This document shows, piece after piece, positions 1 through 64,000 of a DNA stretch of 64,000 nt. Location: positions 2,294,001-2,358,000 of the forward strand of contig CP080408.1 in the NCBI GenBank assembly GCA_019448215.1, given 5' to 3'. Position 1 is the stretch's first letter, and every line of letters starts with the position of its first letter. The notes beneath the pieces are model-generated. The model saw only the letters and a list, made by a program, of their open reading frames with translations, made no database searches and was not told where the DNA came from. The stretch comes from Thalassovita mediterranea. GTDB taxonomy: Bacteria > Pseudomonadota > Alphaproteobacteria > Caulobacterales > Hyphomonadaceae. The position numbers and the translations under genes are program-made.

Positions 1-2
1 TC

Positions 3-647
3 GCCATCGGGTCGATGTCCATGCTGGTCGCGCTGATCGTCGGCACGGGGCTTGGTATCTTTGCAGGCCTTCGCCAGAACACAGCAGGCGATTACACCGT
101 CATGGGCTTTGCCATGGCGGGCATCTCAATCCCGACATTCGTGACCGGCCCGCTCTTGATTCTCGCCTTTGCGCTCGGCGCAGGCTGGTTCGCTGTCGGC
201 GGGCTGGGTGAGTATCCAAATATCGGGATGAGCTTCAACAATATGACCCTGCCGGTCCTGACGCTCGCCCTGCCGCAGATCGCTATCATTTCGCGCCTGA
301 TGCGCGCTTCGACGATTGAGACGATGCGCTCGCCTCATGTGCGCACCGCTCGCGCCAAGGGTCTGCTGGAGCGCAAGGTCATTATGCGCCACGTCCTGCC
401 ATCTGCGATCCTGCCGCTGGTGTCTTACGCCGGCCCGGCCATGGCGCGCGTGATGACCGGTTCACTCGTCATCGAGCGCATCTTCGGCCTGCCGGGCATG
501 GGCTCCTACTTTGTCGACGGCGCCATCAACCGTGACTACACGCTCGTGATGGGCGCGCTGATCATCTATGCAACGCTGATCGTGCTGTTCAACCTGATCG
601 CCGACATCCTCTACGCACTCCTCGATCCGAAAGTGAAATACGACTGA
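3..647 (+). CDS. Peptide-type ABC transporter permease, DppB/OppB family (5' truncated)
   Basis: This is an inner-membrane permease of a dipeptide/oligopeptide-type ABC importer. The reading frame is open to the left edge of the window, so the N-terminal part lies outside; about 214 residues are visible. Several hydrophobic segments are present, and the EAA-loop signature is recognisable near ARAKGLLERKVIMRHVLPSAILP. The C-terminus SGSLVIERIFGLPGMG-like stretch and the ending ALLDPKVKYD are typical of the DppB family. The stop overlaps the start of the next permease (TGATG), so the two are translated together. A substrate-binding protein and ATPases are expected upstream of the window. The substrate cannot be told from sequence alone. 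Confidence 0.9.
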   Translation, partial: AIGSMSMLVALIVGTGLGIFAGLRQNTAGDYTVMGFAMAGISIPTFVTGPLLILAFALGAGWFAVGGLGEYPNIGMSFNNMTLPVLTLALPQIAIISRLMRASTIETMRSPHVRTARAKGLLERKVIMRHVLPSAILPLVSYAGPAMARVMTGSLVIERIFGLPGMGSYFVDGAINRDYTLVMGALIIYATLIVLFNLIADILYALLDPKVKYD

Positions 648-1549
648 TGGTCGACACACTGGACATGACAGGCCGGAAGGATCCGGTCGAACAGGCTCTC
701 GCTGGCGGTCGCTCGCTCTGGGATGATGCCAAGCGTCGCCTGTTCAACAACAAGGCGGCCGTGATCTCCATGTGGGTGCTCGGCGTGATGATCTTCCTCG
801 CCGCCTTTGGCCCAATGCTGTGGGTGCACGACTATAGCCGCATCTCGGCGCAGACAGAGCTCGCCCCGACTTTCGAGAACTGGCACCTGCTCGGCACCGA
901 TGAGCAGGGCCGCGACCTTGTCGCGCGCAACCTGCTCGGCCTTCGCATTTCGCTGGCCGTGGGCATGGTCGCAACGCTCGTCTCGCTGGTCATCGGCGTC
1001 ACCTGGGGCGCAATTGCCGGCTATGTTGGCGGGCGCACCGACAATCTCATGATGCGGTTCGTGGACGTGCTTTATGCCATGCCGTTCATCTTCTTCGTGA
1101 TCCTGCTGCTGACCGTTTTTGGCCGCAACATCATCCTGATCTTCGCTGCCATCGGCGCTGTGGAGTGGCTCACCATGAGCCGGATCGTGCGTGGCCAGAC
1201 CCTCGCCATCAAGGGCAAGGAATTCATCGAGGCCGCCCGCGCTGCAGGCGTTTCTGGCCCGGCCATTATCCGCCGCCATATCCTGCCAAACGTGGTTGGT
1301 CCGGTCGCCGTCTATGTGACGCTGACCATCCCGGTCGTCATCATGGCAGAGAGCTTCCTCTCTTTCCTCGGTCTTGGCGTGAATGAGCCGCTGACCTCGC
1401 TCGGCGTGCTGATCTCAAACGGCGCAAAGGAAATGCAGGACAAGCCTTGGCTGCTCATGGCGCCTGCCATCCTGATGGCGGTGACGCTGCTCTGCCTCAA
1501 CTTCATCGGCGATGGCCTGCGCGACGCGCTCGACCCGAAAGAGCGCTAG
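647..1549 (+). CDS. Peptide-type ABC transporter permease, DppC/OppC family
   Basis: This is the second permease of the same importer and pairs with the DppB-like protein in the inner membrane. It has 300 residues, the usual length. An N-terminal OppC-type segment comes first (a helix near residues 40-60), followed by a binding-protein-dependent transport domain. The EAA loop is seen as EFIEAARAAGVSGPAIIRRHILPN at about residues 190-212, and the protein ends in GDGLRDALDPKER, a family hallmark. Its ATG lies inside the TGATG junction with the upstream permease, which indicates translational coupling. No ATPase gene follows, so the ATP-binding subunits must be encoded upstream or elsewhere. Confidence 0.93.
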   Translation: MVDTLDMTGRKDPVEQALAGGRSLWDDAKRRLFNNKAAVISMWVLGVMIFLAAFGPMLWVHDYSRISAQTELAPTFENWHLLGTDEQGRDLVARNLLGLRISLAVGMVATLVSLVIGVTWGAIAGYVGGRTDNLMMRFVDVLYAMPFIFFVILLLTVFGRNIILIFAAIGAVEWLTMSRIVRGQTLAIKGKEFIEAARAAGVSGPAIIRRHILPNVVGPVAVYVTLTIPVVIMAESFLSFLGLGVNEPLTSLGVLISNGAKEMQDKPWLLMAPAILMAVTLLCLNFIGDGLRDALDPKER

Positions 1550-1611
1550 ACGCTGCGTCACCTTCCAAGCGGCTTTTCATGCCAGCAAAATTTGCGCTAA
1601 AGCCCAACGCC

Positions 1612-2457
1612 ATGACAGACGCGCCCTTCATTGATCTCAAATCGACTCACAATCCCTATCGCTGGTACCTGCCGGTTGAGGAGCGCTATTGCGTCGGCCC
1701 GCCCGGCAAGAAATTCCTGTTTGGCGGCGTCGGCCTCGGTATCGCGATTACGGCGCTGGAGCGCACGACAGGGCGCCCCTGCATCTGGGCGACAGCGCAG
1801 TACCTCTCTTTTGCCAATCCGCCGGATGTGCTCGACGTCGATGTCCGCTCGCCCGTGGTCGGCAAGAACATCACCCAGGCGCGTGTTCTCGGCCATATCA
1901 AGGACCGCGAGATCTTTACGGTGAACGCCGCCGTGGGTGAGCGCGAGTCCGAACATTCCCAGCAATGGCAGACCAAGCCCGACGTCGCGCGGCCAGAGGA
2001 CTGCCCGCCCATGCCGCGCTTCGACAAGCACAATGTCGACTTGCACCATTATCTCGACATGCGCGTTGCGCAGGGGCGTTACTCACCGGACCGCGCTATC
2101 GAAGGGGGCAGCAGCAAGGATGGCCGCGTCGTCCTTTGGGGCCGATCGAAGACGGGTCATCCGATCGATTCGGCCATGCTCGCCATCATCAATGACTTCG
2201 TCCCCTCAGGCACCAGCCATGCGCTCGGCCTGCCTGCTGGCGCGAACTCGCTCGACAATACGCTGCGCATTCATCAGATCGTTAAGACTGAATGGGTCTG
2301 CTGCGACATCCAGATTGAGGGCGTGCACAATGGCTTTGTGCATGGACGCGTCGCCATGTTCGCCGACGATGGCACGCTGATGGCCACCGGAAGCCAGTCC
2401 GGCATCATCCGCTTCTTCGACCCTGAGGCGTTCAAGGCACGGTTCGAAAAGTCCTGA
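1612..2457 (+). CDS. Acyl-CoA thioesterase, TesB-like double hotdog protein
   Basis: The product probably hydrolyses acyl-CoA thioesters to free fatty acid and CoA. It has 281 residues from the chosen ATG, the length of TesB-type double-hotdog thioesterases. The N-terminal hotdog has the GKKFLFGGVGLGIAITALERTT helix and an AQYLSFANPPDVLDV strand pattern. The second half includes DSAMLAIINDFVPSG and a catalytic-type DNTLRIHQ stretch near residues 220-230. The frame is open further upstream, with an ATG at 1579; 1612 was preferred because the protein then begins MTDAPFIDL just before the conserved region. It sits 62 bases after the ABC permease, so cotranscription is possible but unproven. Confidence 0.8.
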   Translation: MTDAPFIDLKSTHNPYRWYLPVEERYCVGPPGKKFLFGGVGLGIAITALERTTGRPCIWATAQYLSFANPPDVLDVDVRSPVVGKNITQARVLGHIKDREIFTVNAAVGERESEHSQQWQTKPDVARPEDCPPMPRFDKHNVDLHHYLDMRVAQGRYSPDRAIEGGSSKDGRVVLWGRSKTGHPIDSAMLAIINDFVPSGTSHALGLPAGANSLDNTLRIHQIVKTEWVCCDIQIEGVHNGFVHGRVAMFADDGTLMATGSQSGIIRFFDPEAFKARFEKS

Positions 2458-2711
2458 TTTTCGGGAGAAGGCGGCGCTAAAACACGCCGCAAAAGTGCCG
2501 GGGTGCATTCTGTCACCAGGTCCGGCTTTTTGGGGACGCAGCCATTCTGGCCGTGCGGGGGATAGGACAGGCTGCAGGCTTTCTGCCCGCAGCTGATCTG
2601 TCATCGGAAAAGCATTCTGCCTTCCTGACCTAGACTATGCGCGAGGGGGGCGAAGCGTTCCCAATTATCTGCAGAAAAATAAAGTGTCCCAGAATGGGTC
2701 AGCTGTAATGT

Positions 2712-3188
2712 CTATTGCAGGATAGCGTGGGTTGCAGCGGAGTTCGCTGCGCAGCTGTTCTGACCTGTATGCAGCTCGGCGGGACGGCCCTTTTCAGCTG
2801 ACAAAGCGGCGGCCGCAGCAATGGCTTCCGCGTCGGAAAACATGGTCGCAAGACGCTTCAGACTGTCTTCGCGCGCATCCGGCGTTTCAGCGCTTTCCAG
2901 CGCCATGAGCTGCGTTTCGCCTTCCTCGGCCATACCGCGGAAGATGCAGCCAAGGTCAGACGGCCCGCCTGAACCATCGATCCAGCTGCCAAGACGCCCG
3001 GCGGTCAGCGCAAAGCGGCCAATCTCGGTCTCATAACTGTCGGGAATATCGGCATCGCTCTCCAGAAGCTCGATCGTATCTTCGTAAAGCGCGCTCGCCT
3101 TTGTCCCCCAGTCCCGGGCAAGGTCCGGCGACGCTGCCGCTGAGAAGGGCAGGGCGACAAGGACAAGTGAGGCGATCAGACGTTTCAT
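2712..3188 (-). CDS. Small exported protein of unknown function
   Basis: The 158-residue product begins MKRLIASLVLVALPFSAAASP, a clear signal peptide with a likely cut after the AAA motif, so it is probably periplasmic. The mature part is acidic and mostly helical, with two cysteines (in DLGCIF and NSCAAN) that could form a disulfide. I do not recognise a family. The frame runs open upstream to about 3419, but only the start at 3188 gives a signal peptide. The strong AGGAG lies 21 bases upstream and serves a six-codon upstream ORF, see the separate entry. It is divergent from the potassium transporter gene. Confidence 0.7.
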   Translation of the reverse strand: MKRLIASLVLVALPFSAAASPDLARDWGTKASALYEDTIELLESDADIPDSYETEIGRFALTAGRLGSWIDGSGGPSDLGCIFRGMAEEGETQLMALESAETPDAREDSLKRLATMFSDAEAIAAAAALSAEKGRPAELHTGQNSCAANSAATHAILQ

Positions 3189-3205
3189 CGGGATACAGCT
3201 TTCAT
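3185..3205 (-). CDS. Six-codon upstream ORF (MKAVSR) coupled to the exported protein gene
   Basis: On the minus strand AGGAG is followed after four bases by ATG AAA GCT GTA TCC CGA TGA. The TGA overlaps the ATG of the downstream gene in an ATGA junction, and that gene has no Shine-Dalgarno of its own at a normal distance. This looks like a mini-ORF whose translation feeds the main gene by termination-reinitiation. No other evidence for translation is available. Confidence 0.45.
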   Translation of the reverse strand: MKAVSR

Positions 3206-3324
3206 AATTCTCCTGAGACGCGAAGCAAGCGCAATGCCAGTCGCCTGGCAGGAATGCCAGTGAAACCATTCTTTTGTCCGCGCGTTTGGACCCGCACATT
3301 TTGAGGGAGGCTGACAGCCACCAG

Positions 3325-4698
3325 ATGCCAACAGAAACGTCCGGTCGCAAACAACGATCGTTTCTGAGCAATTTGTGGCGGGGCACGCGCCTTGCCATGC
3401 TCCGCACCAATCCCGCCAAGCTTCTTGTCGTTGGTTATGCTGGCTACATGCTGGCCGGCTGGCTGCTGCTTTCGCTTCCTTTCGCGCATGAGGGAACGGT
3501 CGAGGCGATCGACAATTTCTTCATCGCCGTTTCAGCGGTCTCGACGACGGGTCTCGTCACGGTGGACCCCGGCTCGAATTACAGCTTCTTCGGCGAATTG
3601 ATCATCCTCCTCCTGATCCAGGTGGGCGGCGTCGGATACATGACGATCGGGTCTTTCGCGGTCATGGCGACGGCGCACAAGCTCTCGCCGCTTCGCGAGA
3701 AGATGACCCGTGCCGCCTTCGCACTCCCGAAGGATCTGAAGCCCGGCCATTTCATTCTCACAGTCGTGATCTTCACGCTGGTCTGCGAAGCGATCGGCGC
3801 GCTGGCGCTCTATTTCATCTTCGCGGGGGCAGGTCAGGACGACGCCATCTGGAGCGCCATTTTCCATGCTGTTTCTGCGTTCTGTACGGCCGGCTTCAGC
3901 CTCAACCCGAACAGTTTCGAGGCCTATAGCGGTAATGTGGGGCTGAACGTCGTCATATCGGTGCTCAGCTTGCTTGGCGCGATGGGCTTTCTGGTCATCC
4001 ATGACGTCTGGCGCAATTTCACGTCGGCAGCCTTCCATCTCGGTTTCACCACGAAGGTGATCCTTCGCATTACCGGGGCCTTTCTGTTCATAGGCACGCT
4101 CGTCCTGTTCGTGGCCGACCCGGGCATCGCAGCCCTGCAGCCGACAGAGCGTCTGCTCGCGGCTTTCTTCCAGACGATGACGGCAACCACGACAGTCGGC
4201 TTCAACACGGTGCCGATCGGTGCACTTTCCATGTCCGTGCTGATGGTTCTGTTTGTACTGATGGCAGTTGGTGCATCGCCTTCGGGGACAGGGGGCGGTT
4301 TGAAGACGACCACTTTCGCTGCCTTGCTGGCGATCATGCGCTCCACGCTGAAACAGCGCAGCCGCGTACGCTTCTTCAAACGTCCAATCGCGGCGTCACG
4401 CCTTCAGGCAGCTGGCGCTTCGGCGGTCTACTTCATCGTGCTTCTGGCCGTCGCGGTCTTTCTGCTCGGTCTCACGGATCCGCAATTCACCTTCGACCGC
4501 GTTGTGTTCGAGGTCATTTCGGCACTCGGCACGGTTGGCCTCTCCATGGGCATAACGGGTGATCTGTCTTCGCTCGGAAAGCTCATCATAATTGTCCTTA
4601 TGACAGCGGGCCGCGTTGGCATCCTGACATTCGGTATCGCCATCGCCATGCATGATGAGACGCGGGCTGAAGAAGAGGACAATGAACTTCTCATCTAG
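3325..4698 (+). CDS. Trk/Ktr family potassium uptake membrane subunit
   Basis: This is an inner-membrane K+ translocating subunit of the TrkH/KtrB superfamily. It has 457 residues, closer to KtrB length than to the longer TrkH. Four pore-loop repeats can be read: STTGL at about residues 73-77, CTAGF near 190, TTTVGF near 287 and LGTVGL near 401. The glycine in each is the selectivity-filter residue. The pattern GGVGYMTIGS after the first loop is typical of KtrB. The start at 3325 was chosen over an in-frame 3274 because it follows GAGGGAGG and yields a normal N-terminus. No KtrA/TrkA partner lies beside it, so the regulatory subunit must be elsewhere. Confidence 0.9.
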   Translation: MPTETSGRKQRSFLSNLWRGTRLAMLRTNPAKLLVVGYAGYMLAGWLLLSLPFAHEGTVEAIDNFFIAVSAVSTTGLVTVDPGSNYSFFGELIILLLIQVGGVGYMTIGSFAVMATAHKLSPLREKMTRAAFALPKDLKPGHFILTVVIFTLVCEAIGALALYFIFAGAGQDDAIWSAIFHAVSAFCTAGFSLNPNSFEAYSGNVGLNVVISVLSLLGAMGFLVIHDVWRNFTSAAFHLGFTTKVILRITGAFLFIGTLVLFVADPGIAALQPTERLLAAFFQTMTATTTVGFNTVPIGALSMSVLMVLFVLMAVGASPSGTGGGLKTTTFAALLAIMRSTLKQRSRVRFFKRPIAASRLQAAGASAVYFIVLLAVAVFLLGLTDPQFTFDRVVFEVISALGTVGLSMGITGDLSSLGKLIIIVLMTAGRVGILTFGIAIAMHDETRAEEEDNELLI

Positions 4699-4706
4699 GG
4701 GGCTGC

Positions 4707-4735
4707 TTGACTTCCCCCGGTGCGCTCCATATCCA
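4707..4735 (+). promoter_or_regulatory. Predicted sigma-70-type promoter of the his leader
   Basis: TTGACT (4707-4712) and TATCCA (4730-4735) are separated by 17 bases. A start site six to eight bases later falls at about 4741-4744, on or just before the ATG of the leader peptide, so the leader mRNA would be leaderless or nearly so. The -35 match is good, while the -10 match is only moderate. Confidence 0.5.
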
Positions 4736-4743
4736 GCCCGGTA

Positions 4744-4782
4744 ATGAACACAACGCTGTATCACCATCATCACCACGCGTGA
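4744..4782 (+). CDS. hisL: His leader peptide (12 residues, five consecutive His codons)
   Basis: The short ORF reads MNTTLYHHHHHA and stops at 4780-4782. Five His codons in a row (CAC CAT CAT CAC CAC) just before hairpin-forming DNA and a hisS-hisZ-hisG operon are the hallmark of an attenuation leader peptide. No Shine-Dalgarno is present, which fits leaderless translation from the predicted start site. Stalling at the His codons when charged tRNA-His is scarce would change folding downstream. The gene is far too short for normal gene finders. Confidence 0.8.
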   Translation: MNTTLYHHHHHA

Positions 4783-4840
4783 CGCGCCGCATGAGGCGCG
4801 AACCGGTCCGGCTGCGCCTCTCTCACAGTGTTCATCTTCT
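4783..4840 (+). promoter_or_regulatory. Attenuator of hisS-hisZ-hisG: mutually exclusive hairpins
   Basis: Directly after the leader stop, CGCGCC (4783-4788) can pair with GGCGCG (4795-4800). The overlapping GAGGCGC (4793-4799) can instead pair with GCGCCTC (4814-4820), which is followed by a moderately T-rich stretch to 4840. A ribosome halted at the His codons would leave the first segment free and favour the first hairpin as antiterminator. A ribosome reaching the stop codon would mask that segment and favour the second hairpin as terminator. The T tract is interrupted, so terminator strength is uncertain. Confidence 0.65.
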
Positions 4841-4964
4841 AACATTGAACCGCCAGAGGCCCGCAGACGGATAGCTCCGGTCCCGCGTCTTGTTGCCCGC
4901 GTCTGCTTCACTCTTATCCCGGCTTCGTCTAAGCGGAGCGCGCACGACCAGACAGGACTAGCAA

Positions 4965-6455
4965 ATGGCCAAGAAGAAACAGGACGCCGACGCCCAGAAA
5001 AGCGGCAAGGACCTCGCGCGAAAGCCGCGCGGTTTTCCTGACCGCCGCGAGGCGCTGATCCATGCACAGGCCGAGATGATCGACCGCGTCACATCGGTCT
5101 ATCGCCGCTGGGGGTTCGAGGCGCTTGATACCGGCGCATGGGAATATGCTGATGCCCTCGGCAAGTTCCTGCCTGACGATGACCGCCCGAATGCGGGTGT
5201 CTTCTCCATGCAGGATGATGACGAGCAGTGGATCTCGCTGCGCTATGACCTGACCGCGCCGCTTGCCCGTTTTGCCGCTGAGAACTGGCAGACCCTGCCA
5301 AAGCCATTCCGCCGCTATGCGGCCGGTCCCGTCTGGCGCAATGAAAAGCCGGGCCCTGGCCGCTTCCGTGAATTCCTGCAATGCGACGCCGATACGGTTG
5401 GCGCGGCAGGCGCGCATGCGGATGCTGAAATGGTCGCCATGGCGGCTGAGGCGATGCGTGCGGCGGGCGCAGGCGACGGCGAGTTTGCTGTTCGCGTGAA
5501 TACGCGTCGCCTGCTCAATGCGGTCCTCGATGGCGTCGGGGCCAATAGCGACACGGCCCGCCTCACAATCCTCCGCGCACTCGACAAGCTGGACCGGCTT
5601 GGCGAAGACGGTGTCAAGCTCCTCCTCGGCCCGGGCCGCGAAGACGAAAGCGGCGACTTCACCAAGGGCGCAGGGCTTGGCACGTCAGAGATTGACCGCG
5701 TGATGGCATTCGCAAAAGCGGGTCGCCCGACACGCGGCGAAACGCTTGAAGCGCTTGGCCGCGCCGTGGGGACCGGCGAAGAGGCTGAGGCTGGCCTTGC
5801 CGAACTCACCGCCATCGCACGCGGGCTCGAAGCCTTCAATTGTCCGGATACGGATGTCCTGTTCGACCCGTCCGTCGTGCGCGGCCTTGAATACTATACC
5901 GGCCCTGTCTTCGAGGCTGAGCTGCTGCGTGAGACGGTCGATGAGGGTGGCAACACCGTCCGCATCGGCTCCGTTGGCGGCGGTGGACGCTACGATGATC
6001 TCGTCGCCCGCTTTACAGGTGAGAAAGTGCCTGCGACGGGCTTCTCGGTCGGCATCTCACGCCTCGCGACAGCTTTTGCCATCTCTGGGGAGATCGAGAC
6101 GCTGAACGGCCCGGTCGTCATCGTCAACATGAACCGGGACGATCCGACTGAAGCGCTGAAACTCGCGACGGAGCTTCGCGCCGCCGGTATCCGCGCTGAG
6201 GCCTATATGGGCAGCTCCGGCATGCGGCCTCAGATGAAATATGCTGACCGTCGCGGCGCGCCCGTCGCTGTCATGGTCGGTGAGGATGAGATCGCCAAGG
6301 GCGTCGTCACCATCAAGGACCTGAAAGAGGGCGCCAAACAGGCCGCCGCGATCAAGTCCAATGAGGAATACCGCGAAGCCCGCCCCGGCCAGTTCGAAGC
6401 CCCGCGCAGCGAAATGGTCGCCCGCATCCGCGAAATCGTGGAGGCGTCCGAATGA
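4965..6455 (+). CDS. hisS: Histidyl-tRNA synthetase
   Basis: This class II synthetase charges tRNA-His with histidine in the cytoplasm. It has 496 residues, with a lysine-rich N-terminus followed by RKPRGFPDRRE (motif 1 region). The motif 2 region at about residues 114-140 reads WRNEKPGPGRFREFLQCDADT. The HisA motif RGLEYYTG lies near residue 305, and motif 3 follows in GFSVGISRL. The C-terminal anticodon-binding domain covers roughly the last 100 residues. The motif 2 loop differs from the E. coli type, as expected for the alphaproteobacterial HisRS that recognises tRNA-His lacking the extra G at -1. It overlaps hisZ by ATGA and lies behind the hisL attenuator, so its supply is likely tied to tRNA-His charging. 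Confidence 0.95.
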   Translation: MAKKKQDADAQKSGKDLARKPRGFPDRREALIHAQAEMIDRVTSVYRRWGFEALDTGAWEYADALGKFLPDDDRPNAGVFSMQDDDEQWISLRYDLTAPLARFAAENWQTLPKPFRRYAAGPVWRNEKPGPGRFREFLQCDADTVGAAGAHADAEMVAMAAEAMRAAGAGDGEFAVRVNTRRLLNAVLDGVGANSDTARLTILRALDKLDRLGEDGVKLLLGPGREDESGDFTKGAGLGTSEIDRVMAFAKAGRPTRGETLEALGRAVGTGEEAEAGLAELTAIARGLEAFNCPDTDVLFDPSVVRGLEYYTGPVFEAELLRETVDEGGNTVRIGSVGGGGRYDDLVARFTGEKVPATGFSVGISRLATAFAISGEIETLNGPVVIVNMNRDDPTEALKLATELRAAGIRAEAYMGSSGMRPQMKYADRRGAPVAVMVGEDEIAKGVVTIKDLKEGAKQAAAIKSNEEYREARPGQFEAPRSEMVARIREIVEASE

Positions 6456-7552
6456 GTACGCCAGCTGACATTTTCTCCCGCCTCGGCGGCGATATCGTCG
6501 ATCCGCCCATTGTCATGCCGGCCAGCCAGCCGCTGGAGCTTTCGGGCGAAGCGGTTCGCGCGCGCCTCTGCGTCTTCGTGAATGAACTCGGCGAAGAATG
6601 TGCGCTCCGCCCCGACCTCACCCTCCCTGTCGCACTGGCGCAGGCCGAAGAGGGCGTGGGCGGCGAGACGGTCAAACGCTATGCAGCGCGGGCCTTCCGC
6701 CTGCCAGCTGTCGCGGGCGATGCACTGGAGTTTACGCAGGTCGGGTTTGAGCGCTATGGCGCGCCGTCCAATGCCGACACCGATGCCGAAACCTTCGCCC
6801 TCGTCTGCGAAGCCGCGGGTACCGCTGGCGTCACCGCTTGCGAAGCACGCATGGGTGACCTCGCCGTCTTCCCGGCTTTCGTCGATGCACTCGGCCTCGC
6901 GCCGGGTCTGGCCGACGCGCTGAAGCGGGCTTTCCGTCAGGCAGGCGGTGTCTCCGCGCTCCTGAACTCTGGAGGCTCTCAGCCGGTCCACGGCCTCGCC
7001 GCCCGCCTCAAGGGCGCGCGCCCGAAGGAGGCGAAAGCCATTGTCGCCGACATCTTCGCGCTTGCTGGCATACAGCCTCAGGGCCACCGCACCCTTGATG
7101 AGATTGTCGAAGGCCTTCTGGCGCAGGCCGCTGACGCCGAGCATGGCGCGGCGCCTGACACAGCGCGCCAGACGCTCGAAGCCGTCATGGCTGTGAACTG
7201 CCCGCCCGCGCAGGCGGCAGACAAGCTGCTGGCCATTTCCCGTCAGGCAGGCCTTGAAGGCCTCGACCCGGTCCTCGACCGGCTGCAGACGCGGACCGAC
7301 CGCATGAGCGCGCTTGCGCCCGCTTTCATGACCGATGCGCGCTTCGGCACGCCATTCGGCCGCCGTTTCAACTATTATGATGGCTTCCTGTTTGAGCTGT
7401 TTCATCCGGGGCAAGCCGATGGCCGCCGCCCATTCGGGGCAGGGGGGCGCTATGACACGCTGCTGGCGCGCCTCTCGGGCGGCAAGGTCGAAGCGACCGG
7501 CATTGGCGGCGTCGTCCGCCCGGATCGCCTGACAAAAGGAGCCACCGCATGA
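6452..7552 (+). CDS. hisZ: ATP phosphoribosyltransferase regulatory subunit
   Basis: HisZ is a catalytically inactive HisRS paralogue that forms a complex with short-form HisG and is needed for the first step of histidine synthesis. The 366 residues show the HisRS-like core: RARLCVFVNELGEECALRPDLTLPVA near the N-terminus and FNYYDGFLFELFHPGQADGRRPFGAGGRYDTLL near residues 307-340. The anticodon-binding domain is absent, as usual for HisZ. It overlaps both neighbours by ATGA, giving a tightly coupled hisS-hisZ-hisG unit. Placing synthetase, paralogue and HisG together ties use and production of histidine to one leader. Confidence 0.92.
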   Translation: MSTPADIFSRLGGDIVDPPIVMPASQPLELSGEAVRARLCVFVNELGEECALRPDLTLPVALAQAEEGVGGETVKRYAARAFRLPAVAGDALEFTQVGFERYGAPSNADTDAETFALVCEAAGTAGVTACEARMGDLAVFPAFVDALGLAPGLADALKRAFRQAGGVSALLNSGGSQPVHGLAARLKGARPKEAKAIVADIFALAGIQPQGHRTLDEIVEGLLAQAADAEHGAAPDTARQTLEAVMAVNCPPAQAADKLLAISRQAGLEGLDPVLDRLQTRTDRMSALAPAFMTDARFGTPFGRRFNYYDGFLFELFHPGQADGRRPFGAGGRYDTLLARLSGGKVEATGIGGVVRPDRLTKGATA

Positions 7553-8493
7553 CCCGGCTCAAACTCGCTATCCCGTCCAAGGGACGCCTCAAGGACAATG
7601 CAGAGAACTGGCTTGCCCGCGCTGGCTTCAAACTGCGCCAGTCCGGTGGTGACCGCGGCTATACCGCAGAGCTGAAAGGCCTGCCCGAGGCCGACGTGCT
7701 GCTCCTCTCTGCGCGTGAAATCGCGCAGGGCCTGATCGATGGCTCTTTCCATATAGGTGTGACTGGTGAGGATCTGCTCAATGACCTCTCGGCTGACCTT
7801 GCCCGCGACGCATCCGTCATCAAGCGGCTCGAATTCGGCGGGGCCGACGTGGTCGTCGCCGTGCCTTCGGCCTGGCTCGACGTGAACACGATGGCCGACC
7901 TCGAAGCTGCTGGTGCCCGTTTCCGACAGCGTCATGGCCGCCGCATGAAAGTCGCCACAAAGTATCTTCGCCTCACGCGAAACTATTTCGCGCAGAAGTC
8001 CGTCGGTGAGTATCGCCTCGTCGAAAGCGCGGGCGCGACAGAGGCCGCCCCGGCCTCCGGCCAGGCCGAAGTCATCGTCGACATTACGTCGACCGGCACG
8101 ACGCTCCGCGCCAATAGTCTCAAGGTTCTCGATGATGGCGTGATCCTGAAAAGCCGCGCTGCCCTCGCTGGCTCGCTTCGCGCCGACTGGTCGGGCGGGG
8201 CGAAAGACGTTCTTCAGAAACTGCTCGCCTCGATCGAAGCGGTCGAATCGGCAGACGCGACCAGCCTCCTCGTCGTTGGCGGAAGGGTCGAAGAATCACT
8301 GCGCGCCGAGCTTGGCCTCACAGAGGTCTCGGCCAATTCCTTCCTCAGCCCATCCGAGAAAGCGGTGGAAAATGCCCGGAAACTCACTGAATCCGGCGTT
8401 AATTCTGTCTCGATCCTGAAGTCGGACTTCATTTTTTCCCAGGCGACGCCCTCCTATGAGGCATTCATTGCCCAATTTTCGACACGTGCTTGA
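7549..8493 (+). CDS. hisG: ATP phosphoribosyltransferase catalytic subunit
   Basis: HisG condenses ATP with PRPP to phosphoribosyl-ATP, the committed step of histidine synthesis, and works here with HisZ. The protein has 314 residues: longer than the shortest HisG forms, but similar to other alphaproteobacterial HisG proteins. It begins LKLAIPSKGRLKD, has ADVLLLSAREIAQGLIDGSFHIGVTGEDLL and, near residue 180, the PRPP-binding DITSTGTTLRANSLK. I see no obvious C-terminal ACT-like regulatory domain, consistent with a HisZ-dependent enzyme. It is the last gene of the operon and is followed after 69 bases by a strong terminator. Confidence 0.93.
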   Translation: MTRLKLAIPSKGRLKDNAENWLARAGFKLRQSGGDRGYTAELKGLPEADVLLLSAREIAQGLIDGSFHIGVTGEDLLNDLSADLARDASVIKRLEFGGADVVVAVPSAWLDVNTMADLEAAGARFRQRHGRRMKVATKYLRLTRNYFAQKSVGEYRLVESAGATEAAPASGQAEVIVDITSTGTTLRANSLKVLDDGVILKSRAALAGSLRADWSGGAKDVLQKLLASIEAVESADATSLLVVGGRVEESLRAELGLTEVSANSFLSPSEKAVENARKLTESGVNSVSILKSDFIFSQATPSYEAFIAQFSTRA

Positions 8494-8562
8494 CTCTGTG
8501 ACAGAAAATTAGCATTCAGATGAGGCAAGTTTCTGGGAGGAAACGCTGCAATACTTTTTACG

Positions 8563-8590
8563 GGCGCGGCCACAAGCCGCGCCTTTTTTT
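8563..8590 (+). terminator. Rho-independent terminator of the his operon
   Basis: A perfect eight-base-pair stem GGCGCGGC/GCCGCGCC with loop CACAA is followed by seven T residues. It lies 69 bases after the hisG stop. Confidence 0.93.
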
Positions 8591-8640
8591 ATGCCCCGAT
8601 CAAGTTGCGTTGGGACCCGTCGTCAGACCACCAAAAGAAA

Positions 8641-8659
8641 AAGGCCCCGGTGGGGCCTT
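8641..8659 (-). terminator. Hairpin with A-rich left flank; terminator-like on the minus strand
   Basis: AAGGCCCC pairs with GGGGCCTT over a three-base loop. The bases to the left (8633-8640) are A-rich, so a minus-strand transcript would end in a U-rich tail. No convincing minus-strand gene lies to its right, so it may instead be the 5' hairpin of a plus-strand RNA. Confidence 0.45.
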
Positions 8660-8685
8660 CAAGGGTAAGTCTCTGCTTTTGGAGG

Positions 8686-8754
8686 GCCCGGCTGGCGGCT
8701 CAGGGTCAGGGCGTCAGGGTTTGCAACCAGCCGGGCTTTGTTATTATTGTTTTT
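8686..8754 (+). terminator. Long-loop hairpin followed by a T-rich tail
   Basis: GCCCGGCTGG (8686-8695) pairs perfectly with CCAGCCGGGC (8727-8736) over a 31-base loop, and the next 18 bases are almost all T with a few A and G. It resembles a terminator for plus-strand RNA, yet the his operon already ends at 8590. It may therefore end a separate small RNA. Confidence 0.5.
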
Positions 8755-8764
8755 CAATATATTA

Positions 8765-8798
8765 CTTATCGATAAACGTCAAGCGCTTATCGAAAAAC
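8765..8798. repeat. Direct repeat CTTATCGA(T/A)AAAC, 21 bases apart
   Basis: Two 13-base copies at 8765-8777 and 8786-8798 match at 12 of 13 positions and are offset by 21 bases, about two helical turns. The first copy contains the palindrome TTATCGATAA. The spacing suggests two protein-binding sites on one face of the DNA, though no regulator can be named. Confidence 0.4.
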
Positions 8799-9041
8799 AT
8801 TATGAAATCTTCGTAATCCAGCCCATTCGGTGAGCGGAAGCGGCGCACATAATCGCCCAAACCTGTTTTGACCACTGGGCAACTGGCATGGCTTGCATGC
8901 AAAGTTGCAATTGAAACGGTTTTGCCCAAGCCAACTTCCTGCTCGCCTTTGCGGCTGCAAAGGCCCATGTGTTGACTTTGGAATCAGCCCCAGCCATCGA
9001 AGGCGAAATTCAGTCCCAACGCCCCAGGAGCACAAAGAGAC

Positions 9042-10232
9042 ATGTCAGATCCTCGCGCCCACATCATGCCCGTCTACGCCCCGCCATCGGAGGTGTTCGT
9101 GCGAGGTGAGGGGGTGAACCTCATCACTGAGGACGGCGACAAGTATCTCGATTTCGTCGCTGGCATCGCGGTGAGCTCACTTGGCCACTCGCACCCTAAG
9201 CTCGTCGAGGTCCTGCAGGACCAGGCCGCCAATCTCTGGCACCTCTCAAACATGTTCCGCGTGCGCGCAGGCGAGGAGCTTGCCGACAAGATGTGCGCGC
9301 GCACCTTTGCCGACCGCGTCTTCTTCACCAATTCCGGTACCGAAGCGGTGGAATGCGCGCTGAAAGCGGCCCGCAAGTATCACTGGTCCAAGGGCAATGA
9401 TGACCGCATCGAGTTCATCACCTTCACGGGCGCTTTCCATGGCCGCTCGCTCGGCGCGATCAATGCCGGCGGTAACCCGAAATATCTCGAAGGCTTCGGC
9501 CCCGCCATCGAAGGCTTCCGCCAGCTTGAATGGGGCGACCATGACGCCCTCAAGGAGGCGGTGACCGACAAGACCTGCGCCGTCTTCGTGGAGCCTGTGC
9601 AGGGCGAGGGCGGCGTACGCGCCATGCCTGAAGAATGCCTGACGGGCCTGCGCAAGCTGTGCGACGAGACCGGCACGCTGCTCATCTATGACGAAGTCCA
9701 GTGCGGCATGGGCCGGACGGGCAAGCTCTTCGCCCATGAGTGGGCCGAGAACGCCCAACCGGACATCATGTGCGTCGCCAAGGGCGTCGGCGGCGGCTTC
9801 CCGTTCGGGGCCTGCCTGATGACCGAAGAGGTCGGCCTGCCCATGCAGCCCGGCTCCCACGGCTCCACCTATGGCGGCAACCCGCTCGCCATGGCCGTTG
9901 GCAATGCCGTCTGGGACATCATCTCTGACGAGGCCTTCCTTGCCGAAGTGCGCCGTGTTTCCGGCACGGTCAGCCAGGGCCTCAAATCGCTCGCAGACAG
10001 CCATCCAGACAAGGTCGAAGGCGTCACGGGCAAGGGGCTGCTGACGGGTCTCAAGCTGAAATCAGCGCCAAAGCCTGTCCAGAATGCCTGCCGCGAGAAG
10101 GGCCTACTTGTCGGCGTCGCCGGCAACAATGTCCTCCGTCTCGCGCCGCCGCTCATCATCGAGGATAGCGACGTCCGCAAGGCCGTCAGCGTCATGGATG
10201 AAGCTCTGAGCGAGTGGGAGATGGAGGGGTAG
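9042..10232 (+). CDS. argD: Acetylornithine aminotransferase
   Basis: ArgD is a PLP-dependent class III aminotransferase that converts N-acetylglutamate semialdehyde to N-acetylornithine in arginine synthesis, and often also acts in lysine synthesis. It has 396 residues, the normal length. Visible features are DFVAGIAVSSLGHSHP near the N-terminus, NSGTEAVECALKAARKY, LIYDEVQCGMGRTGKLFAHE with the aspartate that binds the pyridine nitrogen, and the Schiff-base lysine at about residue 247 in CVAKGVGGGFPFG. In many alphaproteobacteria argD is followed directly by argF and hslO; here argF is 12.3 kb further on in the same direction. A hairpin with a T-run follows the gene within 80 bases. Confidence 0.95.
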   Translation: MSDPRAHIMPVYAPPSEVFVRGEGVNLITEDGDKYLDFVAGIAVSSLGHSHPKLVEVLQDQAANLWHLSNMFRVRAGEELADKMCARTFADRVFFTNSGTEAVECALKAARKYHWSKGNDDRIEFITFTGAFHGRSLGAINAGGNPKYLEGFGPAIEGFRQLEWGDHDALKEAVTDKTCAVFVEPVQGEGGVRAMPEECLTGLRKLCDETGTLLIYDEVQCGMGRTGKLFAHEWAENAQPDIMCVAKGVGGGFPFGACLMTEEVGLPMQPGSHGSTYGGNPLAMAVGNAVWDIISDEAFLAEVRRVSGTVSQGLKSLADSHPDKVEGVTGKGLLTGLKLKSAPKPVQNACREKGLLVGVAGNNVLRLAPPLIIEDSDVRKAVSVMDEALSEWEMEG

Positions 10233-10273
10233 GGCTCTAACTCCCCAGTTAGGTATCCACCGTCCAGGCATTC

Positions 10274-10359
10274 GCCCGTATGGTTCGACTTCGCTCACCA
10301 TGCGGGCGTTTTTCTGACCTCTCATGGGCCCGCATGGTGAGCGAAGTCGAACCACGGGC
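10274..10359. repeat. Inverted pair of REP-like palindromes; first copy doubles as argD terminator
   Basis: The arm at 10274-10307 recurs in inverted orientation at 10328-10359 with a two-base deletion (32 of 34 bases). Each arm is itself a hairpin: GCCCGTATGG pairs with CCATGCGGGC around a TTCGACTTCGCTCA loop. The first hairpin is followed by GTTTTT, so it can act as a terminator for argD. Both arms together can form a long cruciform. The TTCGACTTCGCTCA core resembles interspersed repeats seen in GC-rich proteobacteria. Confidence 0.75.
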
Positions 10360-10477
10360 CATCGGCGCAATTTCAGAAACATGTAATAGCTTATCTCCTC
10401 TCCAACTCGAGAGCGATCGGCTAGACATGGATGCGGTGGTTCAACCATAAGGTTTCAGGCGTGATGGGAGCGATCAA

Positions 10478-11272
10478 TTGAAACTGGACCAGATCCGCCT
10501 CGTGAATATGGTGCTGACATTTCTCGGCGCCTTCATATTCGTCAGTCTGTTCCTCTACATCACGTTTGCTCCTGATGACTTCGATCAGCACACGCGTGAA
10601 TTCGCCATCGAGCAAGTTCGCGGGCAAGTCGATGAGCAGCTCGGCAATCTCGCCCAATCTGAAGGTGCAGACCGATTGTCGGAATTTGCCGGTGGCATTT
10701 CCAGCCGATTGCAGTCGCGCATCGAAGAGGCGAGAGACAGTCTTGATTCTGGTGTCGACCAGCTGATTGCAGACGTCCTTGCATCTGCGTGCAAGCTGGA
10801 TTGCGAACGCCGCGATCAGGCGGCCGCTGCCGTCCGCGACGTTCTGAATAGCTCGATCTTGCGCAACCAGATGGCTTTTGATCGGCTTCAGTCCCTTGTC
10901 GTCGGCAAATATGATGAGGTGATGCACGAGCTTCGCCTCGATCTCCGCATCTTCACCGGCAGCAGTGCGGTCGCTTTAGTCTTTGCGTTTCTGCTGTCAG
11001 TGTTTCGCGGTCGGGCCGCAGCGCATTTACTGCCAATTTCACTATGCCTGACCACGGCGACGGTGCTCGCAGTGGTCTGGTACGCGTTTGGTCAGGACTG
11101 GATAACGACAATCCTGTTCAGCTCATATTGGGGCTGGACCTACAGCGTCTTGCTTGGCGGGCTCGTATTGCTGATGGTGGACATTGCCGCGAACAGAGCC
11201 CGCATCACCAGCTCTGTCATGAACGGTATAACGGGTTTGTTTGGCAATTCGGTTGCGCTCTTACCCTGCTGA
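10478..11272 (+). CDS. Membrane protein of unknown function with N- and C-terminal helices
   Basis: The 264-residue product has one transmembrane helix near residues 8-30 (VNMVLTFLGAFIFVSLFLYI). A long acidic, mostly helical and coiled-coil-like domain follows at about 35-155, then three hydrophobic segments near 160-180, 190-205 and 220-235. I do not recognise a family. The topology suggests an extracytoplasmic or cytoplasmic helical domain held between membrane anchors. The start is TTG at 10478, supported by GGGAG at 10466-10470; no in-frame ATG or GTG lies close upstream. It is followed by a bidirectional terminator. Confidence 0.65.
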   Translation: MKLDQIRLVNMVLTFLGAFIFVSLFLYITFAPDDFDQHTREFAIEQVRGQVDEQLGNLAQSEGADRLSEFAGGISSRLQSRIEEARDSLDSGVDQLIADVLASACKLDCERRDQAAAAVRDVLNSSILRNQMAFDRLQSLVVGKYDEVMHELRLDLRIFTGSSAVALVFAFLLSVFRGRAAAHLLPISLCLTTATVLAVVWYAFGQDWITTILFSSYWGWTYSVLLGGLVLLMVDIAANRARITSSVMNGITGLFGNSVALLPC

Positions 11273-11316
11273 GCGCAGCGAGGATCAGGCCTGACCATAA
11301 CGGACACGCACAAAAA

Positions 11317-11343
11317 AAGCCGGCCCCGAAAGGCCGGCTTTCT
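11317..11343. terminator. Bidirectional terminator between convergent genes
   Basis: A run of A residues leads into AAGCCGGCC, a short loop and GGCCGGCTT followed by T residues. The stem is seven base pairs plus A-T pairs. It can end the membrane-protein gene on the plus strand and the acyl-CoA dehydrogenase gene on the minus strand. Confidence 0.85.
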
Positions 11344-11365
11344 CATATCTGGCTAAGGCAAGGAC

Positions 11366-12649
11366 CTACTTCTTGGTCATGCCCTTCATGCCCATGCGGC
11401 CGATCTCGTTGCGGCCGACGACCATGTGGTGCACTTCGTCCGGACCGTCAGCGAGGCGCAGCGTGCGCTGGCTGGTGTACATGCGGGCAAGCGGGGTCCA
11501 CTGGGACACGCCGGTTGCGCCGTGCATCTGGATCGCGTCGTCGATGATCTTGCAAACCTTCTCCGGCACCATCGCTTTCACCATGGAAATCCAGACGCGG
11601 GCTTCCTTGTTGCCGAGGACGTCCATCGCCTTGGCTGCTTTCAGCACCATGAGGCGGCAGGCTTCAATCTCGATGCGCGCACGGGAGACTTTCTCCTGGT
11701 TGCCGCCGAGCTTGATGAGCGGCTGGCCGAAGGCGTCACGGCTCATGCCGCGCTCGAGCATCAGGTCGAGGGCCTTCTCTGCGGCGCCGATGGAGCGCAT
11801 GCAGTGGTGGATACGGCCTGGGCCGAGGCGCAGCTGGGAAATCTCGAAGCCGCGGCCAACGCCGAGCAGGATGTTCTCTTCCGGCACGGTCACGTCCGTG
11901 AAGCGGATGTGCATGTGGCCGTGTGGCGCGTCGTCTTCGCCGAAGACGTGCATCGGGCCGAGAACCTCAACGCCTGGTGTGTCCATAGGCACGAGGATCT
12001 GCGACTGCTGCTGGTGGCTCTGCGCGTCGGGGTCGGTCTGGACCATGACGATCATGATCTTGCAGCGTGGGTCGCCAGCACCGGAGGCGTAGTACTTCTC
12101 GCCATTGATGACCCAGTTGCCGTCTTTCAGGACAGCTTGGGTACGAACATTGCGCGCGTCAGAGCAGGCCGTGTGCGGCTCGGTCATCGCAAAGCAGGAG
12201 CGGATTTCGCCCTCGAGCAGCGGCTTCAGCCACTGGTCTTTCTGTGCCTTGGTGCCGACGCGCTCCAGCACTTCCATATTGCCCGTGTCAGGCGCAGCGC
12301 AGTTCATGCACTCGGACGCGAGCGAGTTCTTGCCAAGCTCGGCAGCGATATACGCATAGTCGAGGTTTGGCAGGCCTTCGCCGGTTTCAGCGTCTGGCAG
12401 GAAGAAGTTCCAGAGACCCTGGTCCTTGGCTTTTTGCTTTACGGCGTCGAGCAGCTCCAGCTGGCCCGGCGCGTAGGAAAAGCGCTCTGCGCGGCCTTCG
12501 CCAAGCTTGTGGAACTCGACGCTCATCGGGTCGACTTCTTCCTTGATGAAGCGCTTCACGTGCTCGTAAAGCGGCACGGTCTTCTCCGACATGCGCAGGT
12601 CATTCAGCTCATCGCGAACGCCCATTGTGCCGATTGTTGCGGTATCCAT
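11366..12649 (-). CDS. Acyl-CoA dehydrogenase family protein
   Basis: This is an FAD-dependent enzyme that introduces the alpha-beta double bond into an acyl-CoA, the first step of beta-oxidation. It has 427 residues from the chosen ATG. The N-terminal helical domain includes FIKEEVDPMSVEFHKLGEGRAERFSY. The middle domain has CFAMTEPHTACSDARNV, a flavin-binding motif, and the C-terminal domain ends with MHGATGVSQW and RTLRLADGPDEVHHMVVGRNE, as in the ACAD10/11-like branch. Upstream in-frame codons to 12790 were rejected because GGGAGGATCAGG immediately precedes the 12649 start. It is divergent from a MarR regulator with a palindrome between them, which suggests repression by that regulator. 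Confidence 0.92.
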   Translation of the reverse strand: MDTATIGTMGVRDELNDLRMSEKTVPLYEHVKRFIKEEVDPMSVEFHKLGEGRAERFSYAPGQLELLDAVKQKAKDQGLWNFFLPDAETGEGLPNLDYAYIAAELGKNSLASECMNCAAPDTGNMEVLERVGTKAQKDQWLKPLLEGEIRSCFAMTEPHTACSDARNVRTQAVLKDGNWVINGEKYYASGAGDPRCKIMIVMVQTDPDAQSHQQQSQILVPMDTPGVEVLGPMHVFGEDDAPHGHMHIRFTDVTVPEENILLGVGRGFEISQLRLGPGRIHHCMRSIGAAEKALDLMLERGMSRDAFGQPLIKLGGNQEKVSRARIEIEACRLMVLKAAKAMDVLGNKEARVWISMVKAMVPEKVCKIIDDAIQMHGATGVSQWTPLARMYTSQRTLRLADGPDEVHHMVVGRNEIGRMGMKGMTKK

Positions 12650-12727
12650 TTCCTGATCCTCCCAAAGATCGAGTGTTAAGCGGACATCTGCCCGGACAGG
12701 GTTGGGACTGGCCGAACAGTTGATTGT

Positions 12728-12739
12728 TTCACTAGTGAA
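12728..12739. promoter_or_regulatory. Candidate MarR operator, perfect palindrome TTCACTAGTGAA
   Basis: The 12-base perfect palindrome sits in the 127-base gap between the divergent acyl-CoA dehydrogenase and MarR genes. It is flanked by AT-rich bases that could hold promoter elements (TATATC at 12741-12746). A MarR dimer beside it is the natural candidate to bind. Confidence 0.6.
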
Positions 12740-12776
12740 GTATATCCTCCGGGACGAGGACTCGCAAGGGGCAGGA

Positions 12777-13235
12777 ATGACGCACGACACACGAAACCCG
12801 CGAATTTACTCGCGCCTGCAGATCGCCGCCCAGCTGTATCGCAAGGTTGCAGATCGACAGCTGGTCGAGACGGCAGGCCTGACAGCGCCGCAGCTCGGCG
12901 TGCTGACGCGCGTCGGCGCGGCAAAGGCGCTCAACCAGACAAGCCTCGCGCGGGACCTTCGGCTCAATGACTCCGCGATCACAGCCATGGTGCGCCGCCT
13001 GATTGGTATGGGGATGCTGGAAAAGACGCGTAGCGAAAGCGACAGCCGGGCCTTCGTGCTCAAGCTGACCGAACAGGGCCAGACTGCGATCGACCGGGCT
13101 GTAAACCACCCCATCGCCATCAACCGCCGCATCGAACAGGAATTCGGCGCAGAGGCGCTGCTGCAATTCACCGAAAAGCTGAACCGCATCATCGCCCTCT
13201 GCGACGAGGAATCGATGGTCGAGGCTGAGGGGTAG
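12777..13235 (+). CDS. MarR family transcriptional regulator
   Basis: The 152-residue protein is a winged helix-turn-helix regulator of the MarR family. Residues about 30-105 carry the DNA-binding region (TAPQLGVLTRVGAAKALNQTSLARDLRLNDSAITAMVRRLIGMGMLEKTRSESDSRAFVLKLTEQG); the wing contains the typical DSRAF segment. N- and C-terminal helices would form the dimer. The start at 12777 has GCAGGA just upstream; an earlier in-frame start at 12702 would cover the palindrome and is less likely. Its position opposite an acyl-CoA dehydrogenase suggests it responds to an acyl or aromatic CoA ligand, but this is inferred from context only. Confidence 0.88.
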   Translation: MTHDTRNPRIYSRLQIAAQLYRKVADRQLVETAGLTAPQLGVLTRVGAAKALNQTSLARDLRLNDSAITAMVRRLIGMGMLEKTRSESDSRAFVLKLTEQGQTAIDRAVNHPIAINRRIEQEFGAEALLQFTEKLNRIIALCDEESMVEAEG

Positions 13236-13238
13236 GCC

Positions 13239-13850
13239 CTAAGCCTTTACGCTCTCGCGTTTCGACACCTTGTCGAACCAGGCAGCGACATTCTTGAAGT
13301 CGCGGTTCAGCGGCTGGCCGACTTGCTCGCCGAAGGCGAGGAAGCAGAAGAGCAGGATGTCAGCGAGCGTGAGCTTGTCGCCAGCGACATAGTCGCGGCC
13401 GGCCATCTGCTTGTCGAGAAAGGCGATATTGTCCTGCGTGAAGGCTTTGAGGCCGTCAGAGGCTTCCGGCAGGCAGCGCATCCGGTCCTTGAACATTGGC
13501 AGGCCTTCAGCGCCGCGGAAGGCCGTGGTCATGGGCTCAACGATCTTGAGATCGACCCAGCGTGTCCAGCGGCGCGTCTGGGCGCGTTCTTCAGGCGTTG
13601 AGCCGATCAGGCTGTCGCCGGGATTGGTCTCATCAAGATATTCGCAGATCGCGGTGATTTCGGTGATCAGCGAGCCGTCATCGAGAAAGAGCGCTGGCGA
13701 CTGGCCGTGCGGGTTCTTCTCCAGATAGTCAGGCTGGCGGTTCGCGCCGACCATGATGTCGATGTCTTCTGTCGGGATTTCGATGCCCCGCTCGGCCATG
13801 AACATGCGAACGACATGCGGGTTCGGTCCGACTGAATTATAGAGTTTCAT
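13239..13850 (-). CDS. Glutathione S-transferase family protein
   Basis: The 203-residue cytosolic protein has the two-domain GST fold. The N-terminal thioredoxin-like domain (about 1-80) starts MKLYNSVGPNPHVVRMFMAERGI and includes NPHGQSPALFLDDGSLITEITAICEYLDE, with the cis-proline and glutathione-contacting residues. The helical C-terminal domain has YVAGDKLTLADILLFCFLAF near residues 150-170, the usual N-capping motif. The ATG at 13850 follows GGAGACG. It converges on the MarR gene with three bases between stops. The substrate is not predictable. Confidence 0.88.
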   Translation of the reverse strand: MKLYNSVGPNPHVVRMFMAERGIEIPTEDIDIMVGANRQPDYLEKNPHGQSPALFLDDGSLITEITAICEYLDETNPGDSLIGSTPEERAQTRRWTRWVDLKIVEPMTTAFRGAEGLPMFKDRMRCLPEASDGLKAFTQDNIAFLDKQMAGRDYVAGDKLTLADILLFCFLAFGEQVGQPLNRDFKNVAAWFDKVSKRESVKA

Positions 13851-13934
13851 GGCGCGTCTCCTCGGGCGTTTCTTGTCTTCTCTGACGCGCGAGACTATCG
13901 GCGCCTGCCAGGTCGGCAAGCCATGACGCAGGGT

Positions 13935-14906
13935 TCAGTCAGCCTTCTTCTGGCGCCTGAAGCGCCTTGGCTTTTCAGTGTTCTCGGCTTTTTGCTTGGC
14001 TGTCTTTGTCGTCAGGCCGCGTTCCCGGCGGCTGATGACGCCGTTGACTTCGGCGCCGGCGCAAATCGCGAAAGAGGAGAGCCACAGCCACATGAGAAGC
14101 GCGGCGACGGCGCCAAGCGAGCCAAACGTCTCATTATAGTCGGCAAAGGCGCTGAGATAGAAAGAGAAGGCGACCGAAGCCAGCAGCCAGATGACGCCCG
14201 CCACAATCGCCCCCGGCAGGATGGGGCGCGCGCGGCTTTCATGGGCCCGAACGCTGTGGGGGCGGGCGGTCCGCATGAAAGCATAGATGCCAAGCAGGAA
14301 GAGGCTGATCAGGCCGAGCCAGCGAATGATGCGGAGCAGCGCGTCAAGAAACGCGCCAAGCTGAAGCGCTTCGATGATTGGCGGCACGGCGCCAATTGCA
14401 GCAAGCGAAATGATGGCAAAGACGATCGCGCCAGCTGTAAAGCCAAGCGCCAGCAGGTTCTGCTGGACAAAGCCGCGCTTGGCGGGTCGGTCATAGGTCA
14501 CAGCAATTGCCAGCAGCAGGGCGTTGGCGCCCCGCGATGCCGACCAGAGCGCAACGACGAGCGAGACAAGCGCGCCCCATGAAAGGCCTGAGGATTGCGA
14601 ATCCGCGATGCGGATCATCTGCGCCGTGATCAGCCGGTAAGCCTCGTCAGGCAGGAAGGTCTGCATGATCTCGAAGTACTCGCGAAGGTCGGCAGAGCTT
14701 GTAAAAAGCCCCCAGACCATCAGCGCGCAGGCGACGGCCGGGAAGACAGACAGGAAGGCGTAGAAAGCGACCCCGCCAGAAACCAGCGCCACATCGTCTT
14801 CGCCGATACGCCCGAAGGTGCGCGTCACGATGTTCACGACAGGATGGCCCCAGCGCTGGTAAAGCGGGGCGTTCCTGATCTTGTAGATAATGTCCGAACC
14901 AATCAT
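13935..14906 (-). CDS. YihY/BrkB family inner-membrane protein
   Basis: The product belongs to the YihY/UPF0761 family of polytopic inner-membrane proteins whose molecular function is not settled. About 323 residues carry six hydrophobic segments. The family features ALVSGGVAFYAFLSVFPAVACALMVWGLF near residue 40 and WSASRGANALLLAIAVTY near 125 are clear, as are the glycine-rich late helices ending in AEVNGVISRRER. A charged tail (KTAKQKAENTEKPRRFRRQKKAD) follows in the cytoplasm. The start at 14906 is preceded by GGAG at ten bases; an in-frame ATG at 14927 (MAGVDSLMIG) is the alternative. Confidence 0.85.
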   Translation of the reverse strand: MIGSDIIYKIRNAPLYQRWGHPVVNIVTRTFGRIGEDDVALVSGGVAFYAFLSVFPAVACALMVWGLFTSSADLREYFEIMQTFLPDEAYRLITAQMIRIADSQSSGLSWGALVSLVVALWSASRGANALLLAIAVTYDRPAKRGFVQQNLLALGFTAGAIVFAIISLAAIGAVPPIIEALQLGAFLDALLRIIRWLGLISLFLLGIYAFMRTARPHSVRAHESRARPILPGAIVAGVIWLLASVAFSFYLSAFADYNETFGSLGAVAALLMWLWLSSFAICAGAEVNGVISRRERGLTTKTAKQKAENTEKPRRFRRQKKAD

Positions 14907-15008
14907 CAGACTATCAACTCCGGCCATACCGGCCTGTTCCGGCGTCGCCTTGACGCAGGCCGCCCCCCGGCCAGTATTGGGTGAAGCTGATATCTGGAGG
15001 GAAGACCC

Positions 15009-15203
15009 ATGATGAAAAACCCGAAAAACTGGCTCGCCATCATTCTCGTTGCGCTGATCCTGATCTTCGCGCTTCAGAACATGGAGCTGATCAGCGTCAA
15101 CTTCCTTGGCTTTGGTTTTGAGACGCGCCGGGTCCTTCTGATCTTCATCTGCGTCATCATCGGTTTCGTCCTCGGCAAGACCATCCGGTTTAAACGCAGC
15201 TGA
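15009..15203 (+). CDS. LapA-domain small membrane protein (DUF1049)
   Basis: The 64-residue protein has two transmembrane helices, near residues 8-23 and 42-58, joined by the segment NMELISVNFLGFGFETRR. This matches the LapA/DUF1049 family. In E. coli LapA works with LapB in controlling lipopolysaccharide assembly. Here no lapB is next to it, so only the fold is assigned. GGAGGG lies at 14997-15002, just before the ATG. It is divergent from the YihY-like gene. Confidence 0.8.
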   Translation: MMKNPKNWLAIILVALILIFALQNMELISVNFLGFGFETRRVLLIFICVIIGFVLGKTIRFKRS

Positions 15204-15244
15204 GCCGATAGACGCGCGCCACCGGTTTGCGCCAGAATTGATTG

Positions 15245-16519
15245 GTGAGGAATTTCGCAGGTTTTTTCCGGGCCGCACTGATGGCCTGCCTATGCACCGT
15301 GGCTGCACCGTCAGTGCACCATGGATACGCGCAAACATCCTCTGGACCTGCAAAAGACTTTCCAACTGAGGAAAAGAGCGACGCGCTGAAGGATGTCGAG
15401 GCGCTCTGCGCGCTCGTGCGTGAGCACTATGTCTACTTCGCGCCGCGCAAGAGCGTCTGGGAGGCGACTTGCGAAGCGGCGCGGGAGGCGGCCCTGACAG
15501 AGGCTGCGGCAACGCCAGCCGGGCACCTTGAGCTGCTCGAACACATGCTCGACCAGCTCTGGGACAATCACGCCTCGCTGAACATCAACTCCTCGACCTC
15601 ACCGCGGCTAGTGCCATCGGGGAGCGATTACTGGCTTGATTTCGAAGGCGGCGATGCCGTGGTGACGGCGGTCCGGCCGGGCTCTGGGGCGGCCAATGCT
15701 GGTCTGCAAGTGGGCGACCGCGTCGTCGCGATGAATGGCATGCCTGTGTTGAGCGCGGCCAGTGACCGGATCCGGTATGGCCGAAACGCGGTTAGCGAAG
15801 CGCGGCTCAATTGGGCGCTGAATGCGCAGGCGGCGGGATATCGCGGCCAGATGCGCGGTGTCACCGTCGAGCGGGGCGGGACGGAGCTCAATCTGATCCT
15901 CGATGAGCCTATGCCTGAACAGCCCAAGGAGCCGGTCACCTACAAGCGGCTCGAAGGCAATATCGGCTATATCAGCATCGAGGATTCGCTTGGCGATGAA
16001 GCGGCCGTTGCCGCGTTCGACGCTGCGCTTGAAGCGCTGCAAGGCGCATCCGGCTGGATCATTGACCTTCGAAATACGCCGAGCGGCGGCAATACGGGCG
16101 TCGCAGAGCCGATGCTTGGCCGCTTTATTCGGGGCGTGAAACCCTATCAGAAGGCTGGTCCGCGTTGGGAAGGCGAGGCCGTCCGGCATGTCGCTTCACG
16201 CGGGCCTTGGCGCGTCAAAGGCCGGGTTGCCGTGCTCGCCGGGCGCTGGACGGGCAGTATGGGCGAGGGGCTGGCGATCGGCTTTGATGGCCTTCGCCGG
16301 GCGCGCGTTTTCGGCTCTCGAATGGCTGCGCTTGCCGGCGGGGTCGAGAGCTTCCAGTTGCCAGCTAGCGGCTGGTCGGTTCGCCTGCCGAGCTACGATC
16401 TCTATCATATCAAGGGCATGGAGCGGCATGTCTGGCACCCGCCATACCCCGTCATTGCTGACAATGGCGATGGACCAGATCTGGCGTTGCAGGCCGCCGA
16501 GGACTGGCTCAGCCGCTAG
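15245..16519 (+). CDS. Exported S41-like peptidase with PDZ domain
   Basis: The roughly 424-residue protein carries a signal peptide (VRNFAGFFRAALMACLCTVAAPSVHHGYA), so it acts in the periplasm or is anchored there. A helical region is followed by a PDZ-like domain at about 130-200 (VTAVRPGSGAANAGLQVGDRVVAMNGM). A C-terminal S41/tail-specific-protease domain begins near residue 235 with GNIGYISIEDSL. The likely nucleophile serine lies in RWTGSMGEGLAIGF near residue 337. The start is uncertain: GTG at 15245 was taken, with TTG one codon earlier and ATG at 15281 as alternatives. Its stop overlaps that of the opposing MscS gene in CTAG. Confidence 0.75.
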   Translation: MRNFAGFFRAALMACLCTVAAPSVHHGYAQTSSGPAKDFPTEEKSDALKDVEALCALVREHYVYFAPRKSVWEATCEAAREAALTEAAATPAGHLELLEHMLDQLWDNHASLNINSSTSPRLVPSGSDYWLDFEGGDAVVTAVRPGSGAANAGLQVGDRVVAMNGMPVLSAASDRIRYGRNAVSEARLNWALNAQAAGYRGQMRGVTVERGGTELNLILDEPMPEQPKEPVTYKRLEGNIGYISIEDSLGDEAAVAAFDAALEALQGASGWIIDLRNTPSGGNTGVAEPMLGRFIRGVKPYQKAGPRWEGEAVRHVASRGPWRVKGRVAVLAGRWTGSMGEGLAIGFDGLRRARVFGSRMAALAGGVESFQLPASGWSVRLPSYDLYHIKGMERHVWHPPYPVIADNGDGPDLALQAAEDWLSR

Positions 16520-18126
16520 TCGCCAGCATCCCCGTCGCCATCGTCACCTTCGCCCGCAAGGCTCGAGGCGCCGCCCTCTGCCTCGTCGCGCAGCGGCGAT
16601 GGCGATGACGGCGGCAGAGGCTCGGGCTTTGGCTTTGCGTCGCTGACACGCGCGCCATCCTTGAGCAGGGCGATCTCTCCGACATTGCGGAAATTGATAT
16701 CGCGCTGCGGGAAGGGGATCTCGATCTCGTATTTGTAGAGCGCGGTATGCAGCTCCCAATAGTAGTCGGCCTTCACGCGCGATGGCTTTTTCACGGCTTC
16801 TTCGGTCAGCCAGACGACGAGTTCAAAGTCGAGGCTGGAGTCGCCAAAGCCGACGAGCCAGACTTGCGGCTCACGGCCAGGGATGCCGCTGAACGTCCAG
16901 GGCACGGCTTCGGCAGCCTCGAGCGCGGCTTTCTTCACCAGCTCCTTGTCAGTGCCATAGGCGACACCGAAACCGATCCGCATACGCCGGCGCGCATCGC
17001 GCAGTGTCCAGTTGATGACCTGCGCCTTGATGAACTCCTCATTGGGGACCAGGATATCGACATTGTCGTTCGTGGTGACCAGCGTCGAGCGAATGTTGAT
17101 CTCCTTCACGAGACCCGTCACGCCTGACTGAAGCTCGATAAAATCTCCAACTTTAACAGAGCGTTCGAAGAGAATGATGACGCCCGAAATGAAGTTCGAG
17201 AAGATCGACTGAAGGCCAAAACCGATACCGACACCGAGGGCACCGCCAAAGACGGTCAGCGCCGTCAGATTGATGCCTAGTGTCGACATGGCGACGATGA
17301 TCGCGGCGGCCATGAAGCCGACCTTGAGCACCTGACCCAGAATGCCGGCGATAGACGGATTGAGCGACTTGTTCGATTTCAGTTGGGACTGCGCCGCATC
17401 CCCGGCTATCCGTCCAAGCCAGAGCGCGACAACCGCGATGAAGATGCTCGTAATGACGCGCAGCAAGGTCACCTTGACGCCAGCGACCGTGAAGGCAGCG
17501 GCGTTCAGCGCGTCCGTGACAGGGTCAAGAAGGTGCAGGATGTAGAGGGCTGCGACGGTCCACGCCACGACAGCGATGGCCGTCTGCCAGAAGCCTGGCT
17601 GCATGTTCGCGGTCACAAAACGTACCACGATCCATGCATTCATGAGGCTTGCAGCGACACGCAGGCCTTCATTCGGGAAGCCGACCGCCTCGAAAACGGC
17701 GGTGGCGATCCAGAGGCCTATGACGGTGAAAGCGGGCCAGATGATCTTGGCGACCGAATGGGCAAGCCTTGTCAGGACATCGCGCGTCTCACGTGCATCT
17801 GCCCAGGCCCGAAGGCGTTTGGTCGGGTAGCGGGAGGCGACGAATCCAAGGCCCAGCGCAGCCAGCACGGCCAGAAGCTGCCAGAGCGAGCCCCATGAGA
17901 TGAAGTTCTCCTGAAAGCTCTGAAAGGTCGAGATCGCGCTTTCGCGAATGTCTTCCCACTCAATGTTCGATTGGACGAAATCGCTATTGCTGCTTTCGCT
18001 GTTGTCGGCGGCGTCGCTGCCAGATCCGTCTTGGGCATCCTCCTCACCGGCAGGCAACTCCTCGGCGATCTGCTCGCTTGGTGTGGCTTGCCGGGCGAGG
18101 AATGAGGCAATCGTCATCAGAGCCAT
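16516..18126 (-). CDS. MscS-family mechanosensitive channel
   Basis: This is an inner-membrane channel protein of the small-conductance mechanosensitive family, which releases solutes on osmotic downshock. It has 536 residues, longer than E. coli MscS (286): an acidic N-terminal region with low complexity and extra helices precede the core. The pore helix reads VFGGALGVGIGFGLQSIFSNFISGVIIL near residue 290, followed by the beta domain VKVGDFIELQSGVTGLVKEINIRSTLVTTNDN and the alpha-beta domain. A Pro/Ser/Asp-rich tail ends the protein. The ATG at 18126 has AGGAAAC at a good distance and overlaps the end of zntB by ten bases, so the two are cotranscribed. Confidence 0.92.
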   Translation of the reverse strand: MALMTIASFLARQATPSEQIAEELPAGEEDAQDGSGSDAADNSESSNSDFVQSNIEWEDIRESAISTFQSFQENFISWGSLWQLLAVLAALGLGFVASRYPTKRLRAWADARETRDVLTRLAHSVAKIIWPAFTVIGLWIATAVFEAVGFPNEGLRVAASLMNAWIVVRFVTANMQPGFWQTAIAVVAWTVAALYILHLLDPVTDALNAAAFTVAGVKVTLLRVITSIFIAVVALWLGRIAGDAAQSQLKSNKSLNPSIAGILGQVLKVGFMAAAIIVAMSTLGINLTALTVFGGALGVGIGFGLQSIFSNFISGVIILFERSVKVGDFIELQSGVTGLVKEINIRSTLVTTNDNVDILVPNEEFIKAQVINWTLRDARRRMRIGFGVAYGTDKELVKKAALEAAEAVPWTFSGIPGREPQVWLVGFGDSSLDFELVVWLTEEAVKKPSRVKADYYWELHTALYKYEIEIPFPQRDINFRNVGEIALLKDGARVSDAKPKPEPLPPSSPSPLRDEAEGGASSLAGEGDDGDGDAGD

Positions 18127-19139
18127 TTGAGTTTCCTGAAAATGAAGAACTGGAAGCCCATCAGGACGACCAGCGCGCTGCAGGTGATCCAGAAGGCATT
18201 GGAAGAATCGACGCCGGGCATGCCGCCGACATTGATCCCGAGAAGACCGGTCAGAAAGCCGAGCGGCAGGAAGATCGCCGCAACGATGGACAGCATGTAC
18301 ATCGTCTGGTTCATCTTGGCCTGCGCGCGATTATTGAGATCATCCTGCAGGACGATGGCGCTTTCCTTCGAAACATCAAGGTCTTCGAGATAACGTTTGA
18401 GACGCTCGCCAATCTCGCGGATGTCGGTGAGGTTGTCTTCCGACAGCCAGGGCGGCGGCGATTTCTGGACGGCCAGCATCGCCTCATGCTGCGGTGACAT
18501 ATAGCGTTTTAGCGCGAGGCAATTGCGCCTGATCGTGGCGATCTCGGACAGGAGTTCGTCGACGTCAGTGTCCTCATCCTCTTCCATTTCATCGATACGG
18601 TTGTTCATGTCGACGATGGAAAAATTCATCTTGATGACAAGCTGCTCGGCAAGCGTGGTGAAGAGGTCGCCAGCCGAGCAGGGGCCGCGTCCGGCCAGTA
18701 ATTCCTGATGGATATCGCGCGGCGTCTGAAGACGTCTGCGGCGTAGCGTTATCAGCCGCTGGCCATCGCTCCAGATCTGCATGGCGATCATGTCTTCAGG
18801 CTCTGCGCCCGGATTGAAGTTGATGCCGCGCAGGACGGTGATCAGGCTGTCGCGCTCCCGAAAGGCGCGGGGGCGTGTTTCGTTAGAGAGAAGGAGTTCG
18901 GCCGTGGCCTCGCAGAGGTTCAGCGACTCGATCAGCCAATCGTCCAGATCCTCATACATCCGGTCGAGGTGGAGCCAGAGGACTTCGCCGGACCTCGACG
19001 GCACCCAATTCTTTGCGGTCTGCCAGTCAATCTCCGTCGCGCCGCCCCGGCCATCAAGGATGCAGCCGATAAGCATCGGGCCATCGGCCGGTTTGTCAGG
19101 GACGCTCGGCGTTTCTGTTGGAACGAGTGCAGTTGTCAT
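18117..19139 (-). CDS. zntB: CorA-family zinc transporter ZntB
   Basis: The 340-residue inner-membrane protein belongs to the CorA/ZntB family. It has a large cytoplasmic N-terminal domain, a long helix (about 180-270) and two C-terminal transmembrane helices. The signature between them reads GINVGG, the ZntB form of the CorA GMN motif, near residue 300. This assigns zinc rather than magnesium by family knowledge; direction of transport is debated for ZntB. It lies 51 bases downstream of the bacteriophytochrome gene on the same strand and overlaps mscS. Confidence 0.88.
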   Translation of the reverse strand: MTTALVPTETPSVPDKPADGPMLIGCILDGRGGATEIDWQTAKNWVPSRSGEVLWLHLDRMYEDLDDWLIESLNLCEATAELLLSNETRPRAFRERDSLITVLRGINFNPGAEPEDMIAMQIWSDGQRLITLRRRRLQTPRDIHQELLAGRGPCSAGDLFTTLAEQLVIKMNFSIVDMNNRIDEMEEDEDTDVDELLSEIATIRRNCLALKRYMSPQHEAMLAVQKSPPPWLSEDNLTDIREIGERLKRYLEDLDVSKESAIVLQDDLNNRAQAKMNQTMYMLSIVAAIFLPLGFLTGLLGINVGGMPGVDSSNAFWITCSALVVLMGFQFFIFRKLKWL

Positions 19140-19190
19140 CGCTCAAACTGTACGTCTGACGGGCCTAAAGGCAAGGAAGAGACGGGCTGA

Positions 19191-21767
19191 TTAGTCCTTC
19201 GACATGGCAGAATTGAGCGCGTTCAGCAGGTCTGTCTTGTTGTAGGGCTTTTTCAGCACCGGCACTGACGGGAACTTTGAGGACAGGACACTGGAGTCGC
19301 CATAGCCCGTTGCAAAGATGAAGGGCGTACCATTGTCCTTCAGATCATGCGCGACCGGCTCGCTCGTTTCATTGCCGAGATTGACGTCGAGAAGGGCGAT
19401 GCGGAACTCCGTCGAGGCCATTGCCTGTCGCGCTTCACGCACTGACGAGCAGACCGACACGGTTTCGGCCCCGGCATCACGCAGGATGTCTTCAGCATCG
19501 AGCGCGATGATCATATTGTCTTCGACTAGGAGAACGGGGCCTTGAAGACCGGATTGACCGGTTTCTCGCGCGGCCGGCAGGGGCGCGGCGGTCGTCGGCG
19601 CATACGCCGTCTCGACAAACTTCGACACGTGCTTGGATGGAATGACGAAATCAGCCTCAAGACCCGTAAACGCGTAGCGGACGTCGGCCGTACCGCCGAG
19701 CTCATGCGGGATCGACCTCGTGATGATCGTCGTGCCGAACCCCTGACGGGATGGGGCCTGGACAGCTGGGCCACCACGCTCTCGCCATTCAAGCGTGAGA
19801 TCGTCGTCGGCCTCTGGCTTGATCGTGATAATGATTTCGCCGTCAGAATCTGCGAGGGCGCCATATTTGGCCGAATTCGTCGTCAGCTCGTGCAGGACGA
19901 GGGAGACTGTGCTGAACGCGTTTGGCATGAGAAGGACATCCGGCCCTTCGACCCGCACGCGAGAAGCCTTGTTGCCAAGATAGGCTTCTGTTTCCGTGCG
20001 GACCAATGACTGTAGCGAAGCAGGGCCCCAATTGTCTTCGGTGAGCTGGTCATGGGCGCGGGCGAGCGCATGCACGCGGTTTCCGATAATATTGCTCAAT
20101 TCCTCGACGGAGCTCGCCTCGCGTGAGCTCTGGCCGACAAGGCCGCGGATCAGGTTCAGAATATTGCGGACGCGGTGATTGAGCTCTGCGATGAGAAGCT
20201 CCTGGCGCTCATTCGCGCGCATGCGCTCCTGATTGGCCTCGTCCGACATGCGAAGGACGACTTCGAGCAGGGTGACTCGAAGCTGCTCGGCCGCGGCGAT
20301 CTCTGACTTGAGCCAAGGCACCGACTGACCGGTGACGGTCTGCTGCCAGGTCTCGAAGCTCTTGCGCGGGGTGAGGCGCGCGCCGTTCGGTCCGAGAGTC
20401 ACGGATTTTTCCGGATTGCCGGCCCAGTTCACCTTGCGGGTAAATTCCTGCCGGAAAAGAACGATGTAGTCGCGCGGGCGGCGTGATACCGGAACCGCGA
20501 GAAGGCCTGCGGCGCGGTCGACATAATCCTGCGCAGGTGGATGCACGGCGCCAAGCTCATCCGTCGCATAGGCCCGGCCGCCGGCGGTTGTGTTCAGGAA
20601 GCGGATGATGCCCATGAATTCTTCGCGCGTGGGCGTGGTGCCCAGCGTGACGAAATCCCCATCGACATAGGCAGCAACGCCGTCATTCGGGATTACGGAA
20701 CTCAAGGCTTCGGCAATGGTCGAGAAGTGGTCGCGCACCGACTGGCCGCCTGCCAGCTGGGCCATCAGCTTGTCATGCAGCACCTGAACGCGGCGGGTAT
20801 GCTCGCTCGCTTCGTCAGCGAGCAGCTGGCCCAGCACGAAGGTAAAAAGCTGGGCGAAGAGTTCTGCGGCCGAGCGGATTTCGTAGGACAGGACCCGCGG
20901 CTCGTAATGGTGGCAGGCGAAGAGGCCCCAGAGGTCCTCGCGGTGGAGGATCGACACCGACAGAGACGCGTCGACACCCATATTCTTCAGATATTCGATA
21001 TGTATGGGTGAGACGGCACGAAGCCCGCTCATTGAAAGGTCGAGCGGCTGGCCTTCAGGGCTGCGCTCTGGAATGATTGGCGAGACAGTTTCACCAACGT
21101 TCGAGATGATCCGCAGCAAGTTGCGGCGGTAGAGTTCGCGCGCCTGCTGCGGAATGTCGCTCGCCGGGTAGTGGAGGCCAAAAAAGGAATCCACGTTCGG
21201 GCTGACAGCCTCGGCGATGACTTCGCCGGACTGGTCGGCGCCAAAACGGTAGACCATGACGCGGTCAAAGCCGGTCAGCGCCTTCATCTGGCGCGCGGCA
21301 ATCTTGCAAAGCTCGGGCACCGTCTTCGCCTTGCGTACCCGGTCGATCATCGGGCGCACATAGGAGGTATAGTCCGAGGTCATCTCGGCGCGCTGTGGCT
21401 CAATCTCGATGACGACCGACTGGCCCGACATGTGGACAGCGGTGTTGAACTTCTCATCCGAGCCAGTCAGCAGCTTCAGGCCGAAAAGACGCTCGACAGC
21501 GTCCTCGCCATCAAGACGCTGGACGCGGCTGCGGATATCCTGAAGCGCATCTGGCGCGATGATCTCTTTCAGCGGCTCACCGATGAGCGATTCCGGATCT
21601 TTCGAAAGGAAGTCTGCAACATTCACGGAGACGTGCTGAACCAGCCAGTCGGAATTCACGGCGATGAGGCAGCCGAATTGCTGGACGTGGCCGAGGATGT
21701 GGATGGGCTCGCGATCGCAATTGGTGAGGTCAATCTTGGTGTCGGGCGACACGGTATTACGGGTCAT
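19191..21767 (-). CDS. bphP: Bacteriophytochrome HWE-type histidine kinase with C-terminal receiver
   Basis: This is a red/far-red photoreceptor kinase of 858 residues. Domains in order are PAS (about 15-125), GAF (145-315), PHY (330-510), HWE-type kinase (525-720) and receiver (745-855). Cys17 in LTNCDREPIHILGHVQQFGC is the expected biliverdin attachment site. YPASDIP near residue 200 is the GAF chromophore motif and PRKSF near 468 is the PHY tongue. The phospho-accepting His531 lies in ELNHRVRNILNLIRG. The receiver has an acidic site and Asp794 in LLDVNLG. All key residues are present, so it should be functional. The fused receiver may be an internal phosphate sink. It is coupled by ATGA to the heme oxygenase upstream. 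Confidence 0.95.
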   Translation of the reverse strand: MTRNTVSPDTKIDLTNCDREPIHILGHVQQFGCLIAVNSDWLVQHVSVNVADFLSKDPESLIGEPLKEIIAPDALQDIRSRVQRLDGEDAVERLFGLKLLTGSDEKFNTAVHMSGQSVVIEIEPQRAEMTSDYTSYVRPMIDRVRKAKTVPELCKIAARQMKALTGFDRVMVYRFGADQSGEVIAEAVSPNVDSFFGLHYPASDIPQQARELYRRNLLRIISNVGETVSPIIPERSPEGQPLDLSMSGLRAVSPIHIEYLKNMGVDASLSVSILHREDLWGLFACHHYEPRVLSYEIRSAAELFAQLFTFVLGQLLADEASEHTRRVQVLHDKLMAQLAGGQSVRDHFSTIAEALSSVIPNDGVAAYVDGDFVTLGTTPTREEFMGIIRFLNTTAGGRAYATDELGAVHPPAQDYVDRAAGLLAVPVSRRPRDYIVLFRQEFTRKVNWAGNPEKSVTLGPNGARLTPRKSFETWQQTVTGQSVPWLKSEIAAAEQLRVTLLEVVLRMSDEANQERMRANERQELLIAELNHRVRNILNLIRGLVGQSSREASSVEELSNIIGNRVHALARAHDQLTEDNWGPASLQSLVRTETEAYLGNKASRVRVEGPDVLLMPNAFSTVSLVLHELTTNSAKYGALADSDGEIIITIKPEADDDLTLEWRERGGPAVQAPSRQGFGTTIITRSIPHELGGTADVRYAFTGLEADFVIPSKHVSKFVETAYAPTTAAPLPAARETGQSGLQGPVLLVEDNMIIALDAEDILRDAGAETVSVCSSVREARQAMASTEFRIALLDVNLGNETSEPVAHDLKDNGTPFIFATGYGDSSVLSSKFPSVPVLKKPYNKTDLLNALNSAMSKD

Positions 21768-22327
21768 GCAGGGATACTGGCTTTCTGAACTGTGCGATGC
21801 GCTGCCTCAAACCAGCGAAAAGCGGTTTGAGCTGAGGCGATTATCTCTTTTTCTTCATCTTCGCTGCCTGTCCACAGCTTGAGCGTTCTGCTGACGTTTT
21901 TCCACATCTCGTCACTCTCTGGACAGGCAAAATAACGGGTGGCGGAGGCGACGTCGGGGTCACTGGATCTTTCAATGTCTGAAAGAAGTATGCGCGCACC
22001 GAGGCGCGACCCTGCAATTACATAGATCAAGCCAAGTGGATGAGAGGCGCTGTCCATCTCTTCGGTCTGATCTGCCGTGCTTGGCGTCTCATCCAGGGCG
22101 GCGAGATCGGACTCGATTGCCGCCAGCATGACAAGCAGCGTGCGGGCATGGGCGAATGTCTGGCGGCCGGGCAGGGCGGCGAGCGTCCGGCGCAGGGCAA
22201 TGGCGTGCGCCTGCAGAGTTATGGAAAGGCCTTCGCGGGTGGCGATATCGTGCTGGCCAAACAGGGTATCGACCGACGCATGCGCGTCACGCGTTTCTTC
22301 GCGCAGGCGTAGCCTCAAATTCGACAT
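21764..22327 (-). CDS. bphO: Biliverdin-producing heme oxygenase
   Basis: BphO opens heme to biliverdin, iron and CO and so supplies the chromophore for the bacteriophytochrome that follows. It has 187 residues, typical of bacterial BphO. The proximal heme ligand is probably His16 in REETRDAHASVDTLF, and SHPLGLIYVIAGSRLGARIL near residues 94-113 matches the distal helix. The gene is first in a minus-strand run bphO-bphP-zntB-mscS, and its stop overlaps the bphP start by ATGA. The promoter should lie in the 230-base gap shared with argF. Confidence 0.9.
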   Translation of the reverse strand: MSNLRLRLREETRDAHASVDTLFGQHDIATREGLSITLQAHAIALRRTLAALPGRQTFAHARTLLVMLAAIESDLAALDETPSTADQTEEMDSASHPLGLIYVIAGSRLGARILLSDIERSSDPDVASATRYFACPESDEMWKNVSRTLKLWTGSEDEEKEIIASAQTAFRWFEAAHRTVQKASIPA

Positions 22328-22464
22328 CTAACTGCTGGCCCCTCTCCAATTCGTCACCAGTGTCTTTCGGCACTTATTCGACAGAGTCCAGCGCCACAAG
22401 CGAGGGGTGTACAGTACCAAATGTATGAAATCGTCTGGTGTGAAGATTGGTTCCAGTGGTCGTC

Positions 22465-22485
22465 TGCAAAATGGTAAATTTTGCA
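22465..22485. promoter_or_regulatory. Dyad TGCAAAAT-N5-ATTTTGCA upstream of argF
   Basis: An eight-base perfect inverted repeat with a five-base spacer lies 76 bases before the argF start and 138 bases before bphO. It is AT-rich in a GC-rich region and looks like a dimeric regulator site. It resembles an ArgR box only loosely. TGCAAA motifs also occur upstream of argD (8898-8910). Confidence 0.5.
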
Positions 22486-22560
22486 TCCTAAGACGTTTTG
22501 CTCTACAGCGCGCGCTTCAATTTCTGGTGCATGGGGCGCCAAGCGGAAGGCAGGCAGGTC

Positions 22561-23487
22561 ATGGCGATCAGGCATTTCCTCGATATCTGGCAACTGGAAG
22601 CCAGCGAGCTTCGCGAGATGCTCGATCTTGCGCATGCCATGAAGTCCGCCCGCAAAGGCTGGCCGAAGGGCCGTGTCGATGAGGGCGCACCGCTGGATGG
22701 GCATATCCTGGCGATGATCTTCGAGAAGTCGTCGACCCGCACACGCACCAGTTTCGATGTTGGCATCCGCCAGCTTGGCGGCACGTCGATTGTGCTGAAC
22801 TCTGCCGATATGCAGCTTGGCCGCGGCGAGAGCATTGGCGATACCGCCCGCGTCCTGTCGCGCTATGTCGATATGGTGATGATCCGCGCCAATGATCACA
22901 GCGATGTCGAGGATTTTGCCGACGCCGCCAGTGTGCCGGTGATCAATGGCCTGACCGATCGCTCGCATCCCTGCCAGATCATGGCGGACCTGATGACGCT
23001 GGAAGAGAATGGGCTGGACCTAAAAGGCGCGCGGCTCGCCTGGGTGGGCGATGGCAACAATGTCTGTTCGTCCTTCATCCACGCCGCGCCGAAGTTTGGC
23101 TTCACGCTCGCTGTCGGCACGCCGGACCGTTACGTGCCGGACGATGACGATATCGAGCTTGCGCGCGAGCTGCAGGGCAGGGTGGAGCTTTACAGCAATG
23201 CCGAAGACGCTGTCGCGGGCGCCGACGTCGTGATCGCTGATACCTTCGTGTCTATGGGCGACACGGATGCCGATGAGCGGCTCGAGGAGCTGGAGCCTTT
23301 TGCTGTCACAGAAGAGCTGATGGACCTTGCCCAGCCGGGCGCGAAGTTCCTGCACTGCCTGCCTGCGCATCGCGGCGAAGAGGTCGATAGTGAAGTCATC
23401 GACGGGCCGAACTCGCTCGTCTTCGATGAGGCAGAGAACCGCCTGCACGCGCAAAAGGCGATCATGCGGTGGTGTCTGGACAAATAG
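22561..23487 (+). CDS. argF: Ornithine carbamoyltransferase
   Basis: ArgF joins carbamoyl phosphate and ornithine to citrulline in arginine synthesis. The 308-residue protein shows [12 protein letters not shown] near residue 55 (carbamoyl phosphate loop), [13 protein letters not shown] near 137, and [18 protein letters not shown] near 264. The start at 22561 has GGAAGGCAGG upstream and gives the usual N-terminus; ATGs at 22498 and 22531 are possible but less likely. Its usual neighbours argD and hslO are each about 12 kb away on the same strand. The gene is divergent from bphO. Confidence 0.95.
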
Positions 23488-23538
23488 GCGCGCGCCGTCA
23501 GAGTGCTGCCCGGTAGAGAAACGCCGGGAGGACTGCAC

Positions 23539-24795
23539 ATGCTGACGAAACGCGATCTGTTGAAGCGAGGCGGCGCAGCCGGCCTGATCCTCGCGGCAGG
23601 CAGTGGTGCAGCCCGCGCGCAGACACCTGAAGCCGGTGCGCTGCAAAGCATGGCAGACGGCGCAGAGCCGATCAGCAAGTCCGAACACGAAGCCCGCATC
23701 GCGAAAGCCCAGAGCCTCATGCAGGCGCGGGGCATCAAGGCGCTGGTCATCGAGGCGGGGTCGGCGCTTGTCTATTTTACGGGTCTTCAATGGTGGCGCT
23801 CAGAACGCTTTACCGGCGTCATCATCCCTCAGGAGGGCATGCCGGTCGTCATCACGCCTTACTTTGAGGAGCCGTCCGTCCGCGAGACAGTGAAGGCCGA
23901 TGTCGAGGTGCGGACCTGGCACGAGAATGAAAACCCTTTCGCGCTGGTTGCGGGCGCGCTCAGCGACTGGGGCTATGAGGGTGGCAAGGTCGCGATTGAG
24001 GAGACCGTCCGGCACTTTGTCTCGAATGGTGTGGCAGAGGCTGCGCCCGCTTTCAGTCTCGTCTCTGGCATGAGCGTGACGCGCGGTGTGCGCATGTACA
24101 AGTCGCCTGCAGAGATTGCGCTGATGCAGACGGCGAACGACATAACGCTTGCGGCCTATAAATACATCTATCCCCGAGTGGAGCTCGGCATGAGCCAGGG
24201 TGACATCTCAGCCATGATGAGCGATGCGACCCGCCAGCTGGGCGGCGCGGTTGAGTTCTCCATGGTGCTGCTGAATGAGGCGAGCGCCTATCCGCATGGC
24301 ACGCGTAGCCCGCAGACGGTTCGCGAGGGCTCTGTCATCCTGATGGATTGCGGCTGCGGGGTGCATGACTACGAGTCGGATATTTCGCGCACATGGGTGT
24401 TCGGTGAACCGACGGCCAAGCAGCGCGAGGTCTGGAATACGGTGAAGGAAGGCCAGGAGCTGGCGCTTGAAACCGCGCAGCTTGGCGTGCGGGCGGGCCT
24501 CGTCGATGAGACGGTGCGGGCCTTCTATGAGCAGAAGGGCTACGGTCCGGGCTACAGGACGCCGGGGCTCTCTCACAGGCTTGGGCACGGCATCGGCCTT
24601 GATGGCCATGAGCCAGTGAATTTCGTCGAAGGCGAGGACACTCCACTCGCCCCGGGCATGTGTTTCTCCAATGAGCCGGGCATCTATATTTTCGGTGAGT
24701 TTGGCGTGCGTCTGGAGGATTGCCTCTACATGACGGAAGACGGGCCGAAGCTGTTCAGCCCGTTCTCAAAATCGATCGACGCGCCTTTCGCCTGA
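23539..24795 (+). CDS. Exported M24 peptidase (Xaa-Pro aminopeptidase-like)
   Basis: The 418-residue protein starts MLTKRDLLKRGGAAGLILAAG, a Tat-like signal (KR in place of RR), so a periplasmic metallopeptidase is likely. An N-terminal creatinase-like domain spans about 60-190, followed by the pita-bread M24 domain. The metal ligands can be read: the Asp pair in MDCGCGVHDYESDISRTW, His in RLGHGIGLDGHE, Glu in SNEPGIYIFGEFG and Glu in RLEDCLYMTE. All are present, so it should be active on Xaa-Pro or related peptides. GGGAGGA precedes the ATG by six bases. It lies 51 bases after argF and could be read through from it. Confidence 0.9.
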   Translation: MLTKRDLLKRGGAAGLILAAGSGAARAQTPEAGALQSMADGAEPISKSEHEARIAKAQSLMQARGIKALVIEAGSALVYFTGLQWWRSERFTGVIIPQEGMPVVITPYFEEPSVRETVKADVEVRTWHENENPFALVAGALSDWGYEGGKVAIEETVRHFVSNGVAEAAPAFSLVSGMSVTRGVRMYKSPAEIALMQTANDITLAAYKYIYPRVELGMSQGDISAMMSDATRQLGGAVEFSMVLLNEASAYPHGTRSPQTVREGSVILMDCGCGVHDYESDISRTWVFGEPTAKQREVWNTVKEGQELALETAQLGVRAGLVDETVRAFYEQKGYGPGYRTPGLSHRLGHGIGLDGHEPVNFVEGEDTPLAPGMCFSNEPGIYIFGEFGVRLEDCLYMTEDGPKLFSPFSKSIDAPFA

Positions 24796-24886
24796 GCGCA
24801 ATACCCTGAAAACGCCTTAAAGTTTCCGCTGGCGAGCCACCTTCCTTTGTGCAAATTTCATTGCAGATCAGAAGGGGGATATCCAA

Positions 24887-25723
24887 ATGCGTCAGACTAT
24901 TCCGGCACTCGCAATCTTTGCGCTGGCCGCACCAGCCTTTGCCCAGGAGGCGGCGACTTTCAGCAAGCCATACTGGATCGACAAGCCTGTCATCGAGGCG
25001 ATCGGCCGCGCCGAGCTTCAGGTCAATCCGAACCGCTCGACCTTCTCCGTCGGTTTCAAGAATACGGCCGCAACCGCAGCTGAGGCGACCCGGCTGGCCA
25101 CGGCCCGTGCAAAGAGCGCCTATGATGCGATGGAGCGTGTCGCTGGTGAGGACCTCACCATTGAAAGCCGCGTCAGTGTCTCGGCGATCTATAATCAGGT
25201 CGAGGATGACGAAGGGAACCTGCGCACTGACTACTCGGCCGACAATATTCGCGCCTATGAAGCGACGGTGACCTATTCGGTCGGTGTGCGCGACCTGTCC
25301 AAGGCAAGCCGCACGCGCGCCGCAGCGCTCGCCATGGGGCCTGAAACGTCCAGCTATTTCAGCAACAGCCTTGAGCGCGACACCGATGTGCTTCAGGCCG
25401 CCTATCGCGCTGCCATCGTCGATGCGCGAGAGCGCGCGCAGCTGATGGCAGAGGCCGTCGGAGTCAGCCTCGGACGGCTTCTGGTGGTGCAGGAAGGCTC
25501 TGGCCCGTGCCTTGGTGAATGGCGCGGCTCTGAGGGCTATTCGCTTTACAGCGCGCCGCCGCCACCACCTCCGCCGCCGCCGCCACCGCCTCCACCGCCG
25601 CCGCCAGGCCCGGGCACCTCGCAGATCACCGATGACGATCTCGACGCGCTGGAGCTGCCAAACACGCCGGACCGGATGGGCGTCAGCGCCGAAGCCTGCC
25701 TCGTCTACGAGATCCGCCAGTAG
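24887..25723 (+). CDS. Exported SIMPL-domain (DUF541) protein with a 17-proline run
   Basis: The 278-residue protein has a short signal peptide (MRQTIPALAIFALAAPAFAQ) and a SIMPL/DUF541 domain from about 35 to 205, with IEAIGRAELQVNPNRSTFSVGF and LMAEAVGVSLGRLLVVQEG. SIMPL proteins are periplasmic and mostly of unknown role. Seventeen consecutive prolines, encoded by mixed CCG/CCA/CCT codons, follow at about residues 223-239. A short tail with a cysteine comes after. A second cysteine sits just before the proline run in GPCLGEW. GGGGGA is the ribosome-binding site. Confidence 0.82.
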   Translation: MRQTIPALAIFALAAPAFAQEAATFSKPYWIDKPVIEAIGRAELQVNPNRSTFSVGFKNTAATAAEATRLATARAKSAYDAMERVAGEDLTIESRVSVSAIYNQVEDDEGNLRTDYSADNIRAYEATVTYSVGVRDLSKASRTRAAALAMGPETSSYFSNSLERDTDVLQAAYRAAIVDARERAQLMAEAVGVSLGRLLVVQEGSGPCLGEWRGSEGYSLYSAPPPPPPPPPPPPPPPPPGPGTSQITDDDLDALELPNTPDRMGVSAEACLVYEIRQ

Positions 25724-25847
25724 GTGGAAGCGGCGTCGCCCCAAGGGTGACGCCGCGTCTGCAATGACAGGTCTCTGACCTCATGGTAGCGTTTTCTCCA
25801 GCTTGAAGAGGCTGCGCCAAAGCAGCCCGCAAACAGGAGGAAACCCC

Positions 25848-26948
25848 ATGAAAGCTGCCGTACTGCGCGAGCCGAACAAGCCGCTGTCGATTGAAGAGGT
25901 CTCGATTTCCAAGCCGGGGCCGCGTGAGGTGCTGGTGCGCCTGAAGGCGGTTGGTGTCTGCCATTCCGACGTGCACTTCTGGGATGGGGCGTTCCCGCAC
26001 GAACTGCCGACGATCCTTGGCCATGAGAGCGCGGGCGTGGTCGAGCAGGTGGGTAGCATGGTGTCGGCCGTGAAGCCGGGCGACCATGTCGTTTCCATCC
26101 TCTCGCCCTTCTGCGGGACGTGCGAGCATTGCCTGACGGGTCACATGTCGGTCTGCCATACGGTGAACCGGCCGCTCTTCCAGCGCGCAGAGGATGACGC
26201 GCCGCGGCTTTATGCGGGCAAGGAAAAGCTCAACCAGTTTTTGAACCTCTCTTCCTTTGCAGAGCAGATCCTGGTGCATGAGAACACGCTCTGCGCCATC
26301 GACCCTGAGATGCCGATGGACCGGGCCGCGCTGATCGGGTGCGGTGTGATTACCGGTGTCGGGTCCGTGTTTCATGCAGCCCAAGTTGAGCCGGGCTCAA
26401 CGGTTGCTGTGGTCGGCTGCGGCGGGGTGGGCCTGTCGGCGATCAATGGGGCAGCGATTGCCGGGGCGAGCAGGATCATCGCGATCGACCTTTCCGACGA
26501 CAAGCTGAAGATGGCCAAGAAGTTTGGCGCGACCGATTTCGTCAATCCGAAGAATGGCGATCCGATCGAGCAGGTCAAAGAGCTGACCGGCGGCGGCGTG
26601 CATTACTCATTTGAGTGTATCGGCCTCAAACAGACGGCCGAGCAGTCCTATCTGATGCTGCGCCCGCGCGGTGTCTCGACGATTATCGGCATGATCCCGC
26701 CGGGCGTGAATATCGAAGTGCCGGGCATTGAGCTTCTGGTGACCGAGAAGCGTCTGCAGGGCGCTGTCATGGGCTCGAACCGGTTCCGGGTCGACTTCCC
26801 GCGCCTCATTGAGCTCTACAAGCAGGGCCGTTTGCACCTCGACGATCTCGTCTCCGACCGGATCGGTCTCGAGGGGATTACGGGCGCGCTGCAGAACCTC
26901 AAGGACAATAAGGGCACGGTCGCCCGCCAGGTCGTAATGTTCGACTAG
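25848..26948 (+). CDS. Zinc-dependent alcohol dehydrogenase (class III-like)
   Basis: This medium-chain dehydrogenase of 366 residues oxidises alcohols with NAD(P). Catalytic zinc ligands are visible in GVCHSDVHFWDG and GHESAGVVEQVG. The structural zinc site is CGTCEHCLTGHMSVC near residues 93-107. The nucleotide-binding glycine pattern is VAVVGCGGVGLSA near 190. The overall pattern fits the class III/S-(hydroxymethyl)glutathione-type branch, but the substrate cannot be fixed. AGGAGG precedes the ATG by seven bases. It converges on the enoyl-CoA hydratase gene with a four-base CTAG overlap. Confidence 0.9.
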   Translation: MKAAVLREPNKPLSIEEVSISKPGPREVLVRLKAVGVCHSDVHFWDGAFPHELPTILGHESAGVVEQVGSMVSAVKPGDHVVSILSPFCGTCEHCLTGHMSVCHTVNRPLFQRAEDDAPRLYAGKEKLNQFLNLSSFAEQILVHENTLCAIDPEMPMDRAALIGCGVITGVGSVFHAAQVEPGSTVAVVGCGGVGLSAINGAAIAGASRIIAIDLSDDKLKMAKKFGATDFVNPKNGDPIEQVKELTGGGVHYSFECIGLKQTAEQSYLMLRPRGVSTIIGMIPPGVNIEVPGIELLVTEKRLQGAVMGSNRFRVDFPRLIELYKQGRLHLDDLVSDRIGLEGITGALQNLKDNKGTVARQVVMFD

Positions 26949-27691
26949 CTGGTCTCTGCCTTGCGCTGGCGGATATTGCGGCGGACGAAGGAAGACTGGG
27001 AGCGCTCTTCAAGCTCCATCAGCAGGGCAGGGTCGGACATTTCCAGCGCGGCATCGAGCGTTCGCTTGGTGACGCGCAGGGCGTCCGGCGCTGCCTGCAG
27101 CATCTCGCTCGCAAGCTGGTTGCCATAGGCGATGAGCTCTTCTGGCTCGACAACGGCGGAGACGATGCCATGGTCCAGCGCCTTTTCGGCGCTCATCGGG
27201 CGTGAGGTGAAAAGAAACTCGCGCGCTGCCGAGATGCCCATTGTGCGCTGAAGCCGCCAGCTGACGCCAAGCTCTGAGCCTGACAGGCCGATCTTGATGA
27301 AGGCAGGCACTAGCATTGCGCCCTTGGCGGCGACGATGATGTCGCTGGCGAGCGCAAGGGCGAGACCCCCGCCGGCGGCTGCGCCATTCACGAGGGAGAT
27401 GATCGGCTGCGGGCAGGCGCGCATCGCCTTGATCGTATCGCGCAGGCGCCAGTCGCCGCGTGGGCCGTCCCGCAGGGCTTCGGGTGTGCCGCCTGCTTTC
27501 AGGTCTGCGCCCGCATTGAAGGCGCGCCCTTCGCCGGTGAGGATCACTACGCGGACGTCTTCGTTGCGCCGGAGGTCTTCGAAGAGCTCCAAAAGCTCTA
27601 CCGACATCGGCTCATTGATGGCGTTCATCCGCTCTGGCCGGTTGAACTTGACCGTCCAGACGCCGTCGCCTTTTTCCACTTTCAATGTCAT
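26945..27691 (-). CDS. Enoyl-CoA hydratase/isomerase family protein
   Basis: This crotonase-fold protein of about 248 residues has the oxyanion-hole segments FNAGADLKAGG and NGAAAGGGLALALASD. The region that normally carries the first catalytic glutamate reads VPAFIKIGLSGSELGVSWRL, so that glutamate is not evident, and the reaction may differ from plain enoyl-CoA hydration. The start at 27691 has GGAG six bases upstream; an in-frame ATG at 27706 is the alternative. The C-terminal helix carries SSFVRRNIRQRK. Likely cytoplasmic and part of acyl-CoA metabolism. Confidence 0.85.
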   Translation of the reverse strand: MTLKVEKGDGVWTVKFNRPERMNAINEPMSVELLELFEDLRRNEDVRVVILTGEGRAFNAGADLKAGGTPEALRDGPRGDWRLRDTIKAMRACPQPIISLVNGAAAGGGLALALASDIIVAAKGAMLVPAFIKIGLSGSELGVSWRLQRTMGISAAREFLFTSRPMSAEKALDHGIVSAVVEPEELIAYGNQLASEMLQAAPDALRVTKRTLDAALEMSDPALLMELEERSQSSFVRRNIRQRKAETS

Positions 27692-27773
27692 TGCCTGCTC
27701 CGTCATATCCTATGTTGAGGGATTGAGTAGCAGAGGCAGGGGCGCTGTCTAATGGGGACGCAAGGGCAAGCGG

Positions 27774-28517
27774 TCAGAAGCTTTTGGTGATCCAGAAGCG
27801 GAAGTCGTGATCGGGGGCGCGGTCGGTCAGGCCGAAGAGCGTGCCGAGCGTCCAGCCATAGCCGTTTGGCAAATCGCCGCTGATCGCCGGGCCAGCTTCC
27901 TGTACCCGGTCGTCGATACCGAAATCATCGGTGTTTCCGAGGTCGGTGAACGCCAGAAGTGCGATGTCGAACTGGTCCGTGGCTTTCCATGTCAGGCTGG
28001 ACCTAAAGGAGAAATCGACCGTCTCGCGTGCACCGTCGCCAAGCTGCCGCGTCGCAATGAACTGGGCACGGGCGCGGAGAGTCTCAGAGAGGCGCCACTG
28101 ATTGAGCCAGTTGACGCCAATGCGCTCGGGCCCCGGGCCGGTGGACAGGCGGGCATCAACGCGGATGCCTGTTTGCCAGATACGCGCATTCTCCGGCGAT
28201 AGCTCTATGAGGTATTGGGCATTGAGGTTCCGGATCCTGAGATCGTCACCCGGCCTGTCTGACAGGTTCGCGAAGACCTTGAAGGCGGTGCGCTCATTGA
28301 GGGAAGCACCATAAGCGATGCGGTGTCCGATGCTCGCATCATCGCCGCTTTCGGCAGGGACCCAGCCCAGACGGTATTCAACCTCGCGCTTATCGGCTGA
28401 CACCGTCGGACCAGACACGGAGGAGAGGTTCTGGGCGCTGGCAAACCCCGCCGCGGAAGAAACCGCAAGGACGGCGATCAGGAGAAAACGTAGGGCGGCG
28501 CGAAAAGCGTCTTGCAT
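27774..28517 (-). CDS. Exported, probable outer-membrane beta-barrel protein
   Basis: The 247-residue protein has a signal peptide (FLLIAVLAVSSAAGFASA) followed by alternating polar and hydrophobic strands, such as EVEYRLGWVPA, FKVFANLSDRP and RAQFIATRQLG. It ends in FRFWITKSF, and a C-terminal phenylalanine is typical of outer-membrane barrels. No family is recognised. It may be a small porin-like or surface protein. It is divergent from the AI-2E family gene with a 265-base gap that shows no gene. Confidence 0.65.
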   Translation of the reverse strand: MQDAFRAALRFLLIAVLAVSSAAGFASAQNLSSVSGPTVSADKREVEYRLGWVPAESGDDASIGHRIAYGASLNERTAFKVFANLSDRPGDDLRIRNLNAQYLIELSPENARIWQTGIRVDARLSTGPGPERIGVNWLNQWRLSETLRARAQFIATRQLGDGARETVDFSFRSSLTWKATDQFDIALLAFTDLGNTDDFGIDDRVQEAGPAISGDLPNGYGWTLGTLFGLTDRAPDHDFRFWITKSF

Positions 28518-28782
28518 GGGTCAGGGTTTGCCTTTGGCCGGGTTTATGGATGCAGGGGATATGACGGTTTTGTGTCAGTGTGCAAGGTCGCCGCGAGAAG
28601 AGGGTTGTGGCGAGAGGATGTCTGGCCCCATCCGGCCGGGGTGGCCCGTCGAGATTGAGGCGCAGGCGGCGCGGCCCGCAGACAAGGCGCAGCACTCAAG
28701 GGGAACGCTCCTGCAAGTAGCCCGTTATCGGATGAAGCTCCCGGCACTGGCGCCAGGAGGTGGGCAATCCGGGTAGGGCGAT

Positions 28783-30024
28783 TTGAAAAGCGGTATTCTG
28801 TCAGGCAAGGTCGAGCCGGCCACACATTGGGCCATTATCGGGCTATTTGTACTGATGGCGGTGGGCGCCCTTTCATTTGCCCAATCCTTCTTCATTCCAG
28901 TCGTCTTCGCGCTTTTCCTGGCCTTGATATTCAGCCCGGTTCGCCGGTGGATGAGCAAGGCAGGGATCGGACCCGCCTTTGCGGCGGCCATTATCATGAC
29001 GGTCTTCTGCCTGGCCGCTTTCGTGACGCTTTACGTGATTTCCAACTCGCTCGCGACGATTCTCAGCGACGAGCCTCAGATCATGAACCGGATACAGGAG
29101 CGCCTGCAGGAGATTTCCGGTGTGCTGGAACCCGTGCGCGAGGCGGGCAAACAGATCGAGGAAATGCAGGCCAATAATGAAGGCCCGGAGCGCGTGGTCG
29201 TGCGCGAAGAAGGGATCTTCAGCCTGTGGGCAGAGACGACCCCCTATGTGCTGGGGCAGGCTGCCCTGGCCATCGTGTTGGCGACCTTCCTGATCGGGTC
29301 GGGCGACATGTTCTATGAGAAACTGGTCCGCGTCATGCCGACAGCGTCGCGCAAGCGGACCTCTGTGGGCATTGCCCGGGAGGTGGAGAACCAGCTCTCG
29401 ACCTATTTCCTGACCATCTTCGTCATCAACCTGGTTCTTGGCATCGTGATCGCGCTCGCCATGTGGGCGCTCGGTATGCCGGACCCGGTCTTTTTCGGGG
29501 TGATCGCCTTTGCGCTCAACTTCATCCCCTATGTCGGGTCGCTGGCAGGGATTGGCTTTGCCTTCATCATGGCACTGGTAACGTTCGACAGCCTGTTCAT
29601 GACGCTGGCACCGCCCTTCGTCTATTGGCTGATCAATACCGCTGAAGGCCAGTTCATGACACCTGTTGCCGTAGGCCGCAGGCTGAAGCTCAATGCGGTG
29701 GCGGTCTTCCTGTCGCTCGCTTTCTGGGCGTGGCTCTGGTCGTTCGTTGGCATGTTCCTGTCGACGCCAATGCTGATCGCGCTGAAAGCATTCACTGAGC
29801 GTACACCTGAGCTGTCATGGCTGGATACTTTCCTGCAAGGCCGCACTGAATGTGACCCGGAAGACAATGCCATTGTCAGCGAGGCGCTGGACGATGAAGG
29901 GTCAGATGTCTGCGCGGCGCCTGACGCAATTCCGCAGGAAGAGCTGGCGGAGCCAGAGGAGTCGACGGTCGACGAAATGGCTGACGACGATGAAGACGAC
30001 CGGTTGGCACCCGCGATCACCTAA
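28783..30024 (+). CDS. AI-2E/PerM family membrane transporter
   Basis: The 413-residue polytopic protein belongs to the AI-2E (PerM/YdiK/TqsA) family of inner-membrane permeases, whose substrates vary. Hydrophobic helices flank a helical periplasmic-type segment (about 80-150). The conserved core FALNFIPYVGSLAGIGFAFIMALV is seen near residues 242-265, and LSTPMLIALKAF near 324. An acidic C-terminal tail follows. The predicted start is TTG at 28783; no in-frame ATG or GTG is near, and the next Met is at residue 25. The stop overlaps the opposing MFS gene. Confidence 0.83.
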   Translation: MKSGILSGKVEPATHWAIIGLFVLMAVGALSFAQSFFIPVVFALFLALIFSPVRRWMSKAGIGPAFAAAIIMTVFCLAAFVTLYVISNSLATILSDEPQIMNRIQERLQEISGVLEPVREAGKQIEEMQANNEGPERVVVREEGIFSLWAETTPYVLGQAALAIVLATFLIGSGDMFYEKLVRVMPTASRKRTSVGIAREVENQLSTYFLTIFVINLVLGIVIALAMWALGMPDPVFFGVIAFALNFIPYVGSLAGIGFAFIMALVTFDSLFMTLAPPFVYWLINTAEGQFMTPVAVGRRLKLNAVAVFLSLAFWAWLWSFVGMFLSTPMLIALKAFTERTPELSWLDTFLQGRTECDPEDNAIVSEALDDEGSDVCAAPDAIPQEELAEPEESTVDEMADDDEDDRLAPAIT

Positions 30025-31331
30025 CCGTCTTTCTCCTGCACTTCCTCAAGACCGAGACCTACCAGAACGGACAGCGCGCTCATCGCGGCGAGAACGCCTA
30101 TCACGACCGAAACGCCAGCATATTCTGCCAGGAGGCTGAAGGCACCGCCTGCGGCCAGTAGCAGGCCGATGATGGTGTTCGACAGGGCGGTATAGGCCGC
30201 GCGCGTATCCTGTGTGGCCATGTCGACAAGGTGGGTGGAGCGACCGAGGCGCACGCCCTGATATGCAAGCATCAGCGCGAAGATAACAGCCGGCAGGCCC
30301 CAGACAGAAGTCAGCAGGCCGATGGCGTTCAGGGCAAGAGTCGCGGCAAGGGCAATACTGGCCGCGATGGCCGAGAAGATCAGCACCTTCCGGCTGGAGC
30401 GGTCAGCTAGCCGGCCCCAGACATAGGAGCTGAGCAGAGAGGCGCCCGCCGATGCGATGACGAGGAGGCCGAGGCCCCCGAATGCATTTTCAGCGTTACC
30501 ATTTGAGCCGAGAGCAACCATGAAAGGCGGGGCAAGCGCAGTCGAAATTAGCAGGCCGCGTGTCGCAATGAAGCGGCGAAGCTGCGCGTCCTTTGCGAGA
30601 AGCCCGAAATTCTCCATGGCGGCCGCCAGCGGATTGGCGCCGCCCTCGGTCGCGCCCGCTTCTTCCTGCAGGGTGGAGAAAAGCACGGAAGCAAGAAGCC
30701 AGAGACCTGCAGCGACAAGCAGGCCTGCGAGAACCACAGGCATTCGTGAGAGTGTGCCGGTGGCGAGGATTGCCCCAAAAATGATGACGAAGAAGGCGGC
30801 GAGCGAGCTCGCCGTGCCGGTTGCGGTGCCGCGCCGTGCCTTTGAGACGGTCTTGCCGAGCACGTCCTTATAAGTCACCGAGCAGACGCTGCGGGCGAGG
30901 GCAAGGACGCCAAGTGCGGTCACGATGGCGATACCCGCAGCGGCACCTTCAAGGTAAATGGCGGCGAGTGCGATGGCTGCGGCGCTGAGGCCTTGGATGG
31001 CGCTACCAACGCTCCAGGCCCATTTGCGCTTCGATAGCCGCCGCAGGCTGGCGGCGGTCAGAAGTTGCGGCAGGAGGGCGCCGGACTCCCGGACGGGTAC
31101 GAGGAGGCCGATGAAGACGGCAGGCGCGCCGAGTTGGGTCAGAAGCCATGACAGGACAAGCTTTGGGTCGATCAGGCCGTCGGCCGTCTTGGTGGCGCCG
31201 AGGGAGGCGATATGGGTGATGAAGTTGCGAGGCTGATCGTTGCAGGCGCTTTCGGGAATGTCGCGGCAGACGCGTCCGTCATCATCTGACGTCAGCATAC
31301 GGTATGCCTTGTCGAGCGTTGTTTCGGACAT
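30021..31331 (-). CDS. Major facilitator superfamily transporter
   Basis: The 436-residue protein has about 12 hydrophobic segments in two halves, separated by a loop that contains SLQEEAGATEGGANPL-like polar residues. An RLADRSSRKVLI segment in the second half matches the MFS loop 2-3 signature, GxxxDRxGRK-like. The first ~45 residues are soluble. The substrate is unknown. ATG at 31331 is preceded by AGGAGGA at some distance; a longer frame to 31535 is not supported. It converges with the AI-2E family gene (overlapping stops) and is divergent from a DedA-like gene. Confidence 0.82.
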   Translation of the reverse strand: MSETTLDKAYRMLTSDDDGRVCRDIPESACNDQPRNFITHIASLGATKTADGLIDPKLVLSWLLTQLGAPAVFIGLLVPVRESGALLPQLLTAASLRRLSKRKWAWSVGSAIQGLSAAAIALAAIYLEGAAAGIAIVTALGVLALARSVCSVTYKDVLGKTVSKARRGTATGTASSLAAFFVIIFGAILATGTLSRMPVVLAGLLVAAGLWLLASVLFSTLQEEAGATEGGANPLAAAMENFGLLAKDAQLRRFIATRGLLISTALAPPFMVALGSNGNAENAFGGLGLLVIASAGASLLSSYVWGRLADRSSRKVLIFSAIAASIALAATLALNAIGLLTSVWGLPAVIFALMLAYQGVRLGRSTHLVDMATQDTRAAYTALSNTIIGLLLAAGGAFSLLAEYAGVSVVIGVLAAMSALSVLVGLGLEEVQEKDG

Positions 31332-31470
31332 GGCTTGGAATCTTCCTCCTGCACGGGGCCTCAGCGCAGGTAGGTCACCGCTCTGGCAGGTCAATACAGT
31401 GCCATTAAGTCCCATGCGGCTTTGCCAGTGGTGAAGGGAACATCGCGGTTCCAATAACCGTTTGCGATGC

Positions 31471-32076
31471 ATGACGGAGACCCTGACAGAGCAGCCCGAC
31501 CAGTCCGTACGGGCCAAGATTGCATCCTGGGCCAAGGGTCCGCTTTTCTATCCCATCGCTGTTCTTGTTGGCTTTCTCGAAGGCAGTTTTGTCGTCGTGC
31601 CGATGGAGCCCGTCTATATTCCGATGATGGTAATGAAGCGCAAACAGGCCTGGCTTGTCGCGCTGGCGCTACTGCTCGGCAATGTGCTGGGCGGCCTGCT
31701 CATCTACTGGCTGGGCGCAGTTCTAGCGGATGACTTGCTGCAGCCAATGATCTCCATGTTTGGCGCGCAGGAAACCTATGACGCGACACTTCAGAAACTG
31801 AGAGAGGATGGGTTCACGACCCTGTTCATGATTGGCGTGACGCCGTTCCCGTTCCAGGTCGGTGTGGCGGCTGCAGGCGCGGCTGGCTTCTCGGTCCTGC
31901 TTTTCATCGTGGCTGTGACGGCTTCGCGCTCAATCCGGTTTCTTGTTATCGCCACTCTTGTGATGATCGTTGGTCAGAGTGCCGAGAAGATTCTCAAAAA
32001 GTACGATGTCGAGATCTTCGTTGGCGGACTTTTACTGTTTGCCGGTTTTGCGACCTATCTCGTCTTCTTCAGCTGA
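31471..32076 (+). CDS. DedA/VTT-domain small membrane protein (YqaA-like)
   Basis: The 201-residue inner-membrane protein has about five hydrophobic segments and the VTT pattern FLEGSFVVVPMEPVYIPMMVM near residue 40, followed by ALLLGNVLGGLLIYWLGAVLAD. The segment FMIGVTPFPFQVGVAAAGAAG near 120 matches the re-entrant loop of the family. Relatives flip or exchange membrane lipids, but function is not assigned here. No clear Shine-Dalgarno precedes the ATG at 31471. A TTG three codons upstream is in frame. Confidence 0.78.
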   Translation: MTETLTEQPDQSVRAKIASWAKGPLFYPIAVLVGFLEGSFVVVPMEPVYIPMMVMKRKQAWLVALALLLGNVLGGLLIYWLGAVLADDLLQPMISMFGAQETYDATLQKLREDGFTTLFMIGVTPFPFQVGVAAAGAAGFSVLLFIVAVTASRSIRFLVIATLVMIVGQSAEKILKKYDVEIFVGGLLLFAGFATYLVFFS

Positions 32077-32160
32077 CCCTGCGTCAGATATCTCTCTGCT
32101 TGATATCGCGCGGGCGCTCGTTTCATATCCGCGTCAAAAGATATGGGAGGAATGAGCGTC

Positions 32161-33363
32161 ATGTCAGGTCAGGTCCACGGGCATTGCGATCCGAAATTTG
32201 CTGAAGTCCGCGAAGAGTTTGAGCGCAATTTCGCCGAGCGCGGCGAGAAGGGCGCATCGGTCTGCCTCAGTGTTGGCGGTGAGACGCTGGTCGACCTCTG
32301 GGGCGGCGTTGCGGATGTGAAGACGGGCGAGGAATGGCGTGAGGATACGGTCTCGATTGTCTTCTCCTGCACCAAGGCTGCGACTGCGATCTGCGCGCAT
32401 ATCCTGATCGACCGCGGCGAGCTTGAGCTGCAGGCGCCGGTTTCGAATTACTGGCCTGAGTTTGCGAAGGCCGGGAAGGAAAAGACCACGGTCCAGATGA
32501 TGCTGAACCATGAGAGCGCCATTCCAGCGCTGCGGGAGCCGGTGAAAGAGAAGGGCTTCCTCGACTGGGACTACATGATCAAGCGCATGGAAGACGAGCC
32601 AGCCTGGTGGGAGCCGGGTACGCGCAATGGCTATCATATGGTCAATTTTGGCTGGACGGTCGGCGAGCTGGTGCGCCGCGTTTCCGGCAAGTCGCTGGGG
32701 CAGTTCTTTGCTGATGAAGTGGCCGGGCCGACGGGGGCGAAATTCTGGATCGGCCTGCCGGACGGCGTTGAGCCGCACATCGCTGATATACTGCCTTACA
32801 TCCCACAGAAGGGTGACCCGGTCTCTGATTTTGCGGGTCTTCTGATGGGGGACCCGACCTCCATTCAGGCGCTGTCCTTTCTGAATAATGGCGGGTGGGG
32901 CGCCAATGACAAGGATGCGCACAAGGCTGAGATTGGCGGGGCTGGCGGTATTTCGAATGCGCGCGGTCAGGTCGCCATGTACACGCCGCTGGCCGTGAAT
33001 GATGGCTCTCTAGTGTCAAAGGATCGCGTGTCGGCCATGTCGATGGTGTCCACGGCGACCCAGCGGGATGCGACGCTTCTGGTGCCAACGCGCTTTGCGT
33101 CCGGCTTCATGAAGTCGATGGACAACCGCGCGCTTCCGGGGGCGCAGGCGCAGTCGGCCATTATCGGCAAGGAAGCGTTCGGCCATGTCGGCGCGGGTGG
33201 CCATATCGGCTTTGCTGACCCCGAATGCGGTCTCGCCTTCAGCTATACGATGTCACAGATGGGCCTTGGCCTGCTGATGAATGAGCGCGGCCAGTCTCTC
33301 ATCGATGCGGCCTACCGGGCCCTCGGCTACCGGTCGAACGCGCCGGGCGCCTGGGTGAAATAG
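32161..33363 (+). CDS. Serine beta-lactamase-like esterase (class C fold)
   Basis: The 400-residue protein belongs to the beta-lactamase/EstB esterase family. The SxxK motif is Ser69-Cys-Thr-Lys72, the second tyrosine-type motif is probably in NGYHMVNFGW near 160, and the third region is HVGAGGHIGFAD near 342. It lacks a signal peptide, so it is probably a cytoplasmic esterase and not an antibiotic-resistance enzyme. The start at 32161 is set by GGGAGG ten bases upstream; in-frame ATGs at 32143 and 32152 lie on or too near that sequence. Confidence 0.85.
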   Translation: MSGQVHGHCDPKFAEVREEFERNFAERGEKGASVCLSVGGETLVDLWGGVADVKTGEEWREDTVSIVFSCTKAATAICAHILIDRGELELQAPVSNYWPEFAKAGKEKTTVQMMLNHESAIPALREPVKEKGFLDWDYMIKRMEDEPAWWEPGTRNGYHMVNFGWTVGELVRRVSGKSLGQFFADEVAGPTGAKFWIGLPDGVEPHIADILPYIPQKGDPVSDFAGLLMGDPTSIQALSFLNNGGWGANDKDAHKAEIGGAGGISNARGQVAMYTPLAVNDGSLVSKDRVSAMSMVSTATQRDATLLVPTRFASGFMKSMDNRALPGAQAQSAIIGKEAFGHVGAGGHIGFADPECGLAFSYTMSQMGLGLLMNERGQSLIDAAYRALGYRSNAPGAWVK

Positions 33364-33459
33364 CCTAGACCAATTCCGCTTTCAGCGGGATCGGTCGTCG
33401 GTTTGTTTGCGCTCACGCCAGCCCGTTGAAGCTGCCACTGGCGTGGCCTTCTCCGCCTT

Positions 33460-33482
33460 CATTTGATCCACTGGATCAAATG
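33460..33482. repeat. Perfect 23-base palindrome centred on 33471
   Basis: CATTTGATCCA, a single C, and TGGATCAAATG form 11 paired bases on each side. The gap between the esterase and GGDEF-EAL genes (33364-33579) contains further dyads, including GCGTTTCC/GGAAACGC at 33554-33578 directly beyond the stop of the GGDEF-EAL gene. No T-run follows either hairpin. They may be repeat elements or mRNA 3' ends. Confidence 0.6.
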
Positions 33483-33579
33483 ATCGCTGCGCGACCGGCT
33501 CCGAAGCTCCGCGGGGGCGGTGCATTCGCGCCGGGCTCGCCTTGCTCGCTTCCGCGTTTCCATCAAAGTCGGAAACGCT

Positions 33580-35547
33580 CTAGCTCGCCAGCGACAGGAG
33601 CTGGTCGTGAAACTCGATCTGCAGGACCATCTGGGTGTCGCCGCCAGAGAGTGGCTTCGAATAGTAGAAACCCTGTATCTGGCCGGCGCCAAGATCGCTG
33701 ATCAGATCGAACTGTTCCTGGGTCTCGACGCCTTCGACGACGCAGGACAGTCCCATATTTTCGCAGAGGTCGAGGATTGAACGAAGCACGTTCGCGCTTT
33801 TCTGATTGTGGGTCAGGTCGCGGACAAAGCTGCGGTCAACCTTCAACGCGTCGATCGGCAAGCGGTGGACATAGGCGAGGCTGGAGAAGCCGGTGCCGAA
33901 ATCGTCGATGGCAATGCGCGCACCGGCAGCCTTGATCTCTTCCAGCACGTCGAGCGCGCTTTCGAAGTCCTTGAGAACGGCCGACTCGGTGATCTCAAAG
34001 ATAAGACGGGAAACCGGGAAGCGGGCCTTGCGGGCAATGGACAGCAGACGCGAGACAGCGCCCGGCGTGTTGAGGCTGACGGCTGAGAGGTTGAAGCTGA
34101 GCGTCAACTCACCCGGCCAATGGCAGGCTTCCGTGACGGCCTTGCGGAACAGGGTTTCGCTCAAGCGGCCGATGATGCCGGAATTCTCGGCGATCTGGAT
34201 GAAACGGTCGGGGCGAACGTTTCCGAGAGTTGGCGAGTACCACCGTGCAAGTGCCTCCAGGCCGCAGGTGTGCCCCTTATTGAGGTCGAGCACTGGCTGG
34301 AACTCCACCGACATCTCCTTTTCGAGGTCTGCATGACGCAGGCCCTGCTCAATGGCGCTATTCTCGAAGACGAGCCGCTCATGCTCCTGAGAGAAGAAGA
34401 CCGGTTCGGACTTGTTGTGATGCTTGGCGTAATAGAGCGCATAGTCGGCGCGGTCGAAGAGGTGACTGCGCGTGTCGGCAGTGTGTGGGAAGCGTGCAAG
34501 GCCGATGGTGGCTGACAGATTGGCCGAGCCATCGTCGAAATCGTAGGGCTGACGAAGCATCTCGCAGGCCTGTCGCGCGACTTTTGTGACGTCCTCATCG
34601 CTGAGCTCGCTGCGGATCAACAGGCCAAATTCGTCGCCCGCAAGCCGGGCCACTGTGACGTCATAGTCGGCGAAGGCTTCCGTCAGGCGGCTGGCGGTCT
34701 CAATCAGCACGGCGTCACCTGCCGGATGACCAAAGACGTCATTGACGGCTTTAAAGCCATCAAGGTCGAGCAGGGCGACGACGAAGGTGCAGTCGCTGCC
34801 GGAGCATTGCTCAACCAGTTCATCGATCTCGAACAGGAACTGGCGGCGATTTGGCAGGGAGGTCAGGCTGTCCGTGTTGGCAAGCCGGTGATTTTCTTCC
34901 GACAAGGCCTGGAGCTTGTTTCGCTGGCGCCCATGTTCCAGTTCCTGCTCAACCAGCTGGACGAAGTCGCGCTCGATATTGATGAGAATGTGCCCCAGCA
35001 CAACAGAGACGAGCGCGAGATTGAAGGCGACCGACGTGTAGGCAAACGAGCCTTGCGAGAAGAGCAGGATACACGTCAACGGCGTTACTGTTGCCAGCAC
35101 GAGGATGGCGGCCTGTCGCAGATGGACGAGGCAGAAAGCGCAAGCTGAGACTGACACCGCGTTGAAAAAGATGGCCTGGGCGTTCTGGCCGGTGTCGCCA
35201 AAGGGCAGGAACAGGATTCCCCACACACCAAAGATGGCGCCAACCGGGACAACAAGCAGGATAGTGTTGCGAAGGCTGGAGAAAACCTGCGCATCGGTCA
35301 GCGTTGTATTGCGCGTCCGCAAGTATTTGAGGGCCCTTAGCGCCATGAAGCCGAGCATGACAGCTGGTATGTAGACCGTCATCATATCTGGCGCCGAGCC
35401 GAAATGGGTGAGGGACAGGCCAAGCAGGTTGATGCCAAGGATGCTGTACATCAATGGGACTTGCTTGCTGAGGGCCGCGTACCGGGCGCGGTTGACTTCG
35501 ACGTCTTCTGGCTCAAGTGTCAGGAATGAACGCAGGTTGGAAAGCAC
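33580..35547 (-). CDS. Membrane-bound GGDEF-EAL protein (cyclic di-GMP metabolism)
   Basis: The 655-residue protein has about six N-terminal transmembrane helices (about 30-195), a coiled linker, a GGDEF domain (225-385) and an EAL domain (400-650). The diguanylate cyclase signature reads AGDEF, a variant that can still be active. The EAL motif is present in GLEALARWYSPT, together with DDFGTGFSSLAYV and EGVETQEQ, so phosphodiesterase activity is likely. The membrane region resembles a sensor domain. Its net effect on cyclic di-GMP is not certain. It is divergent from hslO. Confidence 0.9.
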   Translation of the reverse strand: MLSNLRSFLTLEPEDVEVNRARYAALSKQVPLMYSILGINLLGLSLTHFGSAPDMMTVYIPAVMLGFMALRALKYLRTRNTTLTDAQVFSSLRNTILLVVPVGAIFGVWGILFLPFGDTGQNAQAIFFNAVSVSACAFCLVHLRQAAILVLATVTPLTCILLFSQGSFAYTSVAFNLALVSVVLGHILINIERDFVQLVEQELEHGRQRNKLQALSEENHRLANTDSLTSLPNRRQFLFEIDELVEQCSGSDCTFVVALLDLDGFKAVNDVFGHPAGDAVLIETASRLTEAFADYDVTVARLAGDEFGLLIRSELSDEDVTKVARQACEMLRQPYDFDDGSANLSATIGLARFPHTADTRSHLFDRADYALYYAKHHNKSEPVFFSQEHERLVFENSAIEQGLRHADLEKEMSVEFQPVLDLNKGHTCGLEALARWYSPTLGNVRPDRFIQIAENSGIIGRLSETLFRKAVTEACHWPGELTLSFNLSAVSLNTPGAVSRLLSIARKARFPVSRLIFEITESAVLKDFESALDVLEEIKAAGARIAIDDFGTGFSSLAYVHRLPIDALKVDRSFVRDLTHNQKSANVLRSILDLCENMGLSCVVEGVETQEQFDLISDLGAGQIQGFYYSKPLSGGDTQMVLQIEFHDQLLSLAS

Positions 35548-35628
35548 GGCGACGTCCTTTTTAGTCTACTGGGACTCCCGCTTAGACAATTGAGCTTAAA
35601 TTGCGCTTTCGGGCATATGTGCGATTTC

Positions 35629-35640
35629 ACCGAATTCGGT
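35629..35640. promoter_or_regulatory. Perfect palindrome ACCGAATTCGGT in the divergent hslO/GGDEF-EAL gap
   Basis: A 12-base perfect palindrome lies 82 bases before the GGDEF-EAL start and 108 bases before hslO. It could be an operator, but no regulator is nearby. Confidence 0.35.
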
Positions 35641-35747
35641 AACAGTCAGGCATTCGGCCGGTTTTCAGGGCCTGCAGCCTGCTTCTTGTCTGTGGACATG
35701 CAAGCCGCCACATGACGCGCGAAGACGAGAGATAGCGAGGACTGAAA

Positions 35748-36668
35748 TTGAGCTCAGTATCACCAGCGCAAGATGATTTCGTGGCCGCATTCACCTCTGA
35801 CGCGCTGCCGATTACCGGGCGCATTGCGCGCATGGGGCCGCGTTCCCTGTCGCCAATACTACAGCGTCACGCCTATCCAGACCATCTTGGAGAAATCCTC
35901 GGTGAAGCCGTTCTGCTGTCTACGCTGATCGGGTCGGCGATGAAGTTTCAGGGCCGGATCCTGGCGCAGGCAGAGGGTGACGGGCCTGTCTCCATGCTGG
36001 TCGGCGAATACAGCACTGATGGCAGTGTGCGCGCCTATTCCCGCTATGAGGCCGAACGCTGGGCCTATCTGGAGAAGGTAAACCGCGGAGAGAAACCGCA
36101 CATGCCGCAGCTCTTCGGGCCACAAGGTGCGCTGGCGCTGATCATCATCCAGGATAATCGCAATGTTCAGCCCTATCAGGGCATCGTGCCACTGATGAAA
36201 GGCTCTCTGGCTGAGTGTGCTGAGGACTATTTCCATCAGTCGCAGCAAGTGCAGACCTGTCTCGCGCTATCCGTGAAGCGGGACGCGGCCGGTGAGTGGC
36301 ATGCTGGCGGCATGATGATCCAGAAAATGGCAAGCGATGACGCGCGCGGCGACACAGACGAGGGCTGGCGCGAGGCGATGGCGCTGTTCAACACGCTCGA
36401 AGCTGATGAGCTCTGTTCAGAGGAGCTGCCAGCGCAGGATCTTCTCTATCGCCTGTTCCATGAGGGCGGGGTGCGGATGCAGTCGCCAGAGCCGCTGGAC
36501 GACAACTGCACCTGCAATGAAGAAAGACTGCGCCACACACTGTCGGGCATGCCGGACGAGTCGCTGCGGGAGATGGCCGAAGAAGACGGCACGCTGGGCG
36601 TCGACTGCCAGTTCTGTGCGCGCCACTACGACATCCCCGTCGATGCAGTGACCGGCGCCACGAACTAG
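35748..36668 (+). CDS. hslO: Redox-regulated chaperone Hsp33
   Basis: Hsp33 is a cytoplasmic holdase chaperone activated by oxidation when its zinc is released. The 306-residue protein has the N-terminal domain (GRIARMGPRSLSPILQRHAYPDHLGEILGEAVLLSTLIGS) and the C-terminal redox switch. The four zinc cysteines are CTC near 254-256 and CQFC near 287-290, in the CXC and CXXC arrangement, so it should be redox-responsive. The start is TTG at 35748 with GAGGA upstream. It is the third member of the argD-argF-hslO order, far from the others. Confidence 0.93.
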   Translation: MSSVSPAQDDFVAAFTSDALPITGRIARMGPRSLSPILQRHAYPDHLGEILGEAVLLSTLIGSAMKFQGRILAQAEGDGPVSMLVGEYSTDGSVRAYSRYEAERWAYLEKVNRGEKPHMPQLFGPQGALALIIIQDNRNVQPYQGIVPLMKGSLAECAEDYFHQSQQVQTCLALSVKRDAAGEWHAGGMMIQKMASDDARGDTDEGWREAMALFNTLEADELCSEELPAQDLLYRLFHEGGVRMQSPEPLDDNCTCNEERLRHTLSGMPDESLREMAEEDGTLGVDCQFCARHYDIPVDAVTGATN

Positions 36669-36789
36669 ACGCTGCGGGCGGGGCGAGGCGTTCCGCCCGG
36701 GCCGCTTCCCGTGAGGTCAGTATTGATCTCGCCGCGCGTTCTGCGCTTCAAGCATGTAAGAGAGATGCATGAAGCTGGAGGAACTCGCC

Positions 36790-37809
36790 GTGGCACGAAT
36801 GAACAAGACCTGGATCCTGAAGAAGCGGCCTGTCGGCGATGTGGGCGAGGGCGACCTCAACCTTGTCGAAAGCCCGGTGCGCGACCTGAAGGACGGTGAG
36901 GTCTGCCTGCGGACCATTTATCTGTCGCTGGACCCGACCAACCGCATCTGGATGTCTGACCGCGAGCAGTACATGCCGCCCGTCCAGATTGGTGACCCGA
37001 TGCGCGGCGGCGGTATTTCCGTCGTCGAGGAGAGCCGTTTCGACGGACTCAAGGCAGGCGACATCGTCAATACCGGGCTTGGCCAGTGGTCGCTCTATCA
37101 GGTGAAGTCGGGTGCTGAGGTTAACAAGCTGCCAGAGCTGCCGGGTGTGCCGCTGACGGCTTTCATGGGGCCGATCGGCATGACGGGGATGACGGCGTAT
37201 TTCGGCCTGATGGATATCGGCAAGCCTAAGCCGGGCGAGACAGTCGTGGTGTCGGCGGCTGCGGGCGCTGTAGGCTCCATGGTTGGCCAGATCGCGAAGA
37301 TCCAGGGCTGCCGCGTCGTTGGCATTGCTGGCTCTGATGACAAGTGCAAATGGCTGACCGAGACCGCAGGCTTCGATGCCGCGATCAATTACAAAAAAGA
37401 AGATGTCGGCGCGGCGCTGGACCGCCATTGCCCGGACGGGATCGACATCAATTTTGAGAATGTCGGCGGCGAGATCATGGACACGATCCTGATGCGCCTG
37501 AATGATTTTGCGCGCATGCCGCTCTGCGGCCTGATCTCATCCTACAATGCGACCGAGCCGGTGCCGGGGCCGTACAACTTCTCCATGCTGCTGATGCGGC
37601 ATGTGACGCTGAAGGGCTATATCGTCACCGACTATATCGAGCGCTTCCCGGAAGGGATGCAGGCGATGGCTGGCTGGTTGATGGAAGGCAAGCTGAAGTT
37701 CGAGACCGACGTGGTCGAAGGGCTTGAGAATGCGCCATCTTCGCTGGAGCGTCTCTTCACAGGCAAGAACCTCGGAAAGCTGGTCGTGCAGGTGTCTGAG
37801 CCGAACTAG
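36790..37809 (+). CDS. NADP-dependent oxidoreductase, zinc-free MDR family
   Basis: The 339-residue protein is a medium-chain reductase without zinc ligands, similar to leukotriene B4 dehydrogenase/curcumin-reductase-type enzymes. The core reads YLSLDPTNRIWM near residue 45, FMGPIGMTGMTAYFGLMDIG near 125 and the cofactor loop VVVSAAAGAVGSMVGQIAKIQG near 155. It probably reduces an alpha-beta-unsaturated carbonyl with NADPH. The GTG at 36790 has GGAGGA seven bases upstream; an ATG at 36769 would put that sequence inside the gene, and another ATG lies at 36799. It converges with the acyltransferase gene through CTAG. Confidence 0.85.
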   Translation: MARMNKTWILKKRPVGDVGEGDLNLVESPVRDLKDGEVCLRTIYLSLDPTNRIWMSDREQYMPPVQIGDPMRGGGISVVEESRFDGLKAGDIVNTGLGQWSLYQVKSGAEVNKLPELPGVPLTAFMGPIGMTGMTAYFGLMDIGKPKPGETVVVSAAAGAVGSMVGQIAKIQGCRVVGIAGSDDKCKWLTETAGFDAAINYKKEDVGAALDRHCPDGIDINFENVGGEIMDTILMRLNDFARMPLCGLISSYNATEPVPGPYNFSMLLMRHVTLKGYIVTDYIERFPEGMQAMAGWLMEGKLKFETDVVEGLENAPSSLERLFTGKNLGKLVVQVSEPN

Positions 37810-38435
37810 GGTTCGCCGTCCTCCGACATCGAGAACTTTGCGCGGTGGCGGCCCTGCGCGCCTGCATAGTATGAGCGTATCTTCGGCAGGTCGGCGGCGT
37901 AGTCGCCTGTCGGCTGGAACAGGCCGCGTACCGTGATCGTGCGTGACCCATAGTCGAGAACGGTGATGAGCAGGGGCACCTTGGCGCGAAGGGCGATGCG
38001 GTAGAAGCCGCTCTTCCAGACAACAGTGCCCGCGCGCGTGCCTTCTGGCGCGACGGCGAGGACGAGCCTGTCTGCAGCGTCGAAAGCGCCTGCCATCTGG
38101 TCGACGAATTCACCGGCGGCATCGCGGTCGACAGGTACGCAGCCAAGCCAGCGGATGAAGCCTCCCAGCGGATGATCAACGAGGGATTTCTTGCCCATCC
38201 AGCGCAGCTTTACCCGGTAGTATCCGGCCGCCATGAGCATCCAGAAGCCATCCCAGTTCGAGGTGTGCGGGGCAGCGACGAGGACGACCTTGTCGGCCTG
38301 CGGCCAGTCGCCATCGACCTTCCAGCTCCCGACCCGGAGAATGAGGGCGCAGACCTGTCGCCAGATCCATGAGACGGCAGATGAGCCGGCCGCAGGCGCG
38401 GGCCGGGCGCTTGAGAGTGGAGATGTAGCGGCCAC
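37806..38435 (-). CDS. Lysophospholipid acyltransferase (PlsC-like)
   Basis: The 209-residue protein carries the acyltransferase motifs HTSNWD (HX4D) near residue 57 and PEGTR near 129. This places it in the 1-acylglycerol-3-phosphate acyltransferase family acting at the inner membrane in phospholipid synthesis. It is shorter than PlsC and probably closer to the small hyphal acyltransferase type. The start is GTG at 38435. A 51-residue membrane-protein gene ends two bases upstream, so the two are cotranscribed. Confidence 0.85.
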   Translation of the reverse strand: MAATSPLSSARPAPAAGSSAVSWIWRQVCALILRVGSWKVDGDWPQADKVVLVAAPHTSNWDGFWMLMAAGYYRVKLRWMGKKSLVDHPLGGFIRWLGCVPVDRDAAGEFVDQMAGAFDAADRLVLAVAPEGTRAGTVVWKSGFYRIALRAKVPLLITVLDYGSRTITVRGLFQPTGDYAADLPKIRSYYAGAQGRHRAKFSMSEDGEP

Positions 38436-38437
38436 GC

Positions 38438-38593
38438 TTAGTCTTTGCGTTTCTTGACGGCGCCCTGGAGCGTGAAACTGAAGGCGAGCGACAGGATCAG
38501 CGGGACCCAGATCGGCAGGGTGCCGAGGCCCGGTGTTTCCAGCGCGGCAGCAAGGTGGTCGTCAACGCACCACCAGAGCAAGAACAGGAACAT
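38438..38593 (-). CDS. Small membrane protein, 51 residues
   Basis: The ORF starts ATG at 38593 with a strong ribosome-binding site (GGGGAGGA, six bases away) and ends TAA at 38438. The product begins MFLFLLWWCVDDHL, has a hydrophobic stretch near residues 27-43 (LPIWVPLILSLAFSFTL) and ends in KKRKD, so it probably spans the membrane once with a positive cytoplasmic tail. I do not recognise a family. It is two bases from the acyltransferase gene and divergent from the GTA cluster. Confidence 0.6.
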   Translation of the reverse strand: MFLFLLWWCVDDHLAAALETPGLGTLPIWVPLILSLAFSFTLQGAVKKRKD

Positions 38594-38685
38594 GTTGGCT
38601 TCCTCCCCACGCTGCCAAGCTTAGCAGGCTGGGGCGGGGCGGCAATCTCTCCGACCGTATTGGCTGCGCAGCTAGTCTGCGGGCG

Positions 38686-39945
38686 ATGACAGATACAGTG
38701 AATGAGCTGGCGGGCGATGCGGCCCTGCCATTTGTGCTGACGGCGCGTGGCCCGCAGTGCGCGCCCGCTGGCGACTGGAATAGCTGGCTGGCGCTTGGCG
38801 GGCGGGGATCTGGCAAGACGCGGGCTGGGGCTGAATGGGTGCGACTTGGCGCGCTGTTTGGCGGGCTGCGTTCCATCGCTCTGGTCGGGCCGACCCTGCA
38901 TGATGTGCGTGAGACGATGATCGACGGGGTCTCCGGCCTCTGCCAGATCGCGCGGACGGGCGAGGCGCCGCCTGTCTATGAAAGCTCCCGCAGGCGGCTC
39001 GTCTGGCCGAATGGCGCGGTGGCGCAGGCTTTTTCTTCTGAGGACCCTGACAGTCTGCGCGGCCCGCAATTTGACGGGGCCTGGTGCGATGAGGTGGCCG
39101 CCTGGAAGAAAGACAAGGATACATTCGAGATGCTGCAGCTTGGCCTGCGCCTCGGGCGGCATCCGCGCGCGGTCATAACGACGACGCCGCGGCGAACGCC
39201 GCTCATCCGTCAGCTGATGAGTGAGGGCGGTGTGGCCGTCACTCGAAGCGCCACGCGGGACAATGCCGACTTCCTATCGCCTGCCTTCATCTCGCACATC
39301 GAGGCTCGCATGGGTGGCACGCGTCTTGGCCGTCAGGAGCTGGAGGGTGAGTTTCTCGAGGCCGAAGACGGTGCTTTCTGGACCCGCGCAATGCTGCTGG
39401 CTGCGCGTGCGGGCAGGCCGCCGTCAAAGCTCGGCGATATCATCGTCGCGGTCGACCCACCTGTCAGTATCGGGGAAGGCGCCGATGCCTGCGGCCTGAT
39501 CGCGGCAGGAACGACCAATGCGGCCGGAGGTGGCGTTCAATTCTGGGTGCTGGAGGATGCAACGCTTCTGGGAAAATCGCCTGCAGTATGGGCTGAAGCG
39601 GCCGTGACGCTGGCGGTCCGTATGGGCGCGAGCCGGATTGTTGCCGAAGCCAATCAGGGCGGTGAACTGGTCCGTTCCGTCTTGCGGTCAGGCGGGTGCG
39701 ATGTGCCGATCCAGCTTGTGCATGCGCGGCTTTCAAAGACAGCGCGGGCGGCGCCCGTGATCGCGCTTTATGAGCGCGGGCGAGTGTCGCATGCGGGACA
39801 GTTTGCCGAACTGGAAGAAGAGATGCTGCAGTTTGGCAGCAGCGGGATGCAGGGCTCACCAGACAGGGTGGATGCACTGGTCTGGGCAATCACGACGCTG
39901 GAGACAGCTACCGGGCGTCAGCCGAGCATTCGTCAGCTCTGGTAG
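38686..39945 (+). CDS. GTA terminase large subunit (g2)
   Basis: This is the DNA-packaging motor of the gene transfer agent. The 419-residue protein has an ATPase domain with Walker A GGRGSGKT near residues 37-46 and Walker B FDGAWCDEVAAW near 130-138. A nuclease domain follows, with IIVAVDPPVSIGEGADACG near 252. The N-terminal start at 38686 was chosen; it has only a weak ribosome-binding site, and the shared 92-base gap with the divergent small gene must hold the GTA promoter. No small terminase is encoded upstream. This is the first gene of the cluster. Confidence 0.93.
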   Translation: MTDTVNELAGDAALPFVLTARGPQCAPAGDWNSWLALGGRGSGKTRAGAEWVRLGALFGGLRSIALVGPTLHDVRETMIDGVSGLCQIARTGEAPPVYESSRRRLVWPNGAVAQAFSSEDPDSLRGPQFDGAWCDEVAAWKKDKDTFEMLQLGLRLGRHPRAVITTTPRRTPLIRQLMSEGGVAVTRSATRDNADFLSPAFISHIEARMGGTRLGRQELEGEFLEAEDGAFWTRAMLLAARAGRPPSKLGDIIVAVDPPVSIGEGADACGLIAAGTTNAAGGGVQFWVLEDATLLGKSPAVWAEAAVTLAVRMGASRIVAEANQGGELVRSVLRSGGCDVPIQLVHARLSKTARAAPVIALYERGRVSHAGQFAELEEEMLQFGSSGMQGSPDRVDALVWAITTLETATGRQPSIRQLW

Positions 39946-40065
39946 TTTCGTACTGGGACGGATGTTGCGGTGTCCCGCGCGATCCAGCCGCCACTATTGG
40001 CGTCCCGCCATTTCGTCCGACCGGAGGGTTCTCCCGGCTAGAACTTCATCAACGCTGAAAAACAC

Positions 40066-40090
40066 GGGGCGCGCCTTAGCGGAGCGCCCC
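40066..40090 (+). promoter_or_regulatory. Hairpin in the terminase-portal gap
   Basis: GGGGCGC (40066-40072) pairs with GCGCCCC (40084-40090) over an 11-base loop. It lies in the 167-base gap between terminase and portal, upstream of the portal AGGAG. No T-run follows, so a role in mRNA processing or stability is more likely than termination. Confidence 0.45.
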
Positions 40091-40112
40091 AAGCGAAGGA
40101 GAGCGGTGATAG

Positions 40113-41228
40113 ATGAGATGGCCCTGGCAGACAGTCGAGACGCGTTCGGCGCAGACCTCCTTTATCGCATTGGCGAGCCTGCCGGGCGCAGGCTGGGGCA
40201 GTCATGATGCGAGCGCGCTGATGCGCGATGGCTATGCCGGAAACGCAATCGCCTACCGTTGCGTGCGGATGATTGCGGAGGCGGCCGCGTCCATACCGCT
40301 GACGACGAATGATGAAGATGTAAGCGCGCTCCTGTCGCGGCCGTCGCCAGATGAAGCGGGCAGGGTGCTGCTAGAGCGGCTTTATGGCGATCTGCAGATT
40401 ACGGGCAATGCCTGGGCAGAGGCCGTGACGCTAGCCGGGGAGGCCACGCCCAAAGGTCTTTACGGGCTGCGCGCCAATACCGTCCGTCTACAGATGAATA
40501 GCGAAGGCGGCCTGATCGGATGGGCCGTGCGCAAGCGCCGCGGCGAGCGGATCATCTATCGCGAGGCCGATGGCTGGAGCCCTGTACTGCACCTCAAACT
40601 CTATCACCCGTCTGACAGCGTGATGGGGCTTTCCCCACTGGCGGCGGCGCGCAAGGCGCTGGATCTGCACAATGGCGCCGCAGCCTGGGCAAAAGCGCTG
40701 ATCGAGAATGCGGCGCGGCCCTCTGGCGCGCTGGTCTATGACGGCGAGGGGGCGGGCCTGACGCCGTCGCAATTCGACCGTTTGAAGGAAGAGCTGGAAA
40801 GCGCGCATTCGGGTGCGGCGAATGCCGGGCGTCCGTTGCTGCTCGATGGCGGACTCGACTGGAAGCCGATGTCACTGTCCCCCGCAGAGATGGATTTTGC
40901 AGGCACGCGCCATGCGGCCGCGCGAGAGATCGCGCTCGCCTTCGGCGTGCCGCCCATGCTGCTCGGCATTCCGGGCGACAACACATATGCGACCTATAAG
41001 GAAGCGAACCTCGCCTTCTGGCGCCTGACGGTTCTGCCTTTGGTCCACAAGGTTGCCGACGCGTTGAGTGTCTGGCTGTCGGGACGGTTCGAGGATGTCG
41101 AGGTGCGCCCGGACCTTGAGAATGTGCCAGCCTTTTCAGGTGAGCGTGATGCACTCTGGGCGCGGCTTGAGGCGGCGAGTTTCCTGACCACCGAAGAGAA
41201 GCGTGTGCTCGCGGGGCTCAGCCAATGA
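40113..41228 (+). CDS. GTA portal protein (g3, HK97 type)
   Basis: The 371-residue protein forms the dodecameric portal at the capsid vertex through which DNA passes. The Phage_portal family core is evident: GNAIAYRCVRMIAEAAASIPL near residue 45, ERLYGDLQITGNAWAEAV near 90, and FGVPPMLLGIPGDNTYATYKEANLAFW near 285. The length is in the range of GTA portals. It overlaps the next small gene by ATGA. AGGAG lies about 12 bases before the ATG. Confidence 0.92.
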   Translation: MRWPWQTVETRSAQTSFIALASLPGAGWGSHDASALMRDGYAGNAIAYRCVRMIAEAAASIPLTTNDEDVSALLSRPSPDEAGRVLLERLYGDLQITGNAWAEAVTLAGEATPKGLYGLRANTVRLQMNSEGGLIGWAVRKRRGERIIYREADGWSPVLHLKLYHPSDSVMGLSPLAAARKALDLHNGAAAWAKALIENAARPSGALVYDGEGAGLTPSQFDRLKEELESAHSGAANAGRPLLLDGGLDWKPMSLSPAEMDFAGTRHAAAREIALAFGVPPMLLGIPGDNTYATYKEANLAFWRLTVLPLVHKVADALSVWLSGRFEDVEVRPDLENVPAFSGERDALWARLEAASFLTTEEKRVLAGLSQ

Positions 41229-41449
41229 TCGAGCGCAAGATAACGGCCGGTTTCATTCTGGCGCTCGCGCTTCAGACGGGCGGGGCGCTCGTCTGGGCAG
41301 GGGCCGCGGCAGAGCGGATTTCCATGCTGGAACAGCGCGCGGATATTGCACGCCCGGTCGCCGAGCGACTGGCGCGCGTGGAAGCCCATCTCGCGGCCAT
41401 CGAGAACCAGCTGGACCGGATTGAAGCCCGGCTGGAGGCGAAGCCATGA
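41225..41449 (+). CDS. GTA g3.5-like small membrane protein
   Basis: The 74-residue product has one transmembrane helix (about 8-30) and a helical, coiled-coil-like tail (ISMLEQRADIARPVAERLARVEAHLAAIENQLDRIEARLEAKP). Its place between portal and protease matches the small g3.5 gene of GTA clusters, whose role is unclear. ATGA overlaps bind it to both neighbours. A holin-like role cannot be excluded. Confidence 0.75.
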   Translation: MIERKITAGFILALALQTGGALVWAGAAAERISMLEQRADIARPVAERLARVEAHLAAIENQLDRIEARLEAKP

Positions 41450-41856
41450 AAACCGCGCCGTTTCTGGTTGAAGGCTATGCGGCCCTGTTTGGCGCGGCGG
41501 ATCTGTCTGGCGACGTGGTGCGGGCCGGTGCGTTTGCGCGCAGCCTGAGAGCGGGCGCTGTGCCCATGCTGTTGCAGCATCGGTCCGGTGCAATCGCCGG
41601 GCGCTGGACGCGCCTTGTCGAGGATGGTCGCGGGCTTTTCGTCCGCGGGCTGATTGATGGCGCTGCCGCATCGCGCGCAATTCAGTCTGGGCTTTCGGGC
41701 CTGTCTATCGGCTTTCGCGCGCGGCTCTGGAAGCCCCGGCCCGAAGGCGGGCGTGACCTCATCGACATAGACCTTGTCGAGATATCGCTGGTGGCCGCGC
41801 CAATGCAGCCACTCGCCCGGTTCACACAGATTGGAGGGGCCGCGCGGGCGGCCTGA
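41446..41856 (+). CDS. GTA prohead protease (g4)
   Basis: This 136-residue HK97-type (U35) protease cuts the capsid protein's N-terminal delta domain during head maturation. The active-site region shows LLQHRSGAIAGRW with the catalytic histidine near residue 44 and SGLSGLSIGFRARLW with the serine near 85. The C-terminal VEISLVAAPMQPLARF is the conserved end of the family. It is followed after 12 bases by the capsid gene. Confidence 0.92.
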   Translation: MKTAPFLVEGYAALFGAADLSGDVVRAGAFARSLRAGAVPMLLQHRSGAIAGRWTRLVEDGRGLFVRGLIDGAAASRAIQSGLSGLSIGFRARLWKPRPEGGRDLIDIDLVEISLVAAPMQPLARFTQIGGAARAA

Positions 41857-41868
41857 GGAAGGAGAAGA

Positions 41869-43044
41869 ATGACCAAGGAAACGAAGATGGCAGCCGATGC
41901 AGGCGCTGCTGCGACAGCCGACGTGCTGGCGGCGTTCGAGGCCTATAAGCAGGCCAATGATGAGCGCCTTGCCGAGATCGAGGCGAAGGGCACGCATGAC
42001 CCGCTGCTGGATGCAAAGCTGAAAAAGCTGGACCGCCGCCTTGATGAGATCAGCCTGAAAGCTGCCCGCCCGGAAGAAGCCTCACCAGCACGATCGGGCA
42101 CCGAGCAGGGCGAGGCCTGGTCGCGCTATCTGCGCAGCGGCGATGAGAGTGGGCTGGCACGTCTGGATGTCAAATCCCTGTCTGCGGGCACCGATGATCA
42201 GGGCGGCTATACAGCGCCGCCGGAACTCGATCGCCTGATTGAGGCAAGGCTGATGCAGGCCTCGCCGATGCGTCAGATTGCAAGCGTGCGCCAGACGACG
42301 GCAGGCGTTTACCGCAAGCCTGTCAGCCTCGGTGTCGGTGCGGCCTGGGTTGCTGAAACGGGCGCGCGGGCGCAAACGACGACGGCGGGGCTCAGCCTGC
42401 TCGAATTCCCTGCGGGCGAGCTCTATGCCATGCCAGCAGCGACGCAGACGCTGCTCAATGACAGCTATGCCGACGTCGATGCCTGGCTGGCCGATGAGGT
42501 CGAGGCAGCCTTCTCCATTCAGGAGAGCGCAGCCTTCGTGACAGGTGATGGCGACGGCAAGCCGAGGGGCTTCCTCGATTATGATGTCGTCGCTGAGGCG
42601 AGCCATGTCTGGGGCAAGATCGGCTCGGTCGCGGGCGATTTTACCGCCAGCGATGCGGGTGACCAGATCATCGACCTCATCCAGACGCCTAAGAGCCAGT
42701 ACCGCTCCAATGGTCGTTTCGTGATGAACCGCAAGACGGTCGCATCCGTCCGTAAGCTGAAGGATGCGGACGGCCGCTATCTCTGGCGCGCTGGCATGAA
42801 TGGCGAGGGGCAGACGATCTTCGGCTATCCGGTGACTGAACTGGAAGACATGCCGGACATCGGTACGGGCAATGCGGCGATCGCTTTTGGTGATTTCCGG
42901 CGCGGCTATCTGATCGTAGACCGGCAGGGCGCGCAGGTGCTGCGCGATCCCTACTCGGCCAAGCCATATGTCCTGTTCTACACGACCAAGCGTGTGGGCG
43001 GCGGCGTCCAGAACTTCGACGCCATCAAGGCCATGGTCTTCTAG
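41869..43044 (+). CDS. GTA major capsid protein (g5, HK97 fold)
   Basis: The 391-residue HK97-fold capsid protein has an N-terminal helical delta region (about 1-95, charged and coiled-coil-like) that the protease would remove, then SAGTDDQGGYTAPPELDRLIEARLMQASPMRQIASVRQT near residue 105. Further features are QTLLNDSYADVDAWLADEVEAAFSIQESAAFVTGDGDGKPRGFL near 195 and a P-domain ending near FGDFRRGYLIVDRQGAQVLRDPYSAKPYVLFYTTKRVGGGV. AAGGAGAAG precedes the ATG. A strong hairpin follows the gene. Confidence 0.94.
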   Translation: MTKETKMAADAGAAATADVLAAFEAYKQANDERLAEIEAKGTHDPLLDAKLKKLDRRLDEISLKAARPEEASPARSGTEQGEAWSRYLRSGDESGLARLDVKSLSAGTDDQGGYTAPPELDRLIEARLMQASPMRQIASVRQTTAGVYRKPVSLGVGAAWVAETGARAQTTTAGLSLLEFPAGELYAMPAATQTLLNDSYADVDAWLADEVEAAFSIQESAAFVTGDGDGKPRGFLDYDVVAEASHVWGKIGSVAGDFTASDAGDQIIDLIQTPKSQYRSNGRFVMNRKTVASVRKLKDADGRYLWRAGMNGEGQTIFGYPVTELEDMPDIGTGNAAIAFGDFRRGYLIVDRQGAQVLRDPYSAKPYVLFYTTKRVGGGVQNFDAIKAMVF

Positions 43045-43058
43045 CGCGGTCACCAAAG

Positions 43059-43084
43059 TCAGCCTGCGAGCGATCGCAGGCTGA
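43059..43084 (+). promoter_or_regulatory. 11-base-pair hairpin directly after the capsid gene
   Basis: TCAGCCTGCGA and TCGCAGGCTGA pair perfectly around a GCGA loop, 15 bases after the capsid stop. No T-run follows. It could protect the 3' end of capsid mRNA or damp transcription into the tail genes, giving the excess of capsid that a virion needs. Confidence 0.6.
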
Positions 43085-43154
43085 TACCGCCCCGTACCGC
43101 GACCGCCTCGTGTCGCCCGTCGGGCAGGCAGCTCTCAATAGATGGAAAACGATT

Positions 43155-43703
43155 ATGACGCTGACGGTTCTTACACCGCCAGACGAAGAGCCTGTGTCTC
43201 TTTCAAAGGCGAAATCCTATCTGCGCATCGGGCATGACGGCGAAGATGAGCTGGTGACCTCGCTCATCGCCGGGGCGCGCGCGGCGCTGGAAACGCAAGC
43301 CGGGCTGTGCCTGGTGCGCCGGACGCTGCGGTGGAGCTTTGCGGTCTGGCCGCGTGACCTGATGGTGAGGTCTGGTGTCAGGCTGCCCGCCGGGCCTGTC
43401 AGCGAGCTTGTGTCTGTTCGGAGCTGGGCGGGGGAGGTTGAGACCGACTTGACCAGCCGCTTCGTGCTGGATGGCCAGCGCCTGTGCCCGCGCCAAGGCA
43501 GCTGGTTGCCAGCGATAGAGGCAGGCGCGCGGGTGGACGTCGATTTCGTTGCTGGGTTTGGCGGCGCGGCGGATGTGCCAGAGGACCTGTCGCTTGCGGT
43601 GCTGGTCATGGCCGACGCCGCTTATCGGCGCGGCAGCAGTGATGTCATCGTATCCGAAGCGGCAGAGGCGATCATCGCTGCGCGCCGTGAGGTGCGGCTA
43701 TGA
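43155..43703 (+). CDS. GTA head-tail connector/adaptor (g6)
   Basis: The 182-residue protein matches the head-tail connector adaptor of GTAs (gp6-like fold): PVSLSKAKSYLRIGHDGEDELVTSLIAGARAALETQAGLCL at the N-terminus, RRTLRWSF near 55, then VPEDLSLAVLVMADAAYRRGS near 148. It binds below the portal ring. The start at 43155 follows GGAAAA; a longer frame from 43110 is possible. It overlaps the next gene by ATGA, and no separate g7 lies between them. Confidence 0.85.
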   Translation: MTLTVLTPPDEEPVSLSKAKSYLRIGHDGEDELVTSLIAGARAALETQAGLCLVRRTLRWSFAVWPRDLMVRSGVRLPAGPVSELVSVRSWAGEVETDLTSRFVLDGQRLCPRQGSWLPAIEAGARVDVDFVAGFGGAADVPEDLSLAVLVMADAAYRRGSSDVIVSEAAEAIIAARREVRL

Positions 43704-44134
43704 GCGCAGCGACATTCCCATCAGGCGTCGAGACAGAGCTCCAGCTTGCCGTGATGGAGGCTTTGCGCAGCGATGCGGGTGTGCAGGCCTATCTCGGAAA
43801 TCCTGCGCGGATCTTTGATGGCGATAGCGATGAGCCCGTCTTTCCCTGTGTCGAGCTGGAGCGCCACGATGTGCGCCCGAATGGGAGTGCAGGCCATGCC
43901 GGAAGCGCTCATACGCTGAGCTTTGGCTTGCGAAGCCGGATGGGTGGGCGCGCTGAGGCGATGGGCATTCTAAGCGAGCTTCGCCGTGTGATGGACGCGT
44001 TTTCCTTTGCCTCTGAAGGGCTGCGAAGTGTGCTGTCCCAGACGCTCTATAGCGACGTGATGCGCACGCCGGACCTTCGTGAGTTTCGTGGTGTGCTCCG
44101 GGTGCGGATTATTCTTGAGGGAGTGGGCGAATGA
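43700..44134 (+). CDS. GTA tail terminator (g8, DUF3168)
   Basis: The 144-residue protein has the DUF3168 pattern: LQLAVMEALRSDAGVQAYLGNPARIFDGDSDEPVFPCVEL and SAHTLSFGLRSRMGGRAEAMGILSELRRVMDAF. It is expected to cap the tail tube and join it to the head. It starts within the g6 stop (ATGA), which shows that the stopper g7 usually found here is absent. Confidence 0.87.
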   Translation: MSAATFPSGVETELQLAVMEALRSDAGVQAYLGNPARIFDGDSDEPVFPCVELERHDVRPNGSAGHAGSAHTLSFGLRSRMGGRAEAMGILSELRRVMDAFSFASEGLRSVLSQTLYSDVMRTPDLREFRGVLRVRIILEGVGE

Positions 44135-44550
44135 GCGGGCAAAGAGGACGCGACGTCCTGATCAAGATTTCTGACGGCGCCACGCCGGATACCTTTTCGA
44201 CGGTGGCGGGCATCCGCACAAGCAGCTTCGACCTCGAACAGAAGAGTGTGGACGCGACGAGCATGGACAGCCCGGGTGGCTGGCGTGAACTGCTCGGCGA
44301 GGCAGGGCTGCGCTCCATACGGGTGCGGGGACGCGGCCTGTTCAAGGATGCGGCCAGTGACGCCCGGCTTCGCGCGGTGTTTCTTTCGGGGGAGCTTTGC
44401 AGTTTCAAGCTGTGCGTGCCGGGCTTTGGAGACTTCACCGGGCCATTCCAGATCGCGCAGCTTGGCTGGGCGGGTAGTTTCGATGGCGAGGCGACCTTCT
44501 CGATCGACCTGCAGAGCGCCGGACAGATCACATTCGAGGCAAGCGCATGA
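44131..44550 (+). CDS. GTA major tail tube protein (g9)
   Basis: The 139-residue protein is the TP901-1-type major tail protein: GRDVLIKISDG, IRTSSFDLEQKSVDATSMDSPGGWRELL near residue 30, and FGDFTGPFQIAQLGWAGSFDGEATFSIDLQSAG. It polymerises into the tail tube. ATGA overlaps tie it to both neighbours. Confidence 0.9.
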   Translation: MSGQRGRDVLIKISDGATPDTFSTVAGIRTSSFDLEQKSVDATSMDSPGGWRELLGEAGLRSIRVRGRGLFKDAASDARLRAVFLSGELCSFKLCVPGFGDFTGPFQIAQLGWAGSFDGEATFSIDLQSAGQITFEASA

Positions 44551-44837
44551 ACGGCGCGCGGGGGGAAGTGAGCCTGGACGTGGCTGGCCAGAAGCGGGTC
44601 CTCTGCCTGACGCTAGGTGCGCTAGCCGAGATCGAGAGCGCCTTCGGGTGTGCATCTCTGGCAGACCTTCAGGCGCGCTTGAAACGCCTGTCGGCAGCGG
44701 AGTTCCTGCAGCTTGTTTCTATACTGATGAACGGCGGCGGAGAACGCTTGGAGCCGGAAGAGCTGGCGCAGCTCAACATCCAGCCGGCAGCCGCTGCGGC
44801 GGCCGTAGCGGAGGCGTTCCGTGCTGGCGTGGAGTGA
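44547..44837 (+). CDS. GTA g10-like tail assembly protein
   Basis: The 96-residue protein matches the GTA gp10 family (VSLDVAGQKRVLCLTLGALAEIESAFGCASLADLQARL), thought to act as a tail-assembly chaperone next to the tail tube gene. Its last 17 bases overlap the start of the following gene, another sign of tight coupling, as in lambda-like G/GT genes; no slippery heptamer was evident. Confidence 0.85.
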   Translation: MNGARGEVSLDVAGQKRVLCLTLGALAEIESAFGCASLADLQARLKRLSAAEFLQLVSILMNGGGERLEPEELAQLNIQPAAAAAAVAEAFRAGVE

Positions 44838-45006
44838 AATGCTGCGCGCGGCGGCCCTTATGGGGGTCGCGCCTGCGCAATTCTGGAAACTGAGCCTGCG
44901 CGAATGGCGCGCGTTGACGACCCCTTCCGGTCCGGCGCTGCCGCGTGAGCAATTCGACCTGATGATGAACACACGTCCGGATGAAAGGACAGAGGCGAAT
45001 GGATGA
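44821..45006 (+). CDS. GTA tail assembly chaperone (g10.1, DUF2376)
   Basis: The 61-residue protein has the family motif LAWSEMLRAAALMGVAPAQFWKLSLREWRAL. The GTG start at 44821 keeps the conserved tryptophan in the protein; an ATG at 44839 with GGAG nearby is the alternative. It lies before the tape-measure candidate, the usual place for this chaperone, and overlaps the g10 and g11 genes. Confidence 0.82.
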   Translation: MLAWSEMLRAAALMGVAPAQFWKLSLREWRALTTPSGPALPREQFDLMMNTRPDERTEANG

Positions 45007-45370
45007 TTTCACGACAGAGCTGAACCGCGCAGGCGATGCGCTGGCCGCTCTCGCAGAGGGGCCGGGACAGGCCGCGGCGGCGTCGCTTGAGGCCGCCTTC
45101 AGTGAGGCAGGCGCAGGCATAGAAGCGGCCCTGTCGCGCGCCGCGCGGTCTGGCGAGCTCGACTTCTCGCAGATGACGCGGGCGGTTCTGGCGGACTTGG
45201 CAAGTATTGCGGCAGAGGCGGCGCTCGCGCGGGCTGGTATTGGCGGGGCGGGTACGTCGCTGACCTTCAACCTGCCGCGATCAAGTGTAGCTGCCACACA
45301 AGCCACCTCGACACGCGAGCTTTCCAAGGCCGTGGCAAAAGCCGCCGCAATCGGGCGGAGGTTCACATGA
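44999..45370 (+). CDS. GTA tape-measure protein candidate (g11), unusually short
   Basis: The 123-residue product sits at the g11 position and has the family's helical pattern: LEAAFSEAGAGIEAALSRAARSGELDFSQMTRAVLADLASIAAEAALARAGIGG, which matches the conserved C-terminal part of GTA tape-measure proteins. The Rhodobacter capsulatus g11 has about 220 residues, so this one has lost roughly half, mainly in the N-terminal helical part. Tape-measure length sets tail length, so a very short tail is predicted. ATG at 44999 is preceded by AGGACAGAGG; an in-frame ATG at 44981 adds six residues. Confidence 0.72.
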   Translation: MDDFTTELNRAGDALAALAEGPGQAAAASLEAAFSEAGAGIEAALSRAARSGELDFSQMTRAVLADLASIAAEAALARAGIGGAGTSLTFNLPRSSVAATQATSTRELSKAVAKAAAIGRRFT

Positions 45371-45987
45371 GCCTTGCAGGATTTCACGAAGGCCGCCTGC
45401 CGGTGCCGCCCGGGTTTGGCTCTGTCAGCGGGCCTGTCTGGGAGACCGAGACGCTGGTGCTGTCGAGCGGAAGGGAAGTGCGCAATGCCCGCTGGTCGCG
45501 TCCACAGCGGCGCTGGGACGTGTTGACACCGCCGCTCAATGTGGAGGCGTTCGACAGTCTGGTCAGTTTCTTCAATGCGCGGCGCGGGCGTTTGTCAGGC
45601 TTCCGCTTTCGTGACCCGGCCGCCTTCTCCAGCGCAGCGCCCGGCATGGCCGTGTCGCCCACAGATGAAGCGCTTGGCACGGGAGATGGGGCCCGCGTCG
45701 TATTCCAGCTGGTTATGGCGGATGGCGGCATTGAGCGCCCCGTCCTGAAACCTGCCCCTGGGAGTGTGCGCATCGGCGTGAATGGCGCCGAACTCCTCAG
45801 TGGGTGGGAGGTGGACGATGTGACGGGCGAGGTCACCTTCGACGTCGCCCCGGAAGCGGGAGCCATCCTCACAGCAGGCTTCGAATATGACTGGCCGGTG
45901 CGCTTCGACACGGACGCCCTGGAAGTGAGCTTCGAGACGGCCGGATCCGGGCGGGTGGTGAGCTTACCTCTGGTCGAAATTTTCTGA
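45367..45987 (+). CDS. GTA distal tail protein (g12, DUF2460)
   Basis: The 206-residue DUF2460 protein has FGSVSGPVWETETLVLSSGREVRNARW and PLNVEAFDSLVSFFNARRGRLSGFRFRDPAAF, and ends in FDTDALEVSFETAGSGRVVSLPLVEIF. It forms the ring between tail tube and baseplate. ATGA couples it to the tape-measure candidate. Confidence 0.92.
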   Translation: MSLAGFHEGRLPVPPGFGSVSGPVWETETLVLSSGREVRNARWSRPQRRWDVLTPPLNVEAFDSLVSFFNARRGRLSGFRFRDPAAFSSAAPGMAVSPTDEALGTGDGARVVFQLVMADGGIERPVLKPAPGSVRIGVNGAELLSGWEVDDVTGEVTFDVAPEAGAILTAGFEYDWPVRFDTDALEVSFETAGSGRVVSLPLVEIF

Positions 45988-45998
45988 GCGGGGGCAAC

Positions 45999-46640
45999 AT
46001 GAAACAGATAAGCGAAGCGTTTGAGGCGAGGCTCGCGAGCGGCGCGGCGACCACCTGCCTCTGCTGGCGGTTAGAGCGGCGGGACGGTTTTACGCTGGGA
46101 CTGACGGATCATGACCGTGCACTGTCGTTTGACGGCTTGACCTACAGCCCCGGCGCGGCCCTTTCGGCGGCGAGGTTTGAAACTGCCGGCGGCTTGCGGC
46201 CCGGCCGGGCGAGCGGTGACGGCGCGCTTGTCGCGGACGCGCTGACAGAGGCAGACCTTGCTGCGGGTCTGTGGACGCGGGCGCGGGTGCATGTTTACCG
46301 CGTGGACTGGCAGTCGACCGAAGATTGCATCCTCATCTGGACCGGCTTTCTGAGTGAGATCACGCAGCGCGGTGACCAGTTCGAGGCCGAGCTGATTTCG
46401 CTGAAGGCAGAACTCGAGCGGCCAGTGGGCCGTCTCGTCTCGCGCCGCTGCGATGCCGCGCTGGGCGATGCAAGGTGCGGACTTGCGGGTGTGGATGGGC
46501 AGAGCTGCGACAAGCGATTCGAGACCTGCCGCGATGTCTTCTCGAACGCCGAAAACTATCGCGGATTTCCGCATCTGCCCGGACAGGATTTCGTGCTTTC
46601 CGGGCCCGCAGCGGCAGGCAATGATGGAGGCCGTCGATGA
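45999..46640 (+). CDS. GTA baseplate hub protein (g13, DUF2163)
   Basis: The 213-residue DUF2163 protein includes LTDHDRALSFDGLTYSPGAALSAARFETAGG and ILIWTGFLSEITQRGDQFEAELISLKAELERPVGRLVSRRCDAALGDARCG. Four cysteines near residues 150, 160, 168 and 175 match the arrangement that binds an iron-sulfur cluster in the R. capsulatus hub protein. It overlaps the peptidase gene by ATGA. Confidence 0.9.
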   Translation: MKQISEAFEARLASGAATTCLCWRLERRDGFTLGLTDHDRALSFDGLTYSPGAALSAARFETAGGLRPGRASGDGALVADALTEADLAAGLWTRARVHVYRVDWQSTEDCILIWTGFLSEITQRGDQFEAELISLKAELERPVGRLVSRRCDAALGDARCGLAGVDGQSCDKRFETCRDVFSNAENYRGFPHLPGQDFVLSGPAAAGNDGGRR

Positions 46641-47068
46641 GACGTGCCGACATCGTCAAGGCCGCGCGCGGCTGGCTGGGCACGCCCTATCAGCATCAGG
46701 CAAGCCGGAGGGGCGCGGGGGCTGATTGCCTCGGCCTCGTACGCGGCGTCTGGCGCGAACTTGTCGGCGCGGAGCCGGAACCTGTGCCGCCTTATACGCC
46801 GGACTGGGCAGACATCAGCAGTGACGACACGCTGCTGGAGGCTGGGCGCATCTGGTTGCGGGAAATCCCGGTGGGCGCGGCGAATGCGGGCGATGTCCTG
46901 ATGTTTCGGATGGGCGCAGGCTGCGCGGCCAAGCACTGCGCCATCGCGACCAGTCCTGACACGATCATCCACGCCTATTGGGGGCGCAGCGTATGCGCGA
47001 CCCGGCTGGTGCCCTGGTGGCGGCGGCGCATCGCCGGCGCTTTCTCATTTCCCGGTCTGGAGGACTGA
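46637..47068 (+). CDS. GTA NlpC/P60 cell-wall peptidase (g14)
   Basis: The 143-residue peptidase has the catalytic cysteine near residue 31 in GADCLGLVRGVW and the histidine near 100 in AAKHCAIATSPDTIIHAYW. It probably cuts peptidoglycan when the particle injects DNA. The start WLGTPYQHQASRRG is a family hallmark. Confidence 0.92.
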   Translation: MRRADIVKAARGWLGTPYQHQASRRGAGADCLGLVRGVWRELVGAEPEPVPPYTPDWADISSDDTLLEAGRIWLREIPVGAANAGDVLMFRMGAGCAAKHCAIATSPDTIIHAYWGRSVCATRLVPWWRRRIAGAFSFPGLED

Positions 47069-47073
47069 TACTC

Positions 47074-50000
47074 ATGGGACAGATCATTCTATCGCAGGCC
47101 GGTTCGGCCCTTGGCAGCGCGCTGCTTCCGGGCGGTCTCAACCTGCTGGGAGCGGAGATTTCAGGCGCTGCCCTTGGCGGCGCATTGGGCGGGCTTGCGG
47201 GCCGGGCCGTGGACAGCGCTTTCGCCAGCGACGTTCACGGCCCGCGAATGAGCGCGCTTCACCTGATGGAGAGCCGCGAGGGCGCGGGCCTGTCGCTTGT
47301 CTATGGACGCGCGCGGGTCGGTGGACAGGTGATCTGGGCGGCCCGGTTCAAGGAAAAGCGCCGCGAGCGATCAGCCGGAAAGGGCGGCCCTAAACTGAAT
47401 GACTACAGCTATTCGGTGAGCTTCGCTGTCGCGATCGCGCAGGGCCCCGTCACGCGGGTCGGGCGCATCTGGGCGAATGGCGAAGTGCTGGCGCTCGCCG
47501 ACATCAATCACCGCTTCTATCGCGGCGATGAGAGCCAGCTTCCAGATCCGCTGATTGAAGCGGTGGAAGGCGCAGGTAATGCGCCCGCCTATCGCGGGAC
47601 GGCCTATATCGTCTTCGAGGACTTGCCGCTGGACCGCTTCGGCAATCGCCTGCCGCAACTCAGCTTTGAGGTCTTTCGTGCGCTGGAAGATGAGGGCAGC
47701 CTGCGGCGCGTCGTCGAGGGGCTGGACATCATCCCCGCGACAGGTGAGTTCGCCTATGCGACCGATGTCGTCCGTGAACGGCGCTTCCCGGGGGTCGAGA
47801 CACCGCTCAACATGAATAACCCTGCCGGCGCAGCCAATTTCACCCACTCATTGGCGCAGGCGCAGGATGATTTCCCGCAGCTTCGGCGCGCCGCCCTGAC
47901 GGTCGCATGGTTCGGGGATGACCTTCGCGCAGGTGCGTGCCGCATTCGGCCAGGTGTCGAGACCCGTGAGCGTATGAGCGTGCCCTTCGGCTGGGAGGTT
48001 GCGGGTCTCTCACGCGCGGAAGCGCGGCTCGTCAGCCAGTCGGGCGGAAAAGCGAACTATGGCGGGACGCCGTCCGATAGGTCGGTTCTGCAAGCAATTG
48101 CGCAGATGAAGGCGGACGGACTCGAGGTCACGCTGTCGCCTTTCCTGCTGATGGACATTCCGAGTGGAAACGGATTTCCCGACCCTTACGGCGGGGAAGA
48201 GCAGGGCGCTTTCTCGTGGCGCGGACGGATCACTTCGCTGCTGAACGGGACGGCATCGGTGCGCACAGAGATCGACACCTTCGTCGGCACCGACAGCGCG
48301 TTCGGGTATCGTCACTTCATCCTGCACCATGCGCGCCTTGCGGTTGAGGCGGGCGGTGTCGATGCCTTCCTGATCGGTAGCGAGATGGTCGCCCTGACGC
48401 GCCTTCGCGATGAGACCGGCGCCTTCCCATTCGTTGAGGCGCTCATCGGGATCGCGGCAGAGGCGAGAGACATTCTCGGGCCCGACACGCTCATCTCCTA
48501 TGCGGCGGACTGGACCGAATATGGCGCCTACGTCCCGCAGGACGGGTCTGGCGACGTGCTCTTCCCGCTCGATCCGCTCTGGGCATCACCGGATTTGGAT
48601 TTCATTGGCGTGGACTGGTACCCGCCGCTCAGCGACTGGCGGAGCGGGTCTGATCATCTCGATGCGCTGGCAGGTTTCGAAGGGGCTTCGGACGCAGCCT
48701 ACCTCGCCGCCAACCTTCAGGGCGGGGAGGCGTATGACTGGTATTATGCCTCCGCGGAGGCACGCGCGGCACAGGAGCGAACGCCGATCGCGGACAGTGC
48801 TCATGGCGAGCATTGGGTCTTCCGGCAGAAGGATATCGCGAACTGGTTAAGCCAGTCGCACTATCCAAGGCTCGGCGGCACGCGCTCCTCGACGGCGACC
48901 AGCTGGACGCCCGGCCTGAAACCCGTCCGCCTCATGGAGATTGGCTTTCCAGCCGTCGACCGCGGCACGAATGCGCCGAATGTCTTTTATGATCCGAAAA
49001 GCTCCGAGAGTGCTCTGCCGCACTTTTCGGATGGCGCGCGTAATGATGTGCTGCAGCGGCGGGCGCTGGAGGTGTCGCTCTCCTATTGGCAGGCGCAGTC
49101 CTTTGTCGACGCCGCTTTCGCCTGGGCGTGGGATGCGCGGCCTTGGCCCGACTTTCCTGTTCGCGAGGACGTCTGGAGCGATGGCCCGAACTGGTCGCTT
49201 GGTCATTGGCTGAACGGGCGGGCAGGCCTTGTACCGCTCTCTGCCGTGATCGAAGACCTGTCGGCCATGTCGAGCGTAGAGATAGAGGCAGGCTCGCTCG
49301 ACGGTCTGGTGGAGGGTTTCGGCGTGCCAGCGCCCTCGACGCTACGGTCGGTGCTGGAGCCGCTTCAGGCGCTGCACCGGTTCAGCTGCCGTGAGAGCGA
49401 GGCTGGGCTTTCATTGCGGCCAGCATCAAGAAGCGCCGCGCTGAACGTCGCTGGCGGTGAGATTGCCGGGGGTGGGCCCTCGATGACGCATGTCCTGCTC
49501 GACAAGCGGCCGGGTCATCTCACGCTCACCCATATCAGCGCCGATGACGGGTATGCTCCCGCCGTTGCCCATGCCCGCCTTCCGGACGGCGACGCGCGCT
49601 ACCGCATCGAAACAAGCCTGCCGCTTCTCATGTCCGAGGCTGAGGCAAGCCGCGTCGCAAATGACTTGCTGAACGCGGCGGTGGAAAGCGAGCGTGCATC
49701 GCTCACGCTCCCACCGCACCTTCTGGCATTGGAGCCGGGCGACCGGATATCGGTTGAGACGCTGCCCGGAGACTGGGTGATTGACGACATCACTGATGAC
49801 GGCATCGCGCGCAGGCTAGAGCTGTCGCGGCCGGTAGAGGCGGTGTCGGTGCTCGCTGGCTCGGTACCGGACACGGGCACCGCCGCGCTCATTCCGGCGG
49901 CGCCCGAACTCATACTGATCGATGCGCCAGCGCTGCCGGGTAAGTCAGGCAACGGTCCGCTGGTCGCGGCGACCGGATCGCCGTGGGTGGGACCCGTCTC

Positions 50001-50751
50001 CGTCGAAGCGGGGCGGAGCCTGAATGGACTGACGGTACGGGCAAGCGTGCCAGCGCCTGCTTCCATAGGGCGGTTGCTCGCGCCGCTGGTCGCGGGACCG
50101 GCGCACCGATGGGATACCGGCTCCGAGATAGTGCTTGAGCTCTTCGATGGTGAAGTCTCCAGTGCTGAAACTGAAAGCGTGCTGGCCGGTGCCAACACAC
50201 TGCTGGTGCAGGGCGCGGAGGAGTGGGAAGCGCTATCCTTTCAAAGGGCTGACTTGCAGGAGGATGGGAGCTGGCTCCTGTCCGGCTTGCTCCGGGGACT
50301 CTACGGCTCAGCGCCTGCTGCGGCAGGGCAGGGCGCGCTTGTCGTCCTCATCGATGACGCGCTCGAGCCGTCTGCGCTCAAGCGCGCCGAAGTTGGTATC
50401 GAGATGTACTGGCGGGCTGGTGGGTCTGACCCGCAAGTCTTCAGGCATGAAGACAGGGCCGGGCTGCCTTGGCCGGTCTCTCAGCTGCGGGGCAAGCAAA
50501 CGGCTGGAGGAATGCAGGTGAGCTGGCTCGCCAGCGCGCCGGACATCCCTGATAGCTGGGACCTGCCGGACCCGACCGGGCCGCGCCTTTTTGAGGTTGT
50601 CGGCCTGCGAGACGGCACAGAAGTCGTGAATTTCAGGACGCCGGAATCGGCTGTCGCGCTGGACGTTTTGGTGAATGAGCTGCGTGTCGCGGAAGTCGCA
50701 GCTGATGGACGTTTAGGCAGGTGGGTTTCAATCGGCGCGGGCGCACTCTAA
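47074..50751 (+). CDS. GTA megatron / host-specificity baseplate protein (g15)
   Basis: This 1225-residue protein is the last gene of the cluster and the large baseplate protein (megatron) that contacts the recipient. A glycine-rich hydrophobic N-terminus (GLNLLGAEISGAALGGALGGLAGRAVDSAF) precedes a region with VYGRARVGGQVIWAARFKEK. The GTA TIM-barrel-like domain covers about 350-715 (FIGVDWYPPLSDW near 510, RPWPDFPVREDVWSDGPNWSLGHWLNGRAG at its end). A phage tail-type domain follows to about 930, and a C-terminal domain completes it. GGAGGA precedes the ATG at 47074; the longer frame from 46978 overlaps g14. Confidence 0.94.
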   Translation: MGQIILSQAGSALGSALLPGGLNLLGAEISGAALGGALGGLAGRAVDSAFASDVHGPRMSALHLMESREGAGLSLVYGRARVGGQVIWAARFKEKRRERSAGKGGPKLNDYSYSVSFAVAIAQGPVTRVGRIWANGEVLALADINHRFYRGDESQLPDPLIEAVEGAGNAPAYRGTAYIVFEDLPLDRFGNRLPQLSFEVFRALEDEGSLRRVVEGLDIIPATGEFAYATDVVRERRFPGVETPLNMNNPAGAANFTHSLAQAQDDFPQLRRAALTVAWFGDDLRAGACRIRPGVETRERMSVPFGWEVAGLSRAEARLVSQSGGKANYGGTPSDRSVLQAIAQMKADGLEVTLSPFLLMDIPSGNGFPDPYGGEEQGAFSWRGRITSLLNGTASVRTEIDTFVGTDSAFGYRHFILHHARLAVEAGGVDAFLIGSEMVALTRLRDETGAFPFVEALIGIAAEARDILGPDTLISYAADWTEYGAYVPQDGSGDVLFPLDPLWASPDLDFIGVDWYPPLSDWRSGSDHLDALAGFEGASDAAYLAANLQGGEAYDWYYASAEARAAQERTPIADSAHGEHWVFRQKDIANWLSQSHYPRLGGTRSSTATSWTPGLKPVRLMEIGFPAVDRGTNAPNVFYDPKSSESALPHFSDGARNDVLQRRALEVSLSYWQAQSFVDAAFAWAWDARPWPDFPVREDVWSDGPNWSLGHWLNGRAGLVPLSAVIEDLSAMSSVEIEAGSLDGLVEGFGVPAPSTLRSVLEPLQALHRFSCRESEAGLSLRPASRSAALNVAGGEIAGGGPSMTHVLLDKRPGHLTLTHISADDGYAPAVAHARLPDGDARYRIETSLPLLMSEAEASRVANDLLNAAVESERASLTLPPHLLALEPGDRISVETLPGDWVIDDITDDGIARRLELSRPVEAVSVLAGSVPDTGTAALIPAAPELILIDAPALPGKSGNGPLVAATGSPWVGPVSVEAGRSLNGLTVRASVPAPASIGRLLAPLVAGPAHRWDTGSEIVLELFDGEVSSAETESVLAGANTLLVQGAEEWEALSFQRADLQEDGSWLLSGLLRGLYGSAPAAAGQGALVVLIDDALEPSALKRAEVGIEMYWRAGGSDPQVFRHEDRAGLPWPVSQLRGKQTAGGMQVSWLASAPDIPDSWDLPDPTGPRLFEVVGLRDGTEVVNFRTPESAVALDVLVNELRVAEVAADGRLGRWVSIGAGAL

Positions 50752-50793
50752 CTAGGCATTGGATTTTCAGTTTGAAGAAAGAGAAAGACGTCC

Positions 50794-51654
50794 TTGACCC
50801 GCGATCCCTATCAGACACTCGGTGTGACCAAATCTGCCTCGACCGAGGAGATCCGGAAGGCCTATCGCAAGAAGGCCAAGGAACTTCACCCCGACCTTCA
50901 CCCGAATGACGAGAAGAAAGCGAACGCCTTCAAGGAAGCGTCAGCGGCCTTCGAAATCCTGAGCGACGAATCCAAACGCGCCCAGTTCGACCGGGGCGAA
51001 ATCGATGCCGATGGTAACCCGACTGGCTTTGCGGGTGCAGGCGGTGGTTATGGCGGCGGCTTCGGCGGCGGTTTCCGCCAGCACGGCAGCTCGTTCCAGG
51101 GCGATCCGTTTGAGGACATCCTGTCCGGCATGTTCGGTGGCCAGAGACGCCGGGCAGGGCCGCGCAAGGGCGCCGATATCCGTTACCGCGTCGATATCTC
51201 GTTCGAGGACTCGGTCCTCGGCGCGAAGCGTCAGATGACGATGGCCGACAATAAGAGCCTGAATGTCTCCATCCCGCCGGGCGTTGCCACGGGACAGGTG
51301 CTGCGCCTGAAAAGCCAGGGTGAGCCATCGCAGACAGGCGGCCCGCCGGGCGATGCGCTGCTGGAGCTTCACGTGCGCCCAAGCAAGACCTGGACGCGTG
51401 AAGGGTCAGACCTGCGAATGTCAGTGCCGCTGCCGCTCAAGACGGCAGTACTTGGCGGCAATATCGAGGTCCCCACGCCCGCTGGTACGGTGACCCTCAA
51501 AGTCCCCGAGGGCGCCAATACGGGGATGGTGCTTCGCCTTCGCAATAAAGGCGTTCAGTTCAAGGATACGCCGGGGCATCTTTATGCCCGGCTGGAGGTC
51601 ACGCTTGAAGATCCGAAGGATGAAGGCCTTCGCGAATGGGCCCGCCAGCGTTGA
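50794..51654 (+). CDS. DnaJ/CbpA-type co-chaperone without zinc finger
   Basis: The 286-residue protein has an N-terminal J domain (YQTLGVTKSASTEEIRKAYRKKAKELHPDLHPND, with HPD near 32-34) that stimulates DnaK. A Gly/Phe-rich linker (about 75-105) and two C-terminal substrate-binding beta domains follow. The cysteine-rich zinc finger of DnaJ is missing, as in CbpA. The start is TTG at 50794 with GAGAAAG upstream. It follows the GTA cluster by 42 bases, but nothing indicates a shared function. Confidence 0.9.
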   Translation: MTRDPYQTLGVTKSASTEEIRKAYRKKAKELHPDLHPNDEKKANAFKEASAAFEILSDESKRAQFDRGEIDADGNPTGFAGAGGGYGGGFGGGFRQHGSSFQGDPFEDILSGMFGGQRRRAGPRKGADIRYRVDISFEDSVLGAKRQMTMADNKSLNVSIPPGVATGQVLRLKSQGEPSQTGGPPGDALLELHVRPSKTWTREGSDLRMSVPLPLKTAVLGGNIEVPTPAGTVTLKVPEGANTGMVLRLRNKGVQFKDTPGHLYARLEVTLEDPKDEGLREWARQR

Positions 51655-51730
51655 GCTGACTTCAATTCTGACTAAACTCCCCGCTTGTCATTCAGCATGT
51701 ATTCAGGGCCGAAGGTGCATAACCCGTCTC

Positions 51731-52042
51731 ATGAAACGGATCATTCTTTCTCTCTGCGTTGGCCTTGCCGCCTTCTCGCCTTGCGCCACCGCGCAAGGCC
51801 AGTGGAGCAATTCCTTCACGGCGGATGACGCGCGTAATGCTCGTGAGCGCGGAGAGATACTCCCGTTGAAGAACATTCTACGTCCTATCGAGTCGCGCTA
51901 TGGAGGCGAGATGCGCCGTTTCGTCGGCCTCTTTGATAGGAACGGACAAAAAGTTTATGTCATCGACTGGACGACGCGTCAGGGTGAACTCGTGCAGTTC
52001 ACGATCGACGCACAGACTGGTCGGATCATAAGCGTTAGCTAG
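51731..52042 (+). CDS. Exported PepSY-domain protein
   Basis: The 103-residue protein has a signal peptide (MKRIILSLCVGLAAFSPCATAQ) and a PepSY domain (ILPLKNILRPIESRYGGEMRRFVGLFDRNGQKVYVIDWTTRQGELVQFTIDAQTGRIISVS). PepSY genes often precede response regulator-kinase pairs of the PhoP/FeuP type in alphaproteobacteria, where the protein may feed a periplasmic signal. It lies 10 bases before the regulator gene. Confidence 0.88.
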   Translation: MKRIILSLCVGLAAFSPCATAQGQWSNSFTADDARNARERGEILPLKNILRPIESRYGGEMRRFVGLFDRNGQKVYVIDWTTRQGELVQFTIDAQTGRIISVS

Positions 52043-52052
52043 GTAAACATTT

Positions 52053-52736
52053 ATGCGAATTCTTGTTGTTGAAGACGATGCTGATCTTCGCCGGCAGCTT
52101 GCCGATGCCCTGACCCAGTCAGGCTATGCCGTTGATCTTGCCGCCGATGGCGAAGACGGACACTTCCTCGGCGATACAGAGCCGTATGACGCCGTCATTC
52201 TCGATCTTGGCCTGCCCAAGATGGACGGTGTGACGATCCTTGAGCGCTGGCGCGATGACGGCAAGGACTTCCCCGTGATGATCCTGACCGCGCGCGACCG
52301 CTGGAGCGAAAAGGTGGCCGGTTTCGATGCGGGCGCTGACGACTATCTGACCAAGCCCTTCTACACTGAAGAGCTTCTGGCACGCCTTCGGGCGCTGTTG
52401 CGCCGGGCAACCGGTCACTCAGCTGCCGCGCTGGAAGCAGGTAGCCTCCGCGTCGACACCCGCGCCGCCCGGGCAACGGTCAATGGCCGTCCTGTGAAGC
52501 TGACCGCGCATGAATACCGCGTCCTGTCTTACCTGATGCACCATCAGGGCCGGGTCGTGCCTCGTACCGAACTGGTTGAGCACATCTACGACCAGGACTT
52601 TGATCGCGACTCAAACACGATCGAGGTCTTCATCGGTCGGCTCCGTAAGAAGATAGGCACCGACCGGATCCAGACGGAGCGTGGCCTCGGCTACCGCCTC
52701 GTCGTGCCGGAAGGTGAGACAGCAGGCCTTGCCTGA
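52053..52736 (+). CDS. OmpR/PhoP-family response regulator (FeuP-like)
   Basis: The 227-residue regulator has a receiver domain with Asp51 in ILDLGLPKMDG, and a winged-helix C-terminal domain near 125-220 (LTAHEYRVLSYLMHHQGRVVPRTELVEHIYDQDFDRDSNTIEVFIGRLRKKIG). It belongs to the PhoP/FeuP branch. It binds DNA when phosphorylated by the kinase that follows 25 bases downstream. No Shine-Dalgarno is obvious. Confidence 0.92.
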   Translation: MRILVVEDDADLRRQLADALTQSGYAVDLAADGEDGHFLGDTEPYDAVILDLGLPKMDGVTILERWRDDGKDFPVMILTARDRWSEKVAGFDAGADDYLTKPFYTEELLARLRALLRRATGHSAAALEAGSLRVDTRAARATVNGRPVKLTAHEYRVLSYLMHHQGRVVPRTELVEHIYDQDFDRDSNTIEVFIGRLRKKIGTDRIQTERGLGYRLVVPEGETAGLA

Positions 52737-52761
52737 TCTGACGGAAACCGGTGATGCAAGG

Positions 52762-54159
52762 ATGAGCGACACGGCACAGCAGGCGAAGCCGAGCCTGTCG
52801 CTCTCTCGCCGCCTGTTTCTTGGTGCCATTGTCTGGAGCCTGATCGTCGTTGTCGGCGGCGTCATCGCCATGACCGCGGCCTATCGCACCCAGACCGTGC
52901 GTATCCTGCAGCAGGAACTCGATTCCACGCTGGTCACGCTGCCGCGGGCCCTGGAGATTCTGCCAGATGGCCGCGTCATCGATATTCCAGAACGGCTTCC
53001 AAGCGATTCACGTTTTCAGCTGCCACTTTCCGGACGGTATTGGGCGATGATCGCCGTTCAGTCGGACGGCAGCTTCGGCAATGATATCCGCTCCCAGAGT
53101 GTGTGGGACGGCCCGCTTCCCCTGCCGCGGGGCCTTGCTGACGCCGCACTCATCGCGCCGGGCGAGACGCAATACGGAACGACGAGCGGGCCGAATGATG
53201 AGCGCCTGCGCGTCGCGGTGCGATCCATCACGGTCCCCAACCGCGACAACCCCATCCTTCTGATGGCCGCCGCAGACCGCGCCGTGACGGACGAAGGCGC
53301 GAACCAGCTGCGCCTTATCCTCCTCGTCGCTATGGCAACGCTGGCAGGCGGGACGCTCCTCGCGCTCTGGATCGGCTTGCGCGTGGCACTTCGCCCATTC
53401 GACCGGGTCCAGTCCCACATCGCCGAAATCAGCGAGGGGCAGCGAGCCCGTCTCGATGGTGATTACCCGATCGAGGTCATCCCGCTGACCGATGAACTCA
53501 ACAAGCTGCTCGATAGCAATCGCAAGATCGTCGAACGCTCGCAGACCCATGTCGGCAATCTTGCCCATGCGCTGAAAACGCCGCTCGCCGTGCTGCGCAA
53601 TGAAGCCACGGGTGACACAGGACTTGATGATGTCGTGCGGCGCCAGACTGAATCCATGCGCGCCAATGTCGAGCACTATCTGAAGCGTGCCCAGGCGGCA
53701 GCGCGGTCTGAGGCGCTGGGCGTGCGCACTGAAATCGCCCCCGTCGCAGCTGGGCTGGCGCGCCTTCTCAATCGTCTATTCGAGGCGAGAAACATCACCG
53801 TCACGACTGAAATTGGCGCTGACAGGGTGGCCCGGATCGAGCAGCAGGATCTGGAAGAGATGCTGGGGAACCTCATGGAGAACGCCTGCAAGTGGGCCAA
53901 TTCGCGCGTTGAAGTTTCCTGCAGCCGCAGTCAGAACGGCTTCATGCACATTCATGTTGATGATGACGGCAAGGGGCTTGCCCCGGAAGCCAGGGAAGCA
54001 GCACTCCAGCGCGGTGTCCGGCTGGACGAGACGGCGCCGGGGACAGGGCTTGGCCTGTCCATCGTGGCCGACATCTCTGAAATGAATGGGGGGCGGCTAG
54101 ACCTTTCCGAAAGCCCCTTAGGCGGCCTTCGCGCCACGATCACGTTGCGCGGCCAATGA
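52762..54159 (+). CDS. Sensor histidine kinase (PhoQ/FeuQ-like)
   Basis: The 465-residue inner-membrane kinase has two transmembrane helices (about 21-43 and 192-213) around a periplasmic sensor, then HAMP and kinase domains. The phospho-accepting histidine near 268 is in NLAHALKTPLAVL, followed by LMENACKWA (N box), DDDGKGL (G1) and GTGLGLSI (G2). The ATG at 52762 has a weak ribosome-binding site. ATGA links it to the TPR gene downstream. Confidence 0.92.
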   Translation: MSDTAQQAKPSLSLSRRLFLGAIVWSLIVVVGGVIAMTAAYRTQTVRILQQELDSTLVTLPRALEILPDGRVIDIPERLPSDSRFQLPLSGRYWAMIAVQSDGSFGNDIRSQSVWDGPLPLPRGLADAALIAPGETQYGTTSGPNDERLRVAVRSITVPNRDNPILLMAAADRAVTDEGANQLRLILLVAMATLAGGTLLALWIGLRVALRPFDRVQSHIAEISEGQRARLDGDYPIEVIPLTDELNKLLDSNRKIVERSQTHVGNLAHALKTPLAVLRNEATGDTGLDDVVRRQTESMRANVEHYLKRAQAAARSEALGVRTEIAPVAAGLARLLNRLFEARNITVTTEIGADRVARIEQQDLEEMLGNLMENACKWANSRVEVSCSRSQNGFMHIHVDDDGKGLAPEAREAALQRGVRLDETAPGTGLGLSIVADISEMNGGRLDLSESPLGGLRATITLRGQ

Positions 54160-54749
54160 AGCACGCAACACTCATATGGATGGGCGCAGCGGTGCTGCTC
54201 GCTGGCGGCGCCTACTTACTGAAGGGCCAGCCGCTGCTGCCTGACCAGCCCTATGCAGACCGCGAGGCCGAGATTGCTTCACGCCCGGCCGAAGACCTCT
54301 CTCCTGGTGAGATGCTTGCGCGTCTGCAGCGCACGGCGCGCGAACGCCCCGACGAGGCCGAGCCGCAATACTATATCGGCGTGCTGCTTCGCGCGCAGGG
54401 CCGGACGGATGATGCCTTGCGCGCCTTCCAGTCAGCGCTCCGGCGTGATCCGGACCATGTCCCCGCGCTACTCGGTCTAGCTGACGCCGTTGTGACCCGC
54501 GATGGCGGAATGATCACAGAGCCTGCCGCGCGCCTTTATGATCGCGCCTGGCGGCTCGATAATTCGCAGACGCGCGCCGGCATTCTTGCCGCCATGCCAG
54601 CCTATCAGGCAGGTGACCTCGACGCGGCACAGGCGCATTGGGAGCGTGTCTTCGCAGACCTGCCCGAGGACGACCCCCGCCGCGCCATGCTGAACGCCAT
54701 GCGCGCTGAAGCCGACGCTGCCCGCGAAGCGCGCGAGACAGAAGACTGA
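54156..54749 (+). CDS. TPR protein, CcmI/CycH-like
   Basis: The 197-residue protein has one N-terminal membrane helix (LIWMGAAVLLAGGAYLL) and TPR repeats from about 60 to 180 (YYIGVLLRAQGRTDDALRAFQSALRRDPDHVPALLGLADAV). It resembles the CcmI (CycH) factor that holds apocytochrome c for heme attachment, and its position before ccmE-ccmF-ccmH supports that. It is shorter than full CcmI, which also has two membrane helices in its N-terminal part. ATGA couples it to the kinase gene. Confidence 0.75.
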   Translation: MKHATLIWMGAAVLLAGGAYLLKGQPLLPDQPYADREAEIASRPAEDLSPGEMLARLQRTARERPDEAEPQYYIGVLLRAQGRTDDALRAFQSALRRDPDHVPALLGLADAVVTRDGGMITEPAARLYDRAWRLDNSQTRAGILAAMPAYQAGDLDAAQAHWERVFADLPEDDPRRAMLNAMRAEADAAREARETED

Positions 54750-55094
54750 TCAGGCCGGCGTCTGCTGGTGCTGTACGATGCGCCAGTCGCCATCGGTGCA
54801 GACATAGGTCGAGCTGCAATAGGCTTCGTACGTGTCGCTACCTTTGAGACCACGTCCGACATAGGCAAGCGTCACGGTCGATTCGCTGGACTGGATTTCG
54901 CTGACGCTGTCGAGCTCAACATCATCCCATCGCGGCGCCATCTTCACTGTTTCGATGATGGCTTCGCGTGAAAGAATGCCAGCAGGCAGGGGGAAAACCA
55001 TGACGCAATTTTCCGCCATCAGCTTGTCATAGTCGTCGGCAGGACCGGTCCATAGCTGCTTCTCGATTTCCCAGAGATGAGGGAATTGCGGCAT
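54750..55094 (-). CDS. SnoaL/NTF2-like small protein
   Basis: The 114-residue protein has the NTF2-like pattern WEIEKQLWTGPADDYDKLMAENCVMVFP near the start and SESTVTLAYVGRGLKG, TYEAYCSSTYVCTDGDWRIVQHQQT at the end, as in DUF4440/SnoaL proteins. Function is unknown. It lies on the opposite strand between the TPR gene and ccmE, breaking an otherwise same-strand block. GAGAGG precedes the ATG at 55094. Confidence 0.75.
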   Translation of the reverse strand: MPQFPHLWEIEKQLWTGPADDYDKLMAENCVMVFPLPAGILSREAIIETVKMAPRWDDVELDSVSEIQSSESTVTLAYVGRGLKGSDTYEAYCSSTYVCTDGDWRIVQHQQTPA

Positions 55095-55200
55095 GTCGAA
55101 CCTCTCAGCGCAAAAACAAGGCTTGCGATAACACGCGAGCAGTCTGGATGTTTCGGTCGCAGTGTCAAACCCTGCAGTATCGACTAAAACCCCGCTTGTT

Positions 55201-55626
55201 ATGAGAGCAAGATCAAAACGACTTTGGGGCGTGGCCATTGCTGGCCTGCTCTTGGTGAGCGCGGTGACACTGTCAGCCGTCGCGCTGAAACAGCACGCCG
55301 ACCTGTTCTATACGCCGCAATTGCTGGCCGAGCAGGGGCAGCCCGATGTTGGCAAGCGTGTGCGCATTGGCGGCTGGGTCCAGATCGATTCGATCGAATA
55401 TGGCGACGGCGCTGATATGACCTTCCTCATTGAAGATGGGTCGGGCGAGACGCTTGCCGTCAGCTATACTGGCGTCGTGCCGGACCTCTTCCGCGAAGGT
55501 GAGGGCGTCGTCGCCACCGGACGCTTCGACGAGAGCGGTGCGTTCACGGCTGAAAACATTCTCGCCAAGCATGATGAGAACTATCAGCCGCGCGAACTGA
55601 AGAATGCGCGCCAGGCCACTTCATGA
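55201..55626 (+). CDS. ccmE: Cytochrome c maturation heme chaperone CcmE
   Basis: CcmE carries heme covalently in the periplasm and passes it to apocytochrome c. The 141-residue protein has an N-terminal membrane helix (LWGVAIAGLLLVSAVTLSAVAL) and the OB-fold core FYTPQLLAEQGQPDVGKRVRIGGWV. The heme-binding histidine near residue 123 is in AKHDENYQP, the standard HxxxY motif. The start at 55201 gives the typical N-terminus; GTG at 55162 is possible. It is coupled by ATGA to ccmF. Confidence 0.93.
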   Translation: MRARSKRLWGVAIAGLLLVSAVTLSAVALKQHADLFYTPQLLAEQGQPDVGKRVRIGGWVQIDSIEYGDGADMTFLIEDGSGETLAVSYTGVVPDLFREGEGVVATGRFDESGAFTAENILAKHDENYQPRELKNARQATS

Positions 55627-57527
55627 TTGAGGCCGGCCACTTTGCGGCGTTCCTTGCGCTGATCCTGAGCTTCTTTCAGGCTGGTCAAGGGCTGATGGGG
55701 CAACGCCGCGCGGCGGGTCTCTCTGCCATCGTCGCATTTGGGGCGATGACGTTTTCGTTCGCCACGCTGGTCGTCGCCTTTGCGACTTCGGATTTCTCGG
55801 TCCAGCTGGTTGCGGCCAACTCCCACACGCTCAAACCCTTCGTCTACAAGATTGCGGGCACGTGGGGGAATCATGAAGGCTCCATGGCGCTCTGGTGCCT
55901 GGTGGGGATCGGTTTCGGCGCGGCCGCCGCGAAGCTGCTGTCCACCGGCAGGCCGACTTTCGAGGCACGCGCGCTCGGCGTGCAGGGCCTGCTCAATGGC
56001 GGCTCTCTTCTCTATCTCCTGCTGGCGTCCTCGCCATTCACACGTCTCGACCCGGCGCCGCTTCAGGGGGCAGGTCTCAATCCGCTTTTGCAGGACCCTG
56101 CGCTCGCAGCCCACCCGCCCATGCTTTACCTCGGCTATGTTGGCTATTCCTTCGTGTTCGCGCTGGCGGCGGCCGGCCTCATTGAAGGGCGTATCGACAG
56201 GGTCTGGGCGCGCACCGCGCGGCTCTGGGCGCTCGCGGCCTTTGCACCTCTGACTGTCGGAATCGCGCTTGGCAGCTACTGGGCCTATTATGAGCTTGGC
56301 TGGGGCGGCTGGTGGTTCTGGGACCCAGTCGAAAATGCGAGCCTCATGCCTTGGCTGATTGGCGCGGCCTTGCTCCATTCAGTGATCGTCACCGAGAAGC
56401 GCGGCAGCTTCGGCGTCTGGACGGCGCTCCTCGCGGTTCTGGCTTTCTGCTTCTCCATGCTCGGCGCCTTCCTTGTGCGCTCCGGCGTGCTGACTTCCGT
56501 TCACGCCTTCGCCGTTGACCCGCTCCGTGGCTCTCTCCTGCTCGCAGGACTCCTCTTCTTCGGCGGCGCCGCGCTCATTCTCTTCGCGCTTCGTGCGGGC
56601 AAGCTGGAGGCGGGCCCGAACTGGACGACCGGCAGCCGCGAAGGCGCGCTCATGGGCAATAATCTTGTCCTGATCGTTGCGACAGCGACGGTCCTGCTCG
56701 GCACGCTCTTTCCGCTTATCGCCGAAGCGGCAGGTGAGACAATGTCCGTCGGTGAGCCTTACTTCAATCTAACCTTCACCCCCATCATGTCGCTTGCGCT
56801 GATTGCGCTGCCGATCGTGCAGGCCTGGAGCTGGGGCAAGGCGGACCTCTCCTCGCTCTGGCAATGGGCGGCCGCCTTTGCCGGGATCGTCGCTGTCTTC
56901 TGGCTCGCAGGGATCGGCCCGTTCGACATTCCACTTCTCGCAGGCATCGGTCTTGCCATCGCAGTCTGGCTGATCGCGGGCGCTGCGATGGAGATCTGGC
57001 GCCGCGCCAAGACAGTGCAGCGCCTTGGCAAGATGCCGGCTCGCGTCTGGGGTATGACGCTTGCGCATGCGGGCCTTGGTTTCTTCGTCATGGGCGCCGT
57101 GCTGGAAACATCGGGCCGCGAGCACACGACGATTGCGCTACAGGAAGGCCAGGCGACCAATGTGGCTGGCTGGCAGCTCACGCTAGACGATGTGGAAAGT
57201 ATCGAAGGGCCAAACTGGTACGCCGAACGCGCCACCCTCACGGCCCGGCGCGGCGGCACAGTCACAGAGCTGCAACCGCACAAGCGCTTCTATCCGGCCG
57301 CCCAGATGCCGACGACCGAAACCGCGATCCATAAGACAGGTCTTGCTGACCTCTATGTCGCGCTCGGCGATGGTCGCAGGAATACGCAAGGCGAGACGCG
57401 CTGGACGTTCGAAGTCTTCCTCAACCCGTTCATCGACCTCATCTATCTCGGGACGATCCTGATTGGCCTTGGAGCGCTGCTCAGCATGTTCGGGCGCAAG
57501 GCACGAGCGAAAGAGGCTGAAGAATGA
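55623..57527 (+). CDS. ccmF: Heme lyase subunit CcmF
   Basis: CcmF is the 634-residue polytopic inner-membrane heme lyase component of cytochrome c maturation. The WWD signature reads ELGWGGWWFWDPVENASLMPWL near 230, and periplasmic loop histidines (NSHTLKPFVYKIAGTWGNHEGSM near 63 and later) that bind heme are present. It starts in the ATGA of ccmE and ends in that of ccmH. Confidence 0.95.
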   Translation: MIEAGHFAAFLALILSFFQAGQGLMGQRRAAGLSAIVAFGAMTFSFATLVVAFATSDFSVQLVAANSHTLKPFVYKIAGTWGNHEGSMALWCLVGIGFGAAAAKLLSTGRPTFEARALGVQGLLNGGSLLYLLLASSPFTRLDPAPLQGAGLNPLLQDPALAAHPPMLYLGYVGYSFVFALAAAGLIEGRIDRVWARTARLWALAAFAPLTVGIALGSYWAYYELGWGGWWFWDPVENASLMPWLIGAALLHSVIVTEKRGSFGVWTALLAVLAFCFSMLGAFLVRSGVLTSVHAFAVDPLRGSLLLAGLLFFGGAALILFALRAGKLEAGPNWTTGSREGALMGNNLVLIVATATVLLGTLFPLIAEAAGETMSVGEPYFNLTFTPIMSLALIALPIVQAWSWGKADLSSLWQWAAAFAGIVAVFWLAGIGPFDIPLLAGIGLAIAVWLIAGAAMEIWRRAKTVQRLGKMPARVWGMTLAHAGLGFFVMGAVLETSGREHTTIALQEGQATNVAGWQLTLDDVESIEGPNWYAERATLTARRGGTVTELQPHKRFYPAAQMPTTETAIHKTGLADLYVALGDGRRNTQGETRWTFEVFLNPFIDLIYLGTILIGLGALLSMFGRKARAKEAEE

Positions 57528-57931
57528 AAGCGATCCTCGCATCCCTGATCCTTCTCTTTGCCGCTGAAGGCCCGCTCGCCGACCCGCAGGAAGAGGCACG
57601 CGCACAGGATCTGATGCGTGAGATTCGCTGCGTCGCCTGTGAGAATGAGCCGATCTCCAATTCCGGTTCTGACATTGCCGCCGATATGCGTGAGCGTGTC
57701 CGGGCGATGGTCGCGGAAGGTCAGACCAATCAGGAAATTCGCACCTGGTTCGCAGAACGTTATGGCGATTTCGTCCTTTTCCGCCCGCCATCGCGGGGAA
57801 TAAGCGGCTTCCTCCTCTGGGGAGCGCCATTCATTTTCCTGCTCGCGGGCGGTGTGCTCGCCTTCATGATCAGCCGTAACCGCCGCGCATCCGGGCGGGT
57901 CGAAGCTGTGGCGCCGGAAGACAGTATCTGA
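57524..57931 (+). CDS. ccmH: Cytochrome c maturation thiol protein CcmH
   Basis: The 135-residue protein reduces apocytochrome c thiols before heme attachment. It has a signal peptide, the CxxC motif IRCVACENE at about residues 36-39, and one C-terminal membrane helix (LLWGAPFIFLLAGGVLAFMI). It corresponds to CycL of rhizobia. No ccmG (cycY) gene follows here. Confidence 0.93.
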   Translation: MKAILASLILLFAAEGPLADPQEEARAQDLMREIRCVACENEPISNSGSDIAADMRERVRAMVAEGQTNQEIRTWFAERYGDFVLFRPPSRGISGFLLWGAPFIFLLAGGVLAFMISRNRRASGRVEAVAPEDSI

Positions 57932-58010
57932 GGCATTCGTGCTGATTGCTGGCAACTCATGCCCAGCGCGCCTATCTCGGTGAAAGGCGCAGCGGTGTTG
58001 AGGAAGCGGC

Positions 58011-59282
58011 ATGTACAGCGAGAAAGTGAGCTTCGAAGGCAGTCTCGGCCAGACGATTTCCGGCAGGCTTGAACACCCGGTTGGTCGTTTCGGCGGCTGG
58101 GCCATCTTCGCTCATTGTTTCACCTGCTCCAAGCAGTCACGCGCGGCGGTGGCCCTGTCGCGGGAGCTGGCTCAGCACGGCATCGGCGTCCTGCGCTTTG
58201 ATTTCACCGGAATAGGGGAGTCCGAAGGCGAGTTTGCCGACACCGATTTTTCCAGCAATGTCGCTGATATCCACGCCGCAGCGTCCTGGATGGCAGGGCA
58301 GAGGCGTCCCGTATCGCTCCTGGTCGGCCACTCACTGGGCGGCACGGCGTCGATCGTCGCCGCTTCGGGCATGGAAACGCTGAAAGCGCTCGTCACCATC
58401 GCCGCGCCCGCTGAGGCAGCGCATGTCATTAGCCAGTTCGGCGACGGCAGTGAACGCGCTGAAGCTGAGGGATCTGCCGAGGTAAAGCTTGGCGGGCGTC
58501 CTTTCACGATTACCAAGTCGCTACTCGAAGACTTGCGCAAAGCGCAGGTCGGGCAGGCGATTTCCAGACTTCGCCTGCCGATACTCATCCTGCACGCGCC
58601 GGGCGACGAGGAAGTCAGCGTCGACCATGCGACTGCACTCTTCATGGAGGCGCGCCATCCCAAGAGCTTTGTCAGTCTCGATGACGCCTCGCATTTTCTC
58701 GACCGCGACGAAGACACTGATTTTGCCGCCAGTGTCATCGCTGGCTGGGCGGAGCGTTATGTGACGCCTGATGCAGATCAGGGCGATGATTTCAGAGGTG
58801 ACGGCGTTCTCGTCCGCGAAACCCAGGGTGTTGGCCCCTATCAGAACGAGGTCCTCACGCGCGGTTTCCGCCAGATCATCGATGAGCCGCGCAAGCTTGG
58901 CGGCAGTGATACAGGGCCCGACCCTTATTCGATGTTGTCTGCGGCGCTTGGCGGCTGCACGTCGATCACGCTGCGCATGTACGCAGACCGCAAGGGCTGG
59001 CCGGTGGACCATATAAGCGTCGCCGTAGATCATAAGCGCGAACACGCCGAGGACTGCACGGACTGCGGAGAAGCCGACAAGGTCGACACATTCACCCGTA
59101 CGGTTTCTATAGAGGGCGCCGTGGACGATGATCAGCTTGCGCGCTTGCTGGAGATCGCGGACAGATGCCCCGTACACAGGACGCTTGAGTCTGGCAGCAG
59201 GGTGCGCAGCGCAATCGAACGGAAGTCGCAGTCAAATACGGTTTCCGGGAAACCGAAAAATTCAAGTCTAACCGATGTTTAA
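58011..59282 (+). CDS. Alpha/beta hydrolase fused to an OsmC domain
   Basis: The 423-residue protein joins an N-terminal alpha/beta hydrolase (about 1-255) with a C-terminal OsmC-like domain (270-405). The nucleophile is in LVGHSLGGTA near residue 107, with the acid in PGDEEVSVDHA and the histidine in DASHFLDRDE. OsmC residues include LGGCTSITLRMYADRKGW and ADRCPVHRTLE, whose two cysteines fit peroxidase-type OsmC proteins. This fusion is known in bacteria but its substrate is not. It lies between ccmH and the protease gene. Confidence 0.9.
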   Translation: MYSEKVSFEGSLGQTISGRLEHPVGRFGGWAIFAHCFTCSKQSRAAVALSRELAQHGIGVLRFDFTGIGESEGEFADTDFSSNVADIHAAASWMAGQRRPVSLLVGHSLGGTASIVAASGMETLKALVTIAAPAEAAHVISQFGDGSERAEAEGSAEVKLGGRPFTITKSLLEDLRKAQVGQAISRLRLPILILHAPGDEEVSVDHATALFMEARHPKSFVSLDDASHFLDRDEDTDFAASVIAGWAERYVTPDADQGDDFRGDGVLVRETQGVGPYQNEVLTRGFRQIIDEPRKLGGSDTGPDPYSMLSAALGGCTSITLRMYADRKGWPVDHISVAVDHKREHAEDCTDCGEADKVDTFTRTVSIEGAVDDDQLARLLEIADRCPVHRTLESGSRVRSAIERKSQSNTVSGKPKNSSLTDV

Positions 59283-59359
59283 TCAGTCTGTGGACTGGTA
59301 CACACTGAGGATTAGGCACAATATTCGAGTCAAGAAATTCTGAGGAGTATGTGAGGAAT

Positions 59360-60895
59360 ATGAAAGCGATCTCTATGTCGAAACAGGCCCTCGTCGCCGC
59401 TGTCTTTGGTGCTGCTGGCGCAGGTGCTCTGGTCTATGCCCCGGCCCTCTATCAGCAGGCTGACGCACGACAGCCTATTTCGATCGAGCCGCCAGCCGGC
59501 GCACCGATGAGCTTTGCAGACCTCATCGAGAAGGTAAGCCCCGCTGTGGTCAGCGTGAACGTCGTTTCTGAGCGCGAAGTAGGCGGTATGGGCAATATGG
59601 AAGAGTTCTTCGAACGCTTCCGCGGCCTTCCGGGCTTCGATGACTATATGCGCGAGCGTGAAGAGGAAATGGAGAACGAGCCGCAGACCCGTGAGGCACG
59701 TTCGCTCGGCTCCGGTTTCTTCATCTCCGAAGAAGGCTACATCGTCACCAATAACCACGTCGTTCAGGATGCTACCGAGATCGAAGTCGTCCTCGAAGAT
59801 GGGCGTGAACTTGCGGCCGAACTGGTCGGCACGGACACGCAGACCGACCTCGCCGTGATCCGTGTCACCGAAGGCGGCCCATTTCCATTTGTCGAATTCG
59901 AGACAGACACGCAGCTTCGCCGCGGCGACTGGGTCGTAGCCCTCGGCAACCCGTTTGGTCTTGGCGGCACGGCAACGGCAGGCATTCTTTCTGCTGATGG
60001 CCGTGAGCTTGGCGGCAACAACCCATACACCGACTTCCTCCAGATCGACGCAGCCATCAACCGCGGTAACTCGGGCGGCCCGACCTTTGATCTTCAGGGC
60101 CGCGTTGTTGGCGTGAATACCGCAATCTTCTCACCAACCGGCGGTTCGGTCGGCATCGGCTTTGCAATCCCGGCAGAGCTTGCTGTCTCCGTGACCGAAG
60201 CGCTGATCCGCGACGGTCGCGTCTCGCGTGGCTGGCTCGGTGTCACCATCCAGGATGTGACGGAAGACATGGCTGATGCGCAGGGCCTCGAAGAAGCCCG
60301 CGGCGCTATTATCGCTGACGTCAATCCAGACAGCCCGGCCCAGTCCGGCGGTCTGCAGCGCGGCGACATCATCCTTTCGGTAAATGGCACGAACACGACG
60401 GACGCCACCTCCGTGACTCGTCTTGTCGGCGGCCTGCTGGCAGGTTCTGACAACACGTTCACCGTCCTTCGCGGCGGCGAGCGGCAGACCGTCAATGTGA
60501 AGGTCGGCGAACGCCCGGAAAACCCGAACGAGATCGCTTCGTCCTCTTCCAGCTCGACTGAGAAGAACTCGGCTGACTCTGCAAAGGACGGCCCGCTTGG
60601 TCTCGCTCTGCGTCCGTTCACGGACACTGACCGTCGTACGCTCGGCCTTGGCTCCAATGAGGCTGGCCTGATGATCTCGGGCGTCGATAGCGACAGTCCG
60701 CTTGCCGAATACGACCTTCGTGCCGGCATGGCGATCCTGAGCGCAGCTGGTTCACCGCTTCGCTCTGTCGACGATCTCGAAGAGGCGATTGCCGATATGA
60801 AAGAGAAAGGCCGCGACAAGCTGCTTCTCGCCGTGCGGAACGGTCAGCGGACACTGTTCGTTACTGCCGACATTAGTGAGGCAGCGTCGGACTGA
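59360..60895 (+). CDS. Do-type periplasmic serine protease
   Basis: The 511-residue protein belongs to the DegP/DegQ (HtrA) family. A signal-like N-terminal segment is followed by a trypsin-like domain with His near 133 (NNHVV), Asp near 163 (TDLAV) and Ser near 237 (GNSGGP), then two PDZ domains (about 290-380 and 420-505). All catalytic residues are present. It degrades or refolds periplasmic proteins. The start is taken as ATG 59360; GTG at 59351 is almost as good. It is followed by a two-component pair that may regulate it. Confidence 0.93.
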   Translation: MKAISMSKQALVAAVFGAAGAGALVYAPALYQQADARQPISIEPPAGAPMSFADLIEKVSPAVVSVNVVSEREVGGMGNMEEFFERFRGLPGFDDYMREREEEMENEPQTREARSLGSGFFISEEGYIVTNNHVVQDATEIEVVLEDGRELAAELVGTDTQTDLAVIRVTEGGPFPFVEFETDTQLRRGDWVVALGNPFGLGGTATAGILSADGRELGGNNPYTDFLQIDAAINRGNSGGPTFDLQGRVVGVNTAIFSPTGGSVGIGFAIPAELAVSVTEALIRDGRVSRGWLGVTIQDVTEDMADAQGLEEARGAIIADVNPDSPAQSGGLQRGDIILSVNGTNTTDATSVTRLVGGLLAGSDNTFTVLRGGERQTVNVKVGERPENPNEIASSSSSSTEKNSADSAKDGPLGLALRPFTDTDRRTLGLGSNEAGLMISGVDSDSPLAEYDLRAGMAILSAAGSPLRSVDDLEEAIADMKEKGRDKLLLAVRNGQRTLFVTADISEAASD

Positions 60896-60918
60896 CGCTC
60901 ATACAGGAGATCCGGTTC

Positions 60919-61593
60919 ATGCGGGTTCTAGTCATCGAGGATGATCGCGAGCATGCGAAATTCATCAATCAGGTCCTCTCAGAGGCTGGTCATGAGGTCG
61001 CCATCGCCGAAAACGGCGCAGACGGCCTTATCCAGGCCCGCGAGGGCGAGTTCGATGCGCTGGTCGTGGACCGGATGCTTCCTGAAAAGGACGGGCTCAA
61101 GCTCGTTGAGGAATACCGGAATGGGGGCGGGCAGACGCCGGCCCTCTTCCTCTCTGCCCTGTCTGACGTCGACAACCGCGTCGAAGGCCTAAAGGCTGGC
61201 GCTGACGACTATCTCGCAAAGCCATTCGCGCCGCAGGAGCTTGCTGCCCGCGTCGAGGCACTCGGCCGTCGTCAGACCACGGGCGAGCCGCCTGTCACGA
61301 AGCTGAAAGTGGCCGACCTCGAAATGGACCTGCTGGCCCGCAAGGTCTGGCGGGAAGGTCAGAAGATCGACCTGCAGCCGCGCGAATTCCGCCTTCTGGA
61401 ATTCCTGATGCGCCACGCCGGTCAGGTCGTGACCCGCACCATGCTTCTCGAGAAGGTCTGGGATTATCATTTCGACCCCCAGACCAATGTGATCGACGTT
61501 CACGTCTCGCGCCTGCGCGCCAAGATCGACAAGGATTTCGACGAGCAGCTCCTGCAGACTGTTCGCGGCGCAGGCTACTGCCTGCAAGGATGA
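60919..61593 (+). CDS. OmpR-family response regulator
   Basis: The 224-residue regulator has a receiver domain with the acidic pair EDD and Asp52-like position in ALVVDRMLPEKDGL, and a winged-helix domain near 130-220 (LQPREFRLLEFLMRHAGQVVTRTMLLEKVWDYHFDPQTNVIDVHVSRLRAKID). CAGGAG precedes the ATG. It lies 23 bases after the protease gene and overlaps the kinase by ATGA. Confidence 0.92.
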   Translation: MRVLVIEDDREHAKFINQVLSEAGHEVAIAENGADGLIQAREGEFDALVVDRMLPEKDGLKLVEEYRNGGGQTPALFLSALSDVDNRVEGLKAGADDYLAKPFAPQELAARVEALGRRQTTGEPPVTKLKVADLEMDLLARKVWREGQKIDLQPREFRLLEFLMRHAGQVVTRTMLLEKVWDYHFDPQTNVIDVHVSRLRAKIDKDFDEQLLQTVRGAGYCLQG

Positions 61594-62993
61594 AGTCAGG
61601 CCGTTTCGCATTTGTCCGGACGACGACGTTCCGGCTTGCGCTGGTCTATTCAGTTCTCTTCGGACTCTTCTCCTTCCTCCTCCTTTCTTACCTTTTCCAG
61701 GCAACGGTCGGCTCTCTGCGCGCAGAGGCCGACCAACGTCTTGAAGCCGAAATGGGCGCGCTGGAGCTTGCCTATTATACCGGCGGCATGGAGCGACTAG
61801 AGCAGTCGCTGATCGAGCGCGCGCTCGTGCCCGGCGCGCCGTTCCGCTATCAGCTTGAAACGCCCGACGGCGAACGCCTCATCGGAGACTTTCCGAACTT
61901 GCCCGTTACACCGCCTGCGACAGTCGGCGATGTGAGCAATGTCAGCCTCACCATCGAAATCCCGAGACCAGGCGCAGAGCCGGGCCTCACCGAGGCTGAA
62001 GGACGCATCGTGCGCCTCCCGAATGGCAATGTCCTTCTGGTGGCGATCGAAACCGGCGAGCGTGGCCGGATCGTCCGCCGGATTACGCAGGCCGTGACGA
62101 CGGCCGCGCCAATTGGCGTCCTTCTGGCGCTGATCGGCGGCATTTTCATCTCGCGCTATGCGGCCCGCCGCGCAGAACAGCTGACCCGTACCACTGAAGC
62201 CGTCGTCGCGGGCAATCTCTATGTTCGCGCCCCGGTGCAGGGCTCGGGCGACGAGTTCGATCGGCTCGCCACCCACCTCAACACCATGCTGGAAAAACTG
62301 GAACGCCTGATGGCGTCCAGCCGCCATACCGGCGATTCCATCGCGCACGACCTCCGCTCACCCCTGTCGCGCCTGCGCAACCGGCTGGAGACGGCGCTGC
62401 TCGGTGAAATGAACACTGAGACCGCCCGCGAAACGCTTGCTCACACCGTCGAGGAAGTTGACCGGGTGCTCGCCACCTTCAATGCTATCCTCCGCCTCTC
62501 AAGGCTCGACGCGGGCGCCGAAGGGCGACTGGTGCGTTTCGACATGCGCGAAATGCTGCTGGAACTCGCTGACCTCTATGAACCGGCCTGCGAGGATGCA
62601 GGCCTCAAATTCGAAAGCGAGATCGGCCATAATCTCTTCGTGCTGGGTGACCGCGAGCTTCTGGCGCAGGCCATCTCCAACCTTCTCGACAATGCCATCA
62701 AGTACACGCCAGAAAATGGCAGCATCTCGCTGAAGGCCATGCGAACCAATGATGAGATCATCATAGAGGTCAGCGACACGGGTCCCGGCATCGCCGAGGA
62801 CATGCGCGAGCGGGCCAAGGAACGCTTCTTCCGCCTTGATGAGGCACGTACCCAAAGCGGCTCCGGCCTCGGTCTGGCGCTGGTGGATTCAGTCGCTGAC
62901 CTGCACAAGGGCGAGATCGAGCTTCTCTGGGCACATCAGGAACCAGAGCCTTTTGGTCTGAAAACGGTTTTTTCTCTGCCGCGCGAACGCTAG
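61590..62993 (+). CDS. Sensor histidine kinase
   Basis: The 467-residue membrane kinase has transmembrane helices near 12-35 and 165-187, a periplasmic domain, HAMP, and a kinase core. The phospho-accepting histidine is in DSIAHDLRSPLSRLRNRLE near residue 253, with NLLDNAIKYTPENG, DTGPGIAED and GSGLGLALV following. It partners the regulator that precedes it by an ATGA overlap. glnE follows 10 bases later. Confidence 0.92.
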   Translation: MKSGRFAFVRTTTFRLALVYSVLFGLFSFLLLSYLFQATVGSLRAEADQRLEAEMGALELAYYTGGMERLEQSLIERALVPGAPFRYQLETPDGERLIGDFPNLPVTPPATVGDVSNVSLTIEIPRPGAEPGLTEAEGRIVRLPNGNVLLVAIETGERGRIVRRITQAVTTAAPIGVLLALIGGIFISRYAARRAEQLTRTTEAVVAGNLYVRAPVQGSGDEFDRLATHLNTMLEKLERLMASSRHTGDSIAHDLRSPLSRLRNRLETALLGEMNTETARETLAHTVEEVDRVLATFNAILRLSRLDAGAEGRLVRFDMREMLLELADLYEPACEDAGLKFESEIGHNLFVLGDRELLAQAISNLLDNAIKYTPENGSISLKAMRTNDEIIIEVSDTGPGIAEDMRERAKERFFRLDEARTQSGSGLGLALVDSVADLHKGEIELLWAHQEPEPFGLKTVFSLPRER

Positions 62994-63003
62994 AACCCTC
63001 AGG

Positions 63004-64000
63004 ATGTTGAATATCCATCCTATCGCGGCCACCGCGGCCGATGCCTTCCAGACCGGTTCAGACATTGCGCCATACCTCGCCCGGCTGGCCCGGCGCGTAC
63101 CAGAGGCGCTGGAGCTTCTGAAAAGCGAGGGCGCCGGCGCGCTGCATGACCATGCGATCTCGCAGGCCGAAGTGGCTGGCAATGCTGCCTCCATCGACGA
63201 GACGATGGCCATCCTCCGCCGGGCGAAACTCGCCCATCACATGGCCGTCGCCGCCGCTGACCTTGCGGGCGAATGGCCAGTGGAAGACGTCACCGCGAAG
63301 CTGACCGGCTTTGCCGACGCCGCCCTGAGAGCTGCCCTCAAGGCGGCGCTGAACGCAAAATGCCTGAAGCCCGACGGCCTTTTCATCTTCGCCCTCGGCA
63401 AGATGGGCGCGTTCGAGCTCAATTATTCCTCAGATATCGACGTTGCCGCCTTCTTCGACGCTGAGGTCTTTCATGAAGGTTCCGGCGAGGCGCAGGACAA
63501 GGCGAACCGGGTTATCCAGGAGACGATGCGTATCCTGCAGGAGCAGACCGGCGACGGCTATGTCTTCCGAACCGACCTTCGCCTGCGCCCAGACCCGTCA
63601 TCGACCCCGCCAGCGGTCTCCACGCGCATGGCGAGCCTGTACTATGAAAGCGTTGGCCAGAACTGGGAGCGGATGGTCTGGATCAAGGCGCGCGCTGTAG
63701 CGGGCGACATTGGCTCTGCCGAAGAGTTTCTCGAAACGCTCGCGCCATTCGTCTGGCGCCGTCACATGGATTACTGGGCCATCGCCGATGTTCAGGCGGT
63801 CAAGCGCATGATCAACTCGAAGGCGGGGGCTGCCCTTGCTGATGAAGCGCCGGATGTGAAGCTCGGGCCGGGCGGCATCCGCGAGATCGAGTTCTTTGTC
63901 CAGACACAGCAGATCATCCTCGGCGGGCGCGATGAATACCTGCGCGGGCGCAAGACTCTCTCCAGCCTGCACGCGCTTGTCGCGGCCAAGGCGGTCGAGG
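63004..64000 (+). CDS. glnE: Glutamine synthetase adenylyltransferase/deadenylylase GlnE (3' truncated)
   Basis: GlnE adds and removes AMP on glutamine synthetase. Only the first 332 residues are in the window and the frame is open to the right edge. The N-terminal deadenylylase-type nucleotidyltransferase motif reads FALGKMGAFELNYSSDIDVAAFFD near residue 125, with the paired aspartates. The region RTDLRLRPDPSSTPPAVST follows near 187, and LGPGGIREIEFFVQTQQIILGG near 290. The order degP, two-component pair, glnE matches other alphaproteobacteria. Confidence 0.95.
   Translation, partial: MLNIHPIAATAADAFQTGSDIAPYLARLARRVPEALELLKSEGAGALHDHAISQAEVAGNAASIDETMAILRRAKLAHHMAVAAADLAGEWPVEDVTAKLTGFADAALRAALKAALNAKCLKPDGLFIFALGKMGAFELNYSSDIDVAAFFDAEVFHEGSGEAQDKANRVIQETMRILQEQTGDGYVFRTDLRLRPDPSSTPPAVSTRMASLYYESVGQNWERMVWIKARAVAGDIGSAEEFLETLAPFVWRRHMDYWAIADVQAVKRMINSKAGAALADEAPDVKLGPGGIREIEFFVQTQQIILGGRDEYLRGRKTLSSLHALVAAKAVE

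Follow-up and report, generated by a model that had tools for sequence, protein, structure and literature searches.

A conserved His-codon leader with mutually exclusive RNA helices upstream of hisS-hisZ-hisG in Thalassovita mediterranea and its relatives: a candidate ribosome-position switch

The hisS-hisZ-hisG operon of Thalassovita mediterranea is preceded by a short open reading frame (ORF) with a run of His codons and by RNA segments that can pair in mutually exclusive ways. The operon lies in a 64,000-nt stretch of contig CP080408.1 (assembly GCA_019448215.1), hereafter the window, and positions are counted from its first letter. The His leader and the folds ahead of hisS are confirmed as real and far above chance; conservation makes the case for the leader, folding energy alone being weak evidence. 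The leader is most likely a gauge that raises the operon when charged His-tRNA runs short. On balance, we lean toward a leaderless His leader peptide that serves as a ribosome-position RNA switch controlling transcription into hisS-hisZ-hisG. If this is true, one His-tRNA gauge governs both the synthetase and the first step of histidine synthesis, and does so in a group in which leaderless RNAs are reportedly common.

The leader ORF, its operon, and its conservation

The leader begins with the ATG at 4744, encodes Met-Asn-Thr-Thr-Leu-Tyr-His5-Ala with the His codons at 4762-4776, and ends with TGA at 4780-4782, 182 nt from the hisS ATG (4965). The original prediction described a 12-codon ORF with five consecutive His codons and two mutually exclusive hairpins at this distance from hisS, and the sequence confirms this description. 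The features are listed in Table 1.

Table 1. Features of the leader region and the hisS-hisZ-hisG operon in the window
Feature	Position	Strand	Evidence or remarks
TrkH-like gene upstream of leader	3334-4698		TIGR00933, 287 bits, below cut-off 331
Predicted promoter: -35 TTGACT (4707-4712), 17-nt spacer, -10 TATCCA (4730-4735)	4707..4735	+	sequence; TTGAC kept in 63/63 leaders
Leader ORF MNTTLYHHHHHA, stop TGA	4744..4782	+	predicted leaderless; 11-12 codons, ATG, no SD core in 63/63; CAC/CAT interchange at codons 6-11
Segment S (AUGAACAC), start of leader, partner of E	4744..4751	+	GAACAC/GUGUUC in most, GAAAAC/GUUUUC in MKT group
Segment A (CGCGCC), immediately 3' of stop codon	4783..4788	+	identical in 58/63
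Segment B (GAGGCGCG), partner of A, C, or downstream G	4793..4800	+	folds and alignment
Segment C (GCGCCTC), partner of B, possibly of D	4814..4820	+	B:C, 98.0% of cells paired
Segment E (GUGUUCAU), beyond C, partner of S or partly of F	4828..4835	+	covariation with S
Segment F, partner of 4826-4832 in alternative fold	4841..4847	+	minimum-energy folds only
Segment D, putative partner of C and its 5' flank in alternative fold	4855..4871	+	folds
Segment G, partner of B and its 5' flank in best full-leader fold	4884..4896	+	minimum-energy folds only
Hairpin CGGCUUCG-UCUAAG-CGGAGC ahead of hisS ribosome site	4920..4942	+	pattern in 59/63 leaders at that spacing (sole spacing searched)
hisS, histidyl-tRNA synthetase	4965..6455	+	TIGR00442, 365.3 bits, passes NCBIfam cut-off
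hisZ, ATP phosphoribosyltransferase regulatory subunit	6452..7552	+	NF008953, 227 bits, below cut-off 384
hisG, ATP phosphoribosyltransferase	7549..8493	+	TIGR00070, 162.6 bits, passes NCBIfam cut-off

A search with hisS gave a match in 60 of 61 family genomes, and 27 of the best 30 loci, the window's own included, carried the leader upstream. The 27 leaders were aligned and a covariance model, R1, was built from the alignment. R1 matched 26 of the 29 genomes of the genus and 63 of the 105 family genomes, one copy each, spread over 3 of 10 genera; in a class-wide draw, it matched 2 of 289 genomes, both members of the family. The comparison across relatives suggested with the original prediction was thus passed, at 27/30 loci and then at 63/105 family genomes with a His-codon leader. 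hisS was recognized 3' of the leader in 62 of the 63 R1 genomes (missed in G535). A pattern scan of wider genome contigs, a collection that may omit near relatives, returned 31 stretches; the 60 nt 5' of the motif carried no His run in any of them (longest, 2 codons).

The leader ORFs in the 63 genomes were chosen by a scripted score favoring His codons and an A-like hexamer 3' of the stop; both are therefore partly chosen features. All 63 ORFs start with ATG; 58 have 12 codons and 5 have 11, with TGA as the stop in 59 and TAA in 4. Each leader contains 3-7 His codons, and the longest run varies from 2 (4 leaders) to 6 (40 leaders). When the 58 leaders of 12 codons are compared, CAT stands at codon 9 in 38 of them and CAC in 20, and codon 7 reads CAC in 50 and CAT in 5; the other positions of the run also switch, less evenly. 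Since CAC and CAT are exchanged within the run, the amino acid itself is the conserved thing.

Transcription is inferred from promoter spacing to start at about 4743-4744. A sigma-70 consensus scan of the leader returned no promoter; TATCCA lacks the final T that the scan demands. The leader RNA is well predicted to be leaderless, with its 5' end at the start codon as in the trpL type of Sinorhizobium meliloti, because TTGAC lies 35-39 nt 5' of the leader ATG and an SD core (GGAG, GAGG, or AGGA) is absent from the 20 nt 5' of that ATG in 63/63 leaders. The leaderless start of the original prediction is supported, as a prediction, in all 63 leaders.

In hisS-hisZ-hisG, consecutive genes overlap by 4 bases, and hisZ follows hisS in 30/30 loci. 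The HisZ encoded in the window shares 75-98% identity with that of L002-L009, 70-73% with that of group g8 (L016 and L018), and 59% with that of L017. It is only 44-51% identical to HisZ of the other 18 loci, including L010-L015 of the same genus, whose HisS is 81-82% identical. In view of these sequence comparisons, another hisZ may have taken the place of the original one in the operon.

Ahead of hisS, TTCACT (4907-4912) lies 15 nt 5' of the UCUAA of the pre-hisS hairpin. This pre-hisS element (4907-4942), a TTCACA-like box 15 nt before a loop of the UCUAA/UCUAU type, was present in 59/63 leaders, and paired changes were seen in its stem by eye. The box and hairpin may represent a second promoter or else an RNA element.

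Pairing segments and the proposed switch

After the stop codon, the leader RNA runs CGCGCC-GCAT-GAGGCGCG-AACCGGTCCGGCT-GCGCCTC-...-GTGTTCAT. CGCGCC (4783-4788) can pair with GGCGCG (4795-4800), and GAGGCGC (4793-4799) can pair with GCGCCTC (4814-4820). A:B and B:C are mutually exclusive because both draw on 4793-4800. A lies directly after the stop and the core of B 11-14 nt after it, a spacing that is constant across the 63 leaders. The mutually exclusive helices A:B, B:C, and S:E are conserved, with some covariation.

Folding of six windows was compared with shuffled sequences. Only 4783-4900 stood out (z -3.2, 1/200 shuffles as good); the whole 222-nt leader gave z -2.0 (5/200 as good), and two short hairpin windows were unremarkable (57/200 and 50/200 as good). 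In the best fold of 4783-4900, neither A nor C is the partner of B, which pairs instead with 4884-4892, around C:D and E:F; this argues against a plain A-B-C switch.

In the alignment, A:B was paired in 99.7% of cells and nearly invariant apart from one compensatory change (G503, CACGCC with GGCGTG). The outer pair of B:C was GC, GU, AU, or CG. For S:E, GAACAC/GUGUUC was found in most leaders of groups g1 and g5 and GAAAAC/GUUUUC in most of the MKT group, and 3 pairs had two-sided changes; in G503 the helix was read by eye as GAGC/GCUC, a row that the model misaligned. The whole structure (S:E, B:C, and inner stem) showed 16 two-sided cells versus 4.1 (sd 1.8) in shuffles, none of 500 being as high, and 92.2% of its cells were paired versus 34-52% when it was slid; these values come from an alignment that was fitted to the tested structure and is thus biased toward it. 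The number of pairs with a two-sided change, 4 versus 2.4 expected, was not unusual (73/500). Much of the S:E covariation stems from one clade, about 20 of the 57 distinct rows cannot form the two outer pairs, and the helix is broken in G516. RNAalifold on the 27 leaders recovered A:B and no pair with two-sided changes.

The S:E partners were also swapped between clades. S:E of the MKT group reached -7.5 kcal/mol with its own partner versus -3.1 and -3.7 with those of other clades, which supports S:E there. In g8, where S:E is weak (-4.1), the test failed, since S of g8 paired better with E of other clades (-8.1).

For the preferred ribosome-position switch, the following course is proposed. 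When charged His-tRNA is plentiful, the ribosome would reach the stop, cover A, and expose the 5' end; B:C and S:E would then form the off state, in which S:E would also hide the leader AUG. When it is scarce, the ribosome would wait at the first His codons with its footprint over S and A free. A:B would form, B:C and S:E would be prevented, and RNA polymerase would continue into the operon.

These states were folded with the ribosome footprint held unpaired, assuming 15 nt before the P-site and 12 nt from the A-site. The folding covered 62 of the 63 leaders (without G503), and the results given are from g1, MKT, and g5 (60 leaders, g8 excluded), in that order. With the RNA ending just after E and no ribosome, S:E was 0.95, 0.89, and 0.81. 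When the first His codon of the run occupied the ribosomal A-site, S:E was 0.00. With the ribosome at the stop, A:B was 0.00, B:C was 0.99, 0.96, and 0.95, and S:E was 0.94, 0.83, and 0.80. B:C and S:E therefore accompany a finished ribosome, and a stalled one should block S:E directly and B:C via A:B. At equilibrium on the same RNA, with the ribosome at His codon 1, B:C beat A:B (A:B 0.04, 0.09, and 0.01). Since B:C is favored even with A free, the on state needs co-transcriptional kinetics in which A:B is made first. With 45 nt more RNA, A:B and downstream folds won in most states, except when the ribosome stood at the sixth His codon or at the stop. These longer-RNA folds, and the pairing of B with 4884-4892, imply that the switch decision must fall early, before that stretch is made.

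The tRNA-Gln variant and rival readings of the leader

ARAGORN placed a tRNA-Gln(UUG) gene in the interval from leader to hisS at 7 of the 63 leader loci (G013, G050, G038, G508, G034, G008, and G017). This extra tRNA gene, or what looks like a decayed copy, was noted inside the presumed hisS leader transcript at L010, L011, L013, L014, L016, and L018 (and L183-L187, L128, and L129). Gln codons occur in 7/7 leaders with the tRNA versus 2/56 others (G507 and G028); the seven runs are HHHHQQT (four times), HHHHQHM, QQHHHHQHS, and QQHHHHHS. Between the leader and hisS of G507, a decayed tRNA was seen by eye, and tRNA scraps were likewise seen in G506 and G059, whose leaders have no Gln codon. A different tRNA-Gln(UUG) gene lies elsewhere in G038, G507, G013, G005, and G008 (ARAGORN), and G000 and G059 have the same or nearly the same tRNA-Gln anticodon-to-T-arm sequence. 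The hisS-linked gene is an extra one, since another tRNA-Gln(UUG) is found elsewhere in these genomes. In a blastn search with the hisS-linked tRNA-Gln, 6 of 18 genomes gave that copy alone and the other 12 gave no match.

The association of tRNA-Gln with Gln codons gave a Fisher p of 6.5e-8 over the 63 leaders, kinship being ignored. A HisS tree was built from 42 rows, including 3 loci without leader; G511, whose HisS frame looked broken, and 23 of the 35 g5 leaders were dropped. Each trait needs 3 changes on the tree, which offers 2 independent pairs if branches must be supported and 3 if all branches count, too few for a sign test to reach 0.05.

An extended form of the switch is conceivable, and we put it forward tentatively. 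The leader would be a two-ended sensor in which a stalled ribosome hides S from E and frees A, and S:E later stops initiation; the variant leader would read both His and Gln and regulate the tRNA-Gln inside the attenuated transcript. In the dual-sensing variant, losses of the tRNA and of the Gln codons would coincide. If so, the tRNA, the synthetase, and the first pathway step answer to one gauge, and dual sensing could be tested directly on the leaders that nature provides, some with an internal tRNA-Gln and Gln codons and others without them.

Terminator scans detected no intrinsic terminator in the leader (+ strand) or in the scanned stretches of the relatives L185, L193, and L194, and the mean U count in the 8 nt after C is high in MKT only (4.6, n = 10; g1 2.7, n = 14; g5 2.1, n = 35; g8 1.0, n = 2); both results count against the preferred switch. 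Of the original prediction, a His leader peptide ahead of hisS-hisZ-hisG is supported, but the word attenuator in its classical sense is not fully so. The classical layout has the segment order A-D, and the leader segments follow it. With plentiful His, A:B and C:D would form and C:D would terminate; a ribosome stalled on A would give the antiterminator B:C. As soon as the RNA includes D, the best folds do contain C:D with a nested E-F hairpin, but such a four-segment attenuator is unlikely. Across the 27 leaders, no clear U-tract follows D (the nearest to one is CCTTTTG, in the MKT group). The swap test of C:D in MKT pointed neither way, with -15.5 for its own partners versus -17.9 and -14.2 for those of other clades. 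Because the His codons lie upstream of A, the switch logic should differ from the textbook; a ribosome waiting on the first His codons does not cover A, and B:C is permitted as well by one at the stop, so B:C would not report starvation. Release of polymerase by Rho is a variant of the switch model, with which its probability overlaps, and by itself we hold it doubtful. Here, the off state would free a pyrimidine-rich stretch after E for Rho, which would fit the negative intrinsic terminator scan of the leader and the C/U-rich look, by eye, of 4900-4932. However, the C/G bubble is unremarkable: the best 78-nt window in G000 scored 1.56, a value that 16% of background 137-nt stretches attain, and the median of the 63 leaders was 1.51, attained by 21%.

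The empty terminator search would also suit folds that control hisS translation or mRNA stability through access to the ribosome site or of RNase, rather than transcription. Attenuators working on the ribosome site have been documented (PMC9413887), and the window has a hairpin 22 nt 5' of the hisS ATG, with a similar one at the same place in relatives. Yet the leader is 182 nt away, an unsystematic look by eye noticed no complement of the hisS ribosome site, and the tRNA-Gln lying between leader and hisS in 7/63 would be cut out. Such excision would sever the link between leader and ribosome site and so favors transcriptional control; we consider control at the hisS ribosome site quite improbable. 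It is very hard to credit that the ORF is merely a small-protein gene, or that its peptide works in trans as described for peTrpL of Sinorhizobium (PMC7298713), with incidental RNA folds. The leader looks like a sensor: His codons are kept despite codon exchange, exclusive pairing is tied to the ORF, and a single copy stands before hisS.

His leaders elsewhere and comparison with known systems

Sixty further hisS-upstream regions were surveyed in the order. A His leader was found in 3/21 regions of f1 and 9/13 of f2, which we infer to be Hyphomonadaceae and Caulobacteraceae, respectively, and none of the 26 regions of f3, f4, and f5 had a convincing one; ORFs with 3 scattered His (L065, L078, L093, L094, and L097) were left uncounted. 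Caulobacter crescentus is taken here to belong to the same order as the organism of the window. Outside the order, none of 40 hisS-upstream loci (39 of 240 class-survey genomes with a hit) had a convincing His leader, with longer ORFs of 3-4 scattered His (L144, L146, and L154) left uncounted.

The f2 leader is different (e.g., MTRTPHHHGHHHHPTSPRGIGRVRSL), and a GCTA box starts 15-18 nt before its ATG in 9/9 cases. These leaders (L082-L087, L090, L116, and L118) lie 171-284 nt 5' of hisS, with the ATG just after a GCTA-type -10. GCGGAYGGGG, present in 7/9, has a best downstream pairing of -20.1 to -21.3 kcal/mol and a best pairing within the leader codons of -11.4 to -17.4 kcal/mol, so the two may compete. 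In L083, a second short ORF starting from ATGACCCTAAATGCC was seen by eye between leader and hisS, its stop overlapping the hisS ATG; this suggests coupled translation in one f2 genome. L085 and L087 have no such overlap. The original prediction had overlooked this different His leader in another family, as well as the S:E helix and the tRNA-Gln/Gln-codon variant.

A 2004 work by Vitreschak and others is said to be a survey of proteobacterial attenuators. Rfam at the gathering threshold gave no match over the window, and RF00514 was absent from the 3 matches of a loose scan (4600-5100, E up to 5). Like the enterobacterial his leader (RF00514, His_leader), the present leader has a short His-codon peptide, exclusive hairpins, and histidine genes downstream. 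Unlike it, it is leaderless by prediction, has A right after the stop, has hisS first, and involves its start region in the switch, and no terminator was found.

Excerpts of the open-licence literature searched (PMC2965389, PMC7298713, PMC9413887, PMC4117421, PMC4833913, and PMC10117765) hold no His leader before hisS in alphaproteobacteria. Naville and Gautheret (2010) reported Bacillus His leaders before hisZ and a hisS paralogue, found through premature terminators (PMC2965389). They share with the present case a His-codon ORF before hisZ or a hisS-like gene, but they belong to Firmicutes, and excerpts of that paper name no alphaproteobacterial case. Caulobacter crescentus has a leader CDS before trpS and an ilv leader (PMC4117421), and the former likewise stands ahead of a tRNA-synthetase gene; these leaders serve other amino acids, however, and the main text contains neither 'histidine' nor 'hisS'. 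The same source, in excerpt, reports 375 leaderless RNAs in Caulobacter. A like start is seen in the leaderless trpL attenuator of S. meliloti (PMC7298713, PMC10117765), which is alphaproteobacterial and ribosome-mediated with an RNA starting at the ATG; it differs in using Trp, trpE, and a terminator, and a start-region helix goes unmentioned in the excerpts. The His leader would be a clean natural case in which to study the reading of ribosome position on an RNA that has neither a 5' leader nor an evident terminator.
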